This document shows positions 1 through 64,000 of a stretch of 64,000 nt of DNA, piece after piece. This DNA is from Zymoseptoria tritici IPO323. Lineage: Eukaryota > Ascomycota > Dothideomycetes > Mycosphaerellales > Mycosphaerellaceae. A model generated the notes under the pieces. That model saw only the letters and a program-made list of their open reading frames with translations, had not been told where the DNA came from and made no database searches. Position 1 is the first letter of the stretch. Every line of letters begins with the position of its first letter. The stretch lies in contig NC_018211.1 of assembly GCF_000219625.1 (NCBI RefSeq), forward strand, positions 2,232,001 through 2,296,000, read 5' to 3'. A program made the translations under genes and the position numbers.

Positions 1-308
1 CCAAGGAGAGGATCAAGGAGAGGATCCAGGGGATCCAAGACAGGGTCCAGAACAGGCTCGAGAGGATCCAAAACAGGCTCCAGGATAGGCTCCAAAAGAC
101 CGTCGCAAATGCCAGAGCAGCAGTCGGACTCCTTTGAGCACGGGCCTTCACCAGCGTCGCAGGTAGCGGCGGACGTAGCGGCGGAGGTGGTGGAGTCCGC
201 AGTGGTGGTCTCCATAGAGGTGGTGGTGGTGGAGGAGGGAAGGCCGGGAATGATCTCGGTGATGGCGAGAGCACCCACGGCGAGGGAGAGGATGGCAGCG
301 ACCTTCAT
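1..308 (-). CDS. Small secreted Cys-containing protein with acidic Leu-Asp-Pro repeats (3' end outside window)
   Basis: An ATG on the minus strand at 308 opens a frame that stays open to the window edge (102 codons, no stop seen). The first 15 residues (MKVAAILSLAVGALA) are a textbook signal peptide. A Thr/Ser-rich linker follows, then five cysteines spaced C-x6-C-x5-CC-x3-C, and then a run of LEP/LDP units (LEPVLDP, LDPLLDP) at least 30 residues long that is still continuing at the edge. The CC-containing spacing resembles the start of small disulfide-knot proteins, but a sixth cysteine would have to lie outside the window. No family is recognised. By architecture it is an extracellular protein, possibly a small secreted effector-like or cell-wall protein; that role is inference. 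The coding strand is rich in CCT/GAT codons, so the repeat may be unstable. Confidence 0.6.
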   Translation of the reverse strand, partial: MKVAAILSLAVGALAITEIIPGLPSSTTTTSMETTTADSTTSAATSAATCDAGEGPCSKESDCCSGICDGLLEPILEPVLDPLEPVLDPVLDPLDPLLDPLL

Positions 309-1603
309 GTTGACGGTTGAGAACGAAGGTGGGGTGTTTGGGGATTAAACGAGTGTGGGTGTGGAAGTTGATGAACCTACAAATCGACGGGACGGAGAGC
401 CCTCTTAATATGTCTTCCTCCCTCAGCATTGATTGTGGCGAGCGCGAGCTCCGATCGACGAGGCTTTGCGCCAAAGGAGCAACCTCATTTCGACCAAGAT
501 TGCCATGGCATCGTGAGGCTTGCGGACTAGTGAAGTCAAAAGACAGGGCTTCTCCAGACCACGCTAGCGAGTCTTCTCACGCGGTGCCCCGGCGTGCGGC
601 AGCTTTGTACCACGAATGGATACCCCACAAACGTTGCGAAAGCTGCATCGTTGTGATCGCTGCGATATGGACTCTTCACTGTTGTAGATGCGCATTGCGA
701 GTGGATCGTTGCATGGAAAGCGCTCCGCCTGCTCAGCTTGTTATCCTCGCGAAGATACCTCAGCCTCTATTAAGATTCGCATCGCCTGAGGAGGGGCGCT
801 CGTCTGATTCGTGGAGGAGTTCCTGGACTAAGGCTGGTTCCTGCGTCGCTTGCCGATTGTGGAGATTTCGAGCCATGCAAGCGAGACGAGCGACGTCAGT
901 CATGCCACCGGATGGTTATTGGGTCCAGACACATGTCAACTGTGTGAACATGACTCGATGCGGCCTTGGTCAGGGCAGAATATCCAGGTTGCGACCAAAT
1001 CTCCGGCTTGGCAAGGAGCAAGTACACCCTTGCAGGAGAGTGCCGAAAGACGATAGAACGGTCCGATCGAGACAGCTGCGTCGTGCGGCTTAGCTGGCGT
1101 CAAATGTTTTCCGCTTCTCTTTCCTCATCACTGGTCAGGCCATGTTCCTGGCGCGTGTTGTTATGGACTCATCGTAGATAGCATGCCGTGTCGTGCAGAC
1201 GTGGAGATGATGTTGGCCGGGAGCTGGGGCAAGCGAGTGGCGAATGAGATTCTCAACTTTTTTCGTCCGTTGCCTGTTTTCGGTTTAACGTGGTTTGCGC
1301 GTGGTCCAGAACTTACATGATGAATGATAGACGTAACTCAGGTCCGCGGCATGGTCGGGGCTCTGCTGTCCGTGGTCTTCACGTCGTAGTAATGGGGCCA
1401 GCGCTCTCTTACGCGTGGACGCAGCCGTCGATGGAAAACACATTGTCCAGCAGTATATTGATGTCAATAATGTTGGCGAGATCGAGGCCATCGCTTCGCC
1501 TTCCCCTGACAGCTGCGTGGTTTGTCCGGACGGCAAATGAAAATCTTTCCTCTCTCCATCCACCTCAGGTGATGTGGCATTTAAGGTTTCGACGAAGCGC
1601 CAA
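309..1603. other. Intergenic region, no supported gene
   Basis: About 1.3 kb with ordinary base composition. A long plus-strand frame (317-1093) is rich in Arg, Ser and Cys and shows no domain or signal, so it is treated as chance. The first part should hold the promoter of the minus-strand secreted-protein gene. No RNA gene or repeat was seen. Confidence 0.4.
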
Positions 1604-2171
1604 AGCGGCCAAGTCCGGAAGTTCGGAAATCGAATTAGCGCATTTCTACAATTCTAAATTAGCGCAAAATATGTCTACATCGTCGAAGTGTCGTGTTTTG
1701 CGAGGCTCTATATAGCTATATATGTCCCTAGACTATACGACGGCTATATACGTTATAGATAGAACATATAGAAACGACGGACCGAGCGATACTTTGTATA
1801 TTAGTTGTCGCGACATACCCTCTGTTTCCGCATTTTCGCTATGTCGAAATCTTGCCAAAAGTTATAGTATCGACAAAAGTCTTAGTAGTAAACTCTAAAT
1901 TTCGAACTTCGAACTTCGAGATTTTAATAACGTAGGTACCTCCTTTAGGGCATATCTTTAGCAACGAAGTTAGACAGCTACCTAGATAGCGAATACGTCG
2001 ACGCCTTATTCGGCATTTAGAAGAGTAGAATACGTTATAGCAGGCCGGTCTCCTACGTAGAAAGAGGCCTCCTTTCGAAGCGGGCATTTCTTAGAGGAGA
2101 AGGCATTTTGCGCTAATGCGATTTTGCGATTTTGCGCTAACAGAATTTCCGAACTTCCGGACTTGGCCACT
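1604..2171. mobile_element. Short TIR transposon (MITE-like), about 568 bp, RIP-affected
   Basis: The ends are inverted repeats. The left end reads AGCGGCCAAGTCCGGAAGTT from 1604, and the right end, read on the other strand from 2171, starts AGTGGCCAAGTCCGGAAGTT; the match continues through CGGAAAT. Subterminal copies of GCGCAAAAT and GCGATTTTGC lie inside both ends. The interior turns TA-rich and CpA/TpG-poor, as in the RIP-affected elements elsewhere in the window. A TA lies just outside the right end (2172-2173), but the matching left dinucleotide is AA, so the target duplication is unproven. The only internal frame (82 codons, minus strand) shows no transposase motif. It is probably non-autonomous. 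Confidence 0.7.
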
Positions 2172-2665
2172 TAGGGCCTACCTAGTTTCCCGCATTCCCT
2201 CTCGCCTTGGCATTTGCGGCGTGCGGAGTTGCCGACGGTGGCTGCATGCTCCAGGAGTTCTTCGCGCTGTCTATTTCTAGTGTGTAGCTTCGCACTGACA
2301 TGACACGGTGGCCACGCGCAGCAATCTTGTCGACTCGTGTTGTTGTTGTTGTTGTTGTCGTTGTTTGACCACGCGAGATCCTTTCATTTTGTTCAGGAAG
2401 CGAGGAGCATTGCTGCGATAAGGATGTTTCAACTACCTTGCTACCCTTTCCTCCTGGTCCAGTCTACAGACCCCGTATCAAAGTCGATAACATCGAGCTG
2501 ATCATCCTTCATCCCTTCCAGGACTTTAACATCAGGCTTCCAAGCCCAACGCACCTCCCGGCAAACACCGGCCCATCACAGATGCTGTATCATCGAACTC
2601 TGGTCTGTTGCCGCTCCCTTCGTCTGGTTCAAACCCAACTTGCGGTCCCGTTCAGCTCTCCGTAT
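2172..2665. other. Intergenic region with a GTT microsatellite
   Basis: A short (GTT)n tract lies at about 2338-2364. The rest is ordinary sequence downstream of the 707-aa gene, which is on the minus strand and ends at 2666. Nothing else is supported. Confidence 0.4.
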
Positions 2666-4789
2666 TCATGATGGTCCCCCAAACATCTCGCTTGCCATCA
2701 GTTCGATCTCCAAGTCCCGGTCCACGTCCGCATCCGCATCCGCATCATCGCTCAGCGCCCAATCGTCCTCTGCTGCGCCAGGAGGACTATCAGGGCTATA
2801 GTCACTCTTGAGGAGGGCGTAGCGGTCTTGCATATTTTCATCTGCCAGTCGCTCTCTCTCCATATTTGCCAAGACATTGCTAATATGTTGCACCCCTCGC
2901 AACTTTCCCAAAGCCTGCTCCGTGGCCGCCTCGATGCAAAGGTTTACGTACTCTTTTGGTATAAATGGCGGCAGTGCCGTCGCTTTCCATCTGTGCTGGT
3001 AGTCGTGATACAAGACTTTCGTTCGGATCTTACAGGTGAAGAATCCTTTGCGGAACATGCAACGTACGAGATTGGCACATGAAGGGCAGCAGCGTTGAGC
3101 TTCGTCGATGATGTGTCGGGGCTTGTCGGTCAGGCGGAGGATGGTGGGTGTGAGTCCGAAGATGCCGTGGCTTTTGAGCCAGTCGTTTGTGGTCGTTGCT
3201 GTTAATTTCTGCGGTGACTTTGCAAGTAGCATCATTGACAGGATGAGAGCCGGAGAATGCACTGTGCCGTTGAAGTCTGTCTTGTCGAGCCAAGCATCCT
3301 GGACTTTGTGGATGGAGTCAGCGAGAGTCTTTGTGTTCGCTTCGGTCGCACCTTGCAATGCGCTCGCCGGGTCTTCCATCTCATTGGCAGAGCCAGGACC
3401 ATTCGAGGCAGAGTCCTTTCTATGTTTCTCTCGGATGGAGGCTTGCAGATCTTTGGTGAGGTGATCCACGAGCACCTCTCGCTCGAGGCCTATACCACAG
3501 GCCCCGTGTGTTTGGATGACTGCATCCAGACAAGCTCGAGCGTCGAGGCGTTGCAATGACATGTTGCCCAAGTCAACGTTCATCACTTTCAGATCGGCGT
3601 TGCGAATCTGCTCCGACCTCCCCTTGGAGCGAGGAGTCCTGTTCGCGGGACAAGCGGCCTCGATTGATTCCTCGTGGAGGCACAAGAGCTCGAGATACTT
3701 GTACCCAGCCACTGCCCATCTTCGCCAATTCTGCATCCATACCAGATCCCCTTCCAGCGATGCAGTGAGATGTTGTAGCTCCTCCATGGCGTCAGCTTCG
3801 CGATCGGTGTAGACTTTCGTGCCGCATTCAGGTCCTCTTTTGGCATGGTCAGCAGTGTCGCATCCAGTGGCTCCCTTCTTGAAAGGAGCATCGGTAGGAC
3901 TTTCGACTCCGGCTTGCCTAGACAACCACAGCAAATGTCTTGACAAGACACCTATTCGGTGCGAATCAGATGGTCCACCCCCGAAAACCGAGAGAAATCT
4001 GTGAAGACTCCTCACGGCCGATCGTACTTCCAAAATCTTGGCGTGCACTTCCCTGATGTACTCACTCGTGAGCGGAGTCTGCCACGCATGGTCGTTTCGC
4101 AGTGTGGCTGAGAGTGTGTCCAGAGCGACAGAAATCCGTTTGAGAATGACAGACAACATGCCGTGGAAGAACTTGCGGCCTTCGAGGTCATAAAGAGGCG
4201 CTCGGCAGCGAGCTGCAAAACTTGTCCCTGGTGTCACCCAAACTCCGCCATCATGCGCAGCGACGTCCGCGTAGATCGTCTTGATGAATTTTGCTTGACC
4301 GAGATTTGGTGGTGTGTCCGAGAAGCATTCGCCGGCGGGCGTCTCGAATGAGCCCGGGTCGAAGTGGTGGATACCAGCGGTCATGATGTCGATGAAGTTG
4401 CCTTTACCGACGCCCGTGCCCATGTTGAATCGCGCCAGCATCTTCGGATGACTGACGAGGTAGACATACCGCCCCAAAGTCCAAGTTGTCTTAAGATACT
4501 GCGTGTCGGTAAGGCCTTCGGCATGGCAGTCAGAGAACAGCCCCGACAACCAGCCGACATGCGTGGAGAACGGAATCTCGCCACCGAACTCACGGTACGC
4601 GCGGAGGACTGCGCTAAGAACGCCTTGGCTTGTTTCCAAGTTCGAGAGACGACTCGACGCTGCGATGTGCGTTCTCTCTTGCGTATGCGGGCTTTGAGCG
4701 TTGTCATTCCGCGATTCTGCAGTGATCAAGATCTTAGGGTGGATGGTGACCACATCCGGTTGACCAGGCGCGGAGGACCTGGGAGCCAT
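2666..4789 (-). CDS. Unknown 707-aa protein with a C-terminal CCxxC region
   Basis: This is a single long frame. The ATG at 4789 is the first real ATG; the frame is open a little further upstream but without one. There is no signal peptide or membrane segment. The C-terminal third contains a VHSP segment, then about 50 residues later a CCPSCANLVRC cluster, and the protein ends in an acidic Asp/Ala tail. A histidine-containing segment followed by a CxxC pair is the layout of the fungal OTT_1508-like deaminases, but the glutamate expected after the histidine is not visible, so the resemblance is weak and the catalytic set may be lost or misread. Many Dothideomycetes carry families of this size annotated only as hypothetical. 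The upstream neighbour is on the same strand, about 245 bp away. The function is unknown. Confidence 0.65.
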   Translation of the reverse strand: MAPRSSAPGQPDVVTIHPKILITAESRNDNAQSPHTQERTHIAASSRLSNLETSQGVLSAVLRAYREFGGEIPFSTHVGWLSGLFSDCHAEGLTDTQYLKTTWTLGRYVYLVSHPKMLARFNMGTGVGKGNFIDIMTAGIHHFDPGSFETPAGECFSDTPPNLGQAKFIKTIYADVAAHDGGVWVTPGTSFAARCRAPLYDLEGRKFFHGMLSVILKRISVALDTLSATLRNDHAWQTPLTSEYIREVHAKILEVRSAVRSLHRFLSVFGGGPSDSHRIGVLSRHLLWLSRQAGVESPTDAPFKKGATGCDTADHAKRGPECGTKVYTDREADAMEELQHLTASLEGDLVWMQNWRRWAVAGYKYLELLCLHEESIEAACPANRTPRSKGRSEQIRNADLKVMNVDLGNMSLQRLDARACLDAVIQTHGACGIGLEREVLVDHLTKDLQASIREKHRKDSASNGPGSANEMEDPASALQGATEANTKTLADSIHKVQDAWLDKTDFNGTVHSPALILSMMLLAKSPQKLTATTTNDWLKSHGIFGLTPTILRLTDKPRHIIDEAQRCCPSCANLVRCMFRKGFFTCKIRTKVLYHDYQHRWKATALPPFIPKEYVNLCIEAATEQALGKLRGVQHISNVLANMERERLADENMQDRYALLKSDYSPDSPPGAAEDDWALSDDADADADVDRDLEIELMASEMFGGPS

Positions 4790-5034
4790 CCCTACGAGGA
4801 CGGATGTGACAACTTCATGCCTGCGTGGCAGGAGGTTGCAGATCAAGTCGCGTTGCCATTGATTTCTCCATCGATCGCCCCGGCGGTTTCCCTCGTCGCT
4901 GGCTGGTTTGCGAACCTGCAGCCAGTCGCAGCGGTCTAGTTGCTCGTTCAGGTAAGAGAGGCCATTCCACTGTAACGGTCTGTCAGCACTGCCTCCTACA
5001 ATCGACGTGATATGGACACTGAGTATCGTGCTTT

Positions 5035-5773
5035 TCAGGCAATGTGATGTCCTTCCGTGCTAGCGGAGCCTAGGCTGCGCGAACAAACAGCTCGCTCCGT
5101 GCAGAAAGAAGACGGCCACAGCGCACCGATCATTTTCTCACAAGCAATCGCTCTCCTAACTCGCTCGAGGATGTCTCGCTGCAGCTGCAGTCGCATTCTC
5201 TTGGATGGCCTTTTGCTGCGCTGAGAAATCAAGCAAAGCTGTATATCAGTGACACTTACAAGCAGGTGATCGGCAGGAGAGCCAAAAAGAGGCTCATGTG
5301 CAACTTTTGCATCAGAGCAAGTCGTCGCCGCAGCATCGACGTCTGTAGAGGATGGCATCGTTGTGTCTGAACTAACGAACAGCGTAGCGCAAGGTGAGGG
5401 TGTTGTGGATATTCATGAGGATGTGAAAAGGCCGTGACTGTCTTTCTTACCTCGCCATAAATTCCCGACTCCTCACCTCTGGTATGCTAAGATGACAGCA
5501 CTCTCGTGAGTCAGCCATATCGTCGTTGTACCATGGATGGAGTTGAAGCTCGAGAGCGAACTTGGTACGGTCCATTCTACGAGACAATGCGTCCCATCGG
5601 AAGAGGCAGCCATCTTCTTGGCTGTCCAATGGGCAGACGAGATTCTGGCAGCGAAGGTGTTGAGAGCGCACGGTAGTGGAGACAAGGACGAAAATAACGA
5701 AGGCGATGGGGTTAGAGGAAGACGAAGTTGTCGGCGTCGATGATGGGATTGAGGACCGCAAATTTCGAGACAT
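5035..5773 (-). CDS. Unknown protein, two exons, about 219 aa
   Basis: The proposed model is exon 1 5451-5773 and exon 2 5035-5371, with a 79-nt intron (donor GTAAGA, acceptor GTTAG) whose ends join the frames exactly. The product starts with a Ser/Thr-rich stretch, has one hydrophobic segment (about residues 24-36), several cysteines, and a basic C-terminal half with an RLQLQRDILERVRRA-like helix. A second possible 39-nt in-frame intron (GTAAGT to CTCAG) lies in exon 2 but is unusually short. No family is recognised. It is divergent from the Pom34 gene, with about 143 bp between the start codons, so the two may share a promoter. The gene call rests only on frame and splice-site agreement. 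Confidence 0.4.
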
Positions 5774-5916
5774 GTACAGTTTTAGTCCGCCGTAGTTCGT
5801 CTACCTTAGCAACGCTCGCGACTCAGCTTCTCGTCTGCGACAACAATGCTTTGAACTGCGAGAGTTCATGCGATAGACTGATCTACTAACCACCACAGCG
5901 CAGCACAACAGCCAAC

Positions 5917-6945
5917 ATGTCCTCGACGTCGCTGACCCGGACGAGCTCCTCACCGCTCGCCAACAACTCCAACAACAACACGATCACAAGAACGAGCTCC
6001 TCGAATCTCCCAACGCTGAACATTACGCCCTCGAAGTCCCAGTCCGCAACTCCACAGAACTCCACTCCAGTACATACACCGAATGGCACTGGTCGATGGC
6101 TTCATCCGCGCATGGACGAGGTTGTTAGAAGGCGCAATGCGACCAACTTTGACCGCAGCAACATGACTGCCATCACAATCAGCGCTGTCGTTGTCGTCCT
6201 CTCATTCTTCGTTCTGCCCACACTGAGCTACTGGTGAGTAAATGTTCCGCTTATGAAAGAGCCCAAAGCGCATGCTAACACCAGCTCCAGTATCCCACAT
6301 CAATGGCTCCGTGCGCTCCACCCATATCCATCCTACATCCTCTGGGCCATCCGCCTCGTCTTCTTCGCCAACGCCTTCTTCGCCATCCTCCCAGCTGTCC
6401 GCACAGCCGACGCATGCGAAGACATACCTCTCTCTCCGAAACAGCGTAGTCTTCTCGGTCTCCCGCCTATGTCTCGTCCAGCCACGCCGCAAGAAAAGGA
6501 GCAGTATGTCACGCCGCCGCGATTCGCACGATCGAGTACGCCGAGAAGCGCAGGGAACACAGATATGCGGGCTGAGGGCTCGGACTCACCGCTGAGTGGG
6601 CGCGGCACGCCTCTGAACAACAGTGGGATTGGAGGATCGGTACGAGCGCCGGGCTCAGGATCGCCGTACAACTCGGGTCTATACCGGAGCGTTAGTGGTA
6701 GCGGTGGAATGGGTGGAAGCGGAAGTGGGGCTCAAAATGCAGCAGAGAGTACGAGACGGAGATTGAGCTACACAAATACCCGCAGCTCGCCTCTCACTGT
6801 GAGCGAGTTCGAAGCGATGGGACAGGGCACACCGAGCAAAAGAGCTAGCGTTGGGCTGAACAACAAGTGGCTGTATGAGAAGGGACGGACAGCTGGACCC
6901 AAGTCGACGCCAGGAGGTGGCAGGATGGGAAGCTTGTTCATTTAG
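5917..6945 (+). CDS. POM34: Nuclear pore membrane nucleoporin Pom34-like
   Basis: Exons are 5917-6233 and 6291-6945 (323 aa). The 57-nt intron has donor GTGAGT, a perfect GCTAAC branch site and acceptor CTCCAG; an alternative acceptor 6 nt upstream would add two residues. A Ser/Asn/Thr-rich N-terminus leads to a conserved-looking block (GRWLHPRMDEVVRRRNATNF, residues 59-78). Two membrane helices follow at about 84-104 and 121-139, close together, and then DIPLSPKQRSLLGLPP and a low-complexity Gly/Ser-rich tail. This order of basic block, helical hairpin and PLSPKQRxLLGLP motif is the fungal Pom34/NPCC pattern. Pom34 anchors the transmembrane ring of the nuclear pore together with Pom152 and Ndc1 (family knowledge). 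Confidence 0.85.
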
Positions 6946-7363
6946 AAGATGAACGGCAAGACCTACGATTGACGGCACACTTGACATTGTTTTTATTTCT
7001 ACTGGCGTACTTTGAGCGCGGCGCTGGTGACTGCCAAGGATACTCTGCAGACAATGGGGCTGCATCGAGTATTTCAGACTTGGAATGGGATGCGGCTGGA
7101 GCGACGGCATTGCATTGCAGTAAGCTGTAAACTCGAGTCTCGCATGCCATTAAACATTTACAACCACAGCATTTTCTTGATCATGGCTTCATACGAGTGC
7201 TCAAGGTATTCCCGCTGCTTCTCGGACACATTTGCTGATGGTCTCTTTCCGCAGTCGATCCGTTCCGTCTTCGTACCGTCCGATCGCCTCAGTTCGCTCC
7301 GGCTTGCTTCAACTGCGCTCTCTATGTCCTTGGTCTCGGCCTTTCGCTATGCTCCAATCGACG
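6946..7363. other. Convergent 3' intergenic region
   Basis: About 420 bp between the 3' ends of the Pom34 gene (plus) and the membrane-protein gene (minus). It should hold both 3' UTRs. No further gene is supported. Confidence 0.4.
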
Positions 7364-8275
7364 CTAATCCTCGAAGACTCTCCACTCCTCCTTGTTGCTT
7401 TTACGAGTAGCGATGGACATGATCGCCGCCCACGCAAAAAAGCCGGTGCAGAATAAGAAAAAAGCAGTATGCGTCGCCATCTCGAACCAGGTCTTCGCTG
7501 CGTTGACTGGCTGCACTCTGCACGTCAATTGAAATTAGCCGACGCTCTCGTTTGGATGAAGCAAGATCAATGGGACTCACCGATTTGGCCACAGCCTCGA
7601 AGGCGGAAGCAGGATTCTCCATCTACCACACAGCGCACCCAGGCAAATCGCTGGGAACACGCAGTTGGTGGGCCCGCTCGCTTTGAGTCGCGAAGTCGTC
7701 AACATCAGCAGAGAGGAGATGATGAAGAGCGCGATCCCGATCAGGAAGTTCTTGTAGGCGCGAGCACCCTGCGCTGAGCCGTGGTGAATGACGGAGGTGG
7801 CGTAGAAGGAGGAGCAGGTGAATGCCATGACGAAGCAGTAGAGGAGGAGGCTCGCGTACACTGTATTCGCATCGATGTCGATGAGGGCGCAGACGTTGGC
7901 GACGCTGGTGAAGGAGGTGAAGTTCGTGAACAGCGCGCTGACCCCGCGGAATCCGTCCCGCCACCCTCTCGCACGATACGCAGACGCCACCGCATCAGCC
8001 GTCTTGTTCGCGATGGCATCCAGTCTGACAGTAGCTGACAACGCTTCCGTCACTTCCTCCGCGATGGTTTCGACTCCATTCATGGGTGGCCCCACAGGTT
8101 TCAGCGGGGATGTGAGGAGATCGAAGGCTTGTTTTCCGAGTTCGCGTTCGAGATCGTGAGCATAGTCCGTTGCGCTGGTGTCGAGTTCGAGGGTGGGGAG
8201 ATTGGCTAGGATGCGGCGCAGGGTCGTGGGGTGACGGGCGTGGAGGGCCGCCATGGTTTGTTCGAAGGTGGACAT
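7364..8275 (-). CDS. Multi-pass membrane protein of unknown function, about 282 aa
   Basis: The model is exon 1 7581-8275 and exon 2 7364-7517, with a 63-nt intron (donor GTGAGT, acceptor GTGCAG). The joined frame gives a C-terminal membrane helix (THTAFFLFCTGFFAWAAIM) and the tail KEEWRVFED. A second CAG 7 nt further on is an alternative acceptor. The N-terminal ~120 residues are soluble and helical. Hydrophobic segments lie at about 135-155, 170-190 and 200-212, plus the exon-2 helix. The last part of exon 1 (after residue ~210, RWRILLPPSRLWPNR) looks less like a conserved segment, so another splice form is possible there. No family is recognised; it is probably an organellar or plasma-membrane protein restricted to fungi. 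Confidence 0.6.
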
Positions 8276-8638
8276 GCTGGGCGGGTTGGGTCATGGGAGC
8301 GGAGATGGAGGTATTAGGGGAGAGGAATGGTAGAAAGTGTTCAGTGAAGGGTGGAAAGGTTCGTGACGAGCTGCTCATCCGTCTTAGTGGATTAAGTCGT
8401 GAAGTGAATGTATCGTCTTGGCGATCATGTTCTTTTGTTTGTTGATTTTCGAATTGATACTTCACTTGGTCTTCTGAGTTTCTGCATACCGTACTCGCCA
8501 CATTCTGTTCGACATCTTCGCGTTCTTGACATTGTTTCCTTTGGTTACCTCGAGTGGGTTCTTGTGTCGGCCGCTTTCGTGAGGACGATATAGAGTTTGA
8601 TACCTTGCGTCGATCTGACCACGCCTGGAATCGTGCCT
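8276..8638. other. Short unique spacer before the Tc1-type element
   Basis: About 360 bp of ordinary composition upstream of the membrane-protein start. It probably holds its promoter, with the transposon insertion at its far edge. No gene is supported. Confidence 0.4.
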
Positions 8639-8640
8639 TA

Positions 8641-8667
8641 GAACGCTTGCAATAATAGGTGGCTTAC
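8641..8667 (+). repeat. Left terminal inverted repeat of the Tc1-type element
   Basis: It starts GAACGCTTGCAATAATAGGT and is an exact inverse of 11997-12023. It is preceded by the TA target duplication. Confidence 0.95.
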
Positions 8668-8785
8668 CCCGCGGTCGGTTTTTAAAGCCTCCGAGAGACG
8701 CGCTTACTAAAAATCGCGTATAGAGTCCTCTATTGTGCTTTAAACCTTTAATATTGTTTATATTTATAGTATAGCTCTTTTTAAG

Positions 8786-10627
8786 GTGTTGTTGTCGCAC
8801 GGAGGTGTTGTTATACTATTTTTACTACCCCCTTCGAGTAGTCTACCGCCCTCGAGTCTACCGGTGCCGCCGACACCGCGTCGCTCTGCTCGTACCCTAG
8901 CTCTTACTGTCTATAGTAAGGAGGCTATTAAAGCTCTAAAGCCTTATCCGAGAGGCAGTCGCGCGGAGGGTGTTATAAGAGCTAAGGCACTATCGGTAGT
9001 ACTAGAAGAGCCCTCTTCGTATCCGACAATCGTAGAGACGGATTCTTAGGCCGAAGCGTTCGTAAACGTATAGCTCGCGCTACTCCGGAAGGATAAGGAT
9101 AAGGATAAGGATAAGGAGCCGCCGACTCCGGAGATATATAAGATACCGGTTATAGAAGGATAGGACACCTCTAACGACAGAGCGGTAGAAGAAGCTATAA
9201 CTAAGCGGTTAGTAAGAGAAGCTGTTAACCGCACGGCGCGTAATGCGATAATAAATAAGGTAGAGCGGTAGGCTTAGAAGGAAGAAGCGAAGAGGCTTAA
9301 TACTAAGTACGCTATACGGCGTATTATTAAAGCGGCGACGAAGAAACGGAGTCGTAAGGCGCCCTCGTCTAGCGTGCCGCTATCTAGCGCTTGTCGTCGT
9401 CGTATTAGTAGTGCTCGCGGTAGTGTTGTTACGTCCTTACTAGCGCCGCCGCCGCCGCGGTCTAATAGTATTATTGCTTACGAGCTATACGAATATCGTA
9501 TCGCACTATCGGTACGCTAAGGTAAGACGGTACTCTTTTAAGACACTTAATACAGCTCTTCTAGTAATAAGGACGAGCTTCTTACTAGCCCTATAGTAAA
9601 GGACTAGATAGCTACGTAGGTTATAGAGCTTCGAGTAGCTCTTAGTCGTATAAAGATCGCGGTGTCGTATTAAGGCCTACCGGTATACTCGTTCGTATAT
9701 ATAGTATAGCGTTTAGAAGAGAGTTAGAGTAGTATTATTAAGTAGCTCGACAAGTAGAATCGAGACAATAAGAAGGACATAAAAGTAGACGTTATTGTCG
9801 AAGTAGAGGTACTAAATGCTAGTACTATTACTACGCCTAGCCGTAGAACTACTACTACTATATAACTTAGTAAGATCGCTAAGGCTCGCGAGGGCCTTAT
9901 AGCCTCTAGTAATCGTTATAAGGATATTACAAGACGATAGCTATGCTCTAATAATAGCTATAAGAACTATAGCTATACATACTTCGTCGACGGTATAGAT
10001 AAGCCGGCTAACTACTTCCCTATCTATTAGACGTACCTTATAGTATAGGCTACTAGCATTACTAATAGCTCTCTTACTAATAAACATCCTAGTACTACTA
10101 TCTTCTAAGAGCTTCTTAAGAAGAAGAATAGAGGCCTTACTACTTAAGAAGACGGCAACATAAACGTAATAAGGCAGAGGCTACGGAGCGGCGCCGCTAG
10201 TAGTAGTAGTAGTAGCCTTACGTAGGATCTTTACTTCTACCTATATCTAGGGGCTACCTCTTACGGACTCGGAGGTATTATACTATTACTATCGGCATAG
10301 CCTGCCCCTACTAATTCTAGTAAACAACGCCGTCGTTTACCTTATAACGATATACCGAGCTCTTAGCCGGAGGTAGAAGACGAGATACCGGCGTTCTTCG
10401 AGTATTACCGACAACGTAAGGAGTAGAGCAGCGAGCTACGCCGTAGGGCACTTAGTCGCATCTAAGACCTTATAGAGGCGGAAGATTAGTCCGTCGTTAA
10501 CGTAAAGGGCATATTAATAGAGTTATAGATTAATAAAGGCCTGTTAGCCGGCTATAAGGTACGGTTAGAGCGTTTAGTAGATAAATTTAAGGAGGCTTAT
10601 CGTCGAGTAAGGAATATAGCGAGGTAA
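8786..10627 (+). pseudogene. RIP-broken 613-codon passenger frame in the Tc1-type element
   Basis: One plus-strand frame can be followed from 8786 to a TAA at 10625-10627. It is interrupted only by TAG or TAA codons, never TGA, at places where CAG, CAA or TGG is expected. The implied protein is basic and low-complexity at its N-terminus (PPTPRRSAR), has a KDKDKDK tract, a Pro-rich middle, a C-S-N-N...CxxY-like segment near codon 400 (LCSNNSYKNYSYTYFVDGID) that may once have been a Cys/His cluster, and a charged helical C-terminus (LERLVDKFKEAYRRVRNIAR). No transposase motif is visible. It may be an accessory transposition protein or a captured gene; the family is not recognised. Confidence 0.7.
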
Positions 10628-10849
10628 GCTAACTATAAACCTCTCCTTTAGCGTAGTGTACGATAACTATAACGTATCGTTACGCTTTTTAGACGAGCTT
10701 GTTCGTAAGGCTTAGGAGTATAAGCATATGTAATATAAATTAATTTAATAGTATTATTGTTGTAATATCGCACTAATCTAAAATCCTTAAATTCGCTAAT
10801 TTACTTTAAAATCTCGGTTATATATATGCGGGACTAGCCGTACGCGACG

Positions 10850-11800
10850 TACACAACGTTAGCGATATCCGCTCTTTTTAAAATGCTTTACCGCCGTTAC
10901 CTTAAACCTCTATTTACGTACCGTATATATTAAGAACGCCTCGAAGTTATCGAATGCCGCGACCTCTACCCTATACCTTTTAATCTACGCCTTTAATACG
11001 TTAAACGACTGCTCGATAGGATTATAATTAGGCGAATATAGCGGTAGGTATTCGAGGAAATAGCTAGCGTTCGATACTATAACCTTTATCTTATCCTTAT
11101 AGTAAATGCTAGTATTATCTATTATAATAATCGATCCCCTAGCTACCTAAGGAAGTATAATATACTCGAGCTATTAAAGGATATTATCCGCTTTAATCGC
11201 TCCTTACTTAAGTAGCGGCAGGTTAAGATAACTATTGATCGTTAGAGTAGGAACTAACGACTACCGCTCCGATCGCTTCGACGGTAACCGTATATCCGCC
11301 GGACGGCTAATAGGGCCCTATAAATACTTCTGTAGTCTATTCCTTTTATTTACTGCTAACTCGTCGATAAACACTAGTTTATCTACCTACTAATGTACTA
11401 CTTTTGCTCTCTAATAGCTCCTTAACTCCTTATTACGTTTACTAGCAATCCTCCGAGCGATCTTCCGGCTAAAACTATACTTTACGAGCACCCCCTATAT
11501 CGTTCGATCGTAGATAATATAGCCTATTATATCGAAGATAAACTATACTAATTTATCGAGGTAGGCATCCGGCTATTAATAGATATACTCTAACACCGTT
11601 AGTTCCTTAGCTCTTATTAATGTAGGTAGACGACCGCGCCGTACTAAAGGAGGTAGATAAGCGGTACCGAACAACTCGAAGGATAACCGTATACGAGCTA
11701 CTGTTCGCTAGCCGAGCTTATATCGTTTAGCAATAGTGTGGCCGCTTATGTCGGTGTATATAAAGGCCTTATAGAGCTAATTCTAAATATAGAGTAGTAG
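10850..11800 (-). pseudogene. DD34E (Tc1/mariner) transposase relic
   Basis: The minus-strand frame contains LVFIDELAVNKRNR (around 11,330-11,370), giving the first acidic residue. Then, at about 10,976-11,137, come IIIIDN and LPLYSPNYNPIEQSF, the family's DN and YSPxxNPIE signatures. Thirty-four residues separate the aspartate of DN from the glutamate of NPIE, which defines DD34E. A block GPISRPADIRLPSKRSER between the first and second acids matches the usual GWAPxGxxP...KRSERxS region. In-frame TAG/TAA codons make it inactive. The limits are approximate. Confidence 0.85.
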
Positions 11801-11996
11801 GCGTACGCCGCTACGTAGTTTTAGTAGTAGTAGATCCTACACGTGTTAAATAGTAGCAATAAACAACATAGATAAGCAACACCTTACTATGAACACGTTC
11901 AGAATGGATATAAGGACGATGTGCTGACAATGGACGTAATAGAGGACTCTACACGCGAATTAAGGTGAGGGCGTCTCTCGGAAATCCCCGACGCCA

Positions 11997-12023
11997 GTAA
12001 GCCACCTATTATTGCAAGCGTTC
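11997..12023 (-). repeat. Right terminal inverted repeat of the Tc1-type element
   Basis: Exact inverse of 8641-8667, followed by TA at 12024-12025. It ends about 100 bp before the sulfite-oxidase-type start codon. Confidence 0.95.
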
Positions 12024-12122
12024 TACCTCCTGCACGCCCATCATCCACAAAACATCTCCACGGTTCCAATTGCTCACGAAACTGTTCCCTATATCATCGC
12101 CGACATCAAGACAGCCAAGAAG

Positions 12123-13217
12123 ATGACAGGAGTCCCGGACAAACCGCTGAACAGGGAGCCCTCGCCACCAGAACTCATCTCGCAATTTTTCACGCCGTCT
12201 TCATCAGCATACGACCGCAATCATTCGGCAGTCCCGGAGCTTGACGCAAGCACACATGTTGTCAAAGTAGACGGCAACGTCAGTAAGACGCTATCACTCA
12301 GTGTGAAGGACTTGAAGGAGAATTTCACCCAGCATGAAGTCGTCTGTGCTCTTCAATGTGCTGGCAACCGCAGACACACCATGCGGACCAAGATCAAAGA
12401 AGTCAACGGACTGGATTGGTTCGATGGAGCTGTGATGAACTGTAAATGGCGAGGACCTCGTTTGCGAGATGTGCTCGAGCGGGCTGGAGTCGATGCAGAC
12501 TCGAGCAATTCCCACGTCGCCTTTGCTTCGTACCAAGTCGAATGTCAAGATGACACTTGGTATGGAGGAAGTATTTCCTTGAAACGAGCTCTGGACCCAG
12601 CATCCGAAGTCCTCGTCGCTCTCGAGATGAATGGGGAACCGCTTTCGCACGAGCATGGACATCCTGTGCGAATGATTGTTCCGGGCGTTGCTGGAGCGAG
12701 GTCGGTCAAGTGGCTGGACAGGATCACCGTGCAGTCGACTGAGAGTCAGAACCACTATCAGCTTTACGACTACAAGGTCCTGCCACCAGAAGCCACGGAC
12801 GCTGAAGAAGCGAAGAAGTTCTGGGATAGGACACCTGCTGTGCAGGACATGCCGGTCAATTCTATTGTTGGGTCGCCACCAAGCGAGTGTACTGTGACTC
12901 GAGATGCGGATGGTACCGTTGTCGTGACTGGGTACGCACTTCCCAGCGGCGATGACGGGCCGGTGGTGAAAGTCGAAGTGTCGGCAGATGGCGGCCACCA
13001 CTGGACGAAAGCAGTGGTTATTGATCATCCGGAGAGCTCCAAGTGGTCGTGGGCATTATGGAAAGCACGGGTGTCCGTCGAGGCTGGAAGCGACAAGACT
13101 ATTCTCAGCCGAGCTACAGATGCTGGCGGCAACATGCAGCCCGAGCAGTCGCAGTGGAATCTTCGCGGCGTTTGCTACAATGGCTATGGAGCTGCTGAGA
13201 GACTGAAGGTGTTGTGA
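12123..13217 (+). CDS. Sulfite-oxidase-type molybdopterin oxidoreductase
   Basis: Intronless, 364 aa from the ATG at 12123; the frame is open further upstream into the transposon end but without an ATG. Recognisable blocks are PLNREPSPPELISQFFTP, YDRNHSAVPELD, VVCALQCAGNRR with the molybdenum-ligand cysteine at residue 79, YGGSISLKRAL, ALEMNGEPLSHEHGHPVRM, VPGVAGARSVKWLDRI, and the C-terminal dimerisation domain (GYALPSGDDGPVVKVEVSAD, WSWALW, NMQPEQSQWNLRG). There is no cytochrome b5 domain and no clear mitochondrial or peroxisomal signal. The family oxidises sulfite to sulfate at a molybdenum cofactor; the exact substrate here is inferred. A Tc1-type element ends 99 bp upstream of the ATG, so the original promoter, and possibly an N-terminal extension, has been displaced. 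Confidence 0.85.
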   Translation: MTGVPDKPLNREPSPPELISQFFTPSSSAYDRNHSAVPELDASTHVVKVDGNVSKTLSLSVKDLKENFTQHEVVCALQCAGNRRHTMRTKIKEVNGLDWFDGAVMNCKWRGPRLRDVLERAGVDADSSNSHVAFASYQVECQDDTWYGGSISLKRALDPASEVLVALEMNGEPLSHEHGHPVRMIVPGVAGARSVKWLDRITVQSTESQNHYQLYDYKVLPPEATDAEEAKKFWDRTPAVQDMPVNSIVGSPPSECTVTRDADGTVVVTGYALPSGDDGPVVKVEVSADGGHHWTKAVVIDHPESSKWSWALWKARVSVEAGSDKTILSRATDAGGNMQPEQSQWNLRGVCYNGYGAAERLKVL

Positions 13218-15444
13218 TTTAGACCGAGGGTGCTATTGACGCTGGCTCGGCGTTCAATGTGCATGCACAATTCCTGCGCGACCTGTTCCGGAACAACCAC
13301 GAAATCTAGGACGGGAAAACCGGTGCTAGCTTGTTCGGCAACCATTGTGGACTGCAGGGACATTGCCATGTCGTCTTTGTTCTGAGAGGTTAGCCCAATC
13401 AGACCTCCAAGAACTCCTACCTGGATCACGAGAGCCCATGTGGATTCGGCATGCACACGCGACAGAGGTCCAGCACATCGGAGATGCCGACACTGCGACA
13501 CTCCTCCGGCAGAACTTCACCTTGATCACTTCTCTGTCGGAAGTGCGTGAAGACGGCGCAAGAACGAGTATTTGTCGGTCTGGGACGCAGACAATCGAGG
13601 CATCGACCGGCCACTCTGGGAGTCCTTACACCGTTGCAATGACCTGCGCCGGCATCCACTCCGTAAACGGGAGGCAATGTTGCACTGTAGTCTGGACTCC
13701 GACCTTCGACGACCGTAGGGCAGAGGAAGTATGTTGGCCGTGCTGAGTGCTGTCTGGCGCTCCTGACTCTGCTGCCACGGCCACACCACTTACCACAGCA
13801 CACCACCACTCGCTTCTACATCGCATCGGAATCCATTCGCTTTCCAATGTAAACAGTCGCTACGACCAGCCAATACATGGCCTCGGCTCCATCAAATCAT
13901 CGATCTCAACATGCTGGTCAGCGTTATATTGCCATACCGCATGCAAGTCTCGCAACGCTATCTCGACTTGACGAAACAAAAGTTGCAGATAAACAGAACT
14001 CATTGACTGGACAATGATGTACTGGCTTCCGGTCTCGAAGTGGCTCTGCGCTGGCTTGCCAACTCACTGGTCTCAAACGGAAAAATCTGGACGAGCAATA
14101 GCGAGGTCCTGCTTGCCGTCTCCGTGTACGAGGACTAGCATGCCTTTCAAGCAAGTACAATTTGGGCCGAACATTGTCATAGCATTGCGATCGTGAAGAG
14201 GGGAGTAGGCGAGGTTCGCTACCCAAACTGGGGAAGGCCCGAAGACGTGGTTGTTGATATTCAAGATCTGGCAAAAATGGCCAGTCTGTTCGTTTGGTCG
14301 CCATACGCCATGTATCCGGCTGAATCTGGGTATTAATTGGTGTGTTTTTGATGGTTCTGTATCTTGCTAAGTAATACAAACGAGGTACAGCTTCCTTCAA
14401 TCTGCTCGTCGCTAGAGATGGCGTTCATGAAGGATGTCGACTCGGCTGTAGAATGAAACGACCACGGAGACATACGACGATGCACCAGTGTTTCCCTGTC
14501 AAAGTGAGACAGGTTGAAGAAGCTCGATCTGCGTTGTGGCGCAAGTGACGCTCCAAATCGAACTTGGCGATTTCGTCCCGCACGGATTCCCAAGCCCATG
14601 CAAAATTTAAGACAAACTTGCGCTCGATCACTTTCCTCCTCACTCTACCACCATCATTCGTGTAACCACTCGTCTATCGTGCAATAGGTGTCAAGGCAGA
14701 CTATCTGGACGTTTTCAATCAAGACCTCAGGACGTCTACTCCTGCCACCGCGGTCCCAGATCTACCATTCAGCTCAGGCAGTTGCGCCTGACGAAAAGAA
14801 ACAAACTGGCAGGACTTCACATTTCTAGTCCTCATCCACGCCTGGCTCTCTGATCACAGAGCCTGATATACCTACGCGGACCGAGATCTCACTTCCCCAT
14901 TCCATGCGTCCAGAAGATCTCCTGCGGTTCCTGTCTGTGCCAAAGAAGTCAGTCGGGCAGTTGTCACTTTGTATGAAACCAAGCTGCATACTGACCGCGA
15001 ACACTCCAGGCCACGATAACACGAGCACTTGCTTCACTCGAAACCAAAATACATATACGAATACGCTACGAACGACTCGCTCGTCTTCTCGGCCCATCTC
15101 TCAATTGACCCGATACTTCCGCCGGGTATCGGAGACCTATCGATCGACCTACTGAAGTCGGCAACATTCCGCCACGCAAGAGCTCTTTTATTCCCTTGAG
15201 CGCTCGACCTCCTTAACGTCCATCTCGGTCGTTCCACGAAACCCCACGCATCACCGCTTGTTGCTGGCGTAAGCCAGCCTCCAAGAATCAAAGAAGGAGT
15301 GTGCCTTCTCTCTCAAGCGGACCTTGAAAAGTTGCTTGTGCAGCAGACAGCTACACAACTCATTCCCCAACAGAAAGAGCTTGTTCTCGAGACGAAGGTC
15401 GAAAGTTCGAGGATCAGTCGCTCCGAGTAGTCAAGAGCTTGGAG
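13218..15444. other. Intergenic region and long leader of the AdoMet decarboxylase gene
   Basis: About 2.2 kb. Minus-strand frames at 13184-13501 and 14073-14264 are short and show no convincing splice partners. The last ~800 bp probably includes the 5' leader of the AdoMet decarboxylase mRNA. An 83-codon ATG-initiated plus-strand frame at 14904-15155 could be an upstream ORF, which is a known means of polyamine control in this gene family, but transcription of the segment is unproven. Confidence 0.35.
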
Positions 15445-17016
15445 ATGGTCAACATCGACATTCCGCAACATTACACCGGTTCGCCGTCTTCCTTGAGTGG
15501 TACGCCACACTTGACGATCAATCGAGACATAACAGCTCTCGATCTTGACTCCAGCAATGCCTTTGAGGGGCCCGAGAAGCTGCTAGAAGTATGGTTCAGC
15601 GCGTCGGAGAAGACGCTGCCAGCATCTGCTTCTCCGCTCGGCTTGAAGGCTGTCTCGCAGGACTCATGGAAGGAGATGCTTGACTTGGTGAACTGCAAAG
15701 TCCTGTCGGTAATCGAATCTCGCAATGTGGACGCGTACTTGCTGTCTGAATCCAGCATGTTTGTGTTCCCGCACAAGTTGGTGTTGAAGACCTGCGGCAC
15801 CACGACCCTGCTCTGTGGGCTTCCCCGCATGCTCGAGATTGCTGCGCTCGAAGGTGGCTTTCCGCACGTCAAGACGAATCTTCTTGATGGCACTTCTGCG
15901 GCGGCCACGCCTCACCGCGTGTTCTACAGCCGCAAGAACTTTCTCTTTCCAACACAGCAGCGTGGTCCGCATCGCAGCTGGCGAGAGGAGGTGCGGTACT
16001 TGGACAAAATGTTTCTCGGAGGTAGTGCGTACATGATTGGGAAGATGAACGGAGAGCATTGGTATCTGTACATCACTGGACCGAACACCCAGCTCACCCC
16101 TCCTGCCACTCCGGAGGACGACCATTTCCAGACCCCGACCCAGTACGTCGCACTCCCTGAGCAGGTCAAAGAGATCTCCGACAAGCCAGAGGACGAAACA
16201 TTGGAGATACTCATGACCGATCTGGAGGAGTCCAACGCTCGACAATTCTATCTCGAAGATGCCAGTGAGATCGCTCAGGACAATGTCCGCCGCGCTCACC
16301 TCGCCCGCAAGGATGCAATTCATCATCTTGGCGTGATTCCCGAAGGCAACGGTTCCTCGACTAGCATCTCGGGAAACACCTTGGTCAGTGGGTGTAGCAG
16401 CCAAGCCGACGATTCCAACTTTGATGTCTTCGCGCAGACCTCCACCGATCACTCCGGCTCCAGCTCCGACACCGAGGACGAACCACTTACCTTTGGCGAG
16501 GAGCTCAGCACCGAAGGCCATACCCTTGGTACAGTCGTTACGGAATCTTGCGGCCTTGCAGACCTCTATCCGACGTCCAAGTACCCCGACGCTCGCATTG
16601 ACTCCTACCTCTTCACGCCCTGCGGCTACTCTGCCAACGGCGTTGTGCCCATGCCGGGTGACGGCGAATCCACTAGCTACTGGACTGTGCACGTCACTCC
16701 GGAACCACAGTGCTCCTACGCCAGTTTCGAGACGAATGTGCCGACTCGTCACACTGGCCGCCAGACTGTGGACGTGGTGCAGCAGGTCGTGGGCATCTTC
16801 AAGCCGGGACGGTTCAGTGTCACGCTGTTCGAAGCCAAAGAGGGCGATGAGCAGGGCTATGCGAAGAAGGACAAGCGGATGGATTTCGTGGAGGGGTATC
16901 GTCGTGTCGATCGCATCGTTCATGATCTGGAGGGGTATGAGTTGGTCTTTAGGTACTTTGAGAGGGAGGACTGGAAGAGCGGCGTCGCGCCTAGGATTGG
17001 CGAGAGCAGCCCTTAG
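15445..17016 (+). CDS. SPE2: S-adenosylmethionine decarboxylase proenzyme
   Basis: Intronless, 523 aa. The ATG at 15445 is the first in frame. The substrate-binding block FEGPEKLLEVWF is at 40-51. The self-processing site LSESSMF gives Glu102-Ser103, where cleavage turns Ser103 into the pyruvoyl cofactor. TCGTTTLL holds the catalytic cysteine (Cys117). CGYSANGV and WTVHVTPEPQCSYASFETN hold the processing Ser and His. All key residues are present. The enzyme makes decarboxylated AdoMet, the aminopropyl donor for spermidine and spermine synthesis. The protein is longer than the ~330-400 aa of animals and yeast because of an acidic, Ser-rich, low-complexity insertion at about 215-365, as is common in filamentous fungi. 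Confidence 0.95.
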   Translation: MVNIDIPQHYTGSPSSLSGTPHLTINRDITALDLDSSNAFEGPEKLLEVWFSASEKTLPASASPLGLKAVSQDSWKEMLDLVNCKVLSVIESRNVDAYLLSESSMFVFPHKLVLKTCGTTTLLCGLPRMLEIAALEGGFPHVKTNLLDGTSAAATPHRVFYSRKNFLFPTQQRGPHRSWREEVRYLDKMFLGGSAYMIGKMNGEHWYLYITGPNTQLTPPATPEDDHFQTPTQYVALPEQVKEISDKPEDETLEILMTDLEESNARQFYLEDASEIAQDNVRRAHLARKDAIHHLGVIPEGNGSSTSISGNTLVSGCSSQADDSNFDVFAQTSTDHSGSSSDTEDEPLTFGEELSTEGHTLGTVVTESCGLADLYPTSKYPDARIDSYLFTPCGYSANGVVPMPGDGESTSYWTVHVTPEPQCSYASFETNVPTRHTGRQTVDVVQQVVGIFKPGRFSVTLFEAKEGDEQGYAKKDKRMDFVEGYRRVDRIVHDLEGYELVFRYFEREDWKSGVAPRIGESSP

Positions 17017-17944
17017 TGCGGGCTGGTTGGATCCGTGGAAGGTGGAGGGGAGGAGGTGTTGTGAAGATGCTCGTTTTTGCCTGGGTTCACTGGTTCTGTT
17101 CGATGTTTCTATCTGCGTGGTTTATGGTGAGAGTTCGAATAGCGTACATTTATTGGCCTACAGAGATTGTTTGTTGTTGAGCAACTACCACATCTCCGCT
17201 TCGCATCACCAATCTAGCCGTAGGTTGCGTGAAATATGCGTCAGAAGGAGGCCACGTACTTGGCACCTGTTGTCAAAGCATGAATCCAGAGCACAGCAGA
17301 CTTCGTCGATCTGGCAGTGCGCTCTTCGTGGGAGTGAGTACTCTCGACTTATTAGCAGGTGAAAGCGATGGAGGTCTAGTGTATGCATACAGTTGTCTCC
17401 GTGCATACGACCGGTCGTCTCGTGCCGTTGAAAGCCATCGAGAGCAGCCGCAGTGGTGATGAGAAAGGTGTGAGTGAGGACCTCCGTGCTTAGGTTCCAC
17501 GGGAGCGTTCAGCGGTTTGCAAGGATTTGTGAGGTTTGATGGCTTTCGATGTACTGCGACTAATTGGTGGGCCATTGGACCGACATCCTGGGACGAGTAG
17601 ACCGGCAGGATGTGTGAGCCGGCCATGTTCATCATCGTGGTATCTGGTCGAGGTGCAGCAGCGGTTCAGCGAACGGAGGACGAAGAGGTGATACAAGCCG
17701 AACAAATTGATTAACGATCAAGGTAGCTAGATGTATTTGACTCGCTATACAGCATCGACAAGGGCAGCAGACAGCGATTCTTCAAGCTCGCGCAGAAATG
17801 AAAACGTCGACACATAAAGAGATACATGGCCTGTCAGGACAACAGACCGTCCGTTGCCAACGCAGTGTTTTCTCCCACCGGCAGGTCATCCAAGGGCAGC
17901 CATCGGCTCGCACAGCCGAAGCGAGACTGTGTGGAAGGACTCGC
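17017..17944. other. Convergent intergenic region
   Basis: About 930 bp between the 3' ends of the AdoMet decarboxylase gene and the minus-strand peptidase gene. Only short, unconvincing frames are seen. It presumably holds 3' UTRs. Confidence 0.4.
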
Positions 17945-20900
17945 TCAAGCAGGAACGCCAATGTATTTGTAGAAGCCGTCTTTATTGGGCGCCCGGCCCA
18001 AGAAGGCTTCAAGCGAGTCATTGGGATCTCTCGCGCCACCCGGTTGAAGGATCTCCGTGCGGTACCTCCAGCCGGTCTCGCTGCTGAACGGGTCCGAGGC
18101 GAATGCGGTGTAGAAGACATCCTCGGCGTAGACCAAAGCCCACTGGTATCCGTAGTAGGCGCCAGTGTAGATCGGCCAGACGATGTGCTGGAATGTCGTC
18201 TCGCCCCATCCCCAGTCGAACCTCTTGAGAATGTCAGATGGATCGGGTGTTTCGGTGATGTTGCGGATGAGTGTGTTCCAGGTTACAGACACGTCCGTCG
18301 TGTTGGCGGCCTCGAGACTGGTGTATCCGTGCAAAGTCTGGTCGTAGGTGGCTAGGAAAACTTGCGAGATTGTGTCGCCTCCCACGTAGGCCTTTTGGGA
18401 CTCCTTGATTCGTTCAAATAGATCCTGGGGGTAGGTCACCGGCGGAAGTGGGGCGCTGGCGTCGGCACCTGAGTCCTTCCGCCAAGCGGCAGCGGCCTCC
18501 GCCGAGAACGAGGACCAATGGGTGCTAATGCGCTCGTAGACCTCATAGATGTTCCCATAGTTCATCTCCATGAACTGCGATGGAAACTCAATAAAATCGA
18601 TTGGCACTCCGCCGGGACCGTGTGTTCGAGCGTAGGTAGTCCTCGACAAGAGTTGGTGGTGGCAATGTCCGAGTTCATGGAAGAGAGCCGTGGATTCGGT
18701 GATGAAAGAGGGGATTTTGCTTTCGTCGTCCGACTTGTCGTTGTACAAGAAGGCTCCCGCAGTTGGGTATTGAAGGCAACCATCCTCCTTGACGAATCCG
18801 GGTGATATGGGCGCCATGAAGGAGCCGCCGCCAGCTTTTGTGACCGGGCGCTTGAACAGGTCAAGGTAAAGGTAGCCTCGGAAGTGATCGGTGACCTCGG
18901 GATGTGCGTCGATGTAAGCTTGGCTGTCGTACACAGCGTAGAGCCAGACGTCAGGGTGCCAAACCAAATCAGTGCCATTCCCTGTAGGAGACAGCGCATC
19001 GGCGTCTTGTCCTTGAATACGGTCGTAGCGAGTACCATAGATCTCGCCGTAAAACTCGAGGGTAGCAGGGACGGTCACGTTGGCAGGGAACCAGTATTGG
19101 AACGTGTTAGCTCCCAGATCTCCGAACTTTTCCGCGTCTCGAATATTGGCGTAGTAATTGCTGCGACGATGTCAGTCGACAAGCCCAGGTACGACAAGCA
19201 TTGCCTGCGTGTTCTGAGCGTCATGGAAACAACACTTACAAGTCCCAAGTGTAGAGAATGTCCTCGTCGCCGATCGGAGTCACGATCGTCCCGTTCTGCT
19301 TTTTCACATCGTTGAGATCCTTCAGTTCTGCATCGGCCTTGACTTGGACGTGGGTGGTGACGTCGGCCAGGAAATCTTCCACTGCTTGCTTTGTCTTGGC
19401 CATGTTTCCGTCAATCCTGCATCAATGCAAATTAGATCACTCTCTTTGCGCAGGTATAGCAAATGAGGAACTTACGCATAATCATCCCAAGACTCGTATC
19501 CGGCCAGCTGTGCAACCTGCACTCGCAATTGAATGGCCTCCTGGATAAGGGCAATGTTCTCTTGATATTGGCGTCGATATTCGAAAAGTTCCGTGTACCT
19601 GGTCGTCTCATTCACGGCGTAGGTCACGATGTCTGCACCGTTGTCCAGGACAGAGACTTGCAACTTCCCAGCGTTCTCCCCGGTGCCGTTCTTCAGCTGA
19701 GAGATAGTCTCGGGGTCCACGCCCTCAAGCTCGTCAGCTGTAAAGTACAAAAATGTTGATGTACCATTGCCGAGGATGGCCTTGAACTGGTTGTAGATCT
19801 CATCGAGGCGTCTGTTGGCAGCCTGGAACTGGTCGCGCTGGGCGCCCGCTGGAATGTTGAGGCCTGAGCATAAAAGGATGGACTGGTTAGGCGACATGAG
19901 GAGGAATCAGTAGAACCGGAGCTAGCGTACCTGCTTCAGCGAACAACCCCCAAACCTTTGTGAGGACGATCTGCTCCTCGACGCTCAGTGACCCATCGGT
20001 TGCGTTGCCCGTGGCCTGGTAAAGGTGGTCCACCAATGCCTAACATGAAGAGGTGCAAGGTCAGCGATGGCTCGTGTGCAAAACATGCAAGAGACATACA
20101 AAGAAAGCCTCGTTGGTAAACAGATCATCGCTGGCATTATCGTAGATGGTCTCTCCACTGTTGACTTCGTCGTTGACCTCGGATGGCTTGCTGCTAAACT
20201 CGTAGATGCTGAGAGGGCTTATAGCAGTATAGGCCAGATTCTGAGCGCGGAGATATGGCAGGATGGTATTATTGAACGTTGCCTCGGCTGGTGATCCGAC
20301 AGTGTCCAAAATATTTTGAACGGTGGTGTTGAAAAGCTTGATGTAGGTCTCGTACGTTTGGTTGATTGATGCGACAGTGTCATTCCACACAATCGGGAGC
20401 TGTGGAGGTCGCTGAATGCCGGACGGCAGAGTGCCGGTGTCTTGACGAGCCTCGTGCTGAATAGTCGGCGGTTTGACTTGAGGAACAGCGGGAATCGGCA
20501 CCGTCGGGACTTTGGGAACGCCTGGCACAGACGGAAGTCCGCGAGCCTCGTGGTGCTCAACCTTTGGCTCGACCGTTGGCGGTTTGACTTGAGGAACAGC
20601 GGGAATCGGCACCGTCGGGACTTTGGGAACGCCTGGCACAGCCGGAAGCCCGCGAGCCTCGTGCCCAATCTTTTTCCCGACCTTTTTATCGACGTTTTTT
20701 CCGACCTTTTTCTCGACCTTTGGGATAGCGGGAATCGGCACCTTCGGAACTTTGGGAACGCCTGGCACAGAGGGAAGGCCGCGAGCCTTGTGGACGGCTC
20801 CTCCTCCAGGCAGGCCAGGGAGAGAGGAGAGGCCAGGCAAAGAGGAGAGGCCAGGAAGAGAGGAAAGGCCAGGGAGTGAGGGAGCGCCTGCTGCAGGAGC

Positions 20901-21530
20901 TCCAGTCGCAGGAAGTGGTGGAGCTGGGAGTTGCGGCTCAGCCTCTCGCTTAGCCTTGTGGATGGCTCCTCCTCCAGGCAGTCCAGGCAGAGAGGAGAGG
21001 CCAGGCAGAGAGGAGAGACCAGGAAGAGAGGACAGACCAGGAAGAGAGGAAAGACCAGGAAGGGAGGGAGCGCCTGCTGCAGGGGCTCCGGTCGCAGGCA
21101 GCGAGGGAGCTCCGGCTGCAGGCACTCCGGGGACTGGCAGAGCTGGACGTTGAGGCTCAGCCTCTCGCTTAGCCTTATGGATGGCTCCTCCTCCAGGCAG
21201 TCCAGGCAGCGAGGAGAGGCCAGGCAGAGAGGAGAGACCAGGAAGAGAGGACAGGCCAGGAAGAGAGGAAAGACCAGGAAGGGAGGGAGCGCCTGCTGCA
21301 GGAGCTCCAGTCGCAGGCAGCGAGGGAGCTCCGGCTGCAGGCACTCCGGGGACTGGCAGAGCTGGAAGTTGAGGCGCATCCTCTCGCTTTTGAAATCCGA
21401 ACTCAGATCCGGCATTCAACGAAGCCTTCCGCTCGATCGGATCCACATAGTGACGAGTGTCGGTCAGCTTCTGATTTGGCGTGATGCAGTATCCCAGCTG
21501 GACCAGAGAAGAGAGGAGGAGGAACTTCAT
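17945..21530 (-). CDS. Secreted M3 metallopeptidase fused to a kexin-punctuated Pro/Gly repeat precursor
   Basis: Five exons: 20100-21530, 19931-20039, 19476-19863, 19240-19416 and 17945-19160 (1,106 aa). All four introns (59-79 nt) have GT-AG ends and join the frame. MKFLLLSSLVQLGYC is a signal peptide (ATG at 21530; an upstream in-frame ATG is less likely). Residues 50-250 are three repeats built of SSLPGL units, the first two ending in HKAKR and the third in HKAR; a KR also precedes the first repeat, and two repeats begin EAEP. Residues 251-362 are three shorter GLPxVPGVPKVP repeats ending in HEAR. From about 380 the protein is an M3 oligopeptidase (thimet/MepB type) with N-glycosylation sites, HELGH zinc-binding helix at 863-867 and third ligand in EFPSQFMEMNYG. 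M3 enzymes cut short peptides and are usually cytosolic or mitochondrial, so secretion and the N-terminal precursor are both unusual. Confidence 0.85.
20445..21383 (-). repeat. Coding tandem repeats in the peptidase N-terminus
   Basis: Three long units (73, 73 and 55 codons) and three short units (43, 37 and 32 codons) lie in tandem. Within the long units, an 18-nt sub-repeat encoding SSLPGL occurs three to four times. The first two long units are almost identical at DNA level (about 20,945-21,163 and 21,164-21,383), which points to recent duplication or gene conversion. RIP has not hit them. Confidence 0.9.
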
Positions 21531-23395
21531 GATCGCGTGCACGATGGCGAAGCGCCGCTCGGCGATGTTGTGTCGGTCTTCGAGGAGACCCAGGCCAGAG
21601 CTTTTCGTTGAACGAGCGTGGAAATAACGAGCGTTGCGAAGGAGAAAAGAGTGTATGAGGAAAGGAGCGTCGTGACCTAATGGGTCAATGAAGGGAAAAA
21701 CAGCGTCCGTCAGAAAGGAGTGGTCGGACAGAAGGGACGATGTTGTCTTAATGTCTGTTCTCTTTGCGGGAGCTGCTACCAGTCTGGCATCATCCCCCTT
21801 CGCCATTGAACCACTATTGTCCTAGCAGGATCATCTCGTGCTTGCCAGGTATGAGATTGCGTACAAGGTAAATGCTGCAGGCGGATTCGGAGGCCTGCCG
21901 CGGTACCCTGGTGGTGTCATTGCGTGAACGTCGCTGGGCCGCAGACCCGCGGTCCACGAACTTCGACGAGATCTGTATCAATGAACGCATCAAGAGTAGA
22001 GAGCGTTCCGGCACGGGTTACAATAGCGCGAACAACACTTCAATTGTCTCGCAGCTCGACTGAACTTCAGCAGGACCGTGGGCGGGAAGACCGCAGAGCT
22101 CATCTCTTCAGAAGTTTCGAAAGCATGGCCATCCTGCGCCTTCATTTGAAGTCCCTTGCGATATAGCGATGTTGTCGTTGGCCGCGGGCTGCAGGAGTTC
22201 AAAATCGCATGGCATGGAGAAATTTACAGCATGGCGTGAGAGTCAATCGTGGCGTGATGTGACTGATGTCAGTCGTATGTAAAGCGAGTGATGAGGCGAG
22301 GACATCCCTGTCGTTCAAGCGCTTTGCCTTCCCAGACATCTTGTGGTCGATGGACGGCACCAAGGCGGCGTCGAGTCTCGCTCTCGGTCGCAGCGTCGAA
22401 CGTCGACTAGCTTGTTGAAGTCATATCTTCGGAGTGGTCGTTGTCGACGGCGGCGATAGTTTCAAATCATGTAAGACATGGGCGTGAGAGTCTCCCTTGG
22501 CTCGATCATCCAAGCCGGCCGCGACCTTGTCAGCACTAAGCGATGAGAGAGTTTTCGACTTCCATGCCAGGTTCCCAGGAGTCGACAGTTCAAGCTTTCA
22601 AAGCAAGTTGCGTCCGAATCTCCAATGCAGATTTTAGAGATGCAGCAATCCGTGTTGTTCCTTGCGCGATGTTCGACGAGGTGAGGTTGAAGTGGCAAAC
22701 GGCGGGAATCTTGGAAATCGTGGAGCAGGATCGTCAGTGGCCCCCACGAGGCTGAAACTAGACCAGCCGCCTTGCAAGCCACCTTCTCTTGCGTATATAC
22801 ACGCAGATAACAACGTTGCGATCCCAGTCGATTGGCACTCGTTGTTGCAAATGTATTGCTATACACAATAATCGCATATCCATTCAATTCTGGACCATCT
22901 CACGATTCACTTGATCTCCTCGAACGAGCGCAACGACTTCAAGAAGCCCTACCAGCGGCCCGGACCAGGATTCCCATTTCCCACGTTGCGAGCCGGTGGG
23001 GAACGCTCGACCGGGGCCAACTTGAAACGATCGTGATTCTTGCGGTAGCTTCCAAGAGAGAGCAGCGGAACAGGACAAGAAAGCAGCGCCGGGACGAGTC
23101 GTCTGGATCGTTCCACGGTCTTGGAGAGTCTCAGGGAGTCTGGACTTCGAGGAACCATCTATACCGCCAGCCACGTGTGACGAAAGCTCTCCAGGAACAA
23201 GGCACATTCCTCGAAAGCCTCCAGCCACCATTGCACACGACGCATTTCTCCTCGCACTTTTCTGCATCCGTCGTTCTGACACTGCTTGCAACAGTCTTGC
23301 TGTAAACATTTTGTCAACGATCAATTGTTCGTCGCAACACCGGTGCATCTGAGATCTCATCAAGGAACGAGTCAGCACAATATCCCGGCAAAACC
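21531..23395. other. Divergent intergenic region, no supported gene
   Basis: About 1.87 kb between the start codons of the secreted peptidase (minus) and the coiled-coil protein (plus). Frames of 140-176 codons on both strands overlap one another and lack motifs. It should contain the promoters of both genes. Confidence 0.4.
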
Positions 23396-24817
23396 ATGGC
23401 CGAATTACCCACACCGCCCGTCAGCTACCGCGACTCGACGGACATGTTCTTCGCCGGCCGTCCCACCTCGACTGCATACGGCGGAGCCTCCGCAGATATC
23501 GCCGATGCAAACCAGTACTCCGTCTCCGGATTGGAAGACCACCGCAAACGAAGTTTCGCGACGAAACCGACCGCAAACATCGTCACGTCCAACATTGTAC
23601 CCCTGCGACAAGGTCTCGGATCGCGGTTGATGAACGCTTCGTCACAACTCACGAGATCTGGGACCGTGCTGGGTTCGAAGCTTAAGGAGACGATTTCTTA
23701 TGCTGCGCAACACCGGGCTCAACTTTCTTCTACCTCTACCGACAGCAATAACACCACGACTTTCCGACCTGATCGACCACCCACCGCTTCTTCCAGTAAA
23801 TTTCTCGGCGGCCTCTTCGACGGCGACTCCGCTCCCGTCCGCCTCGGTGTGCCTTCTCCCTCCAAAGAAGACGACGAGGTCGAATTCATCATGGACCACC
23901 GCACGACGTTCACTCCGCGACCGAATACCCGCCATCAACGAAGCATCTCCGCCATATCTGCGAAGTCGAGCAGTAGTCCGAAATCCTGGTTTTCCCGCAA
24001 GGAGACTCCACCCGCCGCAGCATCTTCACCTCAAGCTCCCAAACGCGACGAGTTCGCGACCATGAATATCTCCTCCGCCCTCTTCCCTTCCGGTCCCGCC
24101 GACCCTTTGGATCCGCAATCTTTCAACGACCTGCTCCTCACCGCTACCGCTCTGCTCACCAGTTTCCAAGAGGCGTATCGCGGGAAGTGTGAAGCTCTCG
24201 CGGCTCTGCAACCGGAATTGGAAGTCCAGAAAGAGGAAGTCGAAGAAGCGAATACACGCAGCGAACATTTGAAATTGCAACTTGAGGGGATCGGAAGGGT
24301 TTGTGAGGAGCAGAAGAAAGTGAATGAGGAGCTCGTTGGTGTTTTGGCTAAGACGAGGGAGGAGGTCGCGCAAGGGAGGGAGACGATAAGGTTGGTGAGG
24401 AGGAGTACGGCTGGGAGTTCGATTCGGGGGAAGAGGAGGAGTGAAGGTGGGAGTAGTGTTGCGGACTCGGGGTATAGTGGTGGGGATGCGGGTGAGGAAG
24501 AGGAAGAGGAGGAGGATGATGACGACTATGCGAGTTCCATCGCTGGGCCGTCGAGCAATGGATCTGAAGGCTTGCGGACGCCGGAGGATATGCGGGTGCC
24601 AATGTTGATGGTGAGTCCGGAGTATGATGGGAGGGAGTGGGGGAGTGGTGGAGGGAAGGTGGAGATGATGAGGAAGGAGGTTGAGGCGAGTGGTGGGGTT
24701 TGGGGTACGGTGCAGACGCTTAGGCATGAGAATGTTGGGTTGAAGTTGAGGGTGGAGAGTTTGCAGCAGGAGTTGCAGGGCTGTATTGAGTTTGTGGAGG
24801 GCGTGGGAATGATATGA
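23396..24817 (+). CDS. Coiled-coil protein of unknown function, 473 aa
   Basis: Single exon; the ATG at 23396 has a good context (AAACCATGG). The N-terminal ~215 residues are Ser/Thr/Pro-rich and probably disordered. A helical block around 225-320 (LLLTATALLTSFQEAYRGK onward, then EVEEANTRSEHLKLQLEG) predicts a coiled coil. An acidic run of Glu/Asp follows near residue 370, and a second short coiled coil at the C-terminus (GTVQTLRHENVGLKLRVESL). There is no signal peptide or membrane segment. The pattern resembles fungal cytoskeletal or polarity scaffolds, but no family is recognised. The 3' third is strongly purine-rich on this strand, which creates long spurious frames on the other strand. 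Confidence 0.75.
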   Translation: MAELPTPPVSYRDSTDMFFAGRPTSTAYGGASADIADANQYSVSGLEDHRKRSFATKPTANIVTSNIVPLRQGLGSRLMNASSQLTRSGTVLGSKLKETISYAAQHRAQLSSTSTDSNNTTTFRPDRPPTASSSKFLGGLFDGDSAPVRLGVPSPSKEDDEVEFIMDHRTTFTPRPNTRHQRSISAISAKSSSSPKSWFSRKETPPAAASSPQAPKRDEFATMNISSALFPSGPADPLDPQSFNDLLLTATALLTSFQEAYRGKCEALAALQPELEVQKEEVEEANTRSEHLKLQLEGIGRVCEEQKKVNEELVGVLAKTREEVAQGRETIRLVRRSTAGSSIRGKRRSEGGSSVADSGYSGGDAGEEEEEEEDDDDYASSIAGPSSNGSEGLRTPEDMRVPMLMVSPEYDGREWGSGGGKVEMMRKEVEASGGVWGTVQTLRHENVGLKLRVESLQQELQGCIEFVEGVGMI

Positions 24818-25659
24818 GAGTGGGGATGTGTGTGTGGTATGTCTTGTTTCTTTTGGTGTGGATTTAGCGATGGGTTGTTTATAGCTGTTCACTATTGAAC
24901 TTGATGTCTCGCTCGTCTTTCCTGTCGTCTCTTCCTGTCTTATGGCCAGCGCACACGTGTCACCCCAGCAAGCGGAATGGGAGCACGTGTTGTAGAGTAA
25001 GGTAGCAGTTCTTGTGGAGGGAATTGCTGCGGACCGTGAGGAGGAGGAAGAGCAGCATATCGGCACGGATATGTCGCTTTCGCCATCCAGAATGAATGTG
25101 AACAGGGAGAAGCAGGAAGAACATGCTGACATGATCATCTCGAACACCAATTGTCCAGTGTCTCTTTTCTTCCAATCCAATGATATGGATCAAGGATTGA
25201 GAGACCTGCGGATTGTTGTCGGAAATGCAAGGCTCACCCTTCGTCTAGGGTTAGGGTTGAAAGCATCACGGACATCAAGCCTCACATCATCTGTGCTGCA
25301 GGAGAAGACCTCCCCGCTTCAAACGTCAGTCAAGGATCGAAGCGAACCGCAGTGAAAGAGTTTCCCGTCCTTTGGCAGTGAAATAATGTACGACCTCCGC
25401 CATGCGCAGCTGCCCAGTGCCCACGCGGTGCACGACGATCTTCCCGGATTTTCTCCCTGCACAAGCATGTCATGTGTTTCGTGCAAGCTGTAGCCATGTG
25501 CAGCTACCTGTATCTAGAGACACGAGTAGATCAAGTAGGTAAGGCATCATCATCTCTTCTCAAACCCTCCTTCCAACACAAAGTTCACATTTCCTTCAAT
25601 TCCAGCGACTCCCAGAAACCGCTCTGCTCGAAGAAGTCGGTAGAGCTGCCACCAAAATT
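24818..25659. other. Intergenic region
   Basis: About 840 bp. Short frames only. A brief TAGGGTTAGGGTT at about 25,247 looks telomere-like but is too short to mean anything. It may contain an upstream exon of the following gene, since an ATG-led segment at 25,472-25,535 can splice to 25,612 in frame. Confidence 0.35.
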
Positions 25660-26023
25660 ATGGATAAAGTCCTCAACGAAGTCCCCAACCTCGCACCAGA
25701 TGGTCCGCTTGGGACTGCGAAGAAAGGCACGCCCATCCTTAGCCCTCCACTTCCTCCCTTCTCCCATCTTCACCTAACACCACCCAGGTCCCCTTTCCTT
25801 CATCGGCGACCCTCTAGGCCACATACTCTACTTCGCCCTCAGCCCTTTCGGCTACGTCCTCAAAGCGATAGGAAACCCCAACGGCGAAGCGTTGTTGAAA
25901 GTGCAAGATCAAGCGGCGAAGGAGTTGAAGTATATCGAGGATGTGGACGGGAAGAGGAAGAGTGAGGTGGACAGGAGTACGGGTGTGAAGGAGCAGACGG
26001 CGGGGAATCCGTTGGGGTTGTGA
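25660..26023 (+). CDS. Small unknown protein with a spliced C-terminal exon
   Basis: The 3' exon (25788-26023) reads cleanly as PLSFIGDPLGHILYFALSPF, then KVQDQAAKELKYIEDVDGKR and ends GNPLGL. It is preceded by CTAAC and CACCCAG, a good branch site and acceptor. Upstream, the frame ALLEEVGRAATKIMDKVLNE continues to 25726, and joining 25726 to 25788 keeps the frame. That requires a GC donor, or a GT donor 24 nt earlier at GGTCCGC in the same phase. The true N-terminus may lie further upstream in another exon. One hydrophobic helix (about 16 residues) sits in the last exon. The family is not recognised. Confidence 0.45.
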
Positions 26024-26217
26024 GTTGGGTGGGTGTGGATCAGGGAGTGTGAGAAGTGCAGAGAGCAACAAAGACTGGCCAGAAGGTCGAACAGCACGGG
26101 AAATGATTGACCGTTTCATTGCCTTTTCGTTCATGTCGCTTGATTGCCTCTCGCTAGCACCGTCCGCTCCAACATACCGACTGGGCTGCAACGTGATCGC
26201 TGCTTCTCTGCCCTTTC

Positions 26218-26899
26218 TTAACAACCGTTCAATACACTCTGGACCTTACTCTTCTCCTCCGAGTCCATGTTCAAACCATAGTAGTACTTGACCTGCACCC
26301 AAGCCCTCACATACGTACACCTGTACGCCACTCTCGACGGCAGAAACTCCGCGGGATCCTTATCTCCCTTCCCCTGGTTGACCGTATCCGTGACGGCGAG
26401 GAGTTGCGGACGAGTCAAGCTATCACAAAAGTCAGCAATATCCTCTGATGATTGAAGGGATGAAGTCGTACTCGTTAGCAAACTCCTGCCTCCTAGCATT
26501 CGTCCAGTCCTTCGCACCAGACACCCACGCCTCCCTCAACGGCACCAGATGGTCAATATCCACGCTCGCAGCATCCGTCCACGTCGCGCCGTCGTAGTCG
26601 GAGTACCACGTCCCGGAAGTAGACTGACACTCCGAGTTCGTCACGACGTTCGAGCCGTCTCGGCGGAGGACGGTTTCGCGGGTATTGCAGGCTCCGCTGA
26701 TGGTGATCCAGTGGTTGAAGAGGTCGCGGTTGTAGGCGGGAGAGTTGTTCTCTGCGGCCACGGGGATTTGGGCGAGGTATTGGCGGGCGGTGGCGGCGGA
26801 GACCGGGGTGGGGAGGTTGCCGCGCTTGAGGAGGGGTTCCGAGAGGGGAGCTGCGAAGGCAGTGGTGGCCAGGAGGAGGAGGGTGGATTTGAGGCCCAT
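26218..26899 (-). CDS. Secreted HNH (DUF1524/GmrSD-like) nuclease
   Basis: Exons are 26472-26899 and 26218-26419 (209 aa), with a 52-nt intron (GTACGA to GATAG). The join gives FANDLTRPQLLAVTDTVNQG, a well-known block of this family. The signal peptide is MGLKSTLLLLATTAFAAP, followed by a KR at 25-26 that could be a kexin site. The catalytic region is VDIDHLVPLREAW (Asp116-His117), the beta-beta-alpha-metal HNH core, followed by the R..FAND and KGDKDPAEFLP segments. Cys71 and Cys91 may pair. Fungal secreted members are thought to degrade extracellular DNA or RNA. The start at 26899 is preferred because of the signal peptide; the frame is open further upstream. Confidence 0.85.
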
Positions 26900-27638
26900 G
26901 GTGATGGATGGTTGGGTGGATTGGGTAGAAGCTGGTGGTGGTGGTGTGAACTGAAGGATGTGTCGATCCATTCTGAAGGCGAGGTAAAGTCGACTTATAT
27001 ATCCCAAGCCCGCGCTATACCGCACGCTGTACCTTCTTCAAGAAGGTAGGCATACATCGGCATGTACAGTGCGACTCCAATCGTAGCTCGGACATATTTC
27101 CTCAAACGTACAAGCAGTATAGCACTCAATCGCCGGAATTTTGCCGTGCAGTCGTTCACTTCACCTTATCTCGACCACGTGCGGCCATGCTTCGCTGCCA
27201 TCGACACGACCCTTGTGTCCTTCCAATTCGAGCTTAAGCAAAGCCTGCAAAGTGCTCCAATCTGGGACAAAATCGGCCGCCAAGACGATTTGATCTGCAG
27301 CATTGCCGATCTGCCCAGCCCACGATCCCGGATTGTGAGGTCGTGATTCGTCGGGAGTGACCTTTCGACGGCGAGATGCGCGACCTGATTATCGGCGTTG
27401 CAAGGGCATGCTCGTTTCATGTGCCTCGTGAGATGTCCAACGTGCTGGTCGTTCGGCTCAAAGGCCAGAAACGCTCAAGTCGTGACCGCTCCGTGCGACG
27501 CCGTCCAGCTTGGCTTCGTGTCTCCACGAGGTTACAACGAACGAAGTGCCGAACATCTCATGCATCGCCAATGAGCATGGGTTGAGAGCATTCGAGAGAG
27601 CATCGGTTGTCGATTCCTTCTCCCACGAAGGCTTCTGC
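26900..27638. other. Intergenic region
   Basis: About 740 bp between the nuclease start and the 3' end of the Zn2Cys6 factor, both minus strand. No frame with a domain or splice partner was seen. The nuclease promoter should lie here. Confidence 0.4.
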
Positions 27639-29647
27639 TCACGCTCCAAATCCGAACTGCTCCGCATACCCAGCAGGCATCGGCACACCACCGATCCCCA
27701 TCTCCTGCTGACTATTAACAACCAGCTCCGGGTTCAAGAACATGTCCCACTCAAACGGCAGATCCAATTGTCCCCAGTCCAGATTCGGCGCTTCGCTCAA
27801 CGTGCTACTCGGGCCGGCAGATGGGTGATCGATGAACGGTGGCGTCGCGGGAACGGCATTCAAAGCTTCCAATTCCTTTGTCTTCCGTTTTCTCGCCATG
27901 GCGATCAGCGCCGTAGCCTGATTGTATGCTTCGCGCACCATGTGCGTGTCATAAGTCTGGGCAATGGTATGCATCAAATCCATAACGGGCTGGATATTCG
28001 CTAGGCTTCGTGGCGTTCCAACGGCGATACAGACGCAGAGGAATTGGAAGGGGGTGCAGATGACGTTCCACCAGGGAGTGCGGGAGGTGAAAAGAGCCTT
28101 GGAAGCGATGAGCGCGGATTTGCCGACTGAGATGACGGTATCGGCGCGGTCTTTGGCGTCGGTAAGAGACATGAGCCATAAGCGGCGGTAAATGGCGAAA
28201 GCAAGGTCGGCTTTGAGGAGTGATATGAAGGACGATTCAGTGTGCAAAGCTTCAATGCGAGTCAATGCTGCGCCGAGCGCAGCCGGCGGATCTGGTTCGC
28301 GCTCGCGGTCAACGAAGTCGTTTGGGAGGAGGTCCGCGAGCTCGACGAATTGGTGCGCGTGAGAACCAGTTTCCGGAGCGAACTTCTTGGTCGTCACGAC
28401 ATCGTAATTGACGCGAGTGCGGCCGTATTCAAACGAGAGGAGGATATTGAGGGCGCGGGCGATCCAGAACAGACGTCGGCGCTGCTTAGCCAGTTTGTGG
28501 TCGGCATTGACTGATGGATAGACGACAGCGATGGTCTGCATTTCTTTGTGCAGGCCGGAGGCTTCAACTTGATGCATTGTGATGCAAGAAGTTATCCAAC
28601 CGGCGTGCGGGCGGGAAGTCAGGCGGAGGTAGATCGTGCGGAGGATCCAGCCTGTAACGTGGTTGGGCATGGGCGAGTAGCACACGCTCGTTTCAATCAG
28701 GACTCGCTGTGCTTCCGTAGCAAAGGTCGACTCTTTGGGATGTGGGTTCGGCGAGAAGAACGAACCCAATGCTGCGACTCCTAACGCAACAGCATCGATT
28801 CCTTTCCAGCCGTACGGATCCTTGAATCGTGCTGCAGCCTGCTCCATGAACTCGACCTCGTCGGGAATGCCAAATTCAGGCTTGACGACTTTGAAATACA
28901 CGCTCGCGAGACTTTGCATATCGTTCCATGTCATGAGATTTGTGATATCAACCGGCGGCTCCTTCGGTTCCTGTCGAATGCCCAGATGCCAGGCGAAAGA
29001 GTGCAATCTTGGAACATTCTCCGCTTCGAGGTCCATTCCCAGAATCCTTGGAAATGCAATCGCCGAGTTGGCTTTGACGAAACGAGTCTTAATCGGGTCC
29101 AGGATACCTCGGTGATGGAATCTCGCTCCCGGTGCGGTCAGAGGATGTGCTTGTAGTTGGATGATGCTCGGTGTTGTCGAGCCGATAGGTTGCGGTGGTG
29201 GAGGTTCCGCTGCAACGTCGGCGACGTGGGCCAACGAGGGCCGCTTCGAACTGCTGGCATACTCGCATTTGTACTCGTAGCGGACACATGTCGCACATGG
29301 AAGTCGGCCGTCGCTGTATCACTGAGTGTAAGCAGGAAGGCGGGGTGTTCAGGTTGCTTCGAGGACGATAGCGGACTTGATCGAGATCTTGAGACGATAA
29401 TGTGAACAGATGCTGCGTTATCCTGAATGACGGATGTCTCAAGAAGACGACCCATCATCCCACCTTGAAACCATAGAAAAAAGAATCAAACATACCACTT
29501 CCGCTTCCTCGTCCTGCACGGCGTACAAGCAGCCTTTGATCGTTGCCGTCCACCACCAACCGGCTGTCCGCCGGTCACATCATCATGCTCGTCGTCGTCC
29601 GGACTCAACGACCGCTTCGTGCCATTTCGGTGTTCTGTAGCCGCCAT
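27639..29647 (-). CDS. Zn2Cys6 transcription factor with fungal-specific regulatory domain
   Basis: Exons are 29496-29647 and 27639-29313 (608 aa). The 182-nt intron (GTATGT to GATACAG) splits the zinc cluster and the frame joins as TG|C. The cluster is C-x2-C-x6-C-x5-C-x2-C-x6-C at residues 41-67 (CTPCRTRKRKC, then DGRLPCATCVRYEYKC), exactly the Gal4-type binuclear zinc pattern. The large C-terminal region has middle-homology features (for example GWKGIDAVALGVAALGSFFS, LAKQRRRLFWIARALNILLS and the motif FEYGRTRVNYDV). Such proteins bind CGG-containing sites and regulate metabolic genes; the target here is unknown. It is divergent from the 128-aa gene, with 196 bp between the starts. Confidence 0.85.
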
Positions 29648-29843
29648 GTGCAACAATGTGCTCGTTGTGAGGAAAGAGATGGTCGGCTAATGCGGGAATG
29701 AATTGCGAGAGAGACGGAGCAGACGGCGGAAGTTGCGGGAGGCTCAATCTTCATTGGTTTGATTCACGGGATGCATCTCATTTCAACAACCACACTGGAC
29801 GAACACCGTGTTCGACTGTTGTCTTTTACAGATTTGCCTGATC

Positions 29844-30307
29844 ATGAATCCTCCCCAACCCACAACACCTCCACGTCCAGTATGCTCCTGCGGCGACCGA
29901 GACGTAAATCACTGTCTCGAATCCGTTCCGCCTTCCTGTGCGCCCGAGCATCTACACATCGAGTACTCCCACTTTCTGAACGTCTTCCATGACAACTTCC
30001 GCCGCGATCTCCCTCTCGCAACCGCTCGGCTCGACGACTGGATCGACAAGGGCCACCGTCAACGGCGTGAGTATTGTCCGAAAGAAGGTCGCGCCGCAGT
30101 TGGCACTGAAAAGTCCCCGGTGACGACAAGTGCATTGCTCAAGCGAAAGAAGGGACAGAAAATTGGCGGCCACACGATGGATCTCGGAAAGAGCTGCGAG
30201 GTCGACGAGTAGAGATCGCACGAATTTTCGATGCGGCACTTGAAGTCTCCACGACTGCACGCAGAGTCGGTACAATCGAGCCTCCCGCAGATGAGCAGTG
30301 CGCGTGA
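29844..30307 (+). CDS. Unknown 128-aa protein, two exons
   Basis: Exons are 29844-30066 and 30144-30307. The 77-nt intron (strong GTGAGT donor, CTCAAG acceptor) joins the frames exactly as C|CG. The N-terminus is Pro-rich with CSCGDRDVNHC, giving four cysteines in the first 35 residues. The middle has LHIEYSHFLNVFHDNFRRDL, and the end is helical (RRVEIARIFDAALEVSTTAR). No signal peptide. The family is not recognised. It shares a 196-bp divergent promoter region with the Zn2Cys6 factor, so co-regulation is possible. Confidence 0.55.
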
Positions 30308-31111
30308 AGTCATGGACAAGCAGGCGACCGCACATCCTGCCGAGACGCATCTTGACAAGCATGGGCTGCAGCAAGAACGGTCTCATCGGAGCGGATTGTC
30401 AGACTTGGTTACCAGGCTCGATTATGCAGAGCTGATTGCGTAGCTGGACGCCGGATCATTCTTGTTGGTCATATGGCCCGTTGACCATCAGTGTCTGGAC
30501 GACACCTGCAAAAGGTCGCAGTGCAGCCCGGAGATGTGCATCCTTGTAAGTCGACTTCTTCGCTTTCTGTCACATATGCCATACCTTCGATCAGACACAG
30601 ACCTTCCATGCACCGTCCTACATCTTGTCACGATCAAGGGAGCGAGGATTCAGTGGATGCGGCGAGTTTGGCAGACATTGTGAGTATGCCTCGATCCGCG
30701 GTGTGGAAGAGCCGGTTCATGAGATCTTCTTTGTCCCGTCCCAGTTGTTCGCGACTGTTCTCAATCATATTCCTCGAGCATTGCGTCAAGTCGACCCCCT
30801 CGCTTTTCACATCGGCCTGCCATGGCAAAACCATCGGCAGGGGAAAGTCGCTCGCTGGCGTGATGAAAAGGGCACCCTGGCCGCGATTCAGATGAAGCCA
30901 CTGTCTCATATCTCCTAGCTCGTCTTTTCAGTACAGCTAGAATCCAGCCATTAGCTGGAGCCAGGAGGGTATGATCTACGCGAGGTTACACACGCCGGCA
31001 CCTCGCAGCGCGCTGAGTTGCACTGCTGCCTAAAGGAGGTCGATGAGCTGTTCACAGTACTGGTATATTTCTTCATCCCCGAATTGTACCTCCCTTCAAC
31101 AACAGGCAACA
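30308..31111. other. Intergenic region with weak coding-like fragments
   Basis: About 800 bp. A plus-strand stretch at about 30,690-30,918 reads VHEIFFVPSQLFATVLNHIP and onward, and looks protein-like, but no convincing upstream exon was found. It could be a decayed gene. Nothing is annotated firmly. Confidence 0.3.
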
Positions 31112-31808
31112 ATGTCTCCTCCAACCAAGAAGCAGCGCCTCCTCTCGCCGCACCATCCATCTCCAACAACACAACCACAGCCCGACTCTCCCTCGTCTCC
31201 TCCACCCACATCAAAGACAGCATACAGTCCCTCCACTCCCACCCTTTCCACCGGCACCAACCATATCAAATTTCTCCCCTCATACTCCGCCCTACCATAT
31301 TCCCTAGAGGGAAACCTCAATCTCTTCAGCCGGAACAGTCCACCCTTTCTCTTCAGACAGCCAGCAGATCTCGACTTCGGCGCTAAACTCTGTCCAGCCT
31401 GGGAAGGAAGCCAACCAGGCTCTCACGACGCGATCACAAAATCTGAAGCGCCGTTGGCGAGAATCCAGGTACGGCGAAGAAGTAGCCGACCGGCACTCCT
31501 CCGGCGCGACTCCCCAGGAATCACGTGGACAAAGTCTGATCGCTCGCGATCATACCTGGAGGAAAAACTTCGACAACGGATGTCAGAGGGTGAAGTGGAA
31601 CGGCAGAGAAAGACGACAGTACATTCGAGCGGACGGAGAAAGTGCTGGACGAAAGGGAAGAAGTTGCGGTCGAGGTCGGAGACGGTCCAATCGAGAGTTG
31701 AAGAGGCGAAGCGTCCGGGAGAAGATCAGGTCGCTCGCGGCGCATGTGGATCGTTTTTTTTTTCCGCTGGAGGATCTGTCACTCGAAGATGCGCGGCGTT
31801 GCGTATGA
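31112..31808 (+). CDS. Unknown basic protein, exon structure uncertain
   Basis: The ATG at 31112 starts MSPPTKKQRLLSPHHPSP, a likely nuclear-localisation-type N-terminus followed by Pro/Ser-rich sequence, then FLPSYSALPYSLEGNLNLFS. A 49-nt intron with GTACGG donor (about 31,470) and CTCCCCAG acceptor would join in frame to a basic, Arg-rich C-terminus ending DRFFFPLEDLSLEDARRCV at 31808. Without that intron the frame runs to 31879 with a less natural end (about 255 aa). The stretch before the putative donor also looks coding-like in another frame, so a frameshift or a different intron is possible. No family is recognised. Confidence 0.4.
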
Positions 31809-32381
31809 GGATGTTCATCGTGTGTATTTCTGGGCTGTTGGAGCCGGAGATGGGAGACAGGCGTTTGAGGGTTTGGTAGCGACTCCATCTCGAAACATCG
31901 CTTTCAGGCAGAGATGTCGCTTTCAGGCAGCTGGCTACGCAAGGACTTCCTCCCAGGCTTTGGACTCTTCATCTTGCTGTCCACGTGTGTGTGGTGGAAA
32001 GGGTCTGATGGAGTCGTTACACGGACAGCTTTTTGACGGCGGTAAGCATTGTTCAGCGTCCAAAGCATACGACCAGCGCTGCGTATCAGAAAACGAGGCG
32101 GCAGCTCGACCAGGACACTGACCACGAAGCATATCAGCGGACATTTGGTTCTTGACTTCATTTCATTTGGGGCCGTAGCTACTTGATTTCATTGGTTTTC
32201 TTCCTTGATTTCCTTTCTCGCCTCCTTCCGCATCTCGGCGGAAGCCAGGCATCGTTCCCATCCGCGCTTTGATCTCTGAGGTAGCTTCTCAGTATTCTCG
32301 TCATCTCATAACCTACAAAGCTCTGCCGGCGGGAGTCTCTTCCCACACGATATCCAGGCCAGCACGAGCGTCCATACTACT
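31809..32381. other. Convergent intergenic region
   Basis: About 570 bp between the unknown basic protein (plus) and the DJ-1-type gene (minus). Short frames only; 3' UTRs are expected. Confidence 0.4.
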
Positions 32382-33483
32382 CTACACGTCGACGCCATCG
32401 ACGACCATACCCTTCTGCCACTTGTAGCACATCTTCCTCGCCACCTCATCAGCCGCATCGTCCGACACCAGGGCTCCGACGAGGTACAGAGCGCCGTCCA
32501 TACCGGACGTCACGCCGCTGGTGGTCAACACACGGAGCCCTCCCAGACGGAGGTTCGCACGCTTGAGCACGCTCTCGCGGCGGTTGTTGCTGAGCTTGAG
32601 ACTCATGCTGCCCTTGCGAGCGTTGGACATGCGACGGCCACTGCCATTGGTGACTTCTTCAATCGGAGAGATGCCGCCGGCGGAGCTCTTGCGGCGCTTG
32701 TGTTCCTTGAGCTCCTTGCGGGTCAAGACGTATGGGTTCTCGTCTTCATTCTCGCCGAGGTCGAAGCGGAGGTTGTTGACGACGTAGCGTTCTTCGACGA
32801 CGTCGACCCGCTCAGCCATGTCGCGCTGAGCCACGTTGGAGCAGGCGATCTCGAACTTGGTGATGAAGTCCGGGTGCGTGGTGGCGGTGAGGCCGCTGAG
32901 GATGCCGGCTTCGGCGAGGAAGAGGGAGCCCGTGCAGACGGACATGAGGGAGCGTTCGCGGTTGGGGTTTTTCTTCTGCAGTTCGGCGAAGGCTTTGATG
33001 AGGGCGAGGGGTTGTTTCTTGTTCTTGACGACGTCTTCGTGGGAGCCGCCGGGAATGACGAGGACGTCGATCTCGGAGAGACGCTTCAGAGCTTCGTCGT
33101 AGGTGATGTGGGCGCGGAGGGAGGCGCCTTGGAGGGTGGTGACATGCTCTTGTGGGCCGGCGAAGATGGTGCGGAAGGCTTTGGAGTCTGTGGTGGAGGA
33201 GGGAGGGGTTGAGTCAGAGGCGGGGTATGCAATGTGGTGTTGTGTTGTGTTGTGGTATGCTCACCTGGGTTCTTCGCATCGTGCTGAGCCCAGCTGAAGA
33301 CTTCCAAGGGACCGACGGCGTCCATGGTGTCCATGTTGTCGTGGAGGGTGATGAGGACCTTGAGTGGCTCGAAGACGCCCTCAGGTTCTTCCGTGCTGTA
33401 GGAGAGAGGCAGCTTGTCAGCGTGGTGTTGAGGGAGAGAGGAGTGAGGTGATGATGGAGGATGTTGACATACATTGCACTCAT
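32382..33483 (-). CDS. DJ-1/PfpI (ThiJ) superfamily protein
   Basis: Three exons: 33473-33483 (an 11-nt first exon), 33265-33395 and 32382-33187 (315 aa). Both introns are 77 nt with GTATGT/CTACAG and GTGAGC/CCACAG ends, and the frames join as AT|C and G|AC. The alpha/beta core is FEPLKVLITLHDNMDTMDAV, IDVLVIPGGS, and the nucleophile elbow SVCTGSLFLAEAGIL with Cys132. A Lys/Arg/Ser-rich insertion (about 210-250, KELKEHKRRKSSAGG) interrupts the C-terminal half, making it longer than the ~230 aa typical of the family. The C-terminus has LRVLTTSGVTSGMDGALYLV, typical of the GATase-like subgroup. The biochemical role (glyoxalase, chaperone or hydratase) cannot be told from sequence. Confidence 0.85.
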
Positions 33484-34426
33484 CGTAGCGGTGTTGTGTG
33501 GTGTGATGGATTGGATTGGTGTGAGGGTGGTTGATGAAGAAAGGAAGATGAAACCGAGTCGAAGGGAAGAAACAGCTTTGAGCTCTTGGGAGTTGTCACT
33601 TCATCTCTCTTCGCATTGGGTGGACAGCTCCCGTCATGCTCACCTGTCCCCTTCCTGCTCTCGTGACACCCGACAAGGAGCTTGGGCCCCTTTCGCGTCA
33701 CCAAGAATCTGACGGAAAGACGTCCCTGCGGCGGGGCATCGGGGGAGCGACCCGTGGAAATCCGGGGAAGCTCCCAAGTCCACGGCATGTCGCGGATATG
33801 TCGACAAATCCACGAGAGCCGTACAGAGCACCGGCAGAATGACGGAGCCACGAAGCATCCATATCATCGTCCACCGTGTCCCCCGCACTTTCATCATGAA
33901 ACAGAGCGTTGCGCTAATTTAATGCCACTAGCGTGAGGGGCACTGGAGCGTGGTCGTTGCACGTGCTCGAGTTTGTCCTCCCTCTTCCAACCGCGATATC
34001 GCTCAGTATTGCCCACCCAAGGTCTCATCCACACATATACGCCCGTCCCTCCTTTCAAAGTCCTCGAAATAGCAAGATTGGACAGAGAAATCGAACTTCC
34101 TTGCTCCTATCAAGCTTTCGATCACGAAACCCTGGCCCGGATCATCTCTGGCTGTAGTCGGACCGGAAGGTCACGCATGTACAAGAGTACAGTACACACT
34201 GGTCGCGTGTGGTGTGGTGCGACTGCTCATGGTGATGGAATAGGAGGAGCAGGAGGCAATACCCACTCTAATCGGTGTAGGCTACGAAAGCATGGCCAGC
34301 ACAGTCGTAGGTAACATTGCACACGTCTCAGAACCAGAACACCGCCGTACATAAATCTCAGGCACGCAATGCATCCCTCCCCTCCCCTCCACCCATCCCC
34401 TCCACCCATCTGCCCCACCTCCCTAC
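33484..34426. other. Intergenic region
   Basis: About 940 bp between the DJ-1-type start and the P450 3' end. It contains C-rich tracts (34,375-34,440) but no supported gene. Confidence 0.4.
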
Positions 34427-36185
34427 CTACCTCCTCCTCTCCCCACAAACAACCTCACAATCCCCCAAATCCACCGTAAAATGATCCTTCGTGCCCCTCA
34501 AAATCCTGCTCCCGTCCTCCCCGTCCGCCAGCCTCCAGTCAAATTTCTGTACCAACCGCGTCGTCAGAGTCCGCAACTCCATCAACGCTAAATTTTTGCC
34601 GATACAACCCATCGGACCCATGGAAAAGGGCGCGAAGGCGTCTTTGTGCTTCACTTTGTCGCTTTGGGTGGACCAGCGTTCGGGGAGGAATGTGTCGGGT
34701 TGGGCGTAGATGTCGGGGTCTGGGGTGGGTGAGGATGGTCAGTTGGATGTGATTGAGGGGAGGAGTAGAGATGATACTGACCTCGACCCATAACGAACAT
34801 GGGCGTCACGAACTGTACGTTCCCTGGGATCCAGGTGTCGCCGACTTTGAGACCCTCGGGAGGAGTTAAGCGTTCAACACCAGATGGGACGGGCGGGTGC
34901 ATGCGGAGGGCTTCGTTGATGCAGCCGTTCAAGATCGGAGCGTTGCGGATATCTTTGTCCTGCCAGTCGCCGGTCGTGAGCGGGTCGAGCTCTTCGCGGA
35001 GTTTCTCAACGATCTCCGGGTTCTGCGCGAGATGGAAGAATAAGTATGTGAACGTCGCGGCTGTCGTGTCACTTCCCGCCACGATGATGAGTCGAGCGTC
35101 CGCTTGCAACATCGTGTCCTTTTCCGGATGAGGCACGTCTTTGTATGCTTTGAGTAGCCAGCCCATGATGTCCACGTCTCGTTTCGTGTTGCCTTCATTT
35201 TGCACTCGCCAGGTCAGTTCGGAGACGCAGAAGTTGACGAATTTCTGGTAGCCGGCGGAGAGGCCGGGGATGGCGGTCAAGAGACGGAAGAACCAGAGTG
35301 GAAGTCTGTATGCGAGGGGCTGCATGCCTTCGTCCAGCATTTCCAGTTCGTGGGGTTTCTCGCCTTTGTCCAGCATACCGTAGTCGCGGCCGAACGCCAA
35401 TAGACCCATGGCGTCGAAGGAGAACAGGTTGAACCATTTCGTGAGATTGACGGGTTTGTCGCCGTGCTCGGCGATTTTGGTGAGGAATTTGTCGTTGAAG
35501 GTTTGGATTTCCGTCTCGTAGTCGCGGATGGCTTTTTCCGAGAATGCAGGAGCCCAGACACGACGTCTGCGGTCGTGGAGGCCTTTGTCGCGAGAGGTTT
35601 GCATGGAGGTCAAGGGCTTGTCGCCATCGTACCAGATCGATTTCGTGACGCGGGACTTGGCTCCGTAGGCAAGTTCCATGATTTCGGGATCGGTGATGGA
35701 GAGGTCGTTGGTTCCGATCCGGACGATTTTGCCGTGCTTCTTGTGCTGGGCTTGGAGCCAGTAGTAGCCATCGGATTTGGCGGCCAGCTGGGTTGAGAGC
35801 CAGAAGTTGGAGATTCTGGCGGCTGCATGTGTTCAGGTCAACTTCTGATTGTATTTTGAGCTTCTCGAGGCAGTAGCTTACGATATGGTCCAGGAAATCT
35901 GTTGAGCGGGTTGAGAAGTAGGCGGTATACAAGGCAGTTGCCAAAAAGCGCCGCCAGCAGAGCACCGGACGCCCAGGTCAAGGTGCTGAAGGCGGCAGAG
36001 GTAGTCAAGCCATATGATGCTGTCAGGGCAAAGAAGCCCGCGATGTTGGCAAGCAGAAAAGTGTTGATGAACCTCAGAGCGTGCATGTGCGTCTCGAAGC
36101 GGTTGAAGTACAGCCAGTACAAGCCAGTGCCGGCAGCAAAGGCTCCAAGGCTGCTAATCGCCAGCGGCGCTGCTGCGGTTGACAT
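34427..36185 (-). CDS. Cytochrome P450 monooxygenase, 545 aa
   Basis: Exons are 35882-36185, 34782-35822 and 34427-34719. Introns of 59 and 62 nt (GTAAGC/ATGCAG and GTCAGT/CCCCAG) join the frames as C|CC and G|AC. The N-terminus has two or three hydrophobic segments before the Pro hinge NPLNRFPGPYPAR, so the protein is ER-anchored. The I-helix is AGSDTT (about 350), the K-helix NEALR (about 405), and PERW is followed by the heme loop FAPFSMGPMGCIGK with Cys487. All core P450 motifs are intact. It resembles fungal P450s of the benzoate-4-monooxygenase-like/CYP67 group, but the subfamily and substrate are not determined. No biosynthetic partner genes adjoin it. The MULE-A end lies only 149 bp upstream of its start codon. 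Confidence 0.9.
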
Positions 36186-38590
36186 GATGTGGGCTCAAGT
36201 GGTCGTCTATGCCAATGTCGTGTGTTTGAAGGAAAACTGGTCTCCGAAGAAAGACCAGACGGTTCCCTATGCTATGAATGCAACACGGCAATGCCTTGAG
36301 TGTCACCCCACTATACGCAACGGTGTCTACAGCCCGGCCGACCAGTCGCACATGCCAAGCCGACTAGTCAAATTCCGACATTTTCGCGTTTAGGGTCGGC
36401 CGAGGAAGTAAGGGGTAGGCTTGGCATTAGTAAAAAATCTTTATACGTAGCATCGCGACGCTGTTTTGTAAAATATTACGTAAAATTATACCTTTCTTTA
36501 CTATAGATTTACTTAAGGCTTTATATACCGACGGGCTCTATAACGAGGACGATCTTTTCGAGGCTACTTATACGATTACCCTACTAGACGAGAAGGTAGC
36601 CTAATATGTTATATAATACGTTTCCGAACATATTCGCGAATACGTTCGAAAACGTATTTATTCTAGTATTAACTAATATATCGATCCCTATAGGACGTTC
36701 TACTACCCGATACTATTATTATAGAGTATTAAGGTATCGTAATAATAGTAGTAGACATCGAGGTAGTATCTATAATACTAGAATATCCTAAGACGTATAT
36801 AGCCGGCTACGTATATATTATCGACACTCGAATAACGCCTAACCTTAAGGCGAAGCTAGAGAAATCGGGGTATTCGGTAAGTAGCGCTTTAACGTATTAC
36901 TAAACGTATTCCCGAACACGTTTAGTAATACGTTAAGTAATATATTTCTCTTTCTTTTACTTACGATATTCGCTAATATATTTCCCTATAGACCGAGTAT
37001 TATATAATAAGAGACTATCTACCTAAGGACTCTCGGTATCGATTCCTCGATAACGCTCCGTATATACATATTATTAGTACTTATAGCGGAATACGGGCTT
37101 ACGAATATATTAAGCTGTAGTATCTAATATAGAGCTTTACTAAGGTTCCTATCGATTACTAGGAGAATTAGGATACCGAGCGGCTACTAATATCCTTATT
37201 TAAGAGAGATAAGCGGAAGATCGACGCGAATAGGTAAGTTATATCTATAACATGTTTTTTAACATGTTCGTTAACGTATTCGGGAATACGTTAAACTACC
37301 GGTTTAGATATACTCGAACCTTAATATAATCGAAAATATAATCTAGGCCTCCGTAACGCCTAAATATGTTCGCGAACATGTTTAGGTTCGCTAACGCCTA
37401 ACGCTAAAGGGGATAGGCCTAATATAAGGAACCGGACTAAGGAGTCTAATATAGCCGAACGTGTTCGCGAACATATTCTAGCTTTACGAACATGTTCGAG
37501 CTTATATTTTACCTCGACTAATAATTTAATAGGTACTATTACTCGATTAAGAGGTCCTTCGAGAGGCGGAGCGCGTATAGTAATAAGAAGGCGGGTATCT
37601 CGTAATAACTAAGCTACTAGCCGGTATTCGTATATAATATACGAATAGTAAGGGTAATATGTTCCTAAACGTATTACGGAACGTGTTCGCTAATGTATTA
37701 AGTAGACTATTTTAGGGCAACCTAAGGTTTATATTTAATACCGATACTATATACCCTACGCCTAGTAGTATTATATTCGGTCGTTTAATCCTTACGGGGA
37801 AACCGATATTAACTATTTAGAGCTACGGTTCGAGGATTCCTATACCCTCCTAATAGAGGCCTACGAGATTATCGAGACTATTATATTAAGGCGGCGCCTA
37901 TATAGTAAGTAAATACGTTCCTAAATATGTTTATAAGTATATTACTTAATATATCCCCTAATACTTTTCTAGGTAAGGTCTATATATAGGGCGAGGGCGA
38001 GCTTATTATATATCCGTATCCTATAAGGTTCGTCGTTTAGATTCCGAAGAATCTTATCTAAACGCCGTATACTATTCTTATCTCTTAAGGCGTTTATAAT
38101 TACGTTCTACCGCCGCTAAATAAGATACCGATAGAAGTTTAAAAAGAGCTAGAGGAAATTATCGAGTAAATATACGATTCGGAGCTAACGACGGGTAAGC
38201 TATCTCGAAAGGCCCTTTAAAGATATTATATAAGATATTTATAAACGTATTACGTAATACGTTGTCGAATATATTAGGCCGCTACTAACTAGTAATAGCT
38301 CGGTTCTTCGTTAGCTAATAAGTAAAGGACTACTAGGAGTTAAAGGGGAAGCCCTCCCTTAGCTAGGTTTATAACTCGTTAAATAATACGGCTAAGATTA
38401 TAGCTTTAATCGATAAATAGAAGGCCCTATACTACCCGGACGGCCGTAATTTCCGTACTATACTCCTAGACTACGAGTAGGAGAAGAGGGATCCCGAGAT
38501 AGTAAGACCTATCTACCCGAACGTATTCGTTAATACGTTCTAGAACGTATTAACGAACATATTACTTATTATACCTCCCGCTATATTAGC

Positions 38591-38600
38591 TAATATAATA
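38591..38600. repeat. Target-site duplication of LINE copy A (3' side)
   Basis: TAATATAATA occurs here and again at 44187-44196, bracketing LINE copy A. Confidence 0.8.
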
Positions 38601-38814
38601 TTGTTTGTTTTGTTTGTTTGTTTGTTCTATTTACGTCCTATAGGAGTCTATAACTATGTAGGACGGCTGTCTCGCGACAGCAATCTATCTATGTACAATC
38701 GTTGTTCTCTCGTATCTCTTAACCTTAGGGAAAGACCCGTGCCTAGGATAGTAGCAAGCTAGTATCGAAGGACTTTAAAGAAAGATAAATAAGGAAAAGT
38801 AAAAGGAGTGTAGG

Positions 38815-41800
38815 CTAGACGGTCTCGTCTTCGCCTCTTGCTAGGTGCTAGGACCTAGAAGCAATCTTTATATCCGAGAGAAAGGTAGTAAGGTGTTTCC
38901 GGAGTTCCTTATCTTCTACTATTTCTAGTAGAGATTGTGCTTGTCGTAGTAGTAGTAGCCTAAATACATCGTAGATAGGGCAGCTACATACGAGGTGTTC
39001 TACTGTTTCTCGTCGTCCGCAAGGGCAGTCTAGCGTCGTTACGTGTCTAAAGCAATAGAGATAGGACTTTAGGTATCCGTGTCCTAATAGGATAGTATAG
39101 AAGGTACTAGTTAAAGCGCGTCTTCCTCCTATTCTATGTTTTCCTAGCGAGCTCTATAGAAATCGACTAAGGTAGCTATTTGTATTCCTAGGTACCTTAT
39201 TAATCTCCCGTTGTCTTACTATTTCGTATCGGGTTTTCTAGACGCTAAAGAGATCGTCTTTTGCGTAGTTAGCCCTCTCGTATTCTACAAAATGCTTGTA
39301 TTGTCGGAGTCGATAACAGAGTAGTTATATCTATATTCTCTATCGTTTTTGCGGAAGTATCTCTCTCGAGTCCTCGTATCGGACTTCTCGCGTATCCGAA
39401 GGCGCGCTTTAGATAGCGAGTCTTATAGGGTAGTTTTCGGGTAGCTTTACTACGCGTAGAGAGTATAAAATTAACTATCTCTCTAGGCATAGATCTAGGG
39501 GGAAGAGATTTAACTCTACTTCGGACGGGACGTTTAGGGCGGTACGGAAAACGCCTAGGATCTTTCTATAAGCTTTACTTTATAGAGATACTAGAGGTTT
39601 TATGCTCTTTTTCGACCGCTACCAAACCGGGGCCCCGTAGTCTACTATTATAGTAACGCAGGCTAGGTAGATCTTTCTTAACGATATAGAAGATAGACCG
39701 CGTTCGGTATTTGCTAGTCTTTCTAATTAATAGAATACTGCTTATACTTGTACCGATCTTATTGCAATATACTCCTTAAAGGTAAGACCGGCGTCTAGCT
39801 AAATCCTAAGCTACCTTATCGCTTTCTTTACCGGGCGAACAATATCGCTATTTAGAAGAATTACCGGGCAATTAGACCCTTTCCCTTTCGAGAAGTGTAC
39901 TAGGTCTATCTTTGCTAGGTCGAAAGTAATTAAGTTCTTCTTTCCTAGGTCTATTAGCCTTCTTGCCTTACGTTCTAGTACCTTAGAGTTCTTCTTAAGG
40001 GACGTAGACAAGGTAGATAGTCTAATATTGTTAACGTAGGAACTAGGAGTAACTCCTTATAGCGAGAAGAATATGTCGCGCATATAGATAAGAAAGAGGA
40101 TAGGAGATATCGGGCTACCTTACAGAACGCCGATCTCTACGTCCTAGAATTCCTATATCTGTCCGTCAAATGCTATTCGTAGGCGTCTATTACTTATAAA
40201 CGACTAAACCTAATATATAAGGCTATACGGAAGCCTTAACTAGATTATTATTCTTAATAGTCGGTTTTTTATAACGTAGTTATATACTTCTCTTACATCG
40301 AGGAAGATAACCGAAGTCTTCTTTTTCTTTCTTCGATTCTCCTCGATTTCGTTCGTTAAGAGAAGCACTATATCGATAGCCGATTTCTTCTTTCGCCTTC
40401 CTAACTACAAGTCGTATAAAAGGGGCTTCGTCTCTACGATAATCCCTAGGCGTTTTGCAAGTATTCTCTTACTAATCTTACTAAGACAGTTTAAGAGAGA
40501 GATAACTCGGTAGGCCTTAGGGACCGAATAGTCTAGTTTTCCTAGCTTTACTAGAACTACGCCTATCGCAACTTTCCAGCATCGGGGGTAGTGTCCTTCG
40601 TTAAGTAGCCTACTATATATACGTAGAAAGGTAATAGGAATGGCGCCGTACGCTTTACTAATAATAGCTTGCGTAATGCCGTCTGGGCCCGGCGTTTTTC
40701 CTTTTACTATCTTCGTACTACAGGCGGCAGCGAGTTCCTCTTCGGTTAGCGTAGTCCAGCCCCAATCCCCGGCTGTATACGCTTCCCAACGGCTAGGCAG
40801 AGGTTCCTCGGCAGGAGGGCGCGGAAATAAGGCTTCGGAGAAGGCCTTACATTTCCCCTCGAAAGAATCTTCGTTGTTTATCGTAGGTATCTGTCTTCGG
40901 CTGCTATTCCTAGTATAGGATATAGCTTTAAAGATAGATTTCGAGTCTTCTTTTTTAAGGAAAGCGTTCTAGTAGTTCTTCTTAGCTGTTTTAATAGCTT
41001 AGAAGTACTCGTTTCTCGCTTTCGTATACGCCTCTTTCTCGTCTAGCGTCGGCGTACGTCCGTAGGTAAAGGTCTGTCTATATGTTCTAGACATTGTACG
41101 GCGTAGCGTGCGTAGCTCTCTATTCTACTAAGGTTTTGCGCAGGCGTATACTACTTTTTCTAGGATTGCTCCCCGCATCGATTTAGTAATACACGAGGTA
41201 AAGGAGTCTACGATGTCGTCGAGGGAGTTCGTATAGTTAATAGACGTCGCCTTGCTTATTAGGAGATCTGTAAACAGTTCCTAATCCGCGGAAGCTATAT
41301 CTAGAACTACTTTCTTCTATTAGGCTCGATCTTACGCGCTAATAAGGTCTATAGATATAGCCTTATAGTCTAAGCCTATCGGAATCGTTCTCTAGTCGAT
41401 TTCTTTCGTAGATAAGGATCCTCTTATAAACGTAAGGTCTAGGACCGACTTTGCGTCTAGGTGCGGCCTATAGAAGGTCCCGACACCTATCGTATTATAT
41501 AGAGTAAAGCCCTAGTCTTCTATCTACTCTATAAATTCGCGGGCACTAGTAGTATCCTTTCCCCTCGGATCCTAGGACGGGTGTCTAAGGTTAAAGTCTC
41601 CTACTAGTAGAGTGTTTAGAAGGAACGTGTTACGTAGAGAGTAGAGGCTTCTCTCTATTATTCGTCGGTTTTGCGGGTCCTCGGTATCCCGAAGGTCTTT
41701 CTCGTTATAGAGATTAACTATCTAGATCTTGTTGCCCTTCTTGTCTAAAATAACAAAGGAAAGTATGTCGCTGTCGTCTAATAAAATAGGAGAGATATTA

Positions 41801-42100
41801 ACGTTAAGTCTTATACTAATATATAGTATTGTTCTTAGCCGGATCGTCGAATCCGTAGTCGTTAGGAATAGCTAGTTGTAATCCTAGTGTACGATAGATC
41901 TTGTCTCTTTGTAGCCTATTATCGGGTCTTCTATAGTCTACGGTTCCTAGACTAGTAGAAGGTCGGCTTTCTACTTAACCGCGACGTCTAAGGTAGACTC
42001 TATAGCCTCGATAGATTAGTTAAAATTAATGTAGAAAATCTATAGAGAGTATTCTAATATATAGAACGTTCTAGGGGCCTCCCTTTCTATTATATGCGAT
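38815..42100 (-). pseudogene. LINE copy A ORF2 (endonuclease and reverse transcriptase), inactivated
   Basis: Homologous to the copy B ORF2 but full of TAG/TAA codons. A surviving open piece (39,811-40,011) differs from copy B by G-to-A and C-to-T type replacements only (Glu to Lys, Ala to Thr or Val, Thr to Ile, Asp to Asn, Pro to Leu, Gly to Ser). The start is approximate. Confidence 0.8.
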
Positions 42101-43220
42101 CCTTCGCCTTCTCGACTCTTAGGCTGTCCGCGCCTACGTATAGACGGTTTTAAATAGCCCTTTTTGCCTCCTCCTCGGTAGTAAAACCTACTAGAACTAT
42201 CGCCCTAGTAAGAGTCCTTCTTCTCTCTTCGTTTATTAGCCAAATCGGGGTACCTACAAGTTTAAGACCTCTATTAAAGGTCTTAATTTCTCGTTAAATG
42301 TCTTATAGGCCTGTTAGCGTGTTAAAGTTCGCGGTCGAGACGCTATAGACTACGACCTTATGCTAAAGAGAGTCCTCTATTACCTATGCCTCGCCTACAA
42401 TATCGGTAACCTTAGTAAGGCTATCGATCGTTTATTAGCGGGCTTTCTCTGTTACAAAGTTTAGGACAATATTACCCTAAACTAATTTCTTTATCGCAAG
42501 GATAGCTAGCTCTTAGTCTTCGCCTTTAAGAGCGTCGTTAATTTTGTCTTAGGTTGTGATCTAGTCGAGTTCTTTCTCTTTATCCTTTAGTATAAGGATA
42601 AGAGGCATCGGTTCTGCTTGTTCTTTCGGCTTACTAGCCCTTTAGGAGACAGTTGTCTACTATTGTTGTTATTGTTATTGTTATTATGTTGTCTTTATTA
42701 TCGAGGAGGTAGAGGTAGAGGTAGCGGATCCGCTATCTCCCTTAATAACGTCTACGAAAGTAGGCTTCTTCGCCTATACTACTAGTTTCTTTATTATCGT
42801 TTCTAGGTTCGAGACTTACTTTGCGAGGATTTGGGACGTTATCCTAAAGTCTGTATGCTCGGTAAAGTGCCGAAAGACTTCGAGAAGGTCGAGAACCCGG
42901 GTTTGTTCTTCTAGAATCCCGCCTAGATCCCCCGCTACTTCGACTAGTAGCTGTCGGGCTTATAGGATCTTCTCGTTCGCGGGCGTACGAGAGAGTGTTT
43001 ATTTCTTTCCGAGAGAAGGGCTACGAGTTAGGGAGCTACTAAATTCGAAGGGGTTTTGCCTTTTCCTAGGTAGGAAAGGAATGCCGGTTCTTTTTAATAG
43101 TTCCTTCGGCGACGGCAGGGTTTTAAGAGACTTAAACGTAACTTCCTCGTCCCCTCTAGCCGTAGCTTTTAGAGTCTAAGGGGCTAAGCTTGCGTCTATT
43201 ATTTCCGTCTCGGTAGACAT
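42100..43220 (-). pseudogene. LINE copy A ORF1 (gag-like), inactivated
   Basis: The ATG at 43220-43218 corresponds to the ORF1 start of copy B. It encodes the same Pro/Arg-rich N-terminus (LPRKRQNPFEFSSS-like) and is interrupted by RIP-type stops. The 3' limit is approximate. Confidence 0.65.
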
Positions 43221-44186
43221 TGTCTTATTATTGTTATTTGTTATTTAAAAAGAGGCTTAGTAGTCTTACGCCGAGAGGGCTACTTGTTCGTCTTTATTTC
43301 TAATCGCGTTCGGGTCCTAGCCTACTTACGATACTAGGGCACTCTTCTCCCTACTATACAAAATAGGAGTATAGGAGAAGGTATACTTTAAAGAGGAGAG
43401 AAGAGATATATAAATATACCTCTGCTTCTAGGAAGTACTCTAGCCTATAGCAACGTACGTCTTTATAATAGGCTTTAGAGGCGTTCTATAGGTAGCCGTA
43501 GTAGGTTCGGGACAACCTTTGTCTCTAGGGAAAGGTAAGCCTATACTCTATATAGAGTATCTAGCTATATAGCTAGTACTACTACTCTAATCCCTAGAGG
43601 TGCAAATTCGTCCTTACTAAACTACACTGCTCCTTTAGCTTCCTCTCTCGGCAGCGTAGGACAACAGGTAACTCTAGTATAGAGAGAACTAAGTGTATAT
43701 ATATGTTTGTATATCCTAGGAATACTACTCTTGTTTAGCCTGTAGCTCTTTTAAAATTCGACTAAATTAGGCGTTTAATAGCTAGAATAAAAGCTCTCGT
43801 CGAGGGCTTTTAAGCGGGCTACACGGCGTCCGAATCGGCGGCGTATTAGTTGTGTTGTAGTGTGTTAAAGTGTTGTAGTACAGGTTGTGAACCTTCCTTA
43901 TGCAATGCCCTAAACAGGGAATATTTCGAGTGTAGGGGAGGTAAGGTCGGAATAAGGTTTCGGAGGTAGGGGCCAAATCCCGGAGTTTAGGTTCAAATTT
44001 GCACCCTAAAGGGGGCAACAAGGTAAATCTTTAAACTCTAGTAGCGGCGTAGGTTTTAAGGGCAGCGGGGTAAATGCGGGTTCGTTAGAACGGCCTTAAT
44101 AAGGGCTTTCGAATAGTGCGTGTTTAGTAATAATCGGGTCAATATTGGGTGTACAATGGAAGTGCGGATGTCGATGGATTCTAAGG

Positions 44187-44196
44187 TAATATAATA
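44187..44196. repeat. Target-site duplication of LINE copy A (5' side)
   Basis: TAATATAATA, identical to 38591-38600. Confidence 0.8.
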
Positions 44197-46899
44197 AGTA
44201 ATATATCTAAGGCGTCTTTAACGACTATCTCGGCCCTATAGTACTCCTTTTTTACCGAGTATAGGCCTTTATCTTCTAGGAATAAGAATCGTTCGAATAC
44301 GATATATCTTTTAAAAGGCTATAGGGCGAGAATCTAAACGAGATCCTCTTTACTATTTTTAAGAAGGAGATAGGTAAAAGTAAGTTTAAGGTATTAATAA
44401 ATATGTTCTAGAACATGTTATATAATATATTTCCCCTTTTTTAGCGGAGCTAGACGCCCTAGTCCGATCTTAGATACCTAGGCGTCTAGCTTCGCTTAAA
44501 GGGGAAACCTAATATATTTATAGATATATTTACGAACGTATTTTCCGGCGTATTCGTACTAACTTCGTAGTTATAATAATAGCTCGGGTTATTATTAGAA
44601 CTAAGAATACGACGACCTACGAAGTTACCTTTCGACGTCTTTTTAAACGTATTTAGGAGGTAATAAACCGGCCTATCGTATAGAAGTATATATCTAGGCC
44701 GGATACGAAGGCCTTCTACGTAGTTATTATAGACTAGAGCGGGACTTAGTATTATAGTAAGGGGAACGGATCCTTTAATACGTTACCGAACGCGTTTACG
44801 GATACGTTAACGAACATATTTACTAATCTATTAAATATAGGTTAGGAACTACCTAGCCTCTATCGATTCCTAGAATCGCCCTTAGTACGAGTACCTCCTC
44901 TATACCCTCGTACTCTATCGCGTATACTTTAAACGGAAGATCGAAGAACGGATAGGAAAGTATTAGCCTAAGGACGGTATCTAGTACCGGATACTAGCTC
45001 TTACCGATATTTAGTCGAAGAAGGAGTACTAGGCGCTAGTAAATATCCTAAAGAGTATATTTCGAGATATATTACTTAATATATTTAATAATATATTTAT
45101 TAATACTTTCGCTAATCTATTATTAGACTTCGAGTAAGACGAGCGCGTCTAGAACTAGGCCCGGAATAAGAGTAACCCTATTATTACGGCTACGATTAAC
45201 CGAAACTATACGAAGATAGATAAAGATCTATACGATCGCGTTCGTAAATATACGAATTCTAACGAGTAGACTAGGTATAAGAGTAACGTAATAGGGCGAC
45301 GGTAGAAAATAAAGCTAGCGATTAAGAAGTAAGGTTCTACTTAATATATTTACGAAGATGTTTACGAATATATATACTAACGTATCTAGATCCCGGATTC
45401 TCGACTTAAGGAACTATAACTAGTACTTTACCCGGAAGAAGTAGGGTACTCTCTATTTATTCCGGAATCTATCTATAGCGTCGCGGTATACCGATATTAA
45501 TATAAGGGCGCGTAAGTATTAGACTATAAGGGTAAGAATTACGTCGTAGAAGACGTTTATTAATATATTAAGTAATATATTACCTAATATATTCGCTAAC
45601 GCCTATTAGGGAATAGGCGAAATAAAAAGATTACGGCGATCTAGTAGGTAATTAACGAGTAGTACGACGACGATCCTAACTAGAGGAGCTCCCTAGACTT
45701 CGATAATGCCCCTAAATATAATACTAAACGCGAATAGGAGGCTACCTACTTTCTAGGCGAGGAGACCGAGTCCGGCCGGCGTAGGAGTACTCTATCTAAA
45801 GGGGCTATATAGGGCGGGAGTATACTAAAGCGCGTAAGGAGGGGGTCTTCCCCTCGAACGCGTTCGTTATTACGTTCGGCATCGCGTTTAGTATCGCGTT
45901 TAGTAGCGCCTCTATCTAGTTAGATACGGCTAAGCCTACTATAAAGGGCTATATCGGAGAATATTCTACGGGATACTAGCGGAGGAGTAATATAACCGCC
46001 GTCTTTAACGCGGGACGACTTCCCTTTAGCGGAATCGTCTATCTCGTTTATAACGGCTACTAATACGTACGTAAATACGTTCGCGAATATATTACGTAAT
46101 ATATTAATATACTTTTTAGGGCCGTACCTTCGCGTAAGGCCGAGAGCTAGGATCCTAATTACTAGGAAAGGTAGAGGGCTATATACGAGGTTTAAATACT
46201 TTAGGTAAGGGTTCGGAAGGTATAGGCTAATACCCGGGCGAAGGAAATTAAGAATAAGCGTAAGGAACGAGAGGGTATACCGTAATATATTACTAAACGT
46301 ATTTACGAACGTGTTCCTCGATATATTCGTTACCCTACGCCTACCCCCTTTTATTCTAACCGGACGAAGGAGTCTAGTATAGGGCCGGCTAACCCTAACG
46401 AATATGTTAGGTAATATATTAGGTCTAGTAGCTATACCGAATGCCTACGCTATAAGGTCTTTTAATTTATAGAGCCTCTATAGGATAAATAGATACTCTT
46501 TTATATTATATCTCGCCCTATCGAGCCGTAGTTAAATATATACTAGGTATTTAAATAGAGGGGACTATTAAGAGTAGTAAAAGTTATAAAGCTTACTTTC
46601 GAGTATAACAACTAGATATATTTAATAACTATATATAATTAGGCCCTATATATAAGATATATACTCTTACTTAGTCTAGGCGCTCGAAATATATATAGTA
46701 AGGCGTATAATCTACTTAGGAGACCTTTAGAGGTATATACGCCGGATATAAGTAATTAATATGTTACTTAATATATTTAAGGGTATATTACTAAATACGT
46801 TTCCCCGACCGTTAGACTCCTTAGTCCGGTTCTCTTTTTTCGGGCCTTTTTTTAGGTAAGGATTAGGCCTAGATTTATAGATAAAACATATTATAGATT

Positions 46900-48850
46900 A
46901 CGTTAATAAATATATTATTAAATATATTATATAGTTAAACATTAGCATTAGTATTTAGTTTTTTCTAAAACTATTAAACGGAGTTTTCTCGCCCTAAAAC
47001 CTAAGGGAGAAGTCGAACATATTCTCTAATATAATAGCGGAGGTAATACTATTATACGGCGGGAAGAAAAAGAATATGTTCTAGGGTATAGTAAACGTAT
47101 TAGCGAACGTATTACGTAACATATCTACGAACATATTACTCGTAAAGGCTATCGTCCTTAAAGAAGGTCTAGCTTAGGTAGGTCTCGCTAACTAGATCGT
47201 TAAAGTAGGCTAAAACATATTAGTAAACATATTCCTTAATATATTAGTAATGTCTTACTCCTCTAACCGTATTCCTTATAGCTAGTATATAGTATATTAT
47301 AACCCTAGCTCTTTACTATCTTCTTTATCTCTAGGAAGTTAATCTAAATATATTAGCGAACGTATTACTAGATATATTACGGAACATACTTATAGTATTC
47401 TTATTAGGACTACGAGTAATTATTAGAACTTCTAGGCGTAGATCCGGGGCGGTAGGAGGAGCGGGGGCCGGAGTAGCGAACGGCTAAATATATTAGCGAA
47501 TACGTTTACGAACGTCTTTATTAATATATTTAAAACTTACTTTAGTAAGCTTAGCCTTAGTAGGGGTCTTAGTCTTAGGAAGGGCTATACTACTACCCTA
47601 GCGCTTCTTACTACTAGTTAGAGCCTTATCTATACTAGAATCCTAAATATATTAGCGAATACGTTACGGAAGATATTCGTAAATATATTACCTCGCTAGA
47701 CTAAGAGTCCTTAGACTTATTACTCTTATCTACTAAGGTCTTAGACTTCTTTACCTACTTCTTAGGGGTGCTATAAACATATTAGGGAACATAATAGCGA
47801 ACGTATTAGAGAATATATTATACTAGGCACTCTACTTTCCTTAGTCCTCGTTACGCCTTAACTTTATATATACCTTAATTATGCCCTTATAGAAGGCTAT
47901 AGCAAACGTATTAGTTAACGTATTCCTAAATATAATAAAGAATATATTACCCTTAGATTTATCTACTATATTTGCCGCCTAACGTCTAGTACTAGAACCC
48001 GCCTAGTTAATAACTTCGAACTTATACTAGAATATATTAGTAAATATATTATAGGATATATTAGAAGTACTAACTTATATAGGTCTTATAGTAGTTACGA
48101 AGAGCTCTAGTAGTCTCGTATACCTTCTATAACATATTAGCTAACATGTTACCTAATAGGTTTAGTATTAATATACGCGGTACTAGAGTATAGTCTTCTC
48201 CTCCGACTTAGACTTAGAGAGCTCGAGGTCCGACTCTCTATCTAGCGGCTAGGTACCCTTCTACGAACGTATTAGAGAACGCGTTCTATAACGTATTACC
48301 TAATATATTGTTTCTTACCTTAAGACGATATATAATCTCGCCTACCTAAATGTTCTAGCTTAAGATAGACTTCCTATTCTTCTCCTATAGTATATTAATA
48401 TATTATTTAATATATTACTAAATATAATATATCTCTTATAATTAGTATCTCCTCGAAGCCTAGAATCGGTATACTATTAGAGTAGTACTTCTTATATTAC
48501 TCGTATACGGCCTAAATATATTAGCTAATATATTTGTTTTCTTATTTAAAATGTCCCTTCTCTTATATAATTCTCTAGCTACTTTCTAGATATATTAGCG
48601 ATCGTGTTAGGTATCGTGTTCGGTATCGTGTTCGGTTATATTCGTATATAGTTTAGGATAGGAGGAGGGGGCTATAGGCTCTAATCTTAACGTGTTAGTA
48701 AATATGTTCCTAAATATATCTAGCCTTACTTTACTTTTAGTATATACGTATATATAAAACAATACCGATATACTTAGATATTACTTTTATAGTATATATA
48801 CGATAAAAGGGAAGTAATAATAGTACTAGAATAGTATAGAATAGTAGTAG
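46900..48850 (-). pseudogene. Second MULE-A gene: spliced Lys/Ser-rich protein, RIP-inactivated
   Basis: The minus strand shows small exons separated by introns of the same repeat-bearing kind as in the transposase gene. Exon 47692-47770 reads TPKKQVKKSKTLVDKSNKSK-like sequence (with TAG for Gln). A 49-nt intron at 47643-47691 (GTAATA to TTTAG) leads to exon 47541-47642 (SSIALPKTKTPTKAKLTK), which ends at a GTAAGT donor at 47540. The limits, and how many exons exist, are uncertain. The product would be strongly basic, like a chromatin or nucleic-acid-binding tail. The family is not recognised. Confidence 0.45.
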
Positions 48851-48975
48851 ATAGTTATTACTTATATATTAGTATAGGGTATTAAAGAGAGAAAGAATTT
48901 AAGTAGTGTGCCGAACTTTTAAGTAGTAGGCTTGGCACTCAACTAGTCGGCTTGGCGATGACTAATGGTCGGCCG

Positions 48976-49984
48976 AACTAAATCCTCTACGCAACGATAG
49001 CTATAGTTCCCCCGCATTTTGCTATAAAGTTTCGGCAGAAAATCGCCGAACCAAAACGGCAAGTTTACTCTTAGACCTTCGCGTAGCGAGCTCATACGCG
49101 TCGAAGATCCCTACAAGATACCATGGACAAGGCAGATTGCAACAGAGATTCTCATATTCGTGTTCATACGGCGTTCGAGGTCTCGATTGCGGTATGTTTA
49201 GCAGAAGAAGTGTCGCGATGCATGTCCGATCGCAAGGCTTCCATTCTACGGCTCAAATGGCATGTCGGAACTCGTACACGGCCGAGCCGACCGAGGTGGA
49301 CCTTGTCGAGGACGTTCTGATGCTGGAGTCGCTCCCCGAGGCCAGAGTTATTCCCGATTCTGTGGCTGGGATGCGACACCATACCCAGCTACGTCGTGGT
49401 GACTGGTGTGTCGAGCATCTGCGTAAGACCATGTCTCTTCCACGCCCACTCAGCAGCCGAAGCGCCAGCAAGGACACAAGCCATATCTGGCTGCGTCCAT
49501 GTACGGTGCAGCAGCTTGCCATATCTTCCCGCATAGTCGACGTGCAACTCGGTCATGGCAAATCGGCCTGGTCACTGTCCACTGCTCTCACTCGGATGAT
49601 CGCGATGCATGGCAAATGCGGCAAATCGAGGTACCAGATCATTGTGGGGGCCAGCCCAGCCCAGCCAGGAGAAGATCGTATCGCGCTGCTGTGGCGTTTC
49701 TCGGTCCATTGCACCGCTTGTGGAAAGCAACAGAGGAGCCTGCTGGTCAGATGAGTGCAGAGCTGATGTCGTTGTCGCAGACCAGGAAGGCTGCGACCGC
49801 AAGGATCTTACGAGGAAGGAAGCTTATGTCAGCCGCCAAGTGAGGTGAGCACCTCACCTTAGGGTTGCAAATCATGCCGTGTGACTCCCGGCCGACCGAA
49901 CGACATTCTCTCCTTCCTGCATGAAGCACGCAGACTCCGGGAACAGCTACGACGAACCCCAGACGCTATTTGGCGCGTGAACAA
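48976..49984. other. Island of RIP-free unique DNA between transposons
   Basis: About 1 kb in which CpA and TpG return to normal frequency, flanked on both sides by RIP-affected elements. The longest frame (49,137-49,754) has no ATG at its start, no domain and no splice signals, so no gene is called. A perfect 8-bp inverted repeat with a 2-nt loop (GTGAGGTGAGCACCTCAC) sits at 49,840-49,857. CGCTATTTGGCGCGT occurs twice at the right edge (about 49,967 and 49,988), at the junction with MULE-B. Confidence 0.5.
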
Positions 49985-50999
49985 TCGCTATTTGGCGCGT
50001 ATAACGTTAGAATTCCGACTTAATCCTCACTTTCCCCTCGACGGCGACAGCACTACTAATACGATAGTAAACGTAACGAAACATTATAGAGGTTATAGGG
50101 GAACACTATACGAGTAAGCTTATATAATTAATATATATATATATAGTATAGTTATAGTAGTAGAGGTAGTAGAAGGAAAATCTAGGCTAGAAAGTCCTTA
50201 GAACGCCGGCGTAGATCTCTTACTTACGTAAACGACTACTCTTATAGTAAGATACGTCGATTACCGGTATATTTAGTAAAATCTAGTAAGCTAATTAGAG
50301 CGCGAGAAACTCCTTTAGTTTTAATAACTAAGGAGGTTATAGTCGAGGTAGTATATACGCTAAAAAGCTCGCGGCTATAGTAACCGCTATAGCTATCGAT
50401 CCGGTAGCTCCTATTAACTAGGCTATTAAGGCGCGTTCTACTACGGATATTAGTAAGGATTATACTACTAAGTCCTATATTATTAGAGCTAGTAGTAGTA
50501 GAGCTATTAGCCGGACGGCGGCGGTACCTACTAGCTCTAATAGTAGTAGTGTTGTTAGCTATAGCGGTAAGGGTATAGCTACGTTAGCGGCGGTACTATA
50601 GCTACGGCGAGCTAAGACCTTACCGTCGCCGCTACTCGTTTAGTAATAAGATCCTCGTTTAATACCGTAGCTAGCTTATTACTATATAGTCTATTACTAT
50701 AGTAGTACTCTATATATTACTTACTAGCCTTTATATAGCTATATATACGCTTCTACGGATTATAGCCTCCTTTACTACTATATCTATAACCTAGTCGCTA
50801 TAAGGGTATTAGCGGTAGTAGTAGTCGTAATAACGGATTACTAGGCTCTTTATTACGGCGGCGTACTATAGCCGCTTCTATAGTCTACTATAAGAGCCGC
50901 TCCGGTCTAGTCGCTTTACGTATATTACTATTAGGGCTATATTATATCTAGTCCGCTTTACGCTTATTAGTACGTATAAGAGGGTTATATACTATCGTC

Positions 51000-52300
51000 G
51001 TCGTCGTCGTCGCCGGCGCTTTAGGAGGTAGTTAACTACCTAGATAGATCTACGCCTTCTTAAACTCCTTATACGTAAGCGTAAGTAGTTAGTTATTAGC
51101 CTAGCCTTTAAGATATAGACCTAGCTCGTATAAATAAGGCGTACTAGTCTTAGCTCGGAAGGTATAAGTATACGCCGGTAGCTCGTCTATCTTCTTATAC
51201 TATTTCTACTTTATAATCTACTCGTTCGTTATCTTTAGAGCGTCCTTATATACTACGTTTACGACCCTACTCTAGAAGGGCTTGCCTCTAAACGTACTAG
51301 ATATACGCCCCTTATACTTCGTAAGTAACGCCTTATATCTATTAATAAGGTGCTCGTAATAGGGCTCTATAGAGTTAAAGAGGCTAAAGATATCCTTACG
51401 TATAGACTTTAGCTATACCTTTAATCCGCTATATGTACCTTTATATAGTAATATTATTATAATACCGTAGCTATAGATGTACTTAGTCTACGCCTTTATA
51501 TAGAACTTCTTCTCTTTATTCTACTATTATTTCGGAAGGTAGACGTTATAGAGGTAGAGCTATAACTCCTTCTCTTCTAGTATTAGGGGTGTTTCCTTAT
51601 CCGTAAAGGAATCTATAAGGGGCTTCTTAGCGCTAGCTCTATAAACGTTATACTATAATTCGAAGTCTTCCGGTATTATAGTATTAAGGTAAGCTCTATA
51701 TCCTTTAAGCTATTCCTTAGTAACCTTCTTACGGACGGCGGTAGGTTTATCGCTACTACTAGGCGCTAGAGGCATAACGTTTATTAAGAACTTACTATCG
51801 GCGTTGCTCTTAATAGTAACGTTTATATACTATATATAGAGCCGGTATAGTACTCTAGGAAATACCGCTTTAAATAACTTCTATATCTACCGGTTATAGT
51901 TATATATTATATATAACGGCTCGTTAATGCTATACTTATCTAAATAACGCTTAATCTACTACTATGCCTATATAAAGCTACCCTCCTTCTCGTCCGGTAT
52001 AAGGACGTAGAGTATAGGTATATAAATACCGGTACGTATACGAATAACTACTACTATAAGGGGGATGCTATACTAGTTAGTTTTGTATATATAATCGACG
52101 AGCTATATATCGCTATTGTCCTTAAAAACCTATAATAGCTAAAATGTTGTAGGGTAAATAGTACTAAATATAGTTTATAGTATAGCGTAGTTTTAGGTCT
52201 TAGCGATATATAGTAGTCGGATTCTTCCTTTTTTCAAGGATCGGACAACAACATTACTAGTCGTCGGTAGTACTTAATGCACTTTATAGCTACTACTTAT
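51000..52300 (-). pseudogene. MULE-B transposase relic
   Basis: One minus-strand frame can be followed from about 52,260 to 51,440. It contains LVDYIYKTNQYSIPLIVVV (DxTYKTNxYxxPL in the family, about 52,050-52,105), then a GIYIPILYVLIPDEKEGSFI block, an NEPLYIIYNYNR segment (the second catalytic aspartate would lie here; reads Asn) and FPRVLYRLYIQYIN (FPxxxHxLCxWHIN in the family, about 51,830-51,875). Stops are TAG/TAA only. Order and spacing fit the MULE transposase domain; Asp-to-Asn and Cys/His/Trp losses fit RIP. Limits are approximate. Confidence 0.75.
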
Positions 52301-52559
52301 TTCTTAATATAATTCTACGCTCGATACCGCGCCCTTAAGGCACTTATGCACTTACCTCTTAGTACCTTAGGTTAGTAGTAGTCGATTCTACCTACTACAT
52401 TTTCTAGTAGACGATGTAAGACTCTTTACGGCTCCTTTATACGAAGGAAAGGGTATGCTCGGTAAGTGTATAAGTCGTCTATATTATATATAATAGTTAT
52501 AGGAAAACTCGGATCTACGGACGTACCCCTTAAGGACTCGGATATATAGTACTAAGAAA

Positions 52560-53215
52560 GATACGCGGCATATAGAAGCTTTACTCGTACCGAAGACGGT
52601 AGTCGTATACTCGTTCGTACTATAGGCTATTAATAGGGCGAAGTAGAAGCACTTAAATTAAGGAAACCTAAGTATATGCCGAATCTATAGTATAGCTTAT
52701 ATAAGGTTACTAGAAACATAGCACATTTAAGAACACTAGGCGTATAGTTACTCGTATTATAGCTTATTTAAGGCTTAAGGAAACCTAAACGTATACCCGC
52801 TCGTAGTATAGTTTATATAAGGCTTATAGTTTACCTCTACTCTAAAGACGGCGTATATATACCCGCTCGTACTATAGTACGCTAACATAGAGTACGAGGT
52901 AATCTCTTAATGTTTAAGGTTACGGTTACTAAACGTATAGTCGCTCGAATTATAGTTTATTTAAAGTTAAGGCTTAAGGACACCTCTAATTTAAAGACGG
53001 TATATATATACCCGCTCGTACTATAGTATATTACTATAAATTGTAAGGTGTAGACGGACGTATGCTCGTACGTAGTATAGTCTACTCGAGATTAAGGAAT
53101 TAAGGAAACCTAAATGCGTACCGAATCTATAGTACGGTTTATATATTATTACTATTACTAGAAAACCTAAATAGACGTCTACTCGTAGCGTAGCTTATAT
53201 ACGGCTTAAGAATTA
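52560..53215. repeat. Degenerate tandem repeat field, period about 60-90 bp
   Basis: At least eight related units share a core like CCGCTCGTA-TATAGT-TA (for example CCCGCTCGTACTATAGTA) and a companion AAGGAAACCTAA or AAGACGG. Examples are near 52,660, 52,750, 52,800, 52,860, 52,930, 53,010, 53,070, 53,110 and 53,180. Spacing is irregular and the units are RIP-affected. It may be the subterminal repeat region of MULE-B or sequence between it and the Gypsy element. Confidence 0.55.
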
Positions 53216-53299
53216 TAGGAATTACGAATTAATAGTATACCTCGAAGATACGAAGAAACTAGATAAAATCTAACTAGAATTACTAGATACCTAGAGCGT

Positions 53300-56200
53300 A
53301 GGTATACTAAAAACCCTAAAAACTAGATGCCTCGCGATCAATATAACACTTCTTCTCTAAGGAACCGGCGACTATAATCGTCGATTCCTATATTCCTCCG
53401 ATACTTTCCGGCGATCGCTTATCGCTATACATTTTACTAGTAAGATTACTACTCGATCTATAATACCTCGTTTACTATTAAGGATCGAGTAGTCTAAGGG
53501 CCTAACTTAGTAAGGATATCGCTATTTAGAGCCGGCTCTTAATATTACGGTTTATAGATTACCCTCCGAGTAGGGAACGTACCGACTATATTAAAGAATC
53601 TTATAGAACCGAGCATTCGTACTTAAATACCTCCTTATATATGCCCGACATTTCAAGGAATTATCGCCTTCTATACTAATTAGTTAACGATACCTTAGCT
53701 CCCTTATTTCGTAGTTTATATCCCCCCCTCTTATTTTAAACCTTACCGATACTAATCGCTATATCTTTAGGTAATACTAACGACCCTACTAAGGCTACGG
53801 CTTCTTCTACCGCTCGTACTAAAGCTAGCCCTTCCTTAAGTAAGGATAGCTCGGAGTCTTCTTAAGGTACTAATCCGACTATACCTAGCTAAGACGGTCT
53901 AGATTCGACTAAGCTTACTAAAGGGACTAGCCCTAACTAGGTTATACGTAAACCGAAGGGCGACGTTATACTCTCGGACTCTACCGATAGGCTAGAGGTT
54001 ACCTTCGAGAGTAGTAATATAGCCGACTATATACGTAAGCCTATAGCCGCCGGAAGACGTAATACCGTAGTACTATTCGTTCGTCTTACCCCTTTAATAC
54101 TAATGCCCGGAAGCACCGACGCTCCCCTCTTTAATAGTACTGATATAACTACCTTCTTCGAGAATGTCGAAGACCTCTTTAAGGACTACTACGACCTATC
54201 TAAACTACCGGATCGTAAAAAGATCCGTAAGACTATTAAGTACTATGTCCCTACGCTACGTTCGTAGTTTAAGTTATTCGACGCCTTTATTAATAGCGAC
54301 TAGTCTACGTTTAAAATAGAGGCCCTTCTTACTTAGCGCTAGTTTAACTCTACGGCTAGAACTAAGGACCGGTCGTTTCTCGAATAGCTAGTAGCTCGAC
54401 AATCTAGTCGTTACGAGACTACTAGTAACGAAGAGCTTCTTATATTCTATAGACACTTTAAAGCGATTACTAGATGTCTATAACTAAACTAGCTCGATAA
54501 TGTCTCTCGTATAAAGATGTTTTTTAAGGGACTTCTAGCCCGAGTTTCTCGCTCTATTTTTAGTTGCCTCGGTATTAACCTCCGTAATCCTACTACGTAT
54601 ACTAACTTTAGTACTATCTATAAGGCGGTTTTTACTAAGATTAAGGGTAAAGCTAGATTTAAGGAACTTAGCGGCGATGTAGAAGATAGCGTTACGGCTA
54701 GTCTTATTAGGGCATAAGAAATATAGAAGCCGGTACCTATAGTAGAGCGTAGCTCGTATTCCCTATTTAGTCTATAGCGGCAATAAGAGTATAAACCGAG
54801 TGCCGCGATTAATAAGCTTAATCGACGTATACGGGATCTTAAGATCTTTTGATCTTAGACTTAGTCTATATAGTAACCTTAAGTGCCCGTAAATCCTCCG
54901 ATTAACGTACCTACTTACCGCGCCCCTATAGAAGACCTTAGTTTCTAGAGTTATATATATACGAACACCGGTTTACTACCCCCTTAGCTTAGCCCTCCGG
55001 TACTCCGTCGTAATAGTATAGGAAGTACTAGCGCGAATAGGTATAGAAGTAGTAGAGCCGGAACTAACCGTAACGAGCTTATACGCTAAGGTCGCTACCT
55101 TAACTATAGAATGCCTAGTTATATAGCCCGTAACTACTATTTTATAAACTTCCTTCTTAACTAGGGTTAGGCGTACTAAGATGCCGCCTACTACTAGTAT
55201 ACTAGAAAACCCGGTAATCCGAATAAGAGACTACTATAGTTCCGAGGGATTAATTAGTAGCCGAGACTCTAGCTAATACTACTAAAGCTAGAAGACGTAT
55301 ATAATATAAGGACTCCTTAGCTAGTATCCTTTAACTTCCCTATCGTAGAGAGATCTTAGAGCTCTCGTAATATAAGCTAGATTAGCGGTCCGATTACTAG
55401 TGCTCGTAAACTCGGCTAGAAGCCTATTAGAACACTTAAGTATAGTCGCCCTTCTAAGCTAGATCCGGATACGGTTTCTTTAGCACCCCCGGTACCCGCG
55501 CCTACGACTAGCTCTAATATAACCCCGGTTAGTAGCCGCTAAGGACAGACTTCGAGCTCCTACTTTAATAACATCCTCTATATTAAAGAAGATAGGTGCC
55601 CTATTCTAGTGCCGGTTTATAATACCGAGGTTCTAGTAAATGCCGCGGTAGTCCCTAAGAAGGCGAACCTAGTAGTCGGTAGTATCTTAAAACTATATAG
55701 TAAGAACTACCGCGTACTAAAAGAGCGAGTTATCGTAGACTAGTCTATAGCTAAGATTAAGACCCTAAAGTCTTATACCGTAGATGTAGTTCGTTCTTAG
55801 TCTATACTACCTACTAATAGCTAAACGATCTAAGGAACGAACTCGCTATTATCTGTTCGCTTCTCGGAGCCGCCGGTAGAATCTATCGAGCGAGATTCTT
55901 AGCGCTAACTAGCTACTAAAGACTACATAGAAGACGTAGACTTAGATACCGAAGTTAGGCTAGTAAACCCTCTAAAGGAGCTAGCTAAGAAGAGAAGGAC
56001 CCCTCCTAAAACTTAGCGAGTAGATAACTATATCCGCGATAGGTTAGATAGTAACGAAGTACTAGTTAAGCGGATATAGAAGGCTCCGGTATCCCTTCTA
56101 TTTAGCGAGCTTCTTAGACTCTCTAAGTTAATATCGTAGAAGCTCTTCGGTCGTATATAAAACACTCCGGTATTTATAGATAAGCTAAGAGGCGGGCCGG

Positions 56201-58607
56201 TAGGTCTACTACTATCCGATAACGTAGTAAAACTAAACTCCGTTTAAGGGGATAATAAGGTCGAAGAGATACTAAGGGATAGCTTTACCGTAGAAGTCCG
56301 CTCCGGTATACTATAATTTATAACGATAGCGTTTCGAGCCGACCTTATAGAAGAAGGTATAATACCTCTTTCCGACCTATACGAGGATCTAGCTAAAGCC
56401 CGGTTTATATTTAACGACTACGATTATATAACTATACCGTCGCTAAGAGTCTCGGCTATAATCGGCGATTTTAATTATAAAGAGCCTACCGCGGTAATTA
56501 ATAAGGGCTCCGAGTCTTATATTATGTCTACCGCGGTAGCTCGCCGTACTAGCGTCCCGATCGGTACGGGAATTAAAGTCTTAATAAAGACGGCTTCTAG
56601 TGTTCTACCTTTCCTTAGCCTATCTACTAGTATACGGGTATCGGTTTACGGTATTACGGTTTACGTTCCCTTCTTAGTTATAGACTCGGATATACCGACT
56701 CTTCTTAGGCGACTATAGTATCGTCGGGTCCGCCTAACTTTAACTAACTACGATAATAGATCTTAGTAGGGTACGATTATAGCTATAAACGGTCGTATAA
56801 TTAATTTTATTAGAGTTTAACTATATAGTCTAACGTACCGAGTCCTTATACCTACTAGCACTTCGGGAAAAGCCGAGTTAAGCCGCTAACTACCTCCTCG
56901 CTACTTAGTAGTCTATTAGAGGTCCTACTTCGAGCGATCTAGTACGTATTTCCGGAAGAGTTAAGTATAAAAAGGACTTCGAGTCGAGAATCCGTATTTA
57001 GTAGACGAGGTCGAAATAAAGCGGGCTATCCTAAAACTTCGGCCGCTCCCGAAAATCTTAGCGCCCTAGGTTACCCCTAGGGTTAGGCCGGGGAAACTTC
57101 GGAGGAAAACTCGGCAAATTTACTTATCCCCGAAACTAGCTAATATCGCGATGTTTAACCTTACCTTACGTTAATACTAAGCCCTAGCTCCCTTCTATTC
57201 GAGCTTAATAGTACCGATAATAAATATAATAAGCTACTCGAGCTCGCGGCTACTACTTACTACCTCCGCTACTACGAAGAAAGAAAGAGATCGCTATACG
57301 AGGGGAGGAATTCGTAGTTTTCCGAATTTTCCGTCTACTACTATATACTATATAAGAGGAAAGCGGACAAAGTTAAGCTAGTAGAAGCTTTAGTTTATAA
57401 TACGAAGAGCGTTACTAATAAGGTAGGGAATTAGAAAGAAGCTAGCCTTAAGTTCGAGGCATCCTTACCGCGGTCGGATCGCTAGTAGGATAATAAATAC
57501 CTAATTTAGAAGTTCTCCGAGCTTAAGAGGGGGACGAGATTAATACTAGAAAGAATTAAGATACTAAATATTAGGATAGAGCTATTTAATAAAGAGTATA
57601 AGCTTTTTATAGAATGCCTATATAATAGGGAAGCTACACTTTCCTTCGATTTCTCTAAATACGGCCGCCTTAAACCCTCGGTCGCACCGCTATAACGAAT
57701 ACGAACTATACCTTATATTCCCTAGTAATTAAAAGACTTCTATATTACTTATAGCCTTCGAGATATAGTATCTAAGATAATTAAGAAGTAACTAGATCGC
57801 GGAACCCTCAAACCCTACTATAGAGTATATAAGAATCCTTAGTTCTTAGTTAGTAAGAAGGATCTTAACGAGAAAGGACAAAAGTAGTACCGGCTTATTA
57901 ATACGGTAATAGAAATTAACCGAGTTACTCTTAAAGACGTATATATGCCCCCGGATACTAATAGATTTTCTATAGACTTTACGGGCCTTTAAGTTATAAT
58001 ACTAATTAACCTTTTCTCTAGCTACGACTAAATCCTACTAGACGAACGAGACCGAGATTTAACTAGATTCGATACGCCGATCGGCTACTTCCGCTAGACT
58101 AGCATTCTAATAGGAGCTACGAACTCGGTAGTATAGTTTTAGCGAATTATATACCGAGTTCTTAAGGATTATATGTTCTACGCGGCTCGACCGTATCTAG
58201 ATAATATTAGTATTAAAGGCCCTCGGTCTCGGTATAATAATAAAGAGGCTAAACCGTCCTACATAGTCATAGACTCCTATAGGACGTAAATGGAACAAAC
58301 AAACAAACAAAAAGAGGCTAAACCTAGTATTCGTTAATTCGTACTCGAGCATATTTAGAACCTTAACGGGGTTCTTACGGACATAGAAAGAGTAGGACTA
58401 ACTATTAATCTAAGTAAGACATTCTAGTTCTCGACTAGTATAAACATTATTAGCTACGTCTACGACTCGGCTAGTCGCTACCCGGACACCGCTAAGGTTA
58501 TTAAGATTACCGAGTAGGGACTACCTATAGATACTACCGAAGCCTACTTATTTATTAGAGTTATAGTATGTTTCCAAATCTAGATTCCAACGTTCCGGAC
58601 GGAGACA
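53300..58607 (+). mobile_element. RIP-degraded Gypsy (Ty3-type) LTR retrotransposon, 3' part displaced by a LINE
   Basis: A plus-strand gag-like region (from about 53.75 kb) is followed by a protease-like segment (about 56.5-56.75 kb: an INKGSE segment, then YGITVYVPFLVIDSDIPTLL) and a reverse transcriptase (57.8-58.45 kb: YRLINT.IEINRVTLKDVYM, FSIDFTGL, PYLDNISIKGP), then the connection to RNase H (YDSASRYPDTAKVIKITE). Stops are TAG/TAA. The catalytic YLDD reads YLDN. LTRs were not identified, and the start is approximate. The frame breaks off at about 58,604, where LINE copy B begins. RNase H, integrase and the 3' LTR must lie beyond the LINE, outside the window. Confidence 0.75.
58242..58324 (+). 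mobile_element. 55-bp 5'-truncated LINE insertion with 14-bp target duplication
   Basis: AAAGAGGCTAAACC occurs at 58242-58255 and again at 58311-58324. Between them, 58256-58310 matches the last 55 bp of the LINE, including its GAACAAACAAACAAAC tail, in plus orientation. It differs from the same segment of copy A (38.60-38.66 kb) at CpA/TpG positions: GTCATAG here against GTTATAG there, and ATGGAAC against ATAGAAC. It is a dead-on-arrival retrotransposition event inside the Gypsy reverse transcriptase. Confidence 0.9.
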
Positions 58608-59562
58608 CATCGACATCCGCACTTCCATTGCACACCCAATATTGACCCGATCATCACCAAACACGCACCATTCGAAAGCCCTTATTAAGGCCGTTCTAAC
58701 GAACCCGCATTTACCCCGCTGCCCTTAAAACCTGCGCCGCTACTGGAGTTTAAAGATTTACCTTGTTGCCCCCTTTAGGGTGCAAATTTTGCTAAACTCC
58801 GGGTTTTGGCCCCCACCTCCGAAACCTTATTCCGACCTTACCTCCCCTACACTCGAAATATTCCCTGTTTAGGGCATTGCACAAGGAAGGTTCATAACCT
58901 ATACTACAACACTTCAACATACTACAACATAACTAATACGCCGCCGATTCGGACGCCGTGTAGCCCGTTTAAAAGCCCTCGACGAGAGCTTTTATTCTAG
59001 CTATTAAACGCCTGATTTGGTCGAATTTTAAAAGAGCTAAAGGCCAAACAAGAGCAGTGTTCCTAGGATATACAAACATACATATACACATACACTTAGT
59101 TCTCTCTACACTAGAGTTACCTATTATCCTACGCCGCCGAGAGAGGAAGCTAAAGGAGCAGTGTAGTTTAGTAAGGACGAATTTGCACCTCTAGGGATTA
59201 GAGTAGTAGTACTAGCTATATAGCTAGATACTCTATATAGAGTATAGGCCTACCTTCCCTAGAGACAAAGGTTGTCCCGAACCTGCTACGGCTACCTGTA
59301 GAACGCCTCTAAAGCCTGCTATAAAGACGCACGTTGCTACAGGCTAAAGTACTTCCTAGAAGCAGAGGTATATTTATATATCTCTTCTCTCCTCTTTAAA
59401 GTATACCTTCTCCTATACTATTATATAGTAGGGAGAAGAGTGCCCTAGTATCGTAAGTAGGCTAGGACCCGAACGCGATTAGAAATAGAGACGAACAAGC
59501 AGCCCTCTCGGCGTAAGACTGCTAAGCCTCTTTTTAAAACAACAAACAACAACAACAAGACA

Positions 59563-60690
59563 ATGTCTACTAAGACGGAAATAACAGACGCAAGCTTAGC
59601 CCCTTAGACTCTAAAAGCTACGGCTAGAGGGGACGAGGAAGTTACGTTTAAGTCTCTTAAAACCCTGCCGTTGCCGGAGGAACTACTAAAAAGAACCGGC
59701 ATTCCTTTCCTACCTAGGAAAAGGCAAAACCCCTTCGAATTTAGTAGCTCCCCGACTCGTAGCCCTTCTCTCGGAAAGAAACAAACACTCTCTCGCACGC
59801 CCGCGAACGAGAAGATCCTACAAGCCCGACAGCTACTAGTCGAAGCAGTAAGGGATCTAGGCGGGTTTCTAGAAGAACAAACCTAGGTTCTCGACCTTCT
59901 CGAAGTCTTTCGGCACTTTACCAAGTATATAGACTTTAGGATAATATCCTAAATCCTCGTAAAGCAAGTCTTAAACCTAGAAACGATAACAAAGAAACTA
60001 GCAGCATAGGCGAAGAAGCCTACTTTCGTAGACGTTATTAAGGGAGATAGCGGATCCGCTACCTCTACCTCTACCTCCTCGACAATAAAGATAACATAAT
60101 AATAACAACAACAACAATAACGTTAGACGACCGTCTTCCGGAGGGCTAGTAAGCCGAAAGAACAAGCAGAACCGATGCCTCTTATCCTTATACTAAAGGA
60201 TAAAGAGAAGGAACTCGACTAGATCGCAACCCGAGACAAAATTAACGACGCTCTTAAAGGCGAAGACTAAGAGCTAGCTGTCCTTGCGATAAAGAAATCG
60301 TTTCGGGGTAATATTGTCCTAAACTTTGCAACAGAGAAAGCCTACTAACGAACGATCGATAGCCTTACTAAGGTTACTAATATCGTAGGCAAGGCATAGG
60401 TAATAGAGGACTCTCTCTAGCATAAGGTCGTAGTCTACAGCGTCTCGACCGCGAACTTTAATACGCTAACGGGCCTACAGGACATTTAACGAGAAATTAA
60501 GACCTTTAATAGAGGTCTTAAACTCGCAGGCACCCCGATTTGGCTAACAAACGAAGAGAGAAGAAGGACTCTTACTAGGGCGACAGTTCTAGTAGGTTTT
60601 GCTACTAAGGAGGAGGCAAAAAGGGCTATTTAAAACTGTCTATACGTAGGCGTAGACAGCCTAAGAGTCGAGAAGGCAAAGGATCGCATA
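59563..60690 (+). pseudogene. LINE copy B ORF1 (gag-like), RIP-inactivated
   Basis: The ATG at 59563 starts MSTKTEITDASLAP; a TAG follows at codon 15 and several more after. The longest uninterrupted part encodes LPLPEELLKRTGIPFLPRKR and an RSPSLGKKQTLSRTP stretch. Further on is a Ser/Thr tract and KLAGTPIWLTNEERRRTLTR, resembling the RNA-recognition-like half of Tad-type ORF1 proteins. No zinc knuckles could be read. The 3' end is approximate. Confidence 0.6.
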
Positions 60691-60739
60691 TAACAGAAAG
60701 GGAGGCCCCTAGAACGTTCTATATATTAGAATACTCTCT

Positions 60740-63700
60740 ACGGATTTTTTATATTAATCTTAACTAATCTATCGAGGCTATAGAGTCTACCTTAGACGTC
60801 GCGGTTAAGCAGAAAGCCGACCTTCTACTAGTCTAGGAACTGTAGACTATAGAAGACCCGATAATAGGCTACAAAGAGACGAGATCTATTACACACCGGG
60901 ATTACAACTAGCTATTCCTAATAACTACGGATTCGACGATCCGGCTAAGAATAATACTATATATTAGCACAAGACTTAACGTTAATATCTCTCCTATTTT
61001 ATTAGACGACAGCGACATACTTTCCTTTGTTATTTTAGACAAGAAGGGCAATAAGATCTAGATAGTTAATCTCTATAACGAGAAAGACCTTCGGGATACC
61101 GAGAACCCGCAAAACTGACGAACAACAGAGAGAAGCCTCTACTCTCTACGCAATACGTTCCTTCTAAACACTCTACTAGTAGGAGACTTTAACCTTAGAT
61201 ACCCGTCCTAGGATCCGAGGGGAAAGGATACTACTAGTGCCCGCGAATTTATAGAGTAGATAGAAGACTAGGGCTTTACTCTATGTAATACGATAGGTGT
61301 CGGGACCTTCTATAGGCCGTACCTAGACGCAGAGTCGGTCCTAGACCTTACGTTTACAAGAGGATCCTTATCTACGAAAGAAATCGACTAGAGAACGATT
61401 CTAACAGGCTTAGACTATAAGGCTATATCTATAGACCTTATTAGTACGCAAGATCGAGCCTAACAGAAGAAAGTAGTTCTAGATATAGCTTCCGCGGATT
61501 AGGAACTGTTTACAGATCTCCTAATAAGCAAGGCGACGTCTATTAACTATACGAACTCCCTCGACGACATCGTAGACTCCTTTACCTCGTGTATTACTAA
61601 ATTGATGCGGGGAGCAATCCTAGAAAAAGTAGTATACGCCTACGCAAAACCTTAGTAGAATAGAGAGCTACGCACGCTACGCTGCATAATGTCTAGAACA
61701 TATAGACAGACCTTTACCTACGGACGTACGCTAACGCTAGACGAGAAAGAGGCGTATACGAAAGCGAGAAACGAGTACTTCTAAGCTATTAAAACAGCTA
61801 AGAAGAACTACTAGAACGCTTTCCTTAAAAAAGAAGACTCGAAATCTATCTTTAAAGCTATATCCTATACTAGGAATAGCAGCCGAAGACAGATACCTAC
61901 GATAAACAACGAAGATTCTTTCGAGGGGAAATGTAAGGCCTTCTCCGAAGCCTTATTTCCGCGCCCTCCTGCCGAGGAACCTCTGCCTAGCCGTTGGGAA
62001 GCGTATACAGCCGGGGATTGGGGCTGGACTACGCTAACCGAAGAGGAACTCGCTGCCGCCTGTAGTACGAAGATAGTAAAAGGAAAAACGCCGGGCCCAG
62101 ACGGCATTACGCAAGCTATTATTAGTAAAGCGTACGGCGCCATTCCTATTACCTTTCTACGTATATACAGTAGGCTACTCGACGAAGGACACCACCCCCG
62201 ATGCTGGAAAGTTGCGACAGGCGCAGTTCTAGCAAAGCCGGGAAAACCAGACTATTCGGTCCCTAAGGCCTACCGAGTTATCTCTCTCCTAAACTGTCTC
62301 GGCAAGATTAGCGAGAGAATACTCGCAAAACGCCTAGGGATTATCGCAGAGACGAAGCCCCTTCTACACGACTCGCAGTTAGGAGGGCGAAAGAAGAAAT
62401 CGGCTATCGATACGGTGCTTCTCTTAACGAACGAAATCGAGGAGAATCGAAGAAAGAAAAAGAAGACTTCGGTTATCTTCCTCGACGTAAGAGGAGCATA
62501 CGACCACGTTGCAAAGAACCGACTGTTAAGAATAATGATCCAGTTAAGGCTTCCGCACAGCCTTATACGTTGGGTTCAGTCGTTTATGAGCAATAGACGC
62601 CTACGAATAGCATTCGACGGACAGATACAGGAATTCCAGGACGTAGAGATCGGCGTTCCGCAAGGCAGCCCGATGTCTCCTATCCTCTTTCTTATCTATA
62701 CGCGCGACATATTCTTCTCGCTACAAGGAGTTACTCCTAGTTCCTACGTCGACGACATTAGACTATCTACCTCGTCTACGTCCCTTAAGAAGAACTCTAA
62801 GGTACTAGAACGTGAGGCAAGAAGGCTAATAGACCTAGGAAAGAAGAACTCGATTGCTTTCGACCTAGCAAAGACAGACCTAGTACACTTCTCGAAAGGG
62901 AAAGGGTCCGATTGCCCGGTAATTCTTCCAAACGGCGATATTGTTCGCCCGGCAAAGAAAGCGATAAGGTGGCTTGGGATTTGGCTAGACGCCGGTCTTA
63001 CCTTTAAGGAGCACATTGCAATAAGATCGGCTCAAGCACAAGCAGCATTCTATCGATTAGAAAGACTAGCAAATACCGAACGCGGTCTGTCTTCTATATC
63101 GTTAAGAAAGATCTACCTAGCCTGCGTTACTACAATAGCAGACTACGGGGCCCCGGTTTGGTGGCGGTCGAAAAAGAGCATAAAACCTCTAGTATCTCTA
63201 CAAAGTAAAGCTTGTAGGAAGATCCTAGGCGTTTTCCGTACCGCCCCAAACGTCCCGTCCGAAGTAGAGTCAAATCTCTTCCCCCCGGATCTACGCCTAG
63301 AGAGACAGTCAATTTTATACTCTCTACGCGCAGCAAAGCTACCCGAAAACCACCCCGTAAGACTCGCTATCCAAAGCGCGCCTTCGGATACGCGAGAAGT
63401 CCAACACGAGGACTCGAGAGAGATACTTCCGCAAAAACGACAGAGAACACAGATACAACTACTCTGTTATCGACTCCGACAATACAAGCATTTCGTAGAA
63501 CACGAGAGGGCTAACTACGCAAAAGACGATCTCTTTAGCGTCTGGAAAACCCGATACGAAATAGCAAGACAACGGGAGATCAATAAGGTACCTAGGAATA
63601 CAAATAGCTACCTTAGTCGATTTCCATGGAGCTCGCCAGGAAAACATAGAATAGGAGGAAGACGTGCTTTAACTAGTGCCTTCTATACTATCCTATTAGG

Positions 63701-63968
63701 ACACGGATACCTAAAGTCCTATCTCTATCGCTTTGGACACGCAACGACGCCAGACTGCCCTTGCGGACGACGAGAAACAGCAGAACACCTCGTATGTAGC
63801 TGCCCTATCTACGATGTATTTAGGCCACTACCGCTACGACAAGCACAATCTCTGCTAGAAATAGTAGAAGATAAGGAACTCCGGAAACACCTTACTACCT
63901 TTCTCTCGGATACAAAGATTGCTTCTAGGTCCTGGCACCTAGCAAGAGGCGAAGACGAGACCGTCTAG
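60740..63968 (+). pseudogene. LINE copy B ORF2: endonuclease plus reverse transcriptase, 5' half RIP-broken
   Basis: The apurinic-type endonuclease region (ADLLLVQE-like, LLVGDFNLRYPS) contains many TAG codons. From 61815 to the TAG at 63966-63968 the frame is fully open (718 codons). It encodes GKTPGPDGIT, VISLLNCLGKISERI, VIFLDVRGAYDHV (RT motif A), GVPQGSPMSPILFLIYTRDI, YVDDIRLS (catalytic aspartates intact) and a C-terminal CPCGRRETAEHLVCSCP, the CCHC-like knuckle typical of Tad/I-clade elements. No RNase H domain was seen. If transcribed, only an RT fragment could be made from an internal start such as the ATG-led frame at 62415. Confidence 0.85.
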
Positions 63969-64000
63969 CCTACACTCCTTTTACTTTTCCTTATTTGTCT

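Follow-up and report, generated by a model that had tools for sequence, protein, structure and literature searches.

The minus strand of chromosome 8 of Zymoseptoria tritici IPO323 carries a gene whose predicted protein joins a secretion-type start, six Pro/Gly-rich repeats and an M3 metallopeptidase, which raises the question of whether the repeats are a pheromone-type peptide precursor attached to an enzyme or an enlarged pro-region of the enzyme itself. The gene lies in a window of 64,000 nucleotides (the whole stretch of DNA that was analyzed), and its features are collected in Table 1. The original prediction, which placed the gene correctly at 17945-21530 and did not give the strand, described a single gene with a signal-like start, repeats and a complete M3 enzyme, and the open spliced frame of 1106 residues bears this out. 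The exons (21530-20100, 20039-19931, 19863-19476, 19416-19240 and 19160-17945) join into one frame ending in a TGA stop, and the four introns (20099-20040, 19930-19864, 19475-19417 and 19239-19161) all begin with GT and end with AG. The intron at 20040-20099 had been proposed to join the repeats to the peptidase, which is wrong, as exon 1 encodes residues 1-477 and already spans into M3-homologous sequence, holding the repeats together with the first ~115 enzyme residues. A separate start for the peptidase was sought; there is no methionine between residues 1 and 648 of the predicted protein, and no GTRNGY splice donor inside exon 1. The join between repeats and enzyme is encoded.

Table 1. 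Features of the gene, by position in the window.
Feature	Positions	Strand	Basis
Entire gene of 5 exons and 1106 aa, an M3 peptidase preceded by a repeat pro-region	17945..21530	minus	ATG-to-TGA frame stays open after splicing; GT..AG introns
Signal-peptide-like start, residues 1-15 (MKFLLLSSLVQLGYC), end a guess	21486..21530	minus	By reading; paralogues start similarly hydrophobic
Leader, residues 16-49, between signal peptide and unit 1, ending FQKR	21384..21485	minus	
Unit 1, residues 50-122, EDAP start after KR, HKAKR end	21165..21383	minus	
Unit 2, residues 123-195, EAEP start after KR, HKAKR end	20946..21164	minus	
Unit 3, residues 196-250, EAEP start after KR, HKAR end	20781..20945	minus	
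Unit 4, residues 251-293, GLPSVPGVP type, HEAR end	20652..20780	minus	
Unit 5, residues 294-330, HEAR end	20541..20651	minus	
Unit 6, residues 331-362, HEAR end, proposed boundary of pro-region and enzyme (HEAR/QDTGTLPSG)	20445..20540	minus	By-eye match to R/D and R/Q of paralogues
M3 metallopeptidase, residues 363-1106, introns included	17948..20444	minus	Pfam and PDB matches
Intron 1 (GTATGT..TAG), within M3-homologous sequence, not separating repeats from enzyme	20040..20099	minus	
Zinc-binding HELGH, residues 863-867	18665..18679	minus	Aligned with HEXGH of relatives

The enzyme part matches the Pfam profile PF01432 (E 7.3e-76; 256.8 bits against a cut-off of 27; residues 610-1102, profile positions 26-455 of 457), and in the PDB it matches thimet oligopeptidase and neurolysin best (E 2e-46 to 2e-44). 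The HELGH, found at residue 863 as had been claimed, and a FIEFPSQ segment align with thimet oligopeptidase. With an HEXXH motif and a downstream glutamate inside the M3 domain, the predicted protein has the features by which the family is recognized, and it would share its catalytic domain, HEXGH and downstream Glu with the M3 oligopeptidases (thimet oligopeptidase, neurolysin and yeast Prd1). Unlike these enzymes, it has a secretion-type start, an N-terminal repeat array and an excess of N-glycosylation sequons, as the enzyme part contains 15 where 4.8 are expected, a count that was matched in 0 of 1000 shuffles. The excess is weaker in five paralogues (P0002-P0006), where 8 to 115 of 1000 shuffles reach the count, and there is none in the Candida PRD1 and Aspergillus relatives (P0007 and P0008).

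The array (residues 50-362) consists of units of 32-73 residues that are of two different types, and Tandem Repeats Finder reports a 219-base period with 95% matches at 20921-21389. Proline accounts for 68 of the 313 residues, glycine for 42, alanine for 40 and leucine for 38. The basic sites lie where they had been predicted, with KR at 48, 121 and 194 and AR at 249, 292, 329 and 361; EAEP follows two of the KR sites, as claimed, and EDAP follows the third. Of the seven arginines in the array, six close a unit and one (residue 128) precedes a proline. Since the units are duplicates of one another, these repeated Arg ends do not represent six independent events. In the DNA, units 3-6 end in CAC(A/G)AGGCTCG(C/T), and units 1-2 end in the same pattern with one added AAG codon, third-base changes aside; the KR ends are thus the common unit-end site plus one codon. 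Units 2 and 3 differ by 16 synonymous and 3 nonsynonymous changes, a dN/dS of 0.07 for which the codon register is partly arbitrary owing to the inner repeats of the array, and no constraint is evident from units 1-2 (p 0.075) or units 5-6 (p 0.22) as single pairs. Judged by these codon comparisons, the predicted sequence of units 1-3 shows constraint.

A search of proteins for the same fusion in related species, which had been proposed as a check, found it in the sister species Z. brevis. The closest protein, a partial Z. brevis record that matches at 82% across the enzyme, carries these repeats and their join to the peptidase; Arg ends the unit at all three boundaries visible in the record, one of them HGDR, and the number of units is not equal in the two species. 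As the record is partial, the KR sites are not visible in this second species. No repeat-bearing protein was found outside Zymoseptoria among the best 8000 candidates by shared words, which is weak evidence of absence because repeat words are common and the best 8000 candidates were scored; the sole other match to the repeats among these candidates is a PF02181 protein, presumably of the formin family, with VPGVP-type low complexity. Searches for secreted M3 relatives, which gave 15 matches at E 1e-3 and 7 at E 1e-20, returned no close relative outside Zymoseptoria among the organism-named matches, drawn from the best candidates by shared words.

The origin of the array can be approached through the M3 paralogues of Z. 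tritici, which show 29-50% identity over the enzyme at 14 loci, with three further loci at 27-32%. Compared with these peptidases of the same genome, the window gene has a related enzyme part and is alone in having repeats among those that can be read. Nine of the 11 paralogues inspected, those with a readable N-terminus (L022-L027, L030, L031 and P0017), lack the array repeats, L028 and L029 having been left out for their N-terminus, and over this comparison the repeats are confined to the window gene and the record from Z. brevis. At the matching place, six of eight resolved secreted paralogues (L022-L027, L030 and P0017, with boundaries matched by eye) have an Arg right before Asp or Gln (TRRD, SRRD, TPRD twice, IARD and HSRQ), and the other two (L027 and L030) lack this pro-segment Arg. 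Where the short pro-segments of paralogues end in Arg, the window gene has HEAR/QD. Taken with the unit-end DNA common to all six units, these ends argue for a pro-segment expanded by tandem duplication and suggest that the array arose within the pro-segment of a pre-existing secreted peptidase; the paralogue comparison gave no sign of a pheromone precursor fused to an enzyme.

A separate repeat gene that could have donated the array was not found in the genome among the best candidates scored. Residues 1-404 matched 12 other places at E up to 1, seven on the enzyme side only (query residues 353-404) and five (L015 and L018-L021) at repeat residues. When these five were compared with the array by tblastn, L018 gave the best alignment (E 4e-8, 33% identity, low-complexity Pro/Ser/Thr), L015 a short match, L020 and L021 weak ones and L019 none, and KR or HxAR unit ends are absent from the alignments to these loci.

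The published rule for Kex2-processed repeat proteins (KEPs; Le Marquer 2019; Umemura 2020) asks for at least three similar repeats between the Kex2 sites KR, RR or KK, and one KEP survey also counts RK. In a simplified test with KR only, the window ORF has two similar KR-KR fragments of 73 residues each, fewer than the rule asks for, and three KEP-like ORFs elsewhere in the genome have 4, 9 and 7; including the HxAR ends would give six units. A putative signal peptide, such as this class would have, is read by eye from the hydrophobic start and its likeness to paralogues. The genome has one P_proprotein (kexin-type) match and two DPPIV_N matches, and one KEP-like ORF in it uses KREADP/KREAEP. 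The XA/XP dipeptides of alpha-pheromone precursors are present as KR-EAEP at two of the three KR sites, KR-EDAP fitting by its second dipeptide (AP) only, and the window units exceed the 9-24 residues given for released pheromones in the portion of PMC6339444 used here. HxAR is found at four of the seven boundaries, among them the one that directly precedes the enzyme, and a P2 Ala lies beyond the preferred Kex2 residues named in the cited part of PMC8528282. Kexin cutting is uncertain at these sites because they read HxAR rather than KR/RR or LxxR. The original comparison to a pheromone precursor is supported in part, by the KR/AR ends, the EAEP starts and the kexin-type and DPPIV_N matches, but not by repeat count, unit size and the HxAR ends. 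Like KEPs and alpha-pheromone precursors, the protein has a signal-peptide-like start and tandem units with KR before EAEP/EDAP; unlike KEPs, it has two similar KR-KR fragments, long units, HxAR at its other ends and an enzyme attached.

Two other systems are comparable in layout. Hum3 of Ustilago maydis, as described in the excerpted text of PMC4617103, also sets a putative Kex2-site repeat domain before a folded domain in one protein, but there 17 repeats of 31-36 aa precede a hydrophobin fold, whereas the window gene encodes an enzyme. Kex2-processed pro-domain (K2PP) effectors such as SnTox3, which are folded proteins secreted by plant pathogens, likewise carry an N-terminal pro-region (PMC8528282, in part). 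The pro-region of the window gene differs in being built of six tandem units and in its final boundary, HEAR/QD, which is neither KR/RR nor LxxR, the KR sites lying farther upstream. It may still work like a K2PP pro-domain, a likeness that implies no effector role.

It is conceivable, though unlikely, that the gene encodes a polyprotein of the KEP or pheromone type, from which functional secreted peptides are cut by kexin and trimmed by a dipeptidyl aminopeptidase, with the peptidase acting with or on them. Three units start with EAEP/EDAP after KR, a KEP-like ORF of the genome uses KREADP/KREAEP, and the unit-end Arg and units 1-3 are conserved, all of which speaks for such a precursor; against it, the published count of three repeats is not reached in the KR test, the units are long and of two types, and both the signal-peptide region and the enzyme boundary resemble those of plain M3 paralogues. 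A weak hint in its favor comes from M3 genes that lie near repeat-precursor clusters: two of 18 M3 loci are within 5 kb of a UstYa match (P 0.010), and the same fraction within 10 kb (P 0.032), values that were computed post hoc with 61 UstYa matches hand-collapsed to 40 places. Both places also hold a KEP-like ORF, but one of the M3 genes concerned resembles a C-terminal fragment and the other is without a signal peptide by eye. None of the 61 UstYa (DUF3328) matches listed for the genome is on chromosome 8, which rules out a UstYa-type cluster, of the kind that marks dikaritin RiPP precursors, at the window gene.

It also seems doubtful that the array stays uncut and serves as a structural linker or cell-wall spacer, a disordered, Pro-rich arm by which the enzyme is kept at the hyphal wall or matrix and whose basic sites are incidental. 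Compositions rich in Pro, Gly and Ala are typical of disordered spacers, and that of the array fits, as do the unit number that varies between the two species and the four of seven basic sites that are other than KR. However, a spacer needs no restriction of Arg to unit ends, which is seen for six of seven here and at every visible boundary in Z. brevis, and the last site agrees with the ends of paralogue pro-segments. It is very improbable that the gene model is an artefact, with repeats and peptidase on separate transcripts or the repeats untranslated. No deposited Z. tritici copy was found in the protein search (the nearest named Z. tritici entries are paralogues, at 41-49%), as such an error might produce, but the common exon with no Met until 648 and no splice donor, the synonymous excess between units and the same join predicted in Z. 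brevis all stand against it.

We favor, with a probability of roughly 0.6, a secreted M3 oligopeptidase whose pro-segment was expanded to a six-unit pro-region that is cut at the unit-end Arg. The enzyme would be secreted and probably N-glycosylated, and tandem duplication of a short ancestral pro-segment would have given six Pro/Gly/Ala-rich units, each closed by the same Arg processing site. On passage through the Golgi, a kexin-type protease would remove the pro-region at HEAR/QD and cut the other boundaries, the HxAR ends possibly being cut by other P1-Arg proteases, to yield the free enzyme and several Pro-rich fragments of 32-73 residues, whose EAEP ends a dipeptidyl aminopeptidase may trim. 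That every boundary is cut is plausible, given that six of the seven arginines in the array lie at unit ends and that the three visible in Z. brevis are conserved. We infer secretion, cleavage, the order of events and any role of the fragments; the layout looks closer to an enlarged enzyme pro-region than to a true pheromone precursor. More speculatively, one pro-protein might deliver Pro-rich peptides with a job of their own (coat, signal or competing substrate) and a secreted oligopeptidase in fixed ratio, the cleavage site of the pro-segment having been copied into the peptide ends, an extension that we consider improbable.

In a limited open-access search, no M3 peptidase or other enzyme was reported to carry a Kex2-type repeat array, and KEP-survey supplements outside that search may list the gene. 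We take PMC3517617 to be the work of do Amaral et al. 2012. The part of that paper used here lists one secreted M3 protein (JGI 38371, 725 aa), and Krishnan et al. 2018 (PMC5784588) studied 39 secreted peptidases, M3 not being named in the sections covered. The architecture is unusual, and the M3 expansion itself is already known (Goodwin et al. 2011, PMC3111534, as far as cited here). The cited part of PMC8528282 treats repeat precursors of fungal pathogens and removable pro-domains as two separate classes. If our reading is true, the window gene sits between them, one member is singled out from the expanded M3 family of a major wheat pathogen (PMC3111534, same portion), and the gene illustrates how duplicating an ordinary enzyme pro-segment along with its cleavage site can produce a repeat peptide precursor.

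The claim that the repeats and the peptidase belong to one gene is right: when the spliced frame was re-read, the coordinates, the repeat range (residues 50-362), the KR and AR positions and the position of HELGH in the original prediction were all correct. All four introns have GT..AG ends. The proposed role of the intron at 20040-20099 in joining repeats to peptidase did not hold, as the join already falls inside exon 1, which extends to residue 477; similarity to the enzyme's own N-terminus (SGIQRPPQLP...NDTV, common to the paralogues) begins at approximately residue 370. Because exon 1 contains no GTRNGY splice donor and the protein has no methionine between 1 and 648, it is unlikely that the peptidase has an in-frame start of its own, as the prediction had considered, or that the repeats are excised through a consensus intron. 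The surrounding genes are ordinary. Further along the window, 36001-64000 is AT-rich (GC 0.37-0.45 versus 0.53-0.57 across most of the remainder), contains a reverse transcriptase ORF (61815-63965) and looks like repeat-derived sequence. A shorter GC dip (0.437) covers 8001-12000, and among the ORFs listed none of at least 140 aa lies between 8664 and 11963.

Features of the window gene, its neighbours (20 ORFs scanned in the window) and two loci on contigs 7 (C7) and 6 (C6)
Feature	Coordinates	Strand	Remarks
Window gene	ATG 21530 to TGA 17945	-	5 exons, 1106 residues (spliced open frame)
S-adenosylmethionine decarboxylase	15328-17013	+	neighbour in window
Molybdopterin oxidoreductase	11964-13214	+	neighbour in window
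Fungal transcription factor	27642-29318	-	neighbour in window
Cytochrome P450	34654-35832	-	neighbour in window
UstYa match, C7 locus	1319064-1319589	+	
KEP-like ORF, C7 locus	L041:8866-9321	-	10 KR, near-identical KRYEGDVEWKDKT units
KEP-like ORF, C6 locus	L043:6062-6457	-	DPEAQRGGIMDYIKR units

Units 1-3 of the array (73, 73 and 55 residues) are of the PSLPGLSS type and units 4-6 (43, 37 and 32 residues) of the GLPSVPGVP type. Arginine closes all six (in order HKAKR, HKAKR, HKAR, HEAR, HEAR, HEAR), and these ends account for 6 of the 7 arginines in residues 50-362, the remaining one preceding proline; the same segment contains 20 lysines. The same unit-end DNA recurs throughout, reading CAC(A/G)AGGCTCG(C/T) in units 3-6 and CA(C/T)AAGGCT in units 1-2, where an extra AAG before CGA yields KR. 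Synonymous differences predominate between units 2 and 3 (16 versus 3 nonsynonymous; dN/dS 0.07, Fisher p 7e-7) and between units 1 and 3 (15 versus 4; p 1e-5); the excess is not significant for units 1-2 (p 0.075) or 5-6 (p 0.22), and the codon register of the inner 18-base repeats is partly set by the aligner's choice.

The Pfam M3 match spans residues 610-1102 (E 7.3e-76). Among PDB entries, thimet oligopeptidase and neurolysin come closest (E between 2e-46 and 2e-44), and the alignments include the zinc motif and the downstream glutamate. The enzyme part carries 15 N-glycosylation sequons versus 4.8 in shuffles (15 reached in 0/1000), the Z. brevis protein carries 16 (equalled in 0/1000), and paralogues P0002-P0006 carry 8 to 13 (equalled in 8 to 115 of every 1000 shuffles). 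No excess is seen in Candida PRD1 (444 of 1000) or in an Aspergillus relative (945 of 1000). Taken together with the hydrophobic start, which was judged from the sequence rather than by signal-peptide prediction, this excess speaks for a protein routed through the secretory pathway.

A protein search with the enzyme part returned 15 proteins among the matches listed, headed by a partial Z. brevis protein (872 aa, 82% identity) that starts within the repeats and has the same join, followed by Z. tritici paralogues and one other protein at 41-49% identity. The fusion proposed as a target for searches in related species is present in this sister species. Among the candidates scored against the N-terminal 380 residues, only this protein and one low-complexity protein matched. 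FastTree placed the two fusions together (support 1.0), adjoining the secreted paralogues, in a tree of joined tblastn pieces and partial sequences whose deeper branching order is loose. The Z. brevis record starts downstream of the KR region, and arginine is kept at its three visible unit ends (HKAR, HGDR, HEAR) and occurs nowhere else in the visible array.

The M3 expansion itself is already known, as it is named among the most striking peptidase expansions of IPO323 (Mycosphaerella graminicola; 39,686,251 bases, 21 chromosomes) in Goodwin et al. 2011 (PMC3111534). A PF01432 profile search gave 38 matches in 18 loci. N-termini were inspected at ten of these (L022-L031) and in P0017, a protein containing the L033 motif strip, leaving out L032, L034 and L035; the secreted group comprised eight resolved members (L022-L027, L030, P0017) and two unresolved ones (L028, L029), with L031 more distant. 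All eight resolved members have hydrophobic starts, five with QLG (compare QLGYC in the window gene), and none has repeats. In six, shortly before the shared SGIQRPPQ-type start, an arginine is followed at once by Asp or Gln (TRRD, SRRD, TPRD, TPRD, IARD, HSRQ); at this position the window gene reads HEAR followed by QDTGTLPSGIQRPPQ. L027 and L030 lack such an arginine. M3-like sequence thus flanks the array on both sides, and the array looks like an expanded pro-segment of the peptidase; a second gene joined to the enzyme would presumably have contributed a signal peptide of its own. Separately, in L028 (contig 6, 1786500-1793500) NILGH replaces the HELGH motif and six-frame reading shows in-frame stops, so this is possibly a decayed or inactive copy.

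The likeness to pheromone precursors is plausible in its processing chemistry but falls short in its repeat count. Published rules for Kex2-processed repeat proteins (KEPs) call for at least three similar repeats between Kex2 sites (PMC6339444; PMC7329392), and the window gene, with KR only counted, has two such fragments; three other ORFs in the genome gave 4, 9 and 7, and nothing further appeared in the window or M3 loci L022-L035. Kex2-type processing is nevertheless plausible: the genome holds one kexin-type P_proprotein match, two DPPIV_N matches and a chromosome 6 ORF in which KR-EADP/EAEP recurs. This 293-aa ORF (L038:697-1575; contig 6, 1553596-1554474) has 9 KR in alternating KREADP/KREAEP and KRAAGP-type units and looks like a repeat peptide precursor. 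Release of functional peptides from the repeats of the window gene seems unlikely to us. The KREAEP motif alone is uninformative, its DNA pattern occurring at 4 places genome-wide (2 in the window gene) versus 3 for the reversed control. The non-KR ends (HxAR) lie outside preferred Kex2 sites (PMC8528282), so cleavage there may need another P1-Arg protease; an uncut spacer, to be set against the arginine at every unit end, seems as unlikely as functional peptides.

M3 sequences lie near KEP-like ORFs at two other loci. At contig 7, 1315724-1320820 (L041:4225-9321), a stretch of ~5 kb holds a UstYa match, a KEP-like ORF and an M3 gene in which no signal peptide was seen by eye; at contig 6, 722061-725030 (L043:6062-9031), a KEP-like ORF and a UstYa match are grouped with an M3 piece that looks like a C-terminal fragment.

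The combination of repeats with a folded domain has a precedent in Hum3 of Ustilago maydis, where a repeat region bearing putative Kex2 sites precedes a hydrophobin domain (PMC4617103), and effector pro-domains removed by Kex2 are already known (PMC8528282). Searches of one open-access library, supplementary tables aside, turned up no enzyme described as carrying such repeats. The weights given to pro-region, peptides and spacer are rough because the accounts overlap in part; the best supported, with a probability of about 0.6, is that the array forms the enlarged pro-region of a secreted M3 peptidase, probably cleavable at several sites.
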